A DNA stretch of 36,142 nucleotides from Limnofasciculus baicalensis BBK-W-15 (GTDB lineage: Bacteria > Cyanobacteriota > Cyanobacteriia > Cyanobacteriales > Coleofasciculaceae), in contig NZ_JAMZMM010000005.1 of assembly GCF_024178385.1 (NCBI RefSeq), positions 1 through 36,142 of the forward strand, given 5' to 3'. Below are positions 1 to 36,142 of this stretch, in pieces. The position numbers and the translations under genes are program-made. The number at the start of each line of letters is the position of its first letter. Within the stretch, counting starts at the first letter, position 1. The notes beneath the pieces are model-generated. The model ran no database searches. It was given only the letters and a program-made list of their open reading frames with translations, and was not told the origin of the DNA.

Positions 1-53
1 CTTCTCTTCCTTCTTCTCTTCCTTCTTCTCTTCCTTCTTCTCTTCCTTCTTCT
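1..53. repeat. 12-bp tandem repeat encoding (EEGR)n
   Basis: At least four perfect units of CTTCTCTTCCTT in a row, with a degenerate fifth ending near base 60. On the minus strand each unit adds Glu-Glu-Gly-Arg to the C-terminal tail of the Rpn-type protein, so changes in unit number keep the frame. The array continues to the window edge and may be longer. Confidence 0.9.
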
Positions 54-772
54 CTCGCTTCCCTTTTCGCGAAAGTTATTTCCCCTCGCCTGTCTTCCAT
101 CAACATTTCCTCTTTGTATAATTCCTCCAATTCTTCCACACTCAAACCCGCCTGATTCGCTATATTCATCGCTTTTTCTAGCTGCGGTATCTCCTGCATT
201 TTTGGCGGAATGACTTCTAAACTTGGCGCTTCTTTGAGAAAGTAGATCCACTTATCTGCGAGACTTTCCAAGTCTTCCAGCTTTTTGGTAAACTTGGGCA
301 ATTCCACAAATATCAGTTTTAACGACTTCTCCTGATAGGATATGTCTTCTTCTTCCTCTTGAAAGTAAAAACGGGTAATTATTTTCTCTGTTGATGGGAA
401 TAGCTGAAAATCCGTGATGGTTAGGGCAATTACAGGATTAAGATAGGAATATCCTTGTCCCGACTTGAGCTGATGAACGAAGGTTTTGCACAAGTTATAA
501 ACTACTCGTTTCTCGAAAGCTTCCACATTCCAGACTTGCATCTCAATGATGACAGTTGTTTTATCCGATAATACTGCCTTAACATCCAAATAGCTATCTT
601 TTAGATCGACAATATCAGCCGGGTTATAAGGGTTGATGATTTCTAAACTCTGGATGACAGGATTGCCTGAGTAGATCATGGCATTGAGGAAGGAAATCAG
701 GATATCGTGACTCTCATCTGAGGCAAAGATTTTCTTGAAGGCAAAGTCAGTTTTGGGGCTAATGAATCTCAT
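1..772 (-). CDS. Rpn family PD-(D/E)XK nuclease / putative transposase, C-terminus cut by window edge
   Basis: The reverse strand reads as one open frame from an ATG at 772 (MRFISPKTDFAFKKIFA) to the first base of the window, so the stop lies outside. The opening, the aspartate in SYLDVKAVLSD and the following VIIEMQVWN form the D...ExQ core of the Rpn / PDDEXK_2 family, whose E. coli members are DNA endonucleases promoting RecA-independent recombination. Many cyanobacterial copies are annotated as transposases although they carry no transposition machinery. The visible 257 codons end in repeats of Glu-Glu-Gly-Arg written by a 12-bp tandem repeat, a usual tail of this family. The gene is divergent from the helicase, with 214 bp between them. 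The family call is firm; the cellular role is not known. Confidence 0.8.
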   Translation of the reverse strand, partial: MRFISPKTDFAFKKIFASDESHDILISFLNAMIYSGNPVIQSLEIINPYNPADIVDLKDSYLDVKAVLSDKTTVIIEMQVWNVEAFEKRVVYNLCKTFVHQLKSGQGYSYLNPVIALTITDFQLFPSTEKIITRFYFQEEEEDISYQEKSLKLIFVELPKFTKKLEDLESLADKWIYFLKEAPSLEVIPPKMQEIPQLEKAMNIANQAGLSVEELEELYKEEMLMEDRRGEITFAKREAREEGREEGREEGREEGRE

Positions 773-986
773 ATTGCTAAATAGGTAATGTCTTCATCTC
801 GATCCTAACTTAATTTTACCAAAACATGTGCTAAGTTGTTCTGTAGTGCTATTATCTCCATTCTCAAGAATCAGATGCTTCCATAACAGCGATCGCTATG
901 TAGATCTTGCTCAATTTTGAAGCTACTCAGGTTGTAACCTAAAAGATTATATATCATTAAAATTGTTGCTCTTACCACTATCAAAA

Positions 987-3404
987 ATGTCAGACGATTT
1001 AGATACCAATCAACCCAACTCTCTGGAAATAACTCTCTCTACCTTGCGGGAGGAAGGAATTCAGCGCCTGCGGAACAAATTGCGACGGGGACAACAAGAT
1101 ATGGCAGACTGGAGGGGAGGCAAATTAGCAGTTTCGGCTGTACCTGGTGCAGGGAAATCTACAGGAATGGCTATAGCAGCGGCAATTGCGATCGCACGTT
1201 ATCAACTCTACAGCAAACGTCAACTCGCTGTTGTCACTTTTACCCGTTCCGCAGCGGCAAGTATTCGAGGTAAAATTCGTAAATATCTTAAAGATGATTT
1301 ATCTTTACCACAAACTGGTTTTCTTGTCTATACCTTACACGGTTTGGCCCTAAATATTGCTGGTCGCCATGGTGATTTGTCTGGTCTTAATTTAGGCACT
1401 TCTACATTAGTAACACCGAGTCCAAGTCATAAGATAATTCGCACTTGTGTGGAGCAATGGATTGTTAAGAATCCCCGTCGCTATTCTATTTTATTAGAGG
1501 GAAATGCTTTTGATGGGGAAGAAACGGAACGGTTGCGCCGACAGTCTGTTTTGCGGACGGAAGTATTACCAAATCTTGCTTATACTGTAATTCATGAAGC
1601 TAAAAGTTCTGGATTATTACCAGAGGATTTGTGGAGACTCAGCGAACAGATTAACGATGGATACGATATTTTAGCGATAGCGGCTGGCTTGTACGAGCAA
1701 TATCAAATAGTGACGCGATCGCAAAATTTTATCGATTATGATGATATGATTTTGGCGGCGCTGCGGGTATTGGAAAATGATACTGTTCGTCAGCAGTGGC
1801 AGAAGCAGTTTTTTGCGGTATTTGAAGATGAGGCTCAGGATTCAACTCCGCTGCAATTCCATCTTTTGGAAACTTTAGCTACGGATGCTGAAAATCCTAA
1901 TGCTCCTCTTAATTTAATCCGAGTTGGCGATCCGAATCAAGCAATTAATTCTACTTTTACTCCTGCAGATCCGATTTATTTTAATTGGTTTTGTGAGGAG
2001 TGTGGTGGCGCTGAAGCGCCTACTACTAACAATGAGGGTGATGACGCGGTTGCTATTAAGGATGAGGGCGCTGAAGCGCCTACTACTAACGGGGATGGAG
2101 TGAGGCGTTTGGCTACAATGGATCGAGCAGGGCGGAGTACGAAAAGTATTATTGATGCGGCTAATTTTGTGTTAGATTGGGTGAATCGTACTTATGGGGA
2201 GTCAGTGGCTTTTCGTCGCCAATTTATTCGTCCAGTTGATAGTAACGATCCTCAAGTCGATGCCAATCCTCAACCAACAGGTAGAGGTTTAGAAATTTAT
2301 CATCCTAAAGATATTTACCAGACGGTAGAATTAATGGGTGAACGGGTAATTGAGTTATTGACTGAAAATCCAGATCGTAGTGCGGCAGTATTAGTAAGGG
2401 AAAATAGACAGGGGACTTTTATTGCTCAGAAATTGGAATTCCTGAAACGGCAGTATGGGATTACAGTATATGATGTGGGAAGTAGCGATCGCCATTCTCA
2501 CATTCCTGGAGAAATTATGGCATTATTGCAGTTTTTGGATCGCCCTCATTCTCCAGATTACCTAAAAACAGCGTTAGAAGTATTAGTAAAACGCCAATTA
2601 ATTCCCACTCAAGATCTTAATGCTCTGGCTACTTATCCCGAACAATTTCTCTATCCTGGTCCTTTAGATCCGCCCCAAACTCCTTATGTTCGTCAAGCGG
2701 CACAATATTGTCGCAGTTTATTGAAAGCGAGGATAGAATTACCTCACTATCATCTTATTTCATTTTTAGCCCTAACCTTAAAATATGACCAATCAGAATT
2801 AGCGACTGTAGATAAATTAGGGGAACGAGTGGCAAAACAAACTCTTGGGAATATGTCGATGAATTCCACTATTAGTGTTTTGCAGGAAATTGTTAGTTCA
2901 GAACGTTTTGAACCTGTGGAAACAGACGAAGACGCAGATTCTCGCTATTTACGGAAAAATCAACTCACAATTATTACCATGCACAAAGCTAAGGGATTGG
3001 ATTGGGATTATGTCTTTCTCCCTTTTCTCCATGAAGATACCATTCCTGGTAATCCATGGGTTCCCACAGCGGCTCAATTTTTAGGCGATTTTACTTTAGC
3101 AGAAGTAGCAAGGGCGCAAATTCGGGCGAGTTTGCACAAACAACCTTTGCCCATGGCGATGGAGGCGTGGGAACAAGCAGCGCAGTTGAAAACGGCGGAA
3201 GAATTTCGGTTATTATATGTGGCAATGACGAGGGGAAAACGTTTGTTGTGGATGTCGGCAGCAGAGAGGGGACCATTTCGGTGGAATACTTTTACTGGGA
3301 AGGAATCGGATAATTTACAGGTTAAGAAACCTTGTCCGATTTTACCTGCTTTGAAGAGTAGATTTCCGGAAGCTGTGGTGGCTTTATCGGCGGTATTGCA
3401 TTAG
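987..3404 (+). CDS. UvrD/Rep-like superfamily 1 DNA helicase with an in-frame repeat insert
   Basis: SF1 helicase motifs appear in order: Walker A GAGKST, motif Ia VVTFTRSAAAS, Walker B DEAQD, motif III VGDPNQ, motif IV-like DRAGRSTKSI, motif V ITMHKAKGLDWD and motif VI LLYVAMTRGK. It is therefore an ATP-driven 3'-5' DNA unwinding enzyme of the UvrD/PcrA type, probably in DNA repair or fork restart. The ATG at 987 is preferred over the TTG at 963, since family members begin close to the acidic stretch after it. At about 805 residues it is full length. Residues about 339-370, between motifs III and IV, are an insert holding two copies of GAEAPTTN made by a DNA repeat. No partner gene follows; the next sequence is an xisI fossil. 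Which SF1 subgroup it belongs to is unresolved. Confidence 0.88.
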   Translation: MSDDLDTNQPNSLEITLSTLREEGIQRLRNKLRRGQQDMADWRGGKLAVSAVPGAGKSTGMAIAAAIAIARYQLYSKRQLAVVTFTRSAAASIRGKIRKYLKDDLSLPQTGFLVYTLHGLALNIAGRHGDLSGLNLGTSTLVTPSPSHKIIRTCVEQWIVKNPRRYSILLEGNAFDGEETERLRRQSVLRTEVLPNLAYTVIHEAKSSGLLPEDLWRLSEQINDGYDILAIAAGLYEQYQIVTRSQNFIDYDDMILAALRVLENDTVRQQWQKQFFAVFEDEAQDSTPLQFHLLETLATDAENPNAPLNLIRVGDPNQAINSTFTPADPIYFNWFCEECGGAEAPTTNNEGDDAVAIKDEGAEAPTTNGDGVRRLATMDRAGRSTKSIIDAANFVLDWVNRTYGESVAFRRQFIRPVDSNDPQVDANPQPTGRGLEIYHPKDIYQTVELMGERVIELLTENPDRSAAVLVRENRQGTFIAQKLEFLKRQYGITVYDVGSSDRHSHIPGEIMALLQFLDRPHSPDYLKTALEVLVKRQLIPTQDLNALATYPEQFLYPGPLDPPQTPYVRQAAQYCRSLLKARIELPHYHLISFLALTLKYDQSELATVDKLGERVAKQTLGNMSMNSTISVLQEIVSSERFEPVETDEDADSRYLRKNQLTIITMHKAKGLDWDYVFLPFLHEDTIPGNPWVPTAAQFLGDFTLAEVARAQIRASLHKQPLPMAMEAWEQAAQLKTAEEFRLLYVAMTRGKRLLWMSAAERGPFRWNTFTGKESDNLQVKKPCPILPALKSRFPEAVVALSAVLH
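2007..2090. repeat. Duplicated 24-bp hairpin repeat inside the helicase gene
   Basis: Two identical 24-bp copies occupy 2007-2030 and 2067-2090, 60 bp apart. Each starts with a small hairpin (GGCGC, loop TGAA, GCGCC) followed by TACTACTAAC. Both are read in the same frame as GAEAPTTN. The 60-bp period is a multiple of three, so the helicase frame is kept. Confidence 0.85.
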
Positions 3405-3417
3405 GGAGAATTGGTAA

Positions 3418-3528
3418 TGGGAGGATATTGCGGCAGATTTAGTCAATTTGGGCGTACCCAAACAAGATATTGTGCTAGGTTTTTATCCTCCTTTCATGCG
3501 GGAAATGAGTGACTATGCAGTGGGATAA
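3418..3528 (+). pseudogene. Fossil C-terminus of XisI (fdxN element excision controlling factor family)
   Basis: The frame reads WEDIAADLVNLGVPKQDIV, then LGFYPPFMREMSDYAVG and a TAA. This matches the C-terminal third of XisI-family proteins, which usually read IAxxLVxxGVPKxDIVLGF followed by a tyrosine/aromatic stretch ending in AVA. An in-frame stop just upstream (3415-3417) and the lack of any family sequence before it show the 5' part is gone. The accompanying xisH gene is also absent. It begins 13 bp after the helicase stop. The piece is probably a relic of an xisH-xisI pair lost by deletion. Confidence 0.75.
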
Positions 3529-3587
3529 CTATGTGCAATCTATGGCTAATTGCTAATGGCTAATTGCATTTCCCCAGCCCCTAGCTG

Positions 3588-3613
3588 TAGGGTGCGTTAC
3601 ATAACGCACCCTA
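3588..3613. repeat. Perfect 12-bp inverted repeat (TGCGTTA family), possible terminator
   Basis: TAGGGTGCGTTA (3588-3599) pairs perfectly with TAACGCACCCTA (3602-3613) across a 2-base centre. It lies between the helicase/xisI side and the convergent transaldolase gene, where it could end transcription from both sides, although there is no T-run. Related copies lie at 4925-4950, 4978-5003 and 19666-19691, so it is an interspersed family, not a dedicated terminator. Confidence 0.7.
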
Positions 3614-3635
3614 CTAACCCCCCACTCCCTAATCC

Positions 3636-4805
3636 CTAAGCAGCAAGTTGCAAAGCTGCACCCAATCCTGCACCCATTTCTTGTGGGGAAATTTTACCGT
3701 CTTTATCGATATCTAAAGCATCGAAAACAGCATCAGTGCCCATCCATTCTTCGCGGGTAATAAAGCCATCGCCATCTAAGTCATAGGTACGGAAAATACT
3801 CTCTGCGGAATTAGCAATAATAGATGTTCCTTCCAGGAAAGATAGCCTGTTAGCTAAGAGAGTTTCCAGGTTAATTAATGCTTTAGTGAAGCCTTGAATC
3901 CCTTCAGCTAATTTTTCTGATGCCATTCGATCTTCAGCATGCATTTTATCGAAAGTAGCTTTGTCCATCGATATTTTTTCGATTGACATATCCATGGATT
4001 TTGCCGGATCTAGTTTGCGAGGTAGTTGTTCTTTTGTTCCCTCTAATTCGGATAATAACCCTGGAGAAATTGTCAATAAATCGCAACCTGCTAATTCTAA
4101 GATTTCACCAATATTGCGGAAACTGGCTCCCATAACTTCTGTTTTGTAACCAAATTTTTTGTAATAATTGTAAATGGTTGTTACAGACTGTACGCCGGGA
4201 TCTTCTGTACTGGAATAATCCTTTCCAGTTTCCTTTTTGTACCAATCGAGAATCCGGCCAACAAAAGGAGAAATTAGGGTAATGCCAGCTTCTGCACAGG
4301 CGATCGCTTGATGGATACCAAATAGTAAGGTTAAGTTACAATGGATACCTTCTTTTTCCAATATTTCTGCTGCACGGATTCCTTCCCAGGTGGAGGCAAT
4401 TTTAATCAAAATGCGATCGCGAGAAATCCCAGCGGCTTCATATTCGGAAATGAGATAGCGTGCTTTTTCCAGTGTTGCTGCCGTATCATAAGATAGTCGT
4501 GCATCCACTTCTGTGGAAACGCGCCCTGGAATAAGCTGTAAAATTTTCTTACCAAAGGATACCGCTAAACGATCGAATGCCAGCGATAACACTGCCGCAT
4601 CCGTAGCACCAGCACCAGCATCCCGATTTGCCTGCTTGAGGGTTTCATCGACAATTTCCTGATATTGGGGCATCTGTGCCGCCGCTGTAATCAATGAGGG
4701 ATTCGTTGTCGTGTCGCTAGGGTGAAACTTTTCAATTGCCTGAATATCCCCGGTATCGGCAACCACAACTGTCATTTGGCGCAATTGTTCTAGTAAAGTA
4801 GACAT
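3636..4805 (-). CDS. tal: Transaldolase with C-terminal EF-hand pair
   Basis: Class I aldolase of the TalB type, moving a dihydroxyacetone unit between sedoheptulose 7-phosphate and glyceraldehyde 3-phosphate in the cytoplasmic pentose phosphate pathway. The Schiff-base lysine is K135 in [11 protein letters not shown], the proton-relay aspartate is D17 in VVADTGD, and TTNPSL and ISPFVGRI are also present. The catalytic domain ends near residue 325. The last 50 residues hold two canonical calcium loops, [13 protein letters not shown] (from about 342) and [13 protein letters not shown] (from about 365), making 389 residues against about 317 in E. coli. This fusion occurs in other cyanobacteria. 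The gene stands alone, flanked by repeats. Calcium binding is inferred from loop residues only. Confidence 0.95.
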
Positions 4806-4924
4806 GAATGAAACCTCAAACGCTGCTTAAATTGTCTGCCAGTTTTTAGTTTAGCGAATTCATCCCATTTTTCCGTTTATATTTTATATTTTACATAGAT
4901 TTTAGATATCGCAAACTCTAGTAG

Positions 4925-5003
4925 GGTGCGTTATCCTTTGCTAACGCACCGTTACCACTATATGTAATAGATAGTAGGGTGCGTTATGCTTTGCTAAGGC
5001 ACC
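4925..5003. repeat. Two copies of the TGCGTTA inverted repeat in the gap 4806-5132
   Basis: Copy one: GGTGCGTTA at 4925-4933 and TAACGCACC at 4942-4950, a perfect 9-bp stem. Copy two: GGTGCGTTA at 4978-4986 and TAAGGCACC at 4995-5003, with one mismatch. They lie in the 327-bp gap upstream of the transaldolase and downstream of the kinase-cyclase gene. The gap also has a single AGAAACCCGGTTTCT near 5090, a family that forms larger palindromes at 10987, 11515 and 18093. No gene is visible in the gap. Confidence 0.8.
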
Positions 5004-5132
5004 ATAGCTGTATAAGTCATATTTTAGATAGCGCGATAGCCTAGCGTGTGGAGCAAGGAGATTGCAAATTCTAGTTACTTCGAGCGTAGAAACCCGGTTT
5101 CTTGGTGTTGACTTATCCCAGGCAACTGAGTC

Positions 5133-8100
5133 TTACTTTTCCTGTAGAGATTCCACCCCTGCCCATTCTTCCGGTACGCCATACTTTTGATAATTATCAC
5201 AGCGAGAAATATATAGCATGGCGGCTTTATCTTGGGGATTAATATGTAAAACATCCTCAAACATTTGTTTTGCTATATCAAATTTTTGCCGATAATAAAA
5301 AACAATCGCTTCTTCAAAGCTAGTCTGAGTTTCTATTTTTAACTTCTTCAGTCTCTCTGAATCTCCAGAATAGACTTCAAAGATGGCTACAGCAGAATTT
5401 TTCCCCTTAACTTTCACTCGATCCAGAAATCGATAGCTATACTTTTCCAGATCGTCTAGAGTATAGAGGGTATTTTCGCTAATTACAATACCCGCACCAT
5501 AAAGTTTGGTTAAACCTTCCAGACGAGAAGCCAGATTAACTGCATCAGAAATAACAGTACTTTCCATCCTTTCTCTTTCACCAATCGTACCTAACATCAA
5601 AGTACCCGTATGTAAACCAATCCCAATTGCAATAGGAACATATCCTTTTTTCCGCCGATGTTGATTGTAAATTGTTACCTGTTTTTGCATCTCAATTGCA
5701 CCAGATACGGCATGATCTGGTGATTGGGGAAATAAAGCCATCACTGCATCGCCAATATATTTATCAATGAAGCCCTGATGAGCGCGAATTACTGGGCTAA
5801 CTCGATTTAAGTAACTATTGAGAAAATTAAAATTATCTTCTGGTGACATCCCTTCCGATAGAGTAGTAAATGAGCGAATATCAGAAAACAGAATAGTCAT
5901 TTCTTTCTGGATTTGATCGCCAAGTTGGACATCAATGATGCTTTCTCTACCCAGAAACTTCAAAAAATTGTGAGGCACGAATCTACCGTAAGCTGCATTG
6001 ATTTTTGCGAGGCGGATATGAGTTTGAATTCGGGCTAATAATTCATTTTTGACAAAGGGTTTGGTAAGATAATCATTAGCGCCTAACTCGAATGCTTGGA
6101 CTAAATCAGTAGTCCGATCTTTCGCAGTCAGCATGACAATGGGTAATTCGACTGCGGGGAATTTTTCTCGCACTTTTTGACAGACTTCATAACCCGTCAT
6201 CCGGGGCATCATAATATCGAGTAAGATTAAGTCTGGCTTGAATCCACTATCAATAATTGCCAATGCTTCTATCCCGTTACTAGCTTGAGTGATGGCATAA
6301 TTTTCTAGAGATAGATTGTTAACCAATACTTGGAGATTAATTGGCTCATCATCCACGATTAAGATTTTAAAGTATCCATTTTCTCCAGCTAATACTTCAG
6401 GGTAAATCTGGATGGAATCTGTTAATTCTTGGGAAGGCTTTTTGGCTATAACTGGAGATACTTGTTGATTACTTGCTTGTGTATTTTCTGAGACAGGCAA
6501 GGTAAATGTAAAGCGAGATCCTTCCCCAACTATTGATTCTACATAAATAGTTCCGCCGTGTAACTCCACAAGCTGTTTTGTAATGGCTAAACCTAAACCA
6601 GCGCCCCCATAAATTCTAGCTGTGGAAGCATCTGCTTGTTCAAAAGATTCAAAAATTCTATCTATTTTATCGGGAGGAATACCAATTCCAGTATCCGATA
6701 TAGTAATAGCTATTTTGTTGTTGGTTATTGGTTGTTGGTTGTTGGTTGTTGGTTGTTGGTTGTTTTCCCCACTCCCCATTCCCCATTTCCCATTCCCTAC
6801 TCCCAATTCCCCATTCCCCACAACTACTTCTGCCCAGACTTCTATTATCCCTGATTCCGTGAATTTAATCGCATTACCGATGAGATTTTGCAGAATCTGT
6901 TGTACCCTATTCTCATCAGCATCAACTAGAGGTAAATCTGGTGCGATCGCATTAATCAATTGTAATGGTTTTTTGCCGATCGTTGCCTGAGAGATCGCGA
7001 TTACAACATCAGCAATTTCTCGCATTCCTAATGGCTTAATTTGCAAGTCGATGGTTTTATGTCTCAGTTGGGAGAAATCTAAAAGATCGTTTACTAAATG
7101 AGACAGTCTTCTCCCGGCAGATATAATTGTACTAAGATTAGCATAAGCTCTTTCTGGTAATGGTCCAGCAGCACCATCAACAAGGGATTCAGCAATACCA
7201 ATAATACCATTAAGAGGGGTGCGAAGTTCGTGGGAAGTATTGGCAATAAAGTCGTCTTTTAGTTGATTCAAATTATGCAATTCGGTATTTTTAGCTTCCA
7301 GGGTAGTGAAGGAGTCTTCTAGTTGACTCGCCATCCTGTTAAATGCTTTCGCTAAAATACCTAATTCATCAGATCTTTCCAGATCTATACTATGGTCAAA
7401 TTGTCCCTCAGAAAGAGCAATAGCCGCATCTTTTAGCCGCATAATTGGCAAAACAATCCAGCGCGATGTCATGAATCCAATAATCGTGGCGACAGCTAAA
7501 GCTAGCAAGCATAATATCGTAGTGAGGCGGATATTGGCATGAATTCGATCCATGAAATCTGATTCAGGGATAGTGACGACAATTAGCCAGTCTATACCAA
7601 ACTTATCTTGCCAAGGTGTGACTTGAACAAATTGTCGTTCATTCCCGATTTGAAAGTCCAAAAACTGGATAGTTTTAATATCATTCAGATTACCAAAACT
7701 CTTGTTTAAATTAAGAACAGTAGCGCGGATTAAAGGATTGGCAATTTCAGATACATTCAGTCGTTCGGCTTTGCCATTTTTCAGGAGGAATGGGGGATCT
7801 TTAGTCGAACTAGCGACTAGTAATCCAGAACGCTCTATGATAAAAGTCTGTCCGGTTTTACTAATTTTTAATTGGCGGAGAAAATTACTAATATCTGAGA
7901 GAATAAGATCCACACCGAGCGCACCAACTAGTTTCCTATTGCTATCGTAGACAGGATAGCTAGATGAGATCGATAAAACCTCTGGTTTATCTTGCCACTG
8001 GTAAATTTTACTCCAGACAGGATTACCTGCACGCACAGCATCAGCATACCAACTTTCTTTAGAAATAGCATAGTCTTCAATAACAAACTCTTTTAATTTG

Positions 8101-8579
8101 GTGCGATGATCTTTATTATCAGTATTATAAATAGATGTGCCGGGTGAGTTTTTTAGCCTCTCATTAATCAAGAGTCTACCATCCTCTAAACGTTCAACCC
8201 CAATAAATTCTCCTTCCTTGCTGCCAAAATTAATATAGCTAACTTTAAACACCCGCATTTGTTTCAAGAAAAACTCCTCTGTTTGCTGGAAGTTTTTCAG
8301 GTTAATTATTCCTAACTCGATAGCATCCAGATTGATTTGATTGAGCTGATGAGGAGTATCTAAATAAGTATCCAGTTTATGATGAATGCGATCGCTAATT
8401 TGCTGCCTCAGTTGGCTAGAAAGATCGTTAACCGCTTCCTTGCCACTACGAGATGAGAGATATCCCACCAATCCCACAATTGTGAAAGTTTGGATCGCAA
8501 ATGGCACGACGAGGATGACGCGGAGGGGGACTTTTCCAGAAACCTTGGCAATAAAGCGATTGAGTGATGGGATAAACAT
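5133..8579 (-). CDS. Membrane Cache-HAMP hybrid histidine kinase fused to receiver and adenylate cyclase (CyaC-like)
   Basis: A 1148-residue signalling protein. An N-terminal membrane helix (about 18-43) precedes a periplasmic Cache-type sensor (about 45-340), a second helix (about 348-370) and a HAMP linker. HisKA follows with phospho-accepting H about 450 in NTSHELRTP, then an HATPase with N-box NLIGNAIKF, DTGIGIPP and GGAGLGLAI. A receiver has Asp about 786 in LLDIMMP and LTKPF. The class III cyclase begins near 885: LFSDIRSFT and YIGD give both metal aspartates, and the lysine of IDKYIGD and the SD of ISDAVNLASR point to ATP as substrate. About 70 helical, TPR-like residues end it. It probably turns an extracellular ligand into cAMP by intramolecular phosphorelay, as in CyaC, which lacks a Cache sensor. 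Residues about 586-621 in the ATPase domain are a repeat-derived insert. It is divergent from another cyclase gene. Confidence 0.9.
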   Translation of the reverse strand: MFIPSLNRFIAKVSGKVPLRVILVVPFAIQTFTIVGLVGYLSSRSGKEAVNDLSSQLRQQISDRIHHKLDTYLDTPHQLNQINLDAIELGIINLKNFQQTEEFFLKQMRVFKVSYINFGSKEGEFIGVERLEDGRLLINERLKNSPGTSIYNTDNKDHRTKLKEFVIEDYAISKESWYADAVRAGNPVWSKIYQWQDKPEVLSISSSYPVYDSNRKLVGALGVDLILSDISNFLRQLKISKTGQTFIIERSGLLVASSTKDPPFLLKNGKAERLNVSEIANPLIRATVLNLNKSFGNLNDIKTIQFLDFQIGNERQFVQVTPWQDKFGIDWLIVVTIPESDFMDRIHANIRLTTILCLLALAVATIIGFMTSRWIVLPIMRLKDAAIALSEGQFDHSIDLERSDELGILAKAFNRMASQLEDSFTTLEAKNTELHNLNQLKDDFIANTSHELRTPLNGIIGIAESLVDGAAGPLPERAYANLSTIISAGRRLSHLVNDLLDFSQLRHKTIDLQIKPLGMREIADVVIAISQATIGKKPLQLINAIAPDLPLVDADENRVQQILQNLIGNAIKFTESGIIEVWAEVVVGNGELGVGNGKWGMGSGENNQQPTTNNQQPITNNKIAITISDTGIGIPPDKIDRIFESFEQADASTARIYGGAGLGLAITKQLVELHGGTIYVESIVGEGSRFTFTLPVSENTQASNQQVSPVIAKKPSQELTDSIQIYPEVLAGENGYFKILIVDDEPINLQVLVNNLSLENYAITQASNGIEALAIIDSGFKPDLILLDIMMPRMTGYEVCQKVREKFPAVELPIVMLTAKDRTTDLVQAFELGANDYLTKPFVKNELLARIQTHIRLAKINAAYGRFVPHNFLKFLGRESIIDVQLGDQIQKEMTILFSDIRSFTTLSEGMSPEDNFNFLNSYLNRVSPVIRAHQGFIDKYIGDAVMALFPQSPDHAVSGAIEMQKQVTIYNQHRRKKGYVPIAIGIGLHTGTLMLGTIGERERMESTVISDAVNLASRLEGLTKLYGAGIVISENTLYTLDDLEKYSYRFLDRVKVKGKNSAVAIFEVYSGDSERLKKLKIETQTSFEEAIVFYYRQKFDIAKQMFEDVLHINPQDKAAMLYISRCDNYQKYGVPEEWAGVESLQEK
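6716..6822. repeat. Intergenic-type repeats read in frame inside the kinase ATPase domain
   Basis: On the plus strand this is a run of TTGGTTGTTGG-type units (6716-6772) followed by CCCCATTCCC-type units (to 6822). These are the same low-complexity tracts that fill gaps at 10349, 13373 and 17583 and precede the SbcD gene. On the coding strand it gives glycine/glutamate/asparagine-rich residues about 586-621, with no stop, between the N-box and the G1 box. Confidence 0.85.
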
Positions 8580-8683
8580 AGGGGATAGATTATAGATGCT
8601 GTTAGTAAAGAAAAAGTAAAATTCTCTCCACCCTTAACCAAATCAGGATTGTGGGCAATTGAGCAGAGGTCGATTGGGGAGGC

Positions 8684-8692
8684 TGCTATAAT
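8684..8692 (+). promoter_or_regulatory. Possible extended -10 promoter element for the PAS-cyclase gene
   Basis: TGCTATAAT in the 299-bp divergent region between the two cyclase genes gives a consensus TATAAT with a TG one base upstream. No good -35 box lies at 16-18 bp. It would leave a leader of about 180 bases before the start at 8879. The call rests on pattern only. Nothing else was recognised in this divergent region. Confidence 0.3.
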
Positions 8693-8878
8693 ATTTCTGA
8701 CATCAGGATAAGCAGCATCCGATCGTTAATTGACAAATATCTTCTAAGATAGACGATAGCAGGAGATTCCATTGCTTCAAGCCCTCCGACACCTACCACC
8801 CATCCCTCGATCCGAATTTATACTTAGAAAAGCACTAATTCTTTCCGAAATCCGCCTCAACCCCTGAATAAAGGATAT

Positions 8879-10348
8879 ATGCCATTATCCTTTTGCCGAG
8901 GCATCATGCTGGGGAATATGCTCGATCAACTACCATCAAGAGAAAAGCTACTGCGGGAAATCGTAAGTCTCCGTCAAGAAGTCAAACTTCTCAAGCAGGA
9001 AAAGGCTGATCTAGAAATTGTACTCGAAACCATGACGGAACATTCCGACGTGGTTGAATCTCATTTGCAAAATCAGGCAGAGGAAACGATTAAGGAAAGT
9101 GAAAAAAGGCTAATTCAATTCCTGGAAGCCATGCCATTGGGTATCATTGTACTCCATGTGACAGGTGAACTGTACTATGCTAATCCCATCGCTCAACAAT
9201 TAGCGGGTAGAAAAATTGTCCCAAAAGTTAAAGCCGAACATTTAATAGATATTTATTCAATTTATCGAGTCGGAAGTAATCAATTATACCCCTGCGAGCA
9301 ATTACCTATAATCAGAGCATTGCAGGGTGAAACTACAAGAGTCGATGATATCGAAATCCGCCACGATAACAAGACTATTCCCTTGGAGGTAAGAGGAACG
9401 CCAATCTTTGATGAAAAGGGTAATATTGTTTATGCGATCGCAGTTTTTCAAGATATCACGGAACGAAAAAAAGCCGAAGCAGAATCCCTCCGATTCACCA
9501 ATGAACTTTTTGAATTAAACCAATCTTTATTTCGCTTTGTCCCCCGTCAATTTCTTCAATTATTGGATAAAAAAAGTATTATCGATGTTCAATTAGGAGA
9601 TCAGGCATACAAAGAAATGTCTGTATTATTCTCCGACATCCGCGACTTCACCACCCTTTCTGAAAGTATCACACCATCAGAAAATTTCAAATTTATCAAT
9701 TCCTATTTGAGTTGCATGGAACCCGCAATTATTGAAAATAATGGATTCATTGATAAATATATCGGCGATGAAATTATGGCACTGTTTAATGGGTGTGCTG
9801 ATGATGGAGTTAAAGCAGGAATTGCCATGTTACAGCAACTCAGTCAATATAATCAAAATCGGGCTAAATCTGGCTACGTGCCGATTAAAATTGGGATTGG
9901 TATTAATACAGGTGCTTTGATGCTAGGCACAATCGGTGGCGCATCTCGTATGGATAGTACCGTAATTAGCGATACCGTCAATTTAGCCTCCCGTTTGGAG
10001 GAATTAACTAAAGATTATGGTGTATCCTTATTAATCTCTCACCATACCTTTTCTCAGCTAAAAGATGCTAATCAGTATTCCTTTCGCCTAATTGATAGAT
10101 TACAAGTCAGGGGAAAATCAGTGGCGGTAAGTGTATACGAGATTTTTGATGCTGATTTACCGGAAATTAGAGAATATAAGTTGATTACGAAAACTGCATT
10201 TGAAAAAGCCATTTTACACTACAATTTAGGTGATTTTGCTCAAGCGGCTTCTCTTATGAAAAATTGCCTAAACCTTAACCCAAAAGACTCAGTTGCTCGC
10301 ATTTATTGGACGCGATGTCAGAGTCAGATGCGAGTGTTGTATAAGTAG
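8879..10348 (+). CDS. PAS domain adenylate cyclase (class III)
   Basis: A soluble 489-residue protein. A coiled coil (about 17-80, rich in Leu/Glu/Lys) leads to a PAS domain (about 80-195, ending AVFQDITERKKAE), then a class III cyclase (about 225-400). Both metal aspartates are present (LFSDIRDFT, YIGDEIMALF), as are the ATP-type lysine in IDKYIGD, SDTVNLASRLE with the catalytic Asn/Arg, and GINTGALMLGTIGG. The C-terminal 60 residues are helical and resemble those of the neighbouring kinase-cyclase. It should make cAMP under control of a PAS-bound signal. The ATG at 8879 follows AAAGGA at good spacing; a later ATG at 8906 is possible. The linker SIIDVQLGDQ before the cyclase is shared with the divergent gene, so the two cyclase-tail modules are paralogues. 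Confidence 0.9.
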   Translation: MPLSFCRGIMLGNMLDQLPSREKLLREIVSLRQEVKLLKQEKADLEIVLETMTEHSDVVESHLQNQAEETIKESEKRLIQFLEAMPLGIIVLHVTGELYYANPIAQQLAGRKIVPKVKAEHLIDIYSIYRVGSNQLYPCEQLPIIRALQGETTRVDDIEIRHDNKTIPLEVRGTPIFDEKGNIVYAIAVFQDITERKKAEAESLRFTNELFELNQSLFRFVPRQFLQLLDKKSIIDVQLGDQAYKEMSVLFSDIRDFTTLSESITPSENFKFINSYLSCMEPAIIENNGFIDKYIGDEIMALFNGCADDGVKAGIAMLQQLSQYNQNRAKSGYVPIKIGIGINTGALMLGTIGGASRMDSTVISDTVNLASRLEELTKDYGVSLLISHHTFSQLKDANQYSFRLIDRLQVRGKSVAVSVYEIFDADLPEIREYKLITKTAFEKAILHYNLGDFAQAASLMKNCLNLNPKDSVARIYWTRCQSQMRVLYK

Positions 10349-10522
10349 TTATTGGTTATTGGTTATTGGTCATTGGTTATTGGTTATTTGTTGTTTATTT
10401 TGACAGAACAACAAAACACTAACACTTAATAAGTGTGACAGGCGAGATGGATGTTCTAATAACAAACAACCAATAACCAATAACAAACAACAAACAACCA
10501 ATAACAAACAACCAATAACTAA
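10349..10522. repeat. AT-rich inverted array of TTATTGG units between convergent genes
   Basis: From 10349 a run of TTATTGGTTATTGG units reads left to right, and from about 10458 to 10520 the complementary CCAATAACCAATAAC units follow, so the transcript could fold into a long, imperfect hairpin. The middle has a degenerate copy of the ACAGGC-type hairpin seen at 21201 and 24740. It separates the convergent cyclase gene and the small membrane protein gene. Confidence 0.75.
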
Positions 10523-10894
10523 TTACTCAAAACTATCCAAATCTAATGCTTTAGATCCCCCTCTTTCCAACTCACCTAAAAGTTTACCCAATTGTGACCA
10601 AATTAGCGAACCAATGAATAAGGTTAGAGGTATTGAGATAGCGTAACCTAAGGACATGGGAAGGCTGAAAATCTCTAACCCAGCAGAAAGGAATACACAA
10701 ATACCAACACAAATACCAACAAATGGTACAAATAACTGATTTCCTCTCATTTCTACCAGATTACGAGTAGAACGATTTTTGCTCCATTCCTGTACCTTCT
10801 GTTTGAGGGTAGCTTCAAAAGCTGCACCACAGGTAATTCCAGCAAACAAACCGACAACTAGCAGAAAATATGGCGGCTCCGGCAAAATATACAC
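10523..10894 (-). CDS. Small membrane protein of unknown function
   Basis: 123 residues with about three hydrophobic segments: residues 8-25 (YFLLVVGLFAGITCGAAF), about 50-70 (FVPFVGICVGICVFLSAGL) and about 75-98 (ISIPLTLFIGSLIW). The charged loop between the first two is rich in Lys/Arg and should face the cytoplasm. The tail GGSKALDLDSFE is acidic. GGGAG about ten bases upstream supports the start at 10894. The family was not recognised. It stands alone, convergent with the cyclase gene, and its own promoter would lie just before the palindrome at 10987. Confidence 0.65.
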   Translation of the reverse strand: MYILPEPPYFLLVVGLFAGITCGAAFEATLKQKVQEWSKNRSTRNLVEMRGNQLFVPFVGICVGICVFLSAGLEIFSLPMSLGYAISIPLTLFIGSLIWSQLGKLLGELERGGSKALDLDSFE

Positions 10895-10986
10895 GAAAAA
10901 CTCCCAGTGTGAAAAAATACGCCAGATCTTAGATTACAGAAAAAAGGGAACAGGCAAGAAGGTTTTACAGCACATTGCCACACACC

Positions 10987-11019
10987 AGAAACCCGGTTTC
11001 TTTAAGAAACCGGGTTTCT
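10987..11019. repeat. Perfect 16-bp palindromic repeat (AGAAACCCGG family)
   Basis: AGAAACCCGGTTTCTT (10987-11002) and its exact complement AAGAAACCGGGTTTCT (11004-11019) meet at a single central base. Each arm is itself almost a palindrome. It lies downstream of the peroxidase remnant. Family members lie at 11515-11547 and 18093-18135, and a single arm near 5090. Confidence 0.85.
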
Positions 11020-11073
11020 CTGTACCTCACATACCTGAAAATTGCTGTGTTAACTATTAGTCCAGTAATTAGC

Positions 11074-11451
11074 TTACAGTTTCTCACCCTTGCGCAAAAG
11101 TCGCAAACCGCCACCCAAAACGCCAAGGGCGAAGAGAGAGAAGGCAGCCGAAGGCTCCGGTGCTTCCTTGGCAATGAAGGCGTTATCCTGAATATTGGTA
11201 ATCGTAGAGTTGCGGCGGATAATATCAGAGAGGCGAGTAGTGTCAATATCTGGTGCTAAACTCAGCAAATCAGAGTCATTTAGGTAAAAGAAGCGATCGC
11301 CATCGCGGGCGCGTCGGAAGCGATCTGAGATAATGGTATTGAAGAGTTCACCGACTGAGCCACCATTAACCGGATCTTCAGCAATGCCTCCCATCCAGAG
11401 ATCCACAAGCTCGATATTATCTTGCCCATTTGTAGTGCCCTGGATCTTATT
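11074..11451 (-). pseudogene. Truncated animal-type haem peroxidase ending in a PEP-CTERM anchor
   Basis: The reverse strand reads TTNGQDNIELVDLWMGGIAE, then GGSVGELFNTIISDRFRRAR, DGDRFFY and TRLSDIIRRNSTITNIQDN. This is the C-terminal end of the animal haem peroxidase (peroxinectin-like) family, where DLWVGGLAED, QFxRLRDGDRF and IIxRNT are standard. It ends in PEPSAAFSLFALGVLGGG followed by basic LRLLRKGEKL, a PEP-CTERM signal for exosortase-type sorting. The open frame stops at a TAA at 11452-11454, and the several hundred residues carrying the haem ligands are missing, so only about 125 residues survive. A GTG start at 11406 would give 110 residues but is unlikely to make a working enzyme. 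Confidence 0.8.
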
Positions 11452-11514
11452 TTACTTCACAGAAATTTCACAAATAAAGAGTAATCTGGAGGATTTGTAA
11501 AAATTGACAGCCTG

Positions 11515-11547
11515 AGAATCCCGGTTCCTTTGAGGAACCGGGATTCT
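11515..11547. terminator. 15-bp hairpin, GC-rich, possible terminator-like repeat
   Basis: AGAATCCCGGTTCCT (11515-11529), loop TTG, AGGAACCGGGATTCT (11533-11547), a perfect stem. It is a diverged member of the AGAAACCCGG palindrome family and lies 45 bp before msrP. No T-run follows, so termination is uncertain. It could also act as an RNA hairpin in the msrP leader. Confidence 0.5.
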
Positions 11548-11592
11548 TGTGGCTCCGGAATGATTTAAGATTTAATTAGGAGCGCGATTAAG

Positions 11593-12621
11593 ATGGCAGT
11601 ACAGCCCAAATCGCCAATTAACAACAACCATAAGGCTTTTTACTCAATGACGACTATCCGCGTACCCAAAGCATGGGAAATCCCTGAAACAGAAGTAACT
11701 CCCGAAGCCATCTATTTCAATCGGCGTAGATTCTTGAAAACCTTAGTGGGTGCAAGCATCCTCCCAATTCTAGGGTGTCAGTCTTCCTCCCAACCAGATC
11801 AAAAGCTGGTTGCTACTATAGATTTAGCCAAATTATCAGTTAAAACAAATCCTGCCTTCGCCAAAGTCGATCGCCCGATTACCACGGAACTACTAGCGGC
11901 ACGGTATAATAACTATTATGAATTTGGCACGGGTAAATCTATTTGGCAAGCAGCCCAATCTTTGCCGACAGAAGATTGGAAAGTTGAAGTGACTGGAAGT
12001 GTAAAAAATCCCCGTACCTACGATCTAGATGATTTAATCAAAAAATTTCCCTTAGAAGAAAGAATCTATCGGTTTCGCTGTGTAGAAGCTTGGTCCATGG
12101 TATTACCATGGATTGGCTTTCCGATGAAATTATTAATGGCGGAAGTTGAACCTACCTCGAAAGCTAAATTCGTCCGGTTTACCTCCTACGATAATCCTGA
12201 AACTAGAGTTGGTCCATCTTGGACTTTAAGTGGTAATTTGCCTTGGCCTTATACTGAAAGTTTAACCTTGGCAGAAATGGCGAACGATCTCGCTTTTTTT
12301 GCTGTTGGTATCTACGGTCATATTTTACCAAAACAGCACGGTGCGCCAATTAGAGAAGTTGTGCCTTGGAAGTATGGTTTTAAGGGGGCAAAATCTATTG
12401 TCAAAATTGAGTTTGTGGAGAGTCAACCATCGACATTCTGGCATACATTAGTGCCAGATGAATATGATTTTGAGGCTAATGTTAATCCTAGCAAGCCTCA
12501 CCCGCGTTGGTCTCAAGCGACAGAAAAGTTTGTCGGGGCTGTCAAAGATTTTTCCTGGGAAAAACGAGATACGCTTCCTTATAACGGATATGGGGAGTAT
12601 GTGGCGAGTTTGTATAGTTAA
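11593..12621 (+). CDS. msrP: Protein-methionine-sulfoxide reductase catalytic subunit MsrP (YedY)
   Basis: A molybdopterin enzyme that reduces methionine sulfoxide in exported proteins. A twin-arginine signal (NRRRFLKTLVGASILPILGC) sits near residue 45, so the folded protein should be exported by Tat; the following Cys could be lipidated. The sulfite-oxidase fold is shown by the cofactor cysteine in FRCVEAWSMVLPWIG, and by SYDNPETR, LPKQHGAPIREVVPWKYGFK and SIVKIEF. Length 342 fits. AGGAG lies 11 bases before the ATG at 11593; a second ATG at 11647 (MTTIRVPKAWEIPE) matches where many homologues start. No msrQ haem membrane subunit is next to it, so the electron donor must be encoded elsewhere or differ. 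trpF follows after 112 bp. Confidence 0.92.
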   Translation: MAVQPKSPINNNHKAFYSMTTIRVPKAWEIPETEVTPEAIYFNRRRFLKTLVGASILPILGCQSSSQPDQKLVATIDLAKLSVKTNPAFAKVDRPITTELLAARYNNYYEFGTGKSIWQAAQSLPTEDWKVEVTGSVKNPRTYDLDDLIKKFPLEERIYRFRCVEAWSMVLPWIGFPMKLLMAEVEPTSKAKFVRFTSYDNPETRVGPSWTLSGNLPWPYTESLTLAEMANDLAFFAVGIYGHILPKQHGAPIREVVPWKYGFKGAKSIVKIEFVESQPSTFWHTLVPDEYDFEANVNPSKPHPRWSQATEKFVGAVKDFSWEKRDTLPYNGYGEYVASLYS

Positions 12622-12733
12622 CAGGTAAGAGGTAAGAGGTTAGAAGTTAGAGGAAATATAAGGCTGGGTGGGTTTGGAGAGGGGAAACCAATGAATCTTA
12701 AACTGATCGTAAAATTCGATAATTCTTACACCT

Positions 12734-13369
12734 ATGCGAGTTAAAATTTGTGGCATTACGAAACCAGATCAAGGTAACGCGATCGCCAAATTGGGAGCAA
12801 CGGCTTTAGGTTTTATTTCTGTACCTTCCTCTCCCCGTTACGTCACCTCAGCTCAAATTAGATCTATAGTAGAAAATTTACAGGTTTCAGTCGATCGAAT
12901 TGGCGTATTTGCCAATAGCAATATTGAAGATATTTGTCAAATTGTTGACGAAGCAAATCTGAGTGCGGTTCAACTACATGGTAGTGAATCCATTGAATTT
13001 TGCACTCAACTGCGCCAATTCTTACCAAAAATAGAAATTATCAAAGCATTGAGGGTAAAAACACCAGAATCTTTAAAAGAAGCTGACACTTATGCTAGTT
13101 ATGTCGATACCCTCCTACTAGATGCTTATCATCCTCAACAGTTAGGGGGAACTGGTATAACTTTAGATTGGAAAACTTTAGAGAAATTCCACCCTAGGTA
13201 TCCTTGGTTTCTGGCAGGTGGATTGACACCATCTAATATATTAGATGCCTTGAAGTTATTACAACCGACTGGAATTGATCTATCTAGTGGTGTTGAACGA
13301 TATCCTGGAGATAAGGATTTAGATAAAGTAGCGTTGCTATTGGAGAGAGTGAGATTTTTGAATCAGTAG
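12734..13369 (+). CDS. trpF: Phosphoribosylanthranilate isomerase
   Basis: Catalyses the Amadori rearrangement of phosphoribosylanthranilate in tryptophan synthesis. The 211-residue product has the whole (beta/alpha)8 barrel. [13 protein letters not shown] holds the catalytic cysteine, VQLHGSE and [15 protein letters not shown] include the catalytic aspartate and phosphate loop, and [12 protein letters not shown] and GIDLSSGVE complete the phosphate site. No other trp gene is nearby, the usual scattered arrangement in cyanobacteria. It is downstream of msrP but separated by AGGTAAGAGG-type repeats, so co-transcription is possible but not shown. Confidence 0.96.
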
Positions 13370-13372
13370 GTT

Positions 13373-13495
13373 GTTATTTGTTGTTGGTTGTTGGTTGGTT
13401 GCTCTAGTAGAGGAGTATAGCCTGTCACGGCTATAAGTTGTTTGAGCAACAATTAGCTTAACAATTGCCTGAGAGCCAATTGCCAACAACCAATA
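13373..13495. repeat. AT-rich inverted repeat array between trpF and the signalling operon
   Basis: TTGTTGGTTGTTGG units after the trpF stop are answered by GCCAACAACCAATA at about 13480-13495. The centre has short hairpins (GCCTGTCACGGC, GTTTGAGCAAC and CAATTGCCTGAGAGCCAATTG-like). It has the same architecture as the arrays at 10349 and 17583: complementary AT-rich arms around variable small palindromes. Confidence 0.65.
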
Positions 13496-13612
13496 TCATA
13501 CTTTTGGATAAAATCAGTGATCCAATCATGGCAATGTAAGTGATGTAAAACCTATTTTAATCATGATATGAACCATAGAATAAAATCTTTGAATTGGCAA
13601 AAGCAAGGTGCG

Positions 13613-15547
13613 ATGAAAATCCTGCTGATAGAAGATGATGAGCGATTCAGCCTAATCCTAGTCAATGCGATAACGAAGCAAAATTATATTATAGATGTCG
13701 TTAAGAATAGTGAAGAAGCGTTACACTTCTTGAAGTCAACCACCTACGATTTGTTGCTACTCGACATCGTTTTGCCCGGTATAGATGGGATTACGTTTTG
13801 TCGCCAATTACGCTCCCGTGGTGTAAATCTACCGCTCCTGTTACTCACAGCCCGAGATGATAGTACCGACAAGGTAAAAGGCTTGGATGCTGGTGCGGAT
13901 GACTATCTGGTTAAACCCTTTAACATAGAGGAGTTATTCGCCAGAATTCGCGCTCTACTGCGGCGGCGGAATACGCCAATTTTTCCCCAGTTAATATGGG
14001 GAAACTTATGTCTTATTGTCGGGACAAATACTGTTACCTATCGCGATATATTATTGCCGCTTACAGCGAAAGAATATGCTCTTTTGGATCTGTTTATACG
14101 ATACCCACGTCGGATATTTAGGGCTGATGACTTGATCCAAAGTGTGTGGGATTTTGAAGAGCCGCCGACTGAAAGTACCATTCGCTCTCACATTCGAGGA
14201 TTGCGAAATAAACTCAAAGCAGCAGGAGGTAGTCCTAATTTAATCGAGACAGTTTATGGGATAGGCTATCGCCTCAATGAGAAAGAAGAAATTCCCGAGG
14301 TTAGGGAGGATTTGAGCGAAGTGACTCCCCCCCTCGAAACTGAAAAATTAGACAAGATTAAAGACAAAGATGAGCAAATTTTAGCAGCACTAGCTAGAAG
14401 TTGGGCACAATTTAGGGCAAGTATTTTTGAGGATATTGATTTATTAGAGCGTGCGATAGATGGGGCGGGCGAAGCCATCGCAGAAACTCAGAAATCTCCA
14501 ACTAGATCGTTAATACCCCAAGCGATTACAACCGCTCATAACTTAGTAGGATTATTGGGTAGCTTATCCTTATCTGAAGCCGCCAAAATTTGTCGCGAGA
14601 TTGAGCGGTTATTGCGAAGAATAACCAAACCAAATCTTAAGGAAAGTTCCCAGATTTGTAAGTTAATAAAAACCCTACGTCAGGTACTAGAAGAGTCGGA
14701 ATCTATCGGAGGAAATAGGGCGAGATTAACTTCACCTAAAATAGAGCGATTGTATCCTCTAGTATTAATTATTGATCGGGATCTGGAACTCACGGAAGAT
14801 TTGTATCAACTTGGCAATAATTGGGGACTTCAGATTGAAGTAGCCTCCAGCCTATCTTACGGTAGACAACAAATTCAAAAGCTACATCCAGACTTAATTA
14901 TTTTAGAAATTCATAATGATAATGAAGAGACTCTAACACTACTCAATGAATTAAATTCTATGAATCCCCGCATCCCGGTTATTATCCTAACAACACGGGG
15001 AGAATTGAGCGATCGTCTAGAAGCATCAAAATCTGACGCAGTGGCATTTCTGCGCAAACCTTTCTCTCTAGAAAAAGTGCTAATTATCATCAATCAAGTG
15101 CTACAAAAATCTTCTTCTCTATCTGGAACAATATTAATTGTCGATGACGATCCTAAATTTATATCACTCGTAAAAAATAGATTAATATCACAAAATCTGC
15201 AAATCAGAACTCTCTCCAATCCCCAAGAATTCTGGGAAACTCTGGAAAGTGTTTCACCGGATCTGCTCATTTTAGATTTAGAAATGCCTAATATCAACGG
15301 GATAAATTTGTGTAAAGTTGTTCGGAACGATCCAAACTGGTACGATCTGCCCATCCTATTTATCTCCGCTTACATGAATCAAGCTAATATAACCAAAATT
15401 GTTGCGGCTGGTGCTGACGATTTCCTCAGTAAATCAGATTTGAATTTAGAATTGCAGCCTCGTGTCTTTAGTCACTTGCAGCGGGTGCAAAGATTAAGAA
15501 AAATAACGGAAATCAGAAGAGGTGCATTAGTTAGTGCTAATCTATAG
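13613..15547 (+). CDS. Multidomain response regulator: receiver, winged helix, HPt, two receivers
   Basis: A start at 13613 (MKILLIEDDERFS) matches OmpR-type regulators and follows AAGG; an ATG at 13568 would add 15 residues. In the 644-residue product, receiver 1 has D51 (LLLLDIVLPG) and K101 (LVKPF). A winged-helix DNA-binding domain (about 120-223) ends GIGYRLN. A histidine phosphotransfer domain follows with H309 in TTAHNLVGLLGSLSL. Receiver 2 (about 382-498) has Glu432 where the phosphorylated Asp belongs, so it looks permanently 'on' or non-phosphorylated. Receiver 3 (from about 505) has D555 in LILDLEMPN and K607. It would be the DNA-binding output of a phosphorelay. The histidine kinase gene starts 26 bp downstream, almost surely in the same operon. 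Confidence 0.9.
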   Translation: MKILLIEDDERFSLILVNAITKQNYIIDVVKNSEEALHFLKSTTYDLLLLDIVLPGIDGITFCRQLRSRGVNLPLLLLTARDDSTDKVKGLDAGADDYLVKPFNIEELFARIRALLRRRNTPIFPQLIWGNLCLIVGTNTVTYRDILLPLTAKEYALLDLFIRYPRRIFRADDLIQSVWDFEEPPTESTIRSHIRGLRNKLKAAGGSPNLIETVYGIGYRLNEKEEIPEVREDLSEVTPPLETEKLDKIKDKDEQILAALARSWAQFRASIFEDIDLLERAIDGAGEAIAETQKSPTRSLIPQAITTAHNLVGLLGSLSLSEAAKICREIERLLRRITKPNLKESSQICKLIKTLRQVLEESESIGGNRARLTSPKIERLYPLVLIIDRDLELTEDLYQLGNNWGLQIEVASSLSYGRQQIQKLHPDLIILEIHNDNEETLTLLNELNSMNPRIPVIILTTRGELSDRLEASKSDAVAFLRKPFSLEKVLIIINQVLQKSSSLSGTILIVDDDPKFISLVKNRLISQNLQIRTLSNPQEFWETLESVSPDLLILDLEMPNINGINLCKVVRNDPNWYDLPILFISAYMNQANITKIVAAGADDFLSKSDLNLELQPRVFSHLQRVQRLRKITEIRRGALVSANL

Positions 15548-15569
15548 ATAGAGACCTTCTATCTATAGA
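15541..15569. promoter_or_regulatory. Perfect 12-bp intercistronic hairpin over a stop codon and just before the next start
   Basis: TCTATAGATAGA (15541-15552), loop GACCT, TCTATCTATAGA (15558-15569). The left arm contains the stop codon of the regulator gene and the right arm ends four bases before the kinase ATG at 15574. The stem is AT-rich and has no T-run, so it is not a classical terminator. It could cover the ribosome entry region of the kinase. Its function is inferred from position only. Confidence 0.6.
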
Positions 15570-15573
15570 TTCT

Positions 15574-17559
15574 ATGGACAGTTGTACGGATTATATTAAC
15601 TCTGGCGTTGACATTAGCGATCCTAACGGCGATCTTAGCTTTCGGAAGCAAGCTGAAACGGCTCTCCAAGGAGGTTTAGAACTAAAAGTTCAGCAACAAA
15701 TTGCTGAATTAGAACAAGCTAACGAAAGACTCCGAAAAAGTGACCAACCGTTTCGAGCTATTTTTGAAGGAGCAGCGATTGGCATTGATATTTTCGATCC
15801 CAATGGTAAGTTTATTGAAGTTAATCAAAAGTTTTGTAATATTTTGGGCTATAGTTGGTCAGAATTGGAAGGACATAGTTGTCTGGATCTAACTCATCCA
15901 GATGATATACAACTGACTTTAGACAATTTGGAATATATCTGCTCTGGTAAGGGATGGTCATGTTCTTTTGAAAAACGCTTTATCCACAAACAAGGTAACA
16001 TTGTCTGGACTAATTTAACTGTGTCACCGTTGCCGGAGCCGTCTGGAGAAATTAATCATTTGATCGCAGTGGTTGAAGATATCACCGCTCGCAAACAAAC
16101 AGAAGAAGCACTACAAACCAGCGAACGGAAACTCAAGGCATTTCTTAATAATATTCCTGATATTGCATGGATCAAAGATAAAGATCAACGATATATCGCA
16201 GTCAACGAAGAATTAGGCAGAGTTTTTGGAGTTAAACCAGAAGACGTAGTGGGTAAAAATGATTTTAAAATATGTCATCCCCATCTCGCCGAAAAATTTA
16301 GAAATGATACTCTTGATGTGATGAGATCTCGTGAGCAAAAATCTTTTGAGACTAAAATAGTAGATTCAAAAAATAATATTAGATGGTTTGAATCTATTAA
16401 AAATCCCATTTATGACAGTCAAGGAAAAGTAATTGGTACGGTGGGGATTGCTCGTGATATCACTGAACGGAAGAGAATTGAAGTGGAACTCAGAACAAGC
16501 CAAGAGAAATATAAAACTCTTTTTGAGATCTTGCCTATTGGTGTTTGTATTACCGACAACCTAGGAGATATTATTGAAGCAAACCTGGCTTCAAAACAGA
16601 TATTAGGGCTATCCGGTAATAGTAAAATCAACTATGAATATGAGGAAAAAGGATTGCAATTCATTGGTAAAAATGGCAAGATAATGGAATCGTCAGAATT
16701 GACTTGTGTGAGAGCATTAAGAGAGAAGAGAACCATTAAAGAGCAAGAAACGTTGATTGTTAATTCCAATGGAGAAAGTACTTGGGTAAGTATAAGCGCT
16801 GCGCCCATTCCATTGAGTAATTATGGGGTAGCGATCGCTTATGTTGACATCACAGATCGCAAAAAAGCGGAACACATGAAAGATGAGTTTCTGGCAATTA
16901 CTAGTCATGAACTTCGGACTCCTCTGACATCCCTAATGGGTGCATTAGGATTATTGGGAACTGGGCAACTCGGCGCACTAACTGAACAAGGTCAAAAATT
17001 ATTGGATTTCGCATTATTAGACACAGAAAGGTTAATGCGTATGGTGAAAAATCTCCTGGATCTACAGAGTTTGAAATTTAGTAAAAATGCGATAAAATCT
17101 AGAAATTGTGAAATTACTGACTTGGTTGATAGAGCGATAACTTTGATTGGGCCAATAGCTGAGAAAACTGGAATTAATCTATCTGTGACAACGATTACAG
17201 GCACTATATGGGCGGATGGCGATCGCATCCTCCAAGTTTTGACAAACTTACTGGAAAATGCGATTAAGTTTTCCCCGCCACAAACTACCATCTGCCTCAG
17301 TGCCCAACAACAGGAGAATCAGATCTTATTTAAACTTAAAGATCGAGGAAGGGGAATTCCTTCTGATAAAATAGAAAGTATATTTGCACCATTTGAACAA
17401 GTTGATGTATCCGACTCTCGTTCCCGTAAAGGTACGGGATTGGGTTTAGCCATCTGTCGTAGCATCGTCGAACAACATCAGGGACATATTTGGGTTGAAA
17501 GTACTCTCGGAATGGGCAGTACATTTTGTTTTACTCTGCCGTTAGGAAATAAAAAGTAG
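15574..17559 (+). CDS. Three-PAS sensor histidine kinase
   Basis: A 661-residue cytoplasmic kinase with no obvious membrane segment. After a short coiled coil there are three PAS domains: about 55-175 (ending VVEDITARKQTEEA), about 180-300 (ending VGIARDITERKRIE) and about 305-425 (ending VAYVDITDRKKAEH). HisKA has H445 in ITSHELRTPLTSL. The HATPase has QVLTNLLENAIKFSPP, LKDRGRGIPSDKI, and GTGLGLAICRSIVEQHQGHI, so it is complete. It should phosphorylate the receiver protein encoded immediately upstream (26-bp gap) and perhaps the single receiver downstream. The PAS ligands cannot be told from sequence. The start has no Shine-Dalgarno sequence and lies right after a strong hairpin. Confidence 0.92.
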   Translation: MDSCTDYINSGVDISDPNGDLSFRKQAETALQGGLELKVQQQIAELEQANERLRKSDQPFRAIFEGAAIGIDIFDPNGKFIEVNQKFCNILGYSWSELEGHSCLDLTHPDDIQLTLDNLEYICSGKGWSCSFEKRFIHKQGNIVWTNLTVSPLPEPSGEINHLIAVVEDITARKQTEEALQTSERKLKAFLNNIPDIAWIKDKDQRYIAVNEELGRVFGVKPEDVVGKNDFKICHPHLAEKFRNDTLDVMRSREQKSFETKIVDSKNNIRWFESIKNPIYDSQGKVIGTVGIARDITERKRIEVELRTSQEKYKTLFEILPIGVCITDNLGDIIEANLASKQILGLSGNSKINYEYEEKGLQFIGKNGKIMESSELTCVRALREKRTIKEQETLIVNSNGESTWVSISAAPIPLSNYGVAIAYVDITDRKKAEHMKDEFLAITSHELRTPLTSLMGALGLLGTGQLGALTEQGQKLLDFALLDTERLMRMVKNLLDLQSLKFSKNAIKSRNCEITDLVDRAITLIGPIAEKTGINLSVTTITGTIWADGDRILQVLTNLLENAIKFSPPQTTICLSAQQQENQILFKLKDRGRGIPSDKIESIFAPFEQVDVSDSRSRKGTGLGLAICRSIVEQHQGHIWVESTLGMGSTFCFTLPLGNKK

Positions 17560-17582
17560 GGAGTGGGAATTATGGAATAGGG

Positions 17583-17700
17583 TGTTGGTTGTAGGCAAGT
17601 GGCTCTGAGCCACTTGTTATTGCTTATTGATTATTTGTCGGTTTTATAGCCAACAACCAATAATCAACAACCAACAAACAACAACCGATAAATAACAACC
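17583..17700. repeat. AT-rich inverted array around a perfect 9-bp hairpin
   Basis: TTGGTTG-type units (about 17583-17590) and the complementary CAACCAATAATCAACAACC run (about 17655-17700) enclose CAAGTGGCT-CTG-AGCCACTTG, a perfect 9-bp stem. The array runs to within a base or two of the start codon of the next receiver gene, so the leader of that gene is entirely repeat sequence. Confidence 0.7.
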
Positions 17701-17701
17701 A

Positions 17702-18079
17702 ATGACTAACATAAAAACCATTCTAATTATCGATGATGAATACCGTATTCGAGAAGTAACTAAGATGATCTTAGAAATGATAGCGGGCTGGACAGTATTA
17801 ACAGCAAATTCCGGTTATGAAGGGATAGCTATAGCCCAATCTGACCATCCTGATGCTATTATATTAGACATGATGATGCCTGATTTAGATGGCACTCAAA
17901 CCTTAGCAAGACTACAGGGAGATACTGCTACCCAATCTATTCCCGTCTTGTTAATAACAGCCAAGGCGATGTCTCTAGAGGCAAAGCAGTTGAGCAATGG
18001 GGTAAAAGCGATCATTGAGAAACCATTTGATCCATTACAATTACCTAACACGATCGCCAATGCTTTAGGCTGGTATTAA
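17702..18079 (+). CDS. Single-domain response regulator (CheY-like)
   Basis: 125 residues making up just one receiver: acidic pocket in IIDDEYRIRE, phospho-accepting Asp in AIILDMMMPDLDG (about residue 58), Thr/Ser switch in LLITAKAMS and the lysine in IIEKPFDP. There is no output domain, so it acts by docking or as a phosphate relay or sink. It lies 142 bp after the three-PAS kinase, the likely partner, with a repeat array between. Its ATG is immediately preceded by repeat sequence and no Shine-Dalgarno motif is visible. Confidence 0.9.
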   Translation: MTNIKTILIIDDEYRIREVTKMILEMIAGWTVLTANSGYEGIAIAQSDHPDAIILDMMMPDLDGTQTLARLQGDTATQSIPVLLITAKAMSLEAKQLSNGVKAIIEKPFDPLQLPNTIANALGWY

Positions 18080-18092
18080 ATCTGATATTCCT

Positions 18093-18135
18093 AGAAACCC
18101 GGTTTCCTTAAACAATACCTAGAAACCGGGTTTCT
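18093..18135. terminator. 14-bp inverted repeat after the receiver gene, likely terminator-like repeat
   Basis: AGAAACCCGGTTTC (18093-18106) pairs exactly with GAAACCGGGTTTCT (18122-18135) over a 15-base loop, 13 bp after the stop of the single receiver gene. It is the same palindrome family as 10987 and 11515. Its place at the end of an operon fits a terminator, but no T-run follows. Confidence 0.5.
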
Positions 18136-18167
18136 GGCATACCATTGAAAATGATGAAAGCTGTGAG

Positions 18168-18289
18168 GGGAGCATCCCACTTTGACAAAGATACTCGTTT
18201 TTTGACAAAGTTTTTACCCCCCCAGCCCCCCTTGTCAAAGGGGGGAGCAAGAATACAACCTACATTTCTTCCTTGCTCGGGATGCTCCC
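18168..18289. mobile_element. MITE-like element, 122 bp, with 11-bp terminal inverted repeats and 8-bp target duplication
   Basis: The ends are GGGAGCATCCC (18168-18178) and its exact complement GGGATGCTCCC (18279-18289). The 8-bp word GCTGTGAG flanks both sides (18160-18167 and 18290-18297), as expected for a target-site duplication. The interior carries the C-rich/G-rich hairpin CCCCCCTTGTCAAAGGGGGG and no gene. A second, diverged copy in opposite orientation lies in menC at 25193-25313. It must be moved by a transposase supplied elsewhere. Confidence 0.8.
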
Positions 18290-18375
18290 GCTGTGAGTTT
18301 GCACTCGGCTCCCAATCTGCGTCATAATCAAGAAGTGTAAATATTCAGATCAGTTTTGATAAATCATCAACAAAA

Positions 18376-19620
18376 ATGGCGATCGCACAAATAACGAAAA
18401 CTCCCCCAACCTCTCACCCAAGCCTTGATTGCGACATAGCCATTGTCGGCGGCGGGATTGTCGGTGCAACTCTCGCCTCTGCTTTAAAAGATTCCGGGCT
18501 GAGAATAGTATTAATCGAAGCACAACCTCAGTCTATCGCAGTGGCAAGGAGGCAAGCTTACGCCCTGTCAATTATGTCAGGGCAGATTTTTCAATCCATT
18601 GGGGTTTGGGAGAAAATCCAGCCTCAAATTGCAACTTATCAACATATTTGCCTCTCCGATGCTGATTATCCCGGTATCGTAGAATTCCACCCCAATGATT
18701 TAGGGAGAGAAGATTTAGGCTATGTGGGAAAACACCATCCCATACTGACTACACTATACGAATTCTTAGCAGATTCTCCTCATATTACCTGGATTTGTCC
18801 CGCACAAGTAGTCAATGTAGATTATCAGTCATCTGGAGCAAAAATTACCCTAAATATAGGAGGAGAAAAGAGTCAAATTCAAACCAGATTAGTAGTAGCA
18901 GCAGATGGAGCGCGATCGCAAATTCGTACCGCCGCAGGAATTGGCACTAAAGGCTGGAAATATTGGCAATCCTGCATAACTGCCAGAATTAAAACCGAAA
19001 AACCCCATAATAATACAGCTTTTGAACGCTTTTGGCCTAGTGGTCCAATGGGTGTGCTACCTTTATCAGAAAATAAGTGTCAGGTAGTATGGACAGCACC
19101 CCACGCCGAAGCAAAAGCCTTAAAAGAATTAGATGAAAAAGAGTTTATCACATTACTAGAATACCGAACAGGCGGACTTTTAGGGCATTTAGAATTAGAA
19201 GGCGATCGCCTTATTTTCCCCGTACAACTCATGCAAAGCAATCGCTACATTTCTCACCGTCTCGCCTTAGTTGGAGATGCCGCCCACTGTTGCCATCCCG
19301 TCGGTGGACAAGGATTGAATTTGGGTATCAGGGATGCGGCTGCCCTTGCCCAAGTACTGCAAAAAGCTCATCAAAAAGGAGAAGATATTGGCGCAATTTC
19401 CGTGCTAAAACGTTATGAAACCTGGCGCAAAAAAGAAAATTTAATTATTTTGGGATTTACCGATTTACTGGATCGAATGTTTTCTAATAACTGGTTACCA
19501 GTAGTCGCAATTCGTCGGTTGGGGTTATTAATATTGCGGCGAATTCCTCCCCTGAAAATTTATGCCTTGCAATTAATGACAGGCTTAAGGGGACGTTCCC
19601 CTCAATTAGCTCAACGTTAG
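18376..19620 (+). CDS. FAD-dependent hydroxylase, UbiH/UbiF/VisC family
   Basis: A 414-residue flavin monooxygenase. The N-terminal dinucleotide fold is DIAIVGGGIVGATLASAL, the middle motif is VVAADGARSQIRTAAGI, and the second FAD motif is LVGDAAHCCHPVGGQGLNLG. This pattern defines the ubiquinone-hydroxylase family. Cyanobacteria make plastoquinone and phylloquinone, not ubiquinone, so the substrate cannot be assumed; a quinone ring or another aromatic hydroxylation is likely. The C-terminus has a hydrophobic stretch (about 380-400) that may associate with membrane. The start at 18376 is in a region with no clear Shine-Dalgarno. It is a single-gene unit after the MITE-like element. Confidence 0.88.
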   Translation: MAIAQITKTPPTSHPSLDCDIAIVGGGIVGATLASALKDSGLRIVLIEAQPQSIAVARRQAYALSIMSGQIFQSIGVWEKIQPQIATYQHICLSDADYPGIVEFHPNDLGREDLGYVGKHHPILTTLYEFLADSPHITWICPAQVVNVDYQSSGAKITLNIGGEKSQIQTRLVVAADGARSQIRTAAGIGTKGWKYWQSCITARIKTEKPHNNTAFERFWPSGPMGVLPLSENKCQVVWTAPHAEAKALKELDEKEFITLLEYRTGGLLGHLELEGDRLIFPVQLMQSNRYISHRLALVGDAAHCCHPVGGQGLNLGIRDAAALAQVLQKAHQKGEDIGAISVLKRYETWRKKENLIILGFTDLLDRMFSNNWLPVVAIRRLGLLILRRIPPLKIYALQLMTGLRGRSPQLAQR

Positions 19621-19665
19621 CTATCAATGGGGAATGTAGGAGTTACGCAAAACCTCTATCTGTAG

Positions 19666-19691
19666 GGTGCGTTATGCTTTGCTAACGCACC
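19666..19691. repeat. TGCGTTA inverted repeat
   Basis: GGTGCGTTA (19666-19674) and TAACGCACC (19683-19691), a perfect 9-bp stem 46 bp after the hydroxylase stop. It is nearly identical to the copies at 4925 and 4978, including the spacer TGCTTTGC. It may double as a transcription end; no T-run. Confidence 0.75.
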
Positions 19692-19861
19692 ATTCCCAAT
19701 GTAATGTATCTGCGTCAGTACTATAATATTTAATCGCCAGAGACAATTAACCATTAGCCATTAACAAAATAACAATATTTAATTTATGACTAATTTAAGG
19801 CATAATCAACGATAATCAAATTTCAAGTGGTGTATTAACAGTCAAGGAGTGGCATATTAAA

Positions 19862-21190
19862 ATGAGGAAACTCACATCAGTCAAGAGACGGAAACCATAT
19901 TTTAGAATAGCTTTCGCGATCGCAACCTTCACCACGAGCATCTTAACAACAGCTTGTGAAGAAAAAACCCCTTCTACTCAAGGCGGAAGCCCCACTACAG
20001 GAGAGGCAACTCCTGCTGCTAGTAGCGGCGATGATGGCTTAAAACTTGGCACTCTCACACCCTCCACAGGTGACTTAGCTTCCATTGGACAAAACTTTAC
20101 CCCTGCCGTCAGGTTAGCCGTAGATGAAGTAAACGCCTGTGGCGGCGTGAATGGCAAACCCGTCACCTTAGTCGCAGAAGACGATCAAACTGATCCTACA
20201 GCAGGAAGTTCCGCGATGACGAAACTAGCAGAAGTGGATAAAGTTGCTGGCGTAGTTGGCTCTTTTGCTAGTAGCGTATCTACCGCCGCATTACCGATAG
20301 CAGTGCGCAATAAAGTAATGATGATTTCTCCGGCTAGCACTAGCCCCGTTTTTACCCAAAAGGCTAAAGAATATAACGGTTTTTGGGCACGCACTGCGCC
20401 CCCCGATACCTATCAAGCTAGGGCACTAGCAAAATTAGCTAGTGAGAAAGGATTTAAAAAGGTTTCTACTGTAGTAATTAATAATGACTACGGGATTGGT
20501 TTTGAAAAAGAATTTGTCACCGCTTTTGAGAAATTGGGTGGTACGGTAGTTAACAAAGATAAACCCACTCGCTACGATCCGAAAGCCACAACTTTAGATA
20601 CAGAAGCCGCCGCTGCTTTTGGCGGAAAACCTGATGCAGTAGTTGCTGTATTATATGCTGAAACTGGATCTTTGCTACTGAAAGCCGCCTATCAACAAGG
20701 TGTAGCTCAAGGCGTAACAGTTATGCTAACTGATGGCGTTTACGCACCAGATTTTCCCGCGCAAGTGGGTAAAACTCCTGATGGAAAATATATCTTAGCA
20801 GGAGCAATTGGTACAGTGCCTGGTGCGAATGGTAAGTCACTAGAAACATTGACTAAAACCTGGACTGAAAAAACGAAAAAGGAAGTCACAGCTTATGTGC
20901 CCCACTCTTATGATGCCGCAGCATTATTAATGTTAGCGGCGGAGGCGGCTAAGGCTAATACTGGTGAAGGAATTAAAAGCAAAGTTCGCGAAGTTTCTGC
21001 CGCACCAGGTACAGAAGTTACCGATCTTTGTAAAGGGATGGAAATGGTGCGTAAAGGCGAAGACATTAACTATCAAGGCACTAGCGGTAATGTGGATATC
21101 GATGAAAATGGCGATGTCATCGGTGACTACGATACCTGGCTAGTAGAACCAGATGGTAAACTTAAGGTAACAGGGAAAGTTAGTCCGTAG
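19862..21190 (+). CDS. Substrate-binding lipoprotein of an amino-acid-type ABC transporter (LivK-like)
   Basis: 442 residues with a lipoprotein signal: basic N-terminus, hydrophobic stretch and lipobox ILTTAC with Cys32. A Gly/Ser/Thr-rich linker leads to a type I periplasmic binding fold of the branched-chain amino acid family (Peripla_BP_6): LKLGTLTPSTGDLASIGQ, AVDEVNACGGVNGKPVTLV, DDQTDPTAGSSA, VVGSFASSVSTAALPIA and SPASTSPVF. It is anchored outside the plasma membrane and should capture an amino acid or similar small solute. No permease or ATPase genes are adjacent, so the rest of the transporter is elsewhere. The ligand cannot be called from the visible residues. GGAGTGGC lies shortly before the ATG. 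Confidence 0.88.
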   Translation: MRKLTSVKRRKPYFRIAFAIATFTTSILTTACEEKTPSTQGGSPTTGEATPAASSGDDGLKLGTLTPSTGDLASIGQNFTPAVRLAVDEVNACGGVNGKPVTLVAEDDQTDPTAGSSAMTKLAEVDKVAGVVGSFASSVSTAALPIAVRNKVMMISPASTSPVFTQKAKEYNGFWARTAPPDTYQARALAKLASEKGFKKVSTVVINNDYGIGFEKEFVTAFEKLGGTVVNKDKPTRYDPKATTLDTEAAAAFGGKPDAVVAVLYAETGSLLLKAAYQQGVAQGVTVMLTDGVYAPDFPAQVGKTPDGKYILAGAIGTVPGANGKSLETLTKTWTEKTKKEVTAYVPHSYDAAALLMLAAEAAKANTGEGIKSKVREVSAAPGTEVTDLCKGMEMVRKGEDINYQGTSGNVDIDENGDVIGDYDTWLVEPDGKLKVTGKVSP

Positions 21191-21200
21191 TTGTTTGTAG

Positions 21201-21219
21201 GACAGGCATCTTGCCTGTC
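21201..21219. terminator. 8-bp hairpin between convergent genes (GACAGGCA family)
   Basis: GACAGGCA (21201-21208), loop TCT, TGCCTGTC (21212-21219). It lies 10 bp after the binding-protein stop and 30 bp before the end of the convergent small gene, a place for a bidirectional terminator. A sister hairpin is at 24740-24760, so it is also a dispersed repeat. Confidence 0.55.
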
Positions 21220-21249
21220 ACTGACGCTATAACTATAACGGATTGAGAA

Positions 21250-21525
21250 TTAATCAGGTAACTTGGGAACTGTAATCCCATTTTGGCGGATTATGGCTTC
21301 CAAGATGGCAATTCGTTCTCTCATGGCACCGGGCGTATCGGTACGGCAATCAGCAAATCCCGCACAATCAAGATCGAGGAAAAATGCGATTGCCATCTCC
21401 AAAACAACTTCTACCGGGTACTCAATTTCCGCCGAATAAGTTAAGAGAGCTTCCTTGATATTATTAGGAAGTGCGTCTATAAATACTTGTGCGGCTACGG
21501 TGGATAGGCGTTGTGTTAACTGCAT
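21250..21525 (-). CDS. Small conserved-looking protein of unknown function
   Basis: 91 residues, soluble, acidic and mostly helical: MQLTQRLSTVAAQVF, then LPNNIKEALLTYSAEIEYP and LEMAIAFFLDLDCAGFADC. A last helix ERIAILEAIIRQNGI ends it. There are two nearby cysteines. No family was recognised. It is convergent with the binding-protein gene and precedes menF's 3' end on the same strand. Coding character is supported by composition and by a clean frame with no overlapping gene. Confidence 0.65.
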   Translation of the reverse strand: MQLTQRLSTVAAQVFIDALPNNIKEALLTYSAEIEYPVEVVLEMAIAFFLDLDCAGFADCRTDTPGAMRERIAILEAIIRQNGITVPKLPD

Positions 21526-21555
21526 AACTTAATCCTGATTCTGCCTAATACGACT

Positions 21556-21634
21556 GTTATAGCGTGGTTTTGCTACCTGAAGCATCAAGGCTTCAATATC
21601 TAAGGCTCTTAACCGCCTTGGCGACTGCTATAAC
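21556..21634. repeat. Inverted repeat with GTTATAGC ends
   Basis: GTTATAGC (21556-21563) and GCTATAAC (21627-21634) bound a 79-bp segment with CGCCAAGGCGGTTAAGAG on the reverse strand. The word TATAGCAxxxGCCAxxGCGGTTA also opens the duplicated segments at 28155 and 31982, so these are one repeat family. An AT-rich CCAACAACC run follows to the menF stop. Confidence 0.6.
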
Positions 21635-21671
21635 AACTAATAACCAACAACCAACAACCAACAACCATTAA

Positions 21672-23123
21672 CTAAAGCAAAGCTTTCAGCAATACCTGAA
21701 GTTTGAGTTGAATTTCTGCCAATTCTTTATTAGGATCGGAACCAGCGACTATACCAGCACCAGCATAAAGTCTGGCACGATAGGCATTGGTACGAGTTTG
21801 AGAGAGATTGTGACATTCAATTAAAGCGGAACGAATCCCGACAATAAATTCACAATTTCCTTGATAGTCTACCCAGCCAATAGGAGCCGCGTAAAGAGAG
21901 CGATCGCAAATTTCATAATGGCGAATTTGTGCTTGAGCAATTTTGGTGGGGACACCTGCAACTGCTGGAGTTGGATGCAATTTCTCTACAATTTCTAGGG
22001 GATGAACACCAATCGGGAGTTCCGCTTGAATCGGTGTCCATAAATGCTGAATGTTGGAGAGTTTTAGCAGTTGGGTAGTTGATAGGTGTTGAGGGATTAA
22101 ACCTAATTGGGATAGGCGTTGAGTGATAAAATCAAGTACAAATTGATGTTCCCTCCTCTCTTTTTCACTATTGAGCAATCGATCGGCAAAATCAGCATCT
22201 TCAGCCACTGTTTTACCTCGTGGTGCGGAGCCAGCTAAAGCATCGGTTACTAATTGATGGTTACGAATACTAATTAAACGTTCGGGACTAGCACCAATAA
22301 AGTTATGTTCCTTGCCGTTACTAGTGGAAAAGATATAGCAATCTGGATGACGCTGGCGTAAATTATCCAGAGAATTTACTAAGTTAAATGGATGTGGAGA
22401 AATCACATCAATGGCATTGGCAAGAACTATTTTACTTAATTGATTTTCTTTAATTAATTTTAAGGCAGATGAAACAGATGATTTGAAACGCTCTGGATTT
22501 TGTAATTCTTGCTGGATCAGTTTCTTTTGTTCGATGCGATCGATCCTGGAGAAGCAGCGATGGGATAAGTTAATTAGCTGGAAATCATGCCATAAGTTTT
22601 TCAGGATCAATTCGAGGTTTACTTGGGTGTTTATTTCAATATTAGCAACTAATACAGATTGGTTTTTATATGATGATATTTGCCATCGGGGTAGAAAAAT
22701 AGTAGCAGAGGGGAAAGGCGCATCAAGAGGTAGTCTATCCTCAAAAAACGTAAAACTACAGAAGAAATGAGGACCGGAAAAAGGGAGATTTACCTGTCCA
22801 TAACAAATAGTATTTGCCAGGACAGAATGGATGAAATCTTGGGATCTATTAAACCGATTTTTTTCTAATGTTTTAAAAGAAATTGCCGAGTCGATGGCGA
22901 CAATTGCTGCATCTAATACGCTTTTTTCAAAGTAAAATTGCAGTTGGTGCGGTTTTGCGATCGCTTGGAGAACAACTAGGGGATCGATCGGGGGGATTTC
23001 CTGAGATATACTCACAATTTGTGGGCAATCTTTGGCAATGGCTTGCTGTTTTCCCTTGATTAGAAGTTGAGACAACTCTTGGCGATCCTGGAAGATATTG
23101 GTGCGATAGGGGGTGACTGTCAT
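21672..23123 (-). CDS. menF: Isochorismate synthase MenF
   Basis: Converts chorismate to isochorismate, the first committed step towards the naphthoquinone ring (phylloquinone or menaquinone). The C-terminal chorismate-binding domain of the 483-residue protein has the family signatures: SKIVLANAIDV, FIGASPERLISI, ALAGSAPRGKT, EHQFVLDFI, LHPTPAVAGVPT and RLYAGAGIVAGSDPNKE. The lysine in LSKIVLA is the general base position used by MenF/EntC enzymes. It is transcribed away from menA with 682 bp between. Another reading, a salicylate or anthranilate synthase component, is less likely because menA, menC and menE are adjacent. Confidence 0.93.
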   Translation of the reverse strand: MTVTPYRTNIFQDRQELSQLLIKGKQQAIAKDCPQIVSISQEIPPIDPLVVLQAIAKPHQLQFYFEKSVLDAAIVAIDSAISFKTLEKNRFNRSQDFIHSVLANTICYGQVNLPFSGPHFFCSFTFFEDRLPLDAPFPSATIFLPRWQISSYKNQSVLVANIEINTQVNLELILKNLWHDFQLINLSHRCFSRIDRIEQKKLIQQELQNPERFKSSVSSALKLIKENQLSKIVLANAIDVISPHPFNLVNSLDNLRQRHPDCYIFSTSNGKEHNFIGASPERLISIRNHQLVTDALAGSAPRGKTVAEDADFADRLLNSEKERREHQFVLDFITQRLSQLGLIPQHLSTTQLLKLSNIQHLWTPIQAELPIGVHPLEIVEKLHPTPAVAGVPTKIAQAQIRHYEICDRSLYAAPIGWVDYQGNCEFIVGIRSALIECHNLSQTRTNAYRARLYAGAGIVAGSDPNKELAEIQLKLQVLLKALL

Positions 23124-23481
23124 AGAAGCAGGGATGTAAACTTTTTTGAAGTTTTGTTCCTAAAGTCTGATTTTTAATGGTGGGATGTCTAAAGGGACAT
23201 CTTTGCTCCCTGCTTACCCCTGGTGTCGATTAATACCCCCCTCTAAGACTATACCGATCCCCAGCTTAGATGGGAAGCTGGGTAAATAAATACCCTACCG
23301 ACTGGACAGATGAACAGTTTTGCACGAGTCAACTTATTTATGGTACATAAGAAACTATCACAACCTGAGCGATCGCAAGTATTTTCAGCAATGGGAGTAT
23401 TCCTACAGCTAGTTGCCCCCCAACTTGAAGAGAAGAGGGATGGGGGCTAATTCAAGAGTTTGGTCGTCTGGCGCTATCCTG

Positions 23482-23635
23482 GGCTAGGGTGTGCCTTCAA
23501 TTTCTGACTTTGAAGGTAGGGGCGTTGACGTAGCGTTCCCGAAGGGTAGCATTTGGGCGATAAGTTATCGGTGAAACCCAAGGTTTTCCATCCAAATCCT
23601 TCGCCCCTACAGGGGAAAGGAAACACGCCCTAGCC
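23482..23635. repeat. Nested inverted repeat in the 682-bp menF-menA divergent gap
   Basis: An outer pair, GGCTAGGGTGTG (23482-23493) and CACGCCCTAGCC (23624-23635), matches at 11 of 12. An inner pair is GTAGGGGCG (23516-23524) and CGCCCCTAC (23602-23610), perfect. Between them lies GTAGCGTTCCCGAAGGGTAGC. This looks like a repeat nested inside another repeat. The rest of the gap 23124-23805 shows no gene, but its AT-rich part (about 23690-23805) should hold the menA promoter, and that near 23124 the menF promoter. Confidence 0.6.
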
Positions 23636-23805
23636 TCTCTCCTCGTTTCCCGGCTAACCTCTTGCTGGGATAAAAAGCTAATGGCTAATTGGATTTTGAA
23701 TATCAGCCACTAACACTTAGCTATTAACTAAACACAAAACCTGTATCCTAGGTAATTAGCCGGAGAGGATATGACTGGTAATCTTATTAAAATAAATTCT
23801 GCCTG

Positions 23806-24708
23806 ATGACTACAAGTTTGGTTCAAGAATCTAACAGAAAACTGTGGCTAGCAGCAATTAAGCCACCGATGTATAGTGTTGCTGTCATCCCAATTTGGCT
23901 GGGAACAGTGGTAGCTTTTACCGAAACTGGCACAATTAAAATTGGCATATTTTCCACATTCTTAATCTCAGCTATTTTAATTATTGCTTGGCTCAATCTC
24001 AGTAATGATGTTTTTGATTCAGATACAGGTATCGATAAGAATAAAGCCGAGTCTGTGGTAAATTTAACGGGGAATCGAAGCCTGATTTTCTGGTTGAGTA
24101 ATTTATTTTTAGCAGGCGGGATTCTGGGGATATTTGCGATCGCATTGTGGCAGCGAGACTGGACTGTAATCCAACTTGTCCTACTCTGCTGTGCCCTTGG
24201 ATACAGCTATCAAGGACCGCCCTTTCGCTTAGGTTATCAGGGTTTAGGTGAGATTATTTGTTTTGTGACTTTTGGTCCCATGGCTGTTGCTGCCGCTTAT
24301 TATTCTCAGACACAAACTTGGTCTTTCAACTATCTAGCAACGTCAGTTATTGTGGGTATTACCACTAGTATAATTTTATTTTGCTCCCATTTTCACCAAG
24401 TAGAAGATGATATTGCTGCGGGTAAAAAATCGCCTATTGTCCGTCTGGGAACAAAAGTAGGGGCTAATGTATTAGCCTGGTTTTCTGGTGGTATTTATGT
24501 TCTGATCGGTTTATTTGTCCTATTGGGTATTTTTCCTATTTGGACATTATTAACTTTCCTCAGTTTACCTTTGGCGATTCAGTTAGTGCAGTACGTTGGG
24601 CAATATCACGATCAACCACCAATGGTGAGAAGTTGTAAGTTTATTGCTGTGAAACTTCATTTTTTGAGTGGTTTGTTATTGGGATTGGGGTTTGTTTTTG
24701 GTTATTAG
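23806..24708 (+). CDS. menA: 1,4-dihydroxy-2-naphthoate prenyl/phytyltransferase MenA
   Basis: Membrane UbiA-family enzyme that attaches the phytyl (or other prenyl) chain to dihydroxynaphthoate in phylloquinone synthesis for photosystem I. The 300-residue protein has about eight to nine hydrophobic segments. The first Asp-rich site is LSNDVFDSDTGIDKNKAESV (NDxxDxxxD). The second is HFHQVEDDIAAGKKSPIVRLG. Also typical are KPPMYSVAVIPIWLGT near the N-terminus and YQGPPFRLGYQGLGE. It opens the plus-strand run menA-menC-hicB-like-menE. Specificity for phytyl versus other diphosphates is inferred from the organism type. Confidence 0.94.
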   Translation: MTTSLVQESNRKLWLAAIKPPMYSVAVIPIWLGTVVAFTETGTIKIGIFSTFLISAILIIAWLNLSNDVFDSDTGIDKNKAESVVNLTGNRSLIFWLSNLFLAGGILGIFAIALWQRDWTVIQLVLLCCALGYSYQGPPFRLGYQGLGEIICFVTFGPMAVAAAYYSQTQTWSFNYLATSVIVGITTSIILFCSHFHQVEDDIAAGKKSPIVRLGTKVGANVLAWFSGGIYVLIGLFVLLGIFPIWTLLTFLSLPLAIQLVQYVGQYHDQPPMVRSCKFIAVKLHFLSGLLLGLGFVFGY

Positions 24709-24739
24709 TTGTTAGTTATCGATCGAATCACAATAGTTT

Positions 24740-24760
24740 GAACAGGCAAGATGCCTGTTC
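24740..24760. repeat. 9-bp hairpin between menA and menC (GACAGGCA family)
   Basis: GAACAGGCA (24740-24748), loop AGA, TGCCTGTTC (24752-24760). Sister of the hairpin at 21201. It sits in the 164-bp menA-menC gap with a degenerate TGCGTTA copy near 24798 and CAAACAAC units. It may reduce read-through from menA into menC. Confidence 0.6.
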
Positions 24761-24872
24761 TACGATAATAGGACTTAGGCAAAGCTTTTATATTTAGGGT
24801 GTGTTAGGCTTCTTCAGGCAGGACTATTCTAATTATATATGGTGTAGCTGCGTAAGTCCTAACAAACAACAA

Positions 24873-25973
24873 ATGACAAACAACAAACAACAAACAACCT
24901 CTAAATTTCAATTTCGTCCTTACCAGCGGCGTTTTCGACAACCTCTAAAAACGAGTCACGGAGAATGGAAAGTGCGGGAGGGAATTATCATAAACCTGAC
25001 AGATGAAACAGGAAAAGTTGGTTTAGGAGAAATTGCCCCAATTCCCTGGTTTGGCTCGGAAACCTTAGTAGAAGCATTGGATTTTTGCCAGGAGTTACCG
25101 TCAGAAATTACCGCAACTGATATTTTCTCTATCCCAGCTAAACTACCCGCTTGTCAATTTGGATTTGAGTCGGCTTGGTGGGGAATGGAGAATGGAGCAT
25201 CCCAAGAAGGCAAAAACTCAGGTGATATTCTTGCTCCCCCCTTTCACAAGGGGGGTTGGGGGGGTGAAAACTCTGGCGACAAACAAGTATCTTTGCCAAA
25301 ACAGGATGCTCCCGTCAGGAGTAGGGAGTCGAATTCCAATCCACCTCTTACCTCTAACCAATCACCTCTTACCTTTAGTTATCTTTTACCAACAGGAGAG
25401 ACAGCTTTACAGTCATGGCAAACAGCTTGGGATGAGGGATATAGTACTTTTAAATGGAAAATTGGTGTGGGTAGCTTTGAGGAGGAAATTAAAATATTTG
25501 ACCAGCTTATTAAAATGCTACCAAAATCGGTAAAATTACGCTTGGATGCCAATGGAGGATTAACTTGGGAAGAAGCAAATTCTTGGTTGAAAATTTGCGA
25601 TCGCGCTGGAATTGTTGAATTTATCGAACAACCACTACCACCAGAAAAATTTCAATCTATGTTGACAATGTGTACGGAATATGATACAGCAATCGCTTTA
25701 GATGAATCAGTGGCGACAATCGATCGGCTAGAGGATTGTTATCAGAAAGGATGGCGAGGGATTTTTGTCATAAAAGCCGCGATCGCAGGTTCTCCCAAAC
25801 GCTTATTTCAGTTCTGTCAAGAGTATAATATTGATCCGGTATTTTCTTCGGTTTTTGAAACTTCGATTGCCAGACAGATGGCTTTACAGTTGGCAGGGAA
25901 ATTATCACATCGCGCTGTTGGTTTTGGGGTGAATCATTGGTTTGTAGATGATGATGGTATAGATTTTAGATAG
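24873..25973 (+). CDS. menC: o-Succinylbenzoate synthase MenC with a large repeat-derived insert
   Basis: Enolase-superfamily enzyme dehydrating SHCHC to o-succinylbenzoate. The ATG at 24873 is favoured; it lies in a CAAACAAC repeat and codes for about ten low-complexity residues before the true start of the fold (KFQFRPYQRRFRQPLKTSHG). Catalytic features are all present: K194 and K196 in FKWKIGVG, metal ligands in LRLDANGG, FIEQPLP and ALDESVA, and the second-half lysine in FVIKAAIAG. Length 366 is about 50-60 more than usual. The extra stretch is residues about 105-167, between the N-terminal capping domain (FGFESAWWGM) and the barrel (FSYLLPTGE). It comprises a MITE-like copy (about 107-147) plus ACCTCTTACC repeats. 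menE follows after a small HicB-like gene. Confidence 0.92.
   Translation: MTNNKQQTTSKFQFRPYQRRFRQPLKTSHGEWKVREGIIINLTDETGKVGLGEIAPIPWFGSETLVEALDFCQELPSEITATDIFSIPAKLPACQFGFESAWWGMENGASQEGKNSGDILAPPFHKGGWGGENSGDKQVSLPKQDAPVRSRESNSNPPLTSNQSPLTFSYLLPTGETALQSWQTAWDEGYSTFKWKIGVGSFEEEIKIFDQLIKMLPKSVKLRLDANGGLTWEEANSWLKICDRAGIVEFIEQPLPPEKFQSMLTMCTEYDTAIALDESVATIDRLEDCYQKGWRGIFVIKAAIAGSPKRLFQFCQEYNIDPVFSSVFETSIARQMALQLAGKLSHRAVGFGVNHWFVDDDGIDFR
25193..25313. mobile_element. MITE-like element copy inside menC, read in frame
   Basis: The ends GGAGCATCCC (25194-25203) and GGATGCTCCC (25304-25313) are the same inverted termini as the element at 18168-18289. The interior matches its reverse complement closely, including TATTCTTGCTCCCCCCTTT, the G-run hairpin and AAGTATCTTTG. 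It encodes about 40 residues (ILAPPFHKGGWGG) without a stop. A target duplication is not visible, perhaps because other repeats were added on both sides. Confidence 0.8.
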
Positions 25974-25989
25974 ATTTGGGATAACCAAG

Positions 25990-26145
25990 ATGTTACAGTC
26001 TCTTGTACTAGAGTATTGGTATGATAATGGTTGGTTTGTTGGTCGTCTTAGAGGAATTCCTGGTGTATTCAGTCAAGGGCAAACTCTAAGTGAGTTAGAA
26101 GATAACATTCGTGACGCTTACAAGCTAATGATTAATGAAATTTGA
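25990..26145 (+). CDS. Small HicB-like antitoxin-type protein
   Basis: A 51-residue frame beginning MLQSLVLEYWYDNGWFVG, then RLRGIPGVFSQGQTLSELED and NIRDAYKLMINEI. This is the partial RNase H-like fold of HicB/UPF0150 proteins (usual pattern: acidic or aromatic sheet, DGWYVA, PGCFTQGxT, EALxNIxEA). HicB proteins neutralise HicA mRNA nucleases. There is no HicA gene beside it and no DNA-binding extension, so this is a solitary copy. It sits 16 bp after menC and overlaps the menE start by 11 bp, so it should be translated in the same operon, possibly coupling menE translation. Confidence 0.75.
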   Translation: MLQSLVLEYWYDNGWFVGRLRGIPGVFSQGQTLSELEDNIRDAYKLMINEI

Positions 26146-27634
26146 ATATAACGTTTTTGAACCATTAAATTATCTAAAGCAGCGTGTTAGCGAAGATTGG
26201 CTGATTGGTTATGACAGTAACCAGTTTAACTACCTTGTCAAGGAATTTTTAGGAAAATTTACCCAATTATCACTAGAAGGAATACCGCCAAAAATCCTCC
26301 TTGCGGAATCAGATCCTTGGCGTTTTTTGGCTGCTTTTATCGCAGCAGTTGCTGCTGATTGTCCAGTTTTCCTTGGTAATTCCAATTGGGTAGAAAGGGA
26401 ATGGGAAGAAGTTATTGATTTAGTTAAACCTAATTTAGTTTTAGGAAAGGGAATTGACTTAGGGATAACAGAGGCGAGAAACCTGTGTTACGGGATTGGG
26501 GAAGATACAATAACTAATAACCAACAACTAATAACTAACAACCAACAATCAAGAATCATGATTCCCACAGGCGGCTCTTCGGGAAAGATTCGCTTTGCTA
26601 TCCATAGTTGGGATACATTAATGGCATCGGTAAGTGGGTTTCATCAATATTTTGACTGCAAACCCATTAATTCTTTTTGTGTTTTACCACTGCATCATGT
26701 TAGCGGTTTGATGCAATTTATCCGCTCTTTAACTACTGGTGGAAGATTCGCGATTTTGCCATTTAAAGCCTTAATCGCTGGGGAAGGAAGAGATATCAAT
26801 CCATCAGAATTTTTCATTTCTTTAGTTCCCACTCAGTTGCAGAAATTACTAAATGCTGGTGCGGCTGAATGGTTATCTCGCTTTCAAACAGTACTTTTAG
26901 GAGGAGCAGCCCCTTGGGAGTCTCTGCTAGAAGAAGCGAGAAGCTATTCCATCCGATTAGCCCCGACTTACGGGATGACAGAAACTGCTTCTCAAATTGT
27001 TACTCTTAAACCCGAAGCTTTCCTGGCAGGTAATAATAGCTCTGGACAAATTCTGCCTCATGCTAAAGTCACAATTTGCAGTAATACAGGAGAAATTTTG
27101 GGAGTAAATGAGACAGGAATTGTGACTATCGAGGCAGATTCTTTGGCTGTCGGTTACTATCCTGTTGAGGTGAAAGATAAGGATAATTTCTCCTCACACC
27201 AATCCCATATAACCGAAAACAATATTAAGCCCACATTCCAAATCCCAAATTTACAATCGGATGATTTAGGATTTTTTGATTCTGAAGGTTATTTAACTAT
27301 AGTTAGTCGTCGCAGTCATAAAATTATTACAGGTGGAGAAAATGTCTTTCCGGCGGAAGTGGAAGCGGCAATTTTAGCCAGCCAACTGGTTACAGATGTT
27401 TGTGTAGTTGGATTGGCCGATAGTTATTGGGGTGAGGTGGTTACAGCAGTTTATGCACCTAATTCTCCCCAGGTTTCTTCTGATTTATTGCAAGAGACTA
27501 TTACTGATAAATTATGCAAATTCAAGCATCCTAAATATTGGATACCTGTTGAAGTATTGCCTCGTAATAGTCAAGGTAAAATTAATTACCAGGAAATCAA
27601 ACAAGTTGCATTAGCTTGTTTATCTAAATTATAG
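26135..27634 (+). CDS. menE: o-Succinylbenzoate-CoA ligase MenE with repeat insert before the P-loop
   Basis: ANL-family adenylating enzyme that activates o-succinylbenzoate to its CoA thioester for naphthoate ring closure. Key motifs: P-loop PTGGSSGKIRF (144-154), LPLHHVSGLMQFIRSL, APTYGMTETASQIV (A5), DLGFFDSEGYLTIVSRRSHK (A7/A8) and the catalytic A10 lysine in NSQGKINYQE near the C-terminus. At 499 residues it is a little longer than usual. Residues about 123-140 (TITNNQQLITNNQQ), just ahead of the P-loop, are written by an AT-rich repeat. The start overlaps the small HicB-like gene. menB, menD and menH are not in the window. Confidence 0.93.
   Translation: MKFEYNVFEPLNYLKQRVSEDWLIGYDSNQFNYLVKEFLGKFTQLSLEGIPPKILLAESDPWRFLAAFIAAVAADCPVFLGNSNWVEREWEEVIDLVKPNLVLGKGIDLGITEARNLCYGIGEDTITNNQQLITNNQQSRIMIPTGGSSGKIRFAIHSWDTLMASVSGFHQYFDCKPINSFCVLPLHHVSGLMQFIRSLTTGGRFAILPFKALIAGEGRDINPSEFFISLVPTQLQKLLNAGAAEWLSRFQTVLLGGAAPWESLLEEARSYSIRLAPTYGMTETASQIVTLKPEAFLAGNNSSGQILPHAKVTICSNTGEILGVNETGIVTIEADSLAVGYYPVEVKDKDNFSSHQSHITENNIKPTFQIPNLQSDDLGFFDSEGYLTIVSRRSHKIITGGENVFPAEVEAAILASQLVTDVCVVGLADSYWGEVVTAVYAPNSPQVSSDLLQETITDKLCKFKHPKYWIPVEVLPRNSQGKINYQEIKQVALACLSKL
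26507..26549. repeat. TAACCAACAACTAATAAC repeat read in frame in menE
   Basis: AT-rich CAACAACTAATAAC/ACCAACAA units, the same type that fills gaps at 10458, 17655 and 21635, sit inside menE. The translation is Asn/Gln/Thr-rich (TITNNQQLITNNQQ). Most bases of the upstream and downstream gene have normal codon use, so the insertion boundaries are clear to within a few codons. Confidence 0.8.
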
Positions 27635-27663
27635 CAATTAGGCTCTAACCTCTGGCATCTAAT

Positions 27664-28095
27664 TTACATAATATTAACCCTCCCATCATCTTGAAGATAA
27701 ACAGCACGATCCCCTGGAATACGAGCGCCGGGAAGTATTTCAATTCGTAAAGTTCTACTATCAGTTTTCAGAACATTTACTTTTAAAGGTAATCCTTGAA
27801 TATCCCAAAATGCAACCGAAAAGTTGGGATTTGTATTACCTCCTCGCACAAAAGATTGTACCTGCCCTGGTATCACTGCTAAAGGATCAGTACCATATAA
27901 CTGTTGAATTTGAACTAAACTTTGGGTGAGGTTAACGACTTCTACAGTGATTCGTTGCCCCGGTACAAACTTGATAGGTTGCGCCCCACAACTGCTAGCC
28001 GCAACACAACTTCCAGCAGTCACCTTTTTATGTCCATCTACACTAAGTAGAAACAACGCAGCCACCAAAGTAATTGGTATAAATTTCATCTTCAT
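27664..28095 (-). CDS. Small secreted protein of unknown function
   Basis: About 143 residues. MKMKFIPITLVAALFLLSVD is a Sec signal with cleavage likely near KKVTAGS. The mature part starts with two close cysteines (SCVAASSCG), then a beta-rich domain: KFVPGQRITVEVVNLTQSLV, AVIPGQVQSFVRGG, FSVAFWDIQGLPLKV and RTLRIEILPGARIPG. The family is unknown; the pattern suggests a small beta-sandwich outside the plasma membrane. An ATG at 28107 is possible but lacks spacing from its GGGG. The gene is convergent with menE, and 29 bp separate their stops, so it ends the men operon region. Confidence 0.65.
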   Translation of the reverse strand: MKMKFIPITLVAALFLLSVDGHKKVTAGSCVAASSCGAQPIKFVPGQRITVEVVNLTQSLVQIQQLYGTDPLAVIPGQVQSFVRGGNTNPNFSVAFWDIQGLPLKVNVLKTDSRTLRIEILPGARIPGDRAVYLQDDGRVNIM

Positions 28096-28154
28096 AACAA
28101 GACACATCCCCTATATTTTTATTACTCAACTATCGGAATGGAAAAGAGTACTAT

Positions 28155-28350
28155 TTATAGCAACAGCCACAGCGGTTAGGAGATTCTCAGCTAGTAAATT
28201 CTAACAATTGGCTCGAAGCCAATTCTCCTCAGCGCATTGGCGACTGCGATACTTCCCCATCCCATCCTCTCCCCTATCCCCTATTTACAAATAATACCTC
28301 ACTGTAGTCACTACCCGACTTTTCTTAGCACGTCAGGAAGATTTTAAGAA
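28155..28350. repeat. 196-bp segmental duplicate carrying a fossil 3' end of the permease gene
   Basis: This segment matches 31982-32183 over nearly its whole length, from TTATAGCAACAGCCACAGCG to GATTTTAAGAA, with scattered differences and small gaps. In the other copy the last 66 bp are the true 3' end of the KimA-type gene. Here the same stretch (28285-28350, minus strand) reads FLKSS, stop, RAKKSRVVTTVRYYL, so it is a dead tail. The rest contains the CAATTGGCTCGAAGCCAATT hairpin and the GCGGTTAGGAG repeat. Confidence 0.85.
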
Positions 28351-28382
28351 CTTATACTAATAGCTATTATCTATTAACCATC

Positions 28383-28934
28383 CTAAAATTCTGGCGACCA
28401 TAAATCAACAATAGCTACCTCAAAACCTGGGAGTAGATCGGGAATAGTCAAGATATCCCCATCACCCAAAACAATAACCTCTTCCCCAGAGCGATAAATT
28501 TCTACTCTATGCTTTTCCGGGTTAATCAAAATGCCAACTTTTGTCCCTTGGGAGAGGAAGTTTTCGATCTTTTCTCTAAGAGATTTAAGGCTATCATTGG
28601 GGGATTTAACTTCCACCATTAAATCAGGGGCTAATTCAGCAAAAGAACGAGGGGCGCGGGGTAATCTCTCTGCTAAGACGAAGGAAACATCAGGCGCTCT
28701 GAGATCAGAATTGGGCAAATCGAAACCAGCGCTGGAACCTGTTACCCTTCCTAATCGACGAGGTTTCACCCAGTTGCCAATAACTCTAGTAACTTCTGCT
28801 GCTACTTCGTCTGATTCATAACCTGATGGACTCATAACTATAATATTTCCGTTAACTAATTCCATGGGATAATCAGGATGTTTAGCTTGGAATTGCTCCA
28901 AGTCTTTACGTGTCAGAGTTGTTAGGGTAGTCAT
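28383..28934 (-). CDS. Uma2 family endonuclease-like protein
   Basis: 183 residues with the Uma2/DUF820 restriction-endonuclease-like fold very common in cyanobacteria. It shows YPMELVNGNIIVMSPSGYES at the start, a catalytic core of DLRAPDVSFVLAE, then LMVEVKSPNDSLKSLREKIE (acidic ExK) and KVGILINPEKHRVEIYR. These give the PD-(D/E)XK pattern. Biological function of this family is largely unknown. The start is 5 bp after the antitoxin-like gene stop, so it is probably in the same minus-strand operon. A short decayed copy of its 3' end lies at 35900-35956. Confidence 0.88.
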   Translation of the reverse strand: MTTLTTLTRKDLEQFQAKHPDYPMELVNGNIIVMSPSGYESDEVAAEVTRVIGNWVKPRRLGRVTGSSAGFDLPNSDLRAPDVSFVLAERLPRAPRSFAELAPDLMVEVKSPNDSLKSLREKIENFLSQGTKVGILINPEKHRVEIYRSGEEVIVLGDGDILTIPDLLPGFEVAIVDLWSPEF

Positions 28935-28939
28935 AGAAT

Positions 28940-29251
28940 TTACTCAAGTTTGTAGGCATCGGAAATAGAGGGTTTAATTGAGATTTGTAATCCGAGAGTA
29001 GAGATAATTTTATAAACCGTGGCGAAGTGGGGATTTCCCGATTCAAAAACTGCTTTATAGAGGTTTTCTCTACCCAACTCTGTCTCAGTGGTAATCTGGC
29101 TCATTCCCTGAGTCACCTGCATGATATTTCTCAGGGCGAGGAGAAATTCTTCAGGAGATCCTTCATGGAGAGCATCGTTTAAATAGAGAGCCGCATATTC
29201 TGGATCTTTTAATTCATAATCCAAGCTTTCGGACATATCTTTCAGCTTCAT
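28940..29251 (-). CDS. HigA-like antitoxin / addiction module antidote protein
   Basis: About 103 residues from the ATG at 29251, which has AGAGG eight bases upstream. The sequence MKLKDMSESLDYELKDPEYA is followed by ALYLNDAL, then a helix-turn-helix-like segment ITTETELGRENLYKAVFESG and VYKIISTLGLQISI. This matches the antitoxins paired with Gp49/RelE-type killer proteins. The start overlaps the end of the toxin gene by 38 bp, the usual toxin-first order of such pairs. It would bind the toxin and repress its own operon. A longer form from 29317 is less likely. Confidence 0.82.
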   Translation of the reverse strand: MKLKDMSESLDYELKDPEYAALYLNDALHEGSPEEFLLALRNIMQVTQGMSQITTETELGRENLYKAVFESGNPHFATVYKIISTLGLQISIKPSISDAYKLE

Positions 29252-29567
29252 TTTTGTACCTCTGCCACATTTCTTTAGCTTTTGCGATATCCCGCTTCTG
29301 TGTACTTTTGTCCCCACCTCCTAAAAGGACAACGATAACGTTTCCCACACGAGTGAAATATATTCGATACCCCGCACCGAAATGAATCCGTAGTTCATAA
29401 ACTCCTTCTCCCAAGGATTCAGTATCCCCAAAATTGCCAAGTTCGATCCGATCCAAACGCCGCCGAATTTTTACCTTGGTTACTTTGTCCTTAAGAGAAT
29501 TGTACCACTCCTCAAACGGGACTTTTCCTTCATCGGTTTCTAGGAGCTTGATTTCAATAGAAGTCAT
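29214..29567 (-). CDS. RelE/HigB-type toxin (phage-derived Gp49-like killer protein)
   Basis: 117 residues with the RelE/ParE fold of the PF05973 group: FEEWYNSLKDKVTKVKIRRR, then LDRIELGNFGDTESLGEGVY, ELRIHFGAGYRIYFTRVGN and VIVVLLGGGDKSTQKRDIAK. These toxins usually cut mRNA at the ribosome; the conserved Arg-Tyr core (GAGYRIYF) is present. The partner antitoxin overlaps its 3' end and a Uma2 gene follows, so all three may share one promoter in the gap above 29567. Confidence 0.85.
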   Translation of the reverse strand: MTSIEIKLLETDEGKVPFEEWYNSLKDKVTKVKIRRRLDRIELGNFGDTESLGEGVYELRIHFGAGYRIYFTRVGNVIVVLLGGGDKSTQKRDIAKAKEMWQRYKNEAERYVRKLGL

Positions 29568-29735
29568 TGAACTTACTCAAGCTTATCTGTTGTTATTTTA
29601 TATAATACTAGTTTACCAAACTACTATTGCTGGCTGAAGATGGGTAAAAGGCAGATAAAATCAGATATCCTGCCCATTTCCCCCTTTTCCCACACCCCTC
29701 TCCTGCCTTTGTGTAAAGACTTGTTTCGCATCGCC

Positions 29736-30079
29736 AGTAGTTATCTCTCTGGTTCTGGGGTGATTGTAATGATCAAGGGGTTCGGAATTTTCGGTTAACC
29801 TCAGGCGAGGTAACGCTGTTGCCCCCAAAATCCATGGCACTGGGATATCGCTTGGGCTACACAAATGAGATTGTGGAGGGTATGAGTGGTGGTCCTATTT
29901 TTAATTCCAAAGGTTTGTTAGTTGGTATTAATGGTCGCATGAAATATGGAGAGCCAGCCTTTGGTATATATGGATTTGAAGATGGTACACAACCATGATC
30001 AGAATTGCTAGAAAAAATGGTTAGTTCTAGTTGGGGTATCCCCATTAGTACTTATCTTCAGTTTGTTTCACCTGAATAA
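29736..30079 (+). pseudogene. Broken trypsin-like serine protease (S1 family)
   Basis: An opening piece, SSYLSGSGVIV, resembles the first strand of cyanobacterial trypsin-like proteases (SGSGVII). After an interrupted stretch the other frame picks up at 29792 with RLTSGEVTLL, GYRLGYTNEIVEGMSGGPIF, NSKGLLVGINGR and GFEDGTQP, then a TGA at 29996-29998. It then continues SELLEKMVSSSWGIPISTYL to a TAA. The nucleophile serine motif GMSGGP is intact, but the middle with His and Asp is deleted, the frame shifts and there is a premature stop. The protein cannot work. Nothing else is visible in the gap 29568-29735. Confidence 0.8.
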
Positions 30080-30182
30080 CCGTGATGTATACAGAATCAA
30101 CATTTAATCTCTTATCTACCAATGCTGTAGGGGTAAGGAATTAAAATGTAGATATGTTGTTCCTAAAACAGTTATTTCCTAA

Positions 30183-31079
30183 AGTTGTCACCCCGTCAGA
30201 CGTTATGGCTGTATCGCAGGATATCCTGATGGCACTTTTCGGGGCAATCGCGCCATGACTCGCTACGAATTTGCAGCGGGTTTGAATGCTTGTATCCAGC
30301 AAATTGAGAAACAATTTGGATCGGGTACAGCTAACTCAACGAATCAACAAGATCTAGTAACCCTGCAACGGCTAACACAAGAATTTCAGACTGAATTAAC
30401 CGCTTTACAGGGTAGATTTGAGGATCTAGAAAGGCGTATTAACGACTTAGAAGGTAATCAGTTTTCAACTACTGCTAAATTAGGTGGAGACGATCCAGAA
30501 GATGGTGCTATCTTGGGTGAAAATGCTCATGCAGCGGGCTTGCAATTTCTCCTCTTACCAACTGATAATATATTGACAGGTCTTAGCTTCATCTATGGGT
30601 ACTCACCAGATGGACGTTTGAACACATTTACCGGGAGTGCGATCGCAGATGCCTCTGGATTTATTAACCAACGTTCCAATATTTACGCCCTCAGCGGCAC
30701 ACTTCAATGGCGAATTTCTCCAAAAGTTACCTTCTCCACCTGGGGTGGTTTAGTCGGAACTTATGCCTCTCAAACTGATGCTTTTGCTGTCAGTACTAAC
30801 TATATATTTAGCTTAGGTTTTCCCGATTTATTCAAAGAAGGAAATGTACTAGGCATCCTATTCGGGCAACCTCCCAAACTACTTGAAGTTGGCAATTTCA
30901 GCGGTTCTAGTGGTTTAGGAGAAAATGCCAATTCCTTCCATGTGGAAGCCTTCTATCAGTTTAAAGTTAGCGATAATATTTCTATTACACCAGGTTTATT
31001 CTGGGTAACTAATCCTGGTAACATTGAGGATAACAATGATATTTTTGTTGGTACGCTCCGCACCGTATTTCGGTTTTAG
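30183..31079 (+). pseudogene. Internally deleted SLH-OprB iron uptake porin
   Basis: Reads RRYGCIAGYPDGTFRGNRAM, TRYEFAAGLNACIQQIE, a coiled coil (FEDLERRINDLEGNQFS), then beta-barrel segments and ends GTLRTVFRF. This is the cyanobacterial outer-membrane porin family that has a signal peptide, SLH domain, coiled coil and OprB barrel, usually 500-600 residues. Here the signal peptide and first half of the SLH motif are lost. KVVTPSD is still visible in another frame just upstream (30180-30201). After TTAKLGG about half the barrel is missing. An ATG at 30255 would still give a 274-residue frame, but without export signal, so it is treated as decayed. Confidence 0.78.
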
Positions 31080-31133
31080 ATTCTGTCCAAACATTCCAGT
31101 GCAATATTTCTTGTTGATAAAGATCGCCTTTTC

Positions 31134-31180
31134 AGTCGGTTTCAACCGACTTAAGCTATGAGACAGGGATTTTAATCCCT
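31134..31180. repeat. Pair of small hairpins (AGTCGG family)
   Basis: AGTCGGTTTCAACCGACT (31134-31151) and AGGGATTTTAATCCCT (31165-31180), joined by TAAGCTATGAGACAG. The same words occur in the large palindrome 35747-35869. It lies between the porin fossil and the next secreted protein gene. Confidence 0.65.
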
Positions 31181-31233
31181 GGCGGATGAAAGGCTTAGTG
31201 CAAGATATCATAATGCCAACACAGGAGAAAATC

Positions 31234-31959
31234 ATGAATATTTCAACCAAAACTAATCCACATTTTTACACCAAATTGTTGCTGCTATTCTCATCCACTT
31301 GTCTCTGGTTAACTCCACCCCTTTTATTAGTAGCAAACGCTCAAGAGAAACAATCAGATAATCCCATCACTCAAAACACATCTCAATCAACCACAGAAAC
31401 CGCACCACAACCCAGACGACAAGGGCGACCAATTTTTATCGAACAGGAAAGAAAATTTGGCGGTGGTAGCTTCCTTGACTCAGCAGTAAATGGTATCGAC
31501 AATACTTTTCCAGATCCCGCCAAAGTCTCCGGATTTCGATCAGATCCCCTATCAAATGAACTAACAAATATCGAAGGAACTCTTACCGTTGAAAGTCGCG
31601 ATGATGATGACGATAATTTCCTCGACACCCATTTTGTTGATGCTGGAGGATTTGCCGATATCACTCTCACAAATGCTAACCCAGGTGCCAATCCTCGTTT
31701 AGGCACTGTAACTGTTTCTCGTACTGTAACTCTCACTAACGGTCAAACCCTACAATTCAATAACATTCCAGCCACTTACAATGCAGGATTTAGCAGCAAA
31801 GGAAATAAAGTTAGCGGTGTATTACAAGTCATAGATCCGAATAATCCTGGAAACACAATTTTCATTCAACTTCCAGTTACCACAGTTCCCGATACTGATG
31901 ACAACAAGCCTATTTCCGCACCTGGTAGTTTATCAATTGGGTTACCAACTGATCGATAA
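31234..31959 (+). CDS. Secreted protein of unknown function
   Basis: About 241 residues from the ATG at 31234, chosen because AGGAGA lies seven bases upstream and a Sec signal follows directly (KLLLLFSSTCLWLTPPLLLV, cleavage near ANAQ). The mature part starts with a Gln/Thr/Ser-rich linker, then FIEQERKFGGGSFLDSAVNG and an Asp run (DDDDDNFLDTHF). It continues as a beta-rich domain (VTVSRTVTLTNGQTLQFNNI). No cysteine clusters or membrane helices follow the signal, so it is periplasmic or released. The family was not recognised. It sits alone between two repeats. Confidence 0.65.
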   Translation: MNISTKTNPHFYTKLLLLFSSTCLWLTPPLLLVANAQEKQSDNPITQNTSQSTTETAPQPRRQGRPIFIEQERKFGGGSFLDSAVNGIDNTFPDPAKVSGFRSDPLSNELTNIEGTLTVESRDDDDDNFLDTHFVDAGGFADITLTNANPGANPRLGTVTVSRTVTLTNGQTLQFNNIPATYNAGFSSKGNKVSGVLQVIDPNNPGNTIFIQLPVTTVPDTDDNKPISAPGSLSIGLPTDR

Positions 31960-31981
31960 TAAAAGTTCCCAACTTCAGAAG

Positions 31982-32183
31982 TTATAGCAACAGCCACAGC
32001 GGTTAGGAGATTCTCAGCTAGTAAATTTTAACCATTGGCTCTGAGCCAATTCTCCTAAGCGCATTGGCAACTGCGATACTTCCCCATCCCTTCCACTTCC
32101 TGTCCCCTATCCCTTATTTACAAATAATACCTCACTGTAGTCACCACCCGACTTTTCTTAGCGCGTAAAGAAGATTTTAAGAA
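31982..32183. repeat. 202-bp segmental duplicate overlapping the permease 3' end
   Basis: Partner of 28155-28350. It covers the region downstream of the KimA-like gene and its last 66 bp (32118-32183). Because this copy holds working coding sequence joined to its gene, it is the likely source and 28155-28350 the derived copy. It carries ATTGGCTCTGAGCCAAT, a perfect small hairpin, and the GCGGTTAGGAG repeat. Confidence 0.85.
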
Positions 32184-33950
32184 GAAACTAGTTTGGTTAT
32201 GCAACAGACTTTCCCACCAATTGCGGGTAACAAATGCCGGAATAATTACCGTAGACAAAGCATCAGGATAGCGGGCTTCAAAATATTTAACAAACTCAAC
32301 AATCGGCGATACAACCGAGCGATATGGTGAGTCTAAAATAACCAAAGAAATATCGGCAGCTAACTCATCCCAGCGTTGTTGCAGTTTTTCTCGATCCGTG
32401 GTGCCAATATCCACATGAATAGCAACAATTTCATCAGCAATACTGCGAGCATAATCGAGGGCTTGTAACGTACCTTGATGAAGTTGACCTACTACAACTA
32501 TAGCAGGATGACTGACTGCTTCAGTTTTCTCTCTGAAAATATAGCTGCGAGGTGCTACTTCTTGAATACTGAGACGATCTGAAAGGTATTTATAGTGACG
32601 ATTAACTGCTAAAAGGAAGCTAACAACTAAAGGAATTGCCACCACAACTAACCAAGCACCCTGAATAAATTTGGTTAAAACAATTACACCCAGTACAAGG
32701 AGTGTCGCGAATGCACCAAATCCATTCATCACGGCGCTGGCTTTCCAACCACTCGTTTTTTCTTTAAACCAATGTACCACCATCCCGGCTTGGGATAAGG
32801 TAAATGAAGTGAAGACACCTACGGCGTAGAGGGGAATAATTGCATTCGTATTTCCTTTGAAGACAATCAGGAGAAAAGCAGCAGCACAGCTTAAGAATAT
32901 AATCCCATTGGAATAGACTAAGCGATCTCCCAATAAAGCTAATTGTCGGGGCAAAAAGCCATCGCGGGCTAAAAAGTAGCAAAGTCGGGGAAAGTCGGCA
33001 AAGCTGGTATTGGCTGCTAAAAGTAAAACGAATAAGGTGACAACTTGCAGGATAAAATACAATAAACCATTCCCTAAAACTTGCCGTGCTAATAGAGAAA
33101 CGACTGTTTGTCCTTCTTCAGGTACAATATGATATATCTGGGTCAAGTAAGTAATGCCAATAAACATAGCACCTAAAACTAAACCCATATAGAGTAAGGT
33201 GATGCGAGCATTTTTCCACTCTGGCTGCTTAAAGGATAACACCCCATCAGATATCGCTTCCACTCCAGTCAATGCAGTACATCCTTGAGAAAATGCCTTG
33301 AGAATTAAGAATAGAGTGAGGGGATTTGTTTCGACAATATCTGGATAACTGGTATGGACTTGCCCACTCATTTGTTTAAACAAACCACTGAAAATTAGGA
33401 CAAAGATACAGCCAATAAACCCATAAGTGGGAATCATGAAAATTTGACCTGATTCCTTCACCCCTCTTAGATTTGCCAGCATAATTAAAAAGACAAAAAT
33501 TATGCAAAGCCCTACTGATATATGTTGCAGTTGTGGAATGGCAGAAGTAAGGGCAGCAGTTCCCGCTGAGATACTCACAGTCACTGTCAGGATATAATCA
33601 ATCATCAGGGAAGCGCCTGCAATCAATCCCGGATAAAGTCCCAAGTTTTCTCGCGCTACGATATAAGAACCACCACCTTGTGGATAGGCTTTAATCGTTT
33701 GTCGATAAGACAGGATAATAATCGTCAACAGTAAAATAATCCCAAAGGCAATCGGTAAAGATAAACCGAGAGCGCCACTACCTGCTAGCACTAGTACCAT
33801 TAGAATTTCTTCTGTGGCGTAGGCAACGGAGGAGAGGGCATCGGAGGAAAGCACAGCCAATGCAGCAGGATTGCTTAATCTTTCTTCGGCATGGGCACTA
33901 GTGGGCAACTCGTTACCCAGTAACAGTCGCTTGAATGAAAGGTAGAAGGA
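32118..33950 (-). CDS. KimA-like APC-superfamily potassium transporter
   Basis: About 610 residues from the ATG at 33950 (MSFYLSFKRLLLGNELP); an ATG at 33998 adds 16. The signature ALAVLSSDALSSVAYATEEI is typical of the KimA (YdaO) group of APC permeases, high-affinity potassium importers of the plasma membrane. YPQGGGSYIVARENLG is the unwound first helices with substrate contacts. Twelve hydrophobic segments run to about residue 465. The C-terminal 140 residues are a cytoplasmic USP-like domain (AIVVVGQLHQGTLQALDYAR and LVILDSPYRSVVSPIVEFVK). No c-di-AMP riboswitch was convincing upstream. Other APC substrates cannot be excluded. Confidence 0.85.
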   Translation of the reverse strand, partial: SFYLSFKRLLLGNELPTSAHAEERLSNPAALAVLSSDALSSVAYATEEILMVLVLAGSGALGLSLPIAFGIILLLTIIILSYRQTIKAYPQGGGSYIVARENLGLYPGLIAGASLMIDYILTVTVSISAGTAALTSAIPQLQHISVGLCIIFVFLIMLANLRGVKESGQIFMIPTYGFIGCIFVLIFSGLFKQMSGQVHTSYPDIVETNPLTLFLILKAFSQGCTALTGVEAISDGVLSFKQPEWKNARITLLYMGLVLGAMFIGITYLTQIYHIVPEEGQTVVSLLARQVLGNGLLYFILQVVTLFVLLLAANTSFADFPRLCYFLARDGFLPRQLALLGDRLVYSNGIIFLSCAAAFLLIVFKGNTNAIIPLYAVGVFTSFTLSQAGMVVHWFKEKTSGWKASAVMNGFGAFATLLVLGVIVLTKFIQGAWLVVVAIPLVVSFLLAVNRHYKYLSDRLSIQEVAPRSYIFREKTEAVSHPAIVVVGQLHQGTLQALDYARSIADEIVAIHVDIGTTDREKLQQRWDELAADISLVILDSPYRSVVSPIVEFVKYFEARYPDALSTVIIPAFVTRNWWESLLHNQTSFFLKSSLRAKKSRVVTTVRYYL

Positions 33951-34178
33951 CATAAAAAGTCCAATTGCTTGAGATAGTTTGATAAGATATAATATCATCT
34001 ACCCAAGGGAATTTACTGGCGTGGAAACTAAGCAAAAATTTACATTTCGGAATCTAGCCAAAAAATCCTCAAAAAAATTGACTGGTACCTTTGCGAGGAA
34101 CTATAGATCCGCGTCGTTTTGAGTCGAGGTAAATCGCATCATCTCATTTTCTCTGGACTCTTTATAAATTCGCTAATT

Positions 34179-34313
34179 TCAAGACACTACTTTCAGGATT
34201 TGATAAGGTTGATTATTCTCCTCCCACTTTTGAATTGAGGCAGAAAGTTGTGTCTTGCGAAAATAAGACTCCTCATAAGCAAGTCTTAACTCTCTCTCTC
34301 CAATATATCTGGC
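34179..34313 (-). other. Possible fossil coding fragment in the 467-bp gap 33951-34416
   Basis: A 45-codon open stretch on the minus strand reads ARYIGERELRLAYEESYFRK, then TQLSASIQKWEENNQPYQIL and KVVS, stop. Composition looks like real protein, but there is no start codon at its upper end (a TAA lies just before), so it could be the 3' end of a lost gene. No family was recognised. The rest of the gap carries A-rich runs near 34060-34080 and should include the permease promoter; no other feature is seen. Confidence 0.25.
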
Positions 34314-34416
34314 TTAACATCATTCAGGTTTTCTATCAAAGACACCAATCTTAAGTAACCAAGCATCTTGCCAATTTCCAGCACAGTCAAACGGATATAT
34401 TTCCCAAATTCCTTAC

Positions 34417-35709
34417 TTACACCAAACGTAACTGAGTCTTTACCTCTCCCCCTACCTCCTCACTTTCCTCTAAATCTAACCATTTGTCTCCATATCCCTC
34501 CAAAAGGGATTCTGCGGCTTCCATCATCTCCGCAGCAATATCTTTTAATTCTTTCTTATTTTCCAAATAAGCTTTTAGTGCATCGATGGGATTAATACTG
34601 CTACCTACACCTAATTCTGGTAAGCGGGGATGAGCTAACTGACTGATAAATTCTGGGCGAATAGTATAGGTGTGGGCTTCGCTTAAAGCTTGGCGAATCG
34701 CGCTATTATCGATTAAGTCTAATTGTTCGGAACCTAACTTATAAATTAGACGAACTACTGCGTCTTTAATATCTTTCTTGGCAATAGCTTTCAGTAATTT
34801 TGATTGAGGATCTTCTTCCTCTGATATATTCACCTCAATGGTACAGAAAGTACGGGCTGGCAATGGACAAAACTCCCAATCAACTTGACCTTTATCTAGC
34901 TGAACAAAAATATACCCTTTCTCTTCCTTTTCCTCACTAAAATCTACCCTTTCAATACTGCCAGGATAAATAATTGGTGGATTATTTGACGGGTTTAAAT
35001 TTTGGTGGCGGTGGACATGTCCTAGTGCTACATAATCAAACTCGGATCGGGTTAACATAGAGAGGGGAATTGTAAAACCTTTACCTACTGCGAGAAAACG
35101 TTCTGCTCCCAAATTAGCCCGATCTGCCATTAAATGAGCTAACATTATTGTTGGTATATTGGGATCGAGACGGCGAATTTCTCCTTCCAATGCGGGTTCG
35201 AGGCGCTCAATCATTAATTCATTTACCTCAGAAAGCGCTAATCCTTCTGTTTGGGGACGAGTGAGTAAAGTAGAACGATTTAGCCAGGGTAAAGTTACTA
35301 CCTGTACCGCTCCATTGGGTGTCTGAATATGATGGGTTTTAATACTATCACCGACGATCATTCCTGGTACACCTAATGTACGATAAATACATAGACTGGC
35401 TCCCCCATTACCTTGGGAATGTTGATCGTGATTACCTACTAGCAAAACTGTGGGAATATTCGCATCTACTAAGCGGCGAAATTGAGTGGCAAATGCTTCT
35501 TGGATATAGGGTGCAGGTGTGGCATCGGGAAAAGCATCGCCGCCAAACAAAACTAAATCTACTGGTTCCGCGATCGCGCGATCGATAGATTTTGATAAAG
35601 TATTGACAAAATCTTCTAATCGTGTGTTTACCCCAGTGGCTGGGTTAATTTTGCCGTGACAGAAGCCACTACCGAGATGAATGTCTGACAGGTGAAGTAT
35701 TTTAATCAT
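34417..35709 (-). CDS. SbcD-like DNA repair exonuclease (metallophosphoesterase)
   Basis: About 430 residues starting MIKILHLSDIHLGSGF at 35709. The upstream ATG at 35748 is rejected because its extra residues (HNLHSPFP) are written by the CCCCATTCC repeat. The Mre11/SbcD dimetal site is complete: DIHLG, LVLFGGDAF, VLLVGNHDQHSQGN, TIMLAHLMAD and GHVHRHQ. These enzymes process DNA ends with the SbcC ATPase; no sbcC gene is next to it. The C-terminal part (about 290-430) is a capping region ending in a Glu-rich tail. PGSIERVDFSEEKEEKGY is the usual strand after the metal site. Confidence 0.88.
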   Translation of the reverse strand: MIKILHLSDIHLGSGFCHGKINPATGVNTRLEDFVNTLSKSIDRAIAEPVDLVLFGGDAFPDATPAPYIQEAFATQFRRLVDANIPTVLLVGNHDQHSQGNGGASLCIYRTLGVPGMIVGDSIKTHHIQTPNGAVQVVTLPWLNRSTLLTRPQTEGLALSEVNELMIERLEPALEGEIRRLDPNIPTIMLAHLMADRANLGAERFLAVGKGFTIPLSMLTRSEFDYVALGHVHRHQNLNPSNNPPIIYPGSIERVDFSEEKEEKGYIFVQLDKGQVDWEFCPLPARTFCTIEVNISEEEDPQSKLLKAIAKKDIKDAVVRLIYKLGSEQLDLIDNSAIRQALSEAHTYTIRPEFISQLAHPRLPELGVGSSINPIDALKAYLENKKELKDIAAEMMEAAESLLEGYGDKWLDLEESEEVGGEVKTQLRLV

Positions 35710-35746
35710 GGGGAATGGGGAATGGAGATTATGTTCTTTTGTGGAC

Positions 35747-35869
35747 AACCGCCAGTGGTTAAAACCACTGTCTAATAGCTAAAGTCGGTTAAAACCGACT
35801 CCGTATCTCGATTTTAGTCCGTTAAAACGGACTTAAGCTATTAGACAGAGATAGTATTCTCTGGCGGTT
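35747..35869. repeat. 123-bp nested palindrome upstream of the SbcD-like gene
   Basis: The outer arms AACCGCCAG (35747-35755) and CTGGCGGTT (35861-35869) are exact complements. The inner arms TGTCTAATAGCT (35768-35779) and AGCTATTAGACA (35836-35847) are also exact. Between them lie two hairpins, AGTCGGTTAAAACCGACT and AGTCCGTTAAAACGGACT. The whole could fold as a branched structure. A shorter relative is at 31134-31180. Confidence 0.8.
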
Positions 35870-35899
35870 TTAGCCATTAACTATTATCTATTAACCATA

Positions 35900-35956
35900 T
35901 TAAAATTCCGGCGACCATAAATCAACAATAGCTACCTCAAAACCTGTTACCCTTCC
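35900..35956 (-). pseudogene. Fossil of the Uma2 gene 3' end with an internal deletion
   Basis: The reverse strand ends GFEVAIVDLWSPEF, stop, exactly the C-terminus of the Uma2 protein at 28383-28934. Directly upstream, GTTACCCTTCCT matches a point 312 bp further inside that gene (28741-28752). The two parts are joined at AACCTG, a word present at both places in the intact gene (28424-28429 and 28736-28741). Flanking bases before the stop (CTATTATCTATTAACCAT) also match, so downstream sequence was copied as well. Confidence 0.85.
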
Positions 35957-36142
35957 TACTGCGCGGACTAATGAACAATTAATGGGTTTCATAACCCGCG
36001 CAGGCGGGTTTTGTCTGTCTAGACGCGGTTTCAACCGCCAGTCTGAACAAGCCTTGGCGATTGGAAATCGCGGCTACACAAACCAAGTCCTACTGCGCGG
36101 ACTAATGAACAATTAATGGGTTTCATAACCCGCGCAGGCGGG
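35955..36142. repeat. 54-bp direct repeats, 134-bp period, running off the window end
   Basis: Identical 54-bp copies lie at 35955-36008 and 36089-36142, both from CCTACTGCGCGG to GCGCAGGCGGG. The 80 bp between hold GTCTGTCTAGAC, a GCGGTTTCAACCGC hairpin and TTGGCGATTGGAAATCGC. The second copy ends at the window edge, so more units may follow. Two copies with a long, palindrome-rich spacer do not make a CRISPR array. Confidence 0.85.

What the first reader, a model, noticed from the sequence alone, without database searches (positions are those of the whole stretch)
25193..25313. The same MITE-like element is translated inside menC
The copy in menC shares ends, interior and hairpin with the element at 18168, in opposite orientation, and adds about 40 residues without a stop between the cap domain and the barrel. 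All enolase-type catalytic residues remain. menC is needed for photosystem I quinone, so the enzyme is probably functional with a mobile element as part of the protein. 121 bp alone would break the frame; an 8-bp duplication would restore it, although none is visible now.
Basis: partly seen in the sequence, partly recalled or inferred. Interest (0 to 1): 0.85.

Follow-up and report, generated by a model that had tools for sequence, protein, structure and literature searches.

The report
Translated MITE inside cyanobacterial menC
A 121-letter mobile DNA element sits, still in frame, inside the gene for a quinone-synthesis enzyme of a cyanobacterium, and related copies are read through as protein in about twenty other genes of this genome and its sister species, because with the 8 letters it duplicates on insertion it adds exactly 43 amino acids.

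Summary
The element (25193-25313) belongs to a roughly 60-copy MITE family with ends GGGAGCATCCC and 8-bp target duplications. Its likely parent is an ISAs1-family insertion sequence, of which one relic was found. 121 + 8 = 129 bp = 43 codons, so a full-length insertion never shifts the frame. The menC copy belongs to an older subfamily found almost only inside genes: lnt, lpxB-like, arnT-like, a PKS, an AAA ATPase and others here; cobN, a Wzy_C protein and others in the sister genome. All 15 such genes read the only open frame of six. Eight younger in-frame insertions exist. Relatives show empty sites. This menC is the only one in the genome, keeps all catalytic residues, and is predicted to fold with the insert as a disordered loop. 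In other genera the same MenC linker holds different repeats, so it is a hotspot. Inserts shared by the two species show almost no synonymous divergence (2/51 fourfold sites against 196/569 in the host genes), which is unexplained and suggests constraint on DNA or RNA. It works like Rickettsia palindromic elements but is unrelated in sequence. Translation is inferred from frames, not measured.

The parts
24867..25973 (+). menC (o-succinylbenzoate synthase); ATG at 24867, the frame is open from GTG 24801
   Evidence: NF002739 and TIGR01927 over cut-off; only menC over cut-off in the genome; KxK, D, E, D, K residues invariant in a 47-sequence alignment
25193..25313 (+). 121-bp MITE copy of the older, gene-borne subfamily, translated as GASQEGKNSGDILAPPFHKGGWGGENSGDKQVSLPKQDAP
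25193..25203 (+). left terminal inverted repeat (TGGAGCATCCC; family consensus GGGAGCATCCC)
25303..25313 (+). right terminal inverted repeat (AGGATGCTCCC)
25236..25264 (+). G/C core C6-N8-G6-TT-G7 (hairpin, possible intrastrand triplex motif), the part frozen between orthologous inserts
   Evidence: RNA fold of the element z = -3.1; 1/107 differences in the core against 32/211 in the rest of orthologous inserts; triplex motifs in cyanobacteria: PMC4666352
25180..25193 (+). heptamer-like repeat left of the element (GGGGAAT GGAGAAT)
   Evidence: sequence; heptamer runs at the same place in menC of other genera
25318..25331 (+). heptamer-like repeat right of the element (GGAGTAG GGAGTCG)
   Evidence: sequence
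25342..25376 (+). two copies of CACCTCTTACCTYT, the rest of the menC linker
   Evidence: sequence
18168..18289 (-). intergenic copy of the younger subfamily (122 bp)
18160..18167 (.). left 8-bp target duplication of the intergenic copy (GCTGTGAG)
18290..18297 (.). right 8-bp target duplication of the intergenic copy (GCTGTGAG)

Best explanation
The stretch is a non-autonomous MITE, derived from the ends of an ISAs1-family insertion sequence, that landed in the flexible linker between the cap domain and the barrel of MenC and is translated as part of a working enzyme. Insertion adds 121 bp plus an 8-bp duplication, 129 bp or 43 codons, so frame is always kept. Survival then depends only on orientation and phase (one open frame of six in this subfamily) and on landing where the protein tolerates a loop. 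Shown here: the family, its ends, TSDs, frame statistics, empty sites in relatives for other host genes, a parental IS relic, catalytic residues kept, and a predicted fold with the insert disordered. Inferred: that the protein is made with the insert and is active, and that the menC target duplication has decayed.
For: About 60 copies in the genome; about 25 perfect 8-bp TSDs. All 15 genes with the older subfamily use its single open frame. Length is 1 mod 3 in 21/21 genic against 10/40 other copies, p = 5e-9. Empty sites in arnT-like, lnt, lpxB-like, PKS, PMT and C755 orthologues. The MenC insert falls where 2OZT/3H7V have a 9-residue linker. AlphaFold2 pLDDT is mostly over 90 for the domains and under 50 for residues 115-147; the best PDB match is cyanobacterial OSBS, TM 0.86. 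Single menC in the genome. Parental relic: TIR, ISAs1 transposase C-terminus (NF033564, 80.1 bits over cut-off 70) and a right end identical to MITE positions 48-121.
Against: No TSD is visible at menC (5/8). The sister species has a different repeat in its menC linker, so the exact empty menC site cannot be seen. No proteomic or enzymatic data. No intact parental IS is in the assembly.
Confidence: 0.87

Rival explanations
1. The insert is present in the gene but removed before the protein works: RNA splicing, ribosomal bypassing over the hairpin, or proteolytic trimming.
For: Strong hairpin; amino-acid changes in the insert are not suppressed, with 28 synonymous differences where 41 are expected; nucleotides of the core are frozen between orthologues.
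Against: An insert skipped at the RNA level or in translation would not need an open frame, yet all 15 genes use the one open frame of six, none has a stop, and length is always 1 mod 3. Trimming of the finished protein is not excluded by this.
Confidence: 0.05
2. MenC is a dying gene: the insertion has damaged the enzyme and the frame is open only by chance or youth.
For: The linker is long and of low complexity; no activity data.
Against: Only menC in a 99% complete genome; all invariant catalytic positions kept; dN/dS 0.22 against the sister species outside the insert; menA, menC and menE are all open in the neighbourhood.
Confidence: 0.04
3. The linker is an ancestral, homologous feature of cyanobacterial MenC that merely resembles a repeat.
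For: Many cyanobacterial MenC have an extended, variable linker here.
Against: The sequence matches about 60 dispersed copies with TIRs and TSDs; relatives have short linkers or unrelated repeats; the element has no clear match in 57 of 59 genomes.
Confidence: 0.02
4. For the slow synonymous evolution only: gene conversion among copies, rather than constraint on DNA or RNA, keeps the orthologous inserts alike.
For: Copies within the older subfamily are close to each other (87% mean column identity), and the lnt pair does not group together in the tree.
Against: Each orthologous pair keeps private variants (arnT internal 39-nt duplication, lpxB CCGAGATTAT, lnt CTTCCTCC), which conversion would tend to erase; no sign of conversion by the younger subfamily.
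Confidence: 0.3

Closest known systems
[quoted passage not shown]
   Same: Palindromic repeat of 100-150 bp inserted in frame into many unrelated, conserved genes, with a conserved peptide, tolerated by the proteins
   Different: Unrelated sequence and phylum; here the insertion chemistry is visible (TIRs, 8-bp TSD, ISAs1 parent), and the arithmetic 121 + 8 = 3 x 43 explains frame keeping
ISAs1-family insertion sequences and MITEs derived from them
   Different: No intact autonomous copy seen; many copies lie inside ORFs in frame
Coxiella QMITEs (PMC5896051) and enterobacterial RU elements found intragenically (PMC2759123, abstract only)
   Same: MITEs that add residues to proteins
   Different: The QMITE cases are mostly gene ends or hypothetical proteins; here the middle of conserved enzymes, including orthologous insertions kept across two species
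[quoted passage not shown]
   Same: The element's core is C6-N8-G6-N2-G7, and the MenC linkers of other genera hold similar cores or G-rich heptamers

Membership tests
MITE | Terminal inverted repeats | tested here: met
   GGGAGCATCCC at both ends, 66 matches to the end pattern against 0 in the reversed control
MITE | Target-site duplication of fixed length | tested here: met
   8 bp, about 25 perfect cases in the genome; not visible at menC itself
MITE | Short, without transposase, many dispersed copies | tested here: met
   121 bp, about 60 copies
MITE | Ends shared with an autonomous element | tested here: met
   Met only with a truncated relic: C504:9441-10101 with the same TIRs, an ISAs1 transposase piece and a right end identical to positions 48-121
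ISAs1 family (as parent) | ISAs1 transposase between the TIRs | tested here: met
   NF033564, 80.1 bits over cut-off 70, on the remaining C-terminal piece
ISAs1 family (as parent) | Intact autonomous copy that could mobilise the MITE | tested here: inconclusive
   The transposase piece has one further, decayed match in the draft genome and none in the sister genome
Rickettsia palindromic elements | In-frame insertion in many unrelated conserved genes | tested here: met
   15 genes with the older subfamily in two genomes, plus eight younger insertions
Rickettsia palindromic elements | Sequence relationship with RPE families | tested here: not met
   A pattern scan of 84,980 species genomes found the peptide only in MAG UBA11153; RPE sequences were not compared directly, so this is indirect
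o-Succinylbenzoate synthase (MenC) | Family score and enolase-type catalytic residues | tested here: met
   NF002739 464.8 bits across both halves; K184, K186, D215, E242, D267, K291 (alignment numbering of the window protein) invariant in 47 sequences
o-Succinylbenzoate synthase (MenC) | Enzyme activity | not testable with these tools
   needs an assay

The most novel reading that the evidence does not exclude
The translated copies are held by selection on their nucleic acid rather than on their amino acids: the G/C hairpin or triplex core of the inserts in the lnt, lpxB-like and arnT-like genes is frozen between two species whose fourfold-degenerate sites otherwise differ at about 34%. Genes would thus carry a mobile element whose DNA or RNA structure has acquired a role while being read through as a disordered loop.
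Probability: 0.35. Interest if true: 0.8.

Novelty: new variant of a known kind. Interest (0 to 1): 0.64.

Why it matters
In-frame mobile repeats are a known oddity of Rickettsia; this shows the same outcome from an identifiable IS lineage in free-living cyanobacteria, with the reason for frame keeping laid bare (121 + 8 is divisible by three). It gives natural experiments in where enzymes tolerate 43 extra residues, and a MenC linker filled with different repeats in several genera. The near absence of synonymous change in inherited inserts poses a clear open question: gene conversion, or selection on DNA or RNA structure.

Tried and rejected
A homologous ancestral linker was rejected. A second menC was looked for and not found. 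RNA bypass or splicing was considered and judged unlikely, because frame and stops would not then be under selection. Purifying selection on the amino acids of the insert was tested and not found: synonymous differences are, if anything, too few. Independent insertion of orthologous copies in the two species was rejected by the shared internal duplication in arnT. Candidate autonomous elements at G001:C308, G001:C411 and G000:C432 had no transposase-like ORF between the TIRs on inspection of the translations. Two key papers, on RPEs and on Anabaena IS elements, are not in the library, so prior reports in cyanobacteria may be missed.

Full report
Setting. The window lies in a cyanobacterial draft genome (G000, 6.6 Mb, 762 contigs, 99% complete). 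Its only congener among the genomes searched matches the public MAG 'Cyanobacteria bacterium UBA11153' (G001). menA, menC and menE lie in a row at 23806-27634 (menA and menE named from sequence).

Observation. The inverted repeat 18164-18274 / 25207-25317 is real. The menC copy spans 25193-25313 and is open in the menC frame. The copy at 18168-18289 is flanked by GCTGTGAG on both sides.

What the element is. About 60 full or partial copies occur in the own genome, with ends GGGAGCATCCC and an 8-bp target duplication that is perfect in about 25 copies. A 661-bp relic at C504:9441-10101 has the same left end, then the last part of a transposase (PF01609; NF033564 ISAs1 family over its cut-off), then a right end identical to MITE positions 48-121. 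Longer elements of about 300-360 bp with the same ends also occur. The family is therefore most likely a MITE lineage cut down from an ISAs1-family IS. No intact parent is in the assembly. Among 59 genomes only this genus has clear copies, with one borderline 22-residue match in G017; a scan of 84,980 species genomes found only UBA11153.

Why it can sit in genes. 121 + 8 = 129 = 3 x 43, so a full-length insertion with its duplication never shifts the frame. In the older subfamily one frame of six is open, in the main younger consensus three. Insertions inside genes, older subfamily: in this genome menC, lnt, an lpxB-like gene, an arnT-like glycosyltransferase, a PKS, C755, an AAA ATPase (contig end) and, less surely, C450; in G001 lnt, lpxB-like, arnT-like, a Wzy_C protein, C43, a TPR protein and cobN. 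All 15 use the same, only open frame. Host families were checked by HMM where models exist; the lpxB-like and cobN names rest on sequence resemblance recalled, not on a model. Younger in-frame insertions: a PMT/TPR protein, second copies in C745 and C755, and C223, C541, C698, C85 and C494. Length is 1 mod 3 in 21/21 genic copies and 10/40 others, p = 5e-9; a caution is that copies without indels against the consensus are 121 by construction, and which copies count as genic was judged from the ORFs.

Insertion proven by empty sites. Orthologues without the insert: arnT-like in eleven genomes, lnt in five, lpxB-like in three, PKS in G005, PMT in G001 and three others, C755 in G001, the Wzy_C protein without the element in the own genome and three others. 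Shared by both species and hence older than their split: lnt, lpxB-like, arnT-like, the last with a shared internal 39-nt duplication.

menC in particular. In the relatives the linker between SAWWxE and (S)YLLPTG is 48-240 nt, always in frame. The long ones are filled with different sequences: G-rich heptamers, C6/G6 palindromes, a 17-bp perfect palindrome. For G001, G003, G013, G018, G029 and G055 parts of the linker recur elsewhere in the same genome (the list was cut, so this is a lower bound). So this linker is a hotspot of repeat insertion, and the own linker itself looks layered: heptamers, then the MITE, then another direct repeat. The insert lies where the Thermosynechococcus enzyme 2OZT/3H7V has a 9-residue linker. 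AlphaFold2 gives confident domains and a disordered insert, and Foldseek returns cyanobacterial OSBS first.

Age and selection. The gene-borne copies of the older subfamily form one group apart from the younger copies, the TPR copy of G001 excepted; only C30 and the contig ends C75/C116 are apparent non-coding members. One reading is that genes preserved an old wave whose intergenic copies have decayed. Amino-acid changes in the insert are not suppressed: 28 synonymous and 122 non-synonymous differences from consensus, 41 synonymous expected. Yet in the three orthologous pairs fourfold sites differ at 2/51 against 196/569 in the host genes (p = 5e-7), and the G/C core at 1/107 against 32/211 elsewhere in the insert. 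I have no settled explanation. Gene conversion is the rival, with private variants of each pair speaking against it.

Known precedents. In-frame palindromic elements are known from Rickettsia, and MITE-derived residues from Coxiella and others (PMC10969869, PMC5896051). No report of such translated elements in cyanobacteria came up in the open library, which lacks two key papers.

Limits. Nothing here measures translation or activity. The menC target duplication is not visible. Only two genomes carry the family, so selection tests rest on three orthologous pairs.

Noticed in passing
26496-26560: A 14-nt/7-nt short tandem repeat lies inside the menE ORF (26135-27634) and is translated as TITNNQQLITNNQQ; the same peptide repeat is in cobN of the sister genome (L153).
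   Followed up: partly
24859-24896: The likely menC start codon (ATG 24867) lies inside an AACAAACAACAAA-type repeat, so the N-terminus MTNNKQQTTS may itself be repeat-derived.
   Followed up: no
L131 (G000:C270:7909-8028): A 120-bp copy near the end of a fatty-acid-desaturase-like gene does not keep the frame and seems to replace the C-terminus.
   Followed up: no
28155-28350 and 31982-32183: Two roughly 200-bp direct repeats, 89-92% identical, 3.8 kb apart in the window.
   Followed up: no
35954-36008 and 36088-36142: Identical 55-nt direct repeats at the window end with a GCGCAGGCGGG tail.
   Followed up: no
L242:442-1102 (G000:C504): ISAs1-family relic, the only clear trace of the parental IS seen.
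   Followed up: partly
L091 (G000:C655 PKS): The same PKS carries a further palindrome-like insert (LTSPPAPLLQGEGSK...LTPPFPGKEGGLGGLG) before the ACP domain.
   Followed up: no
   Followed up: no
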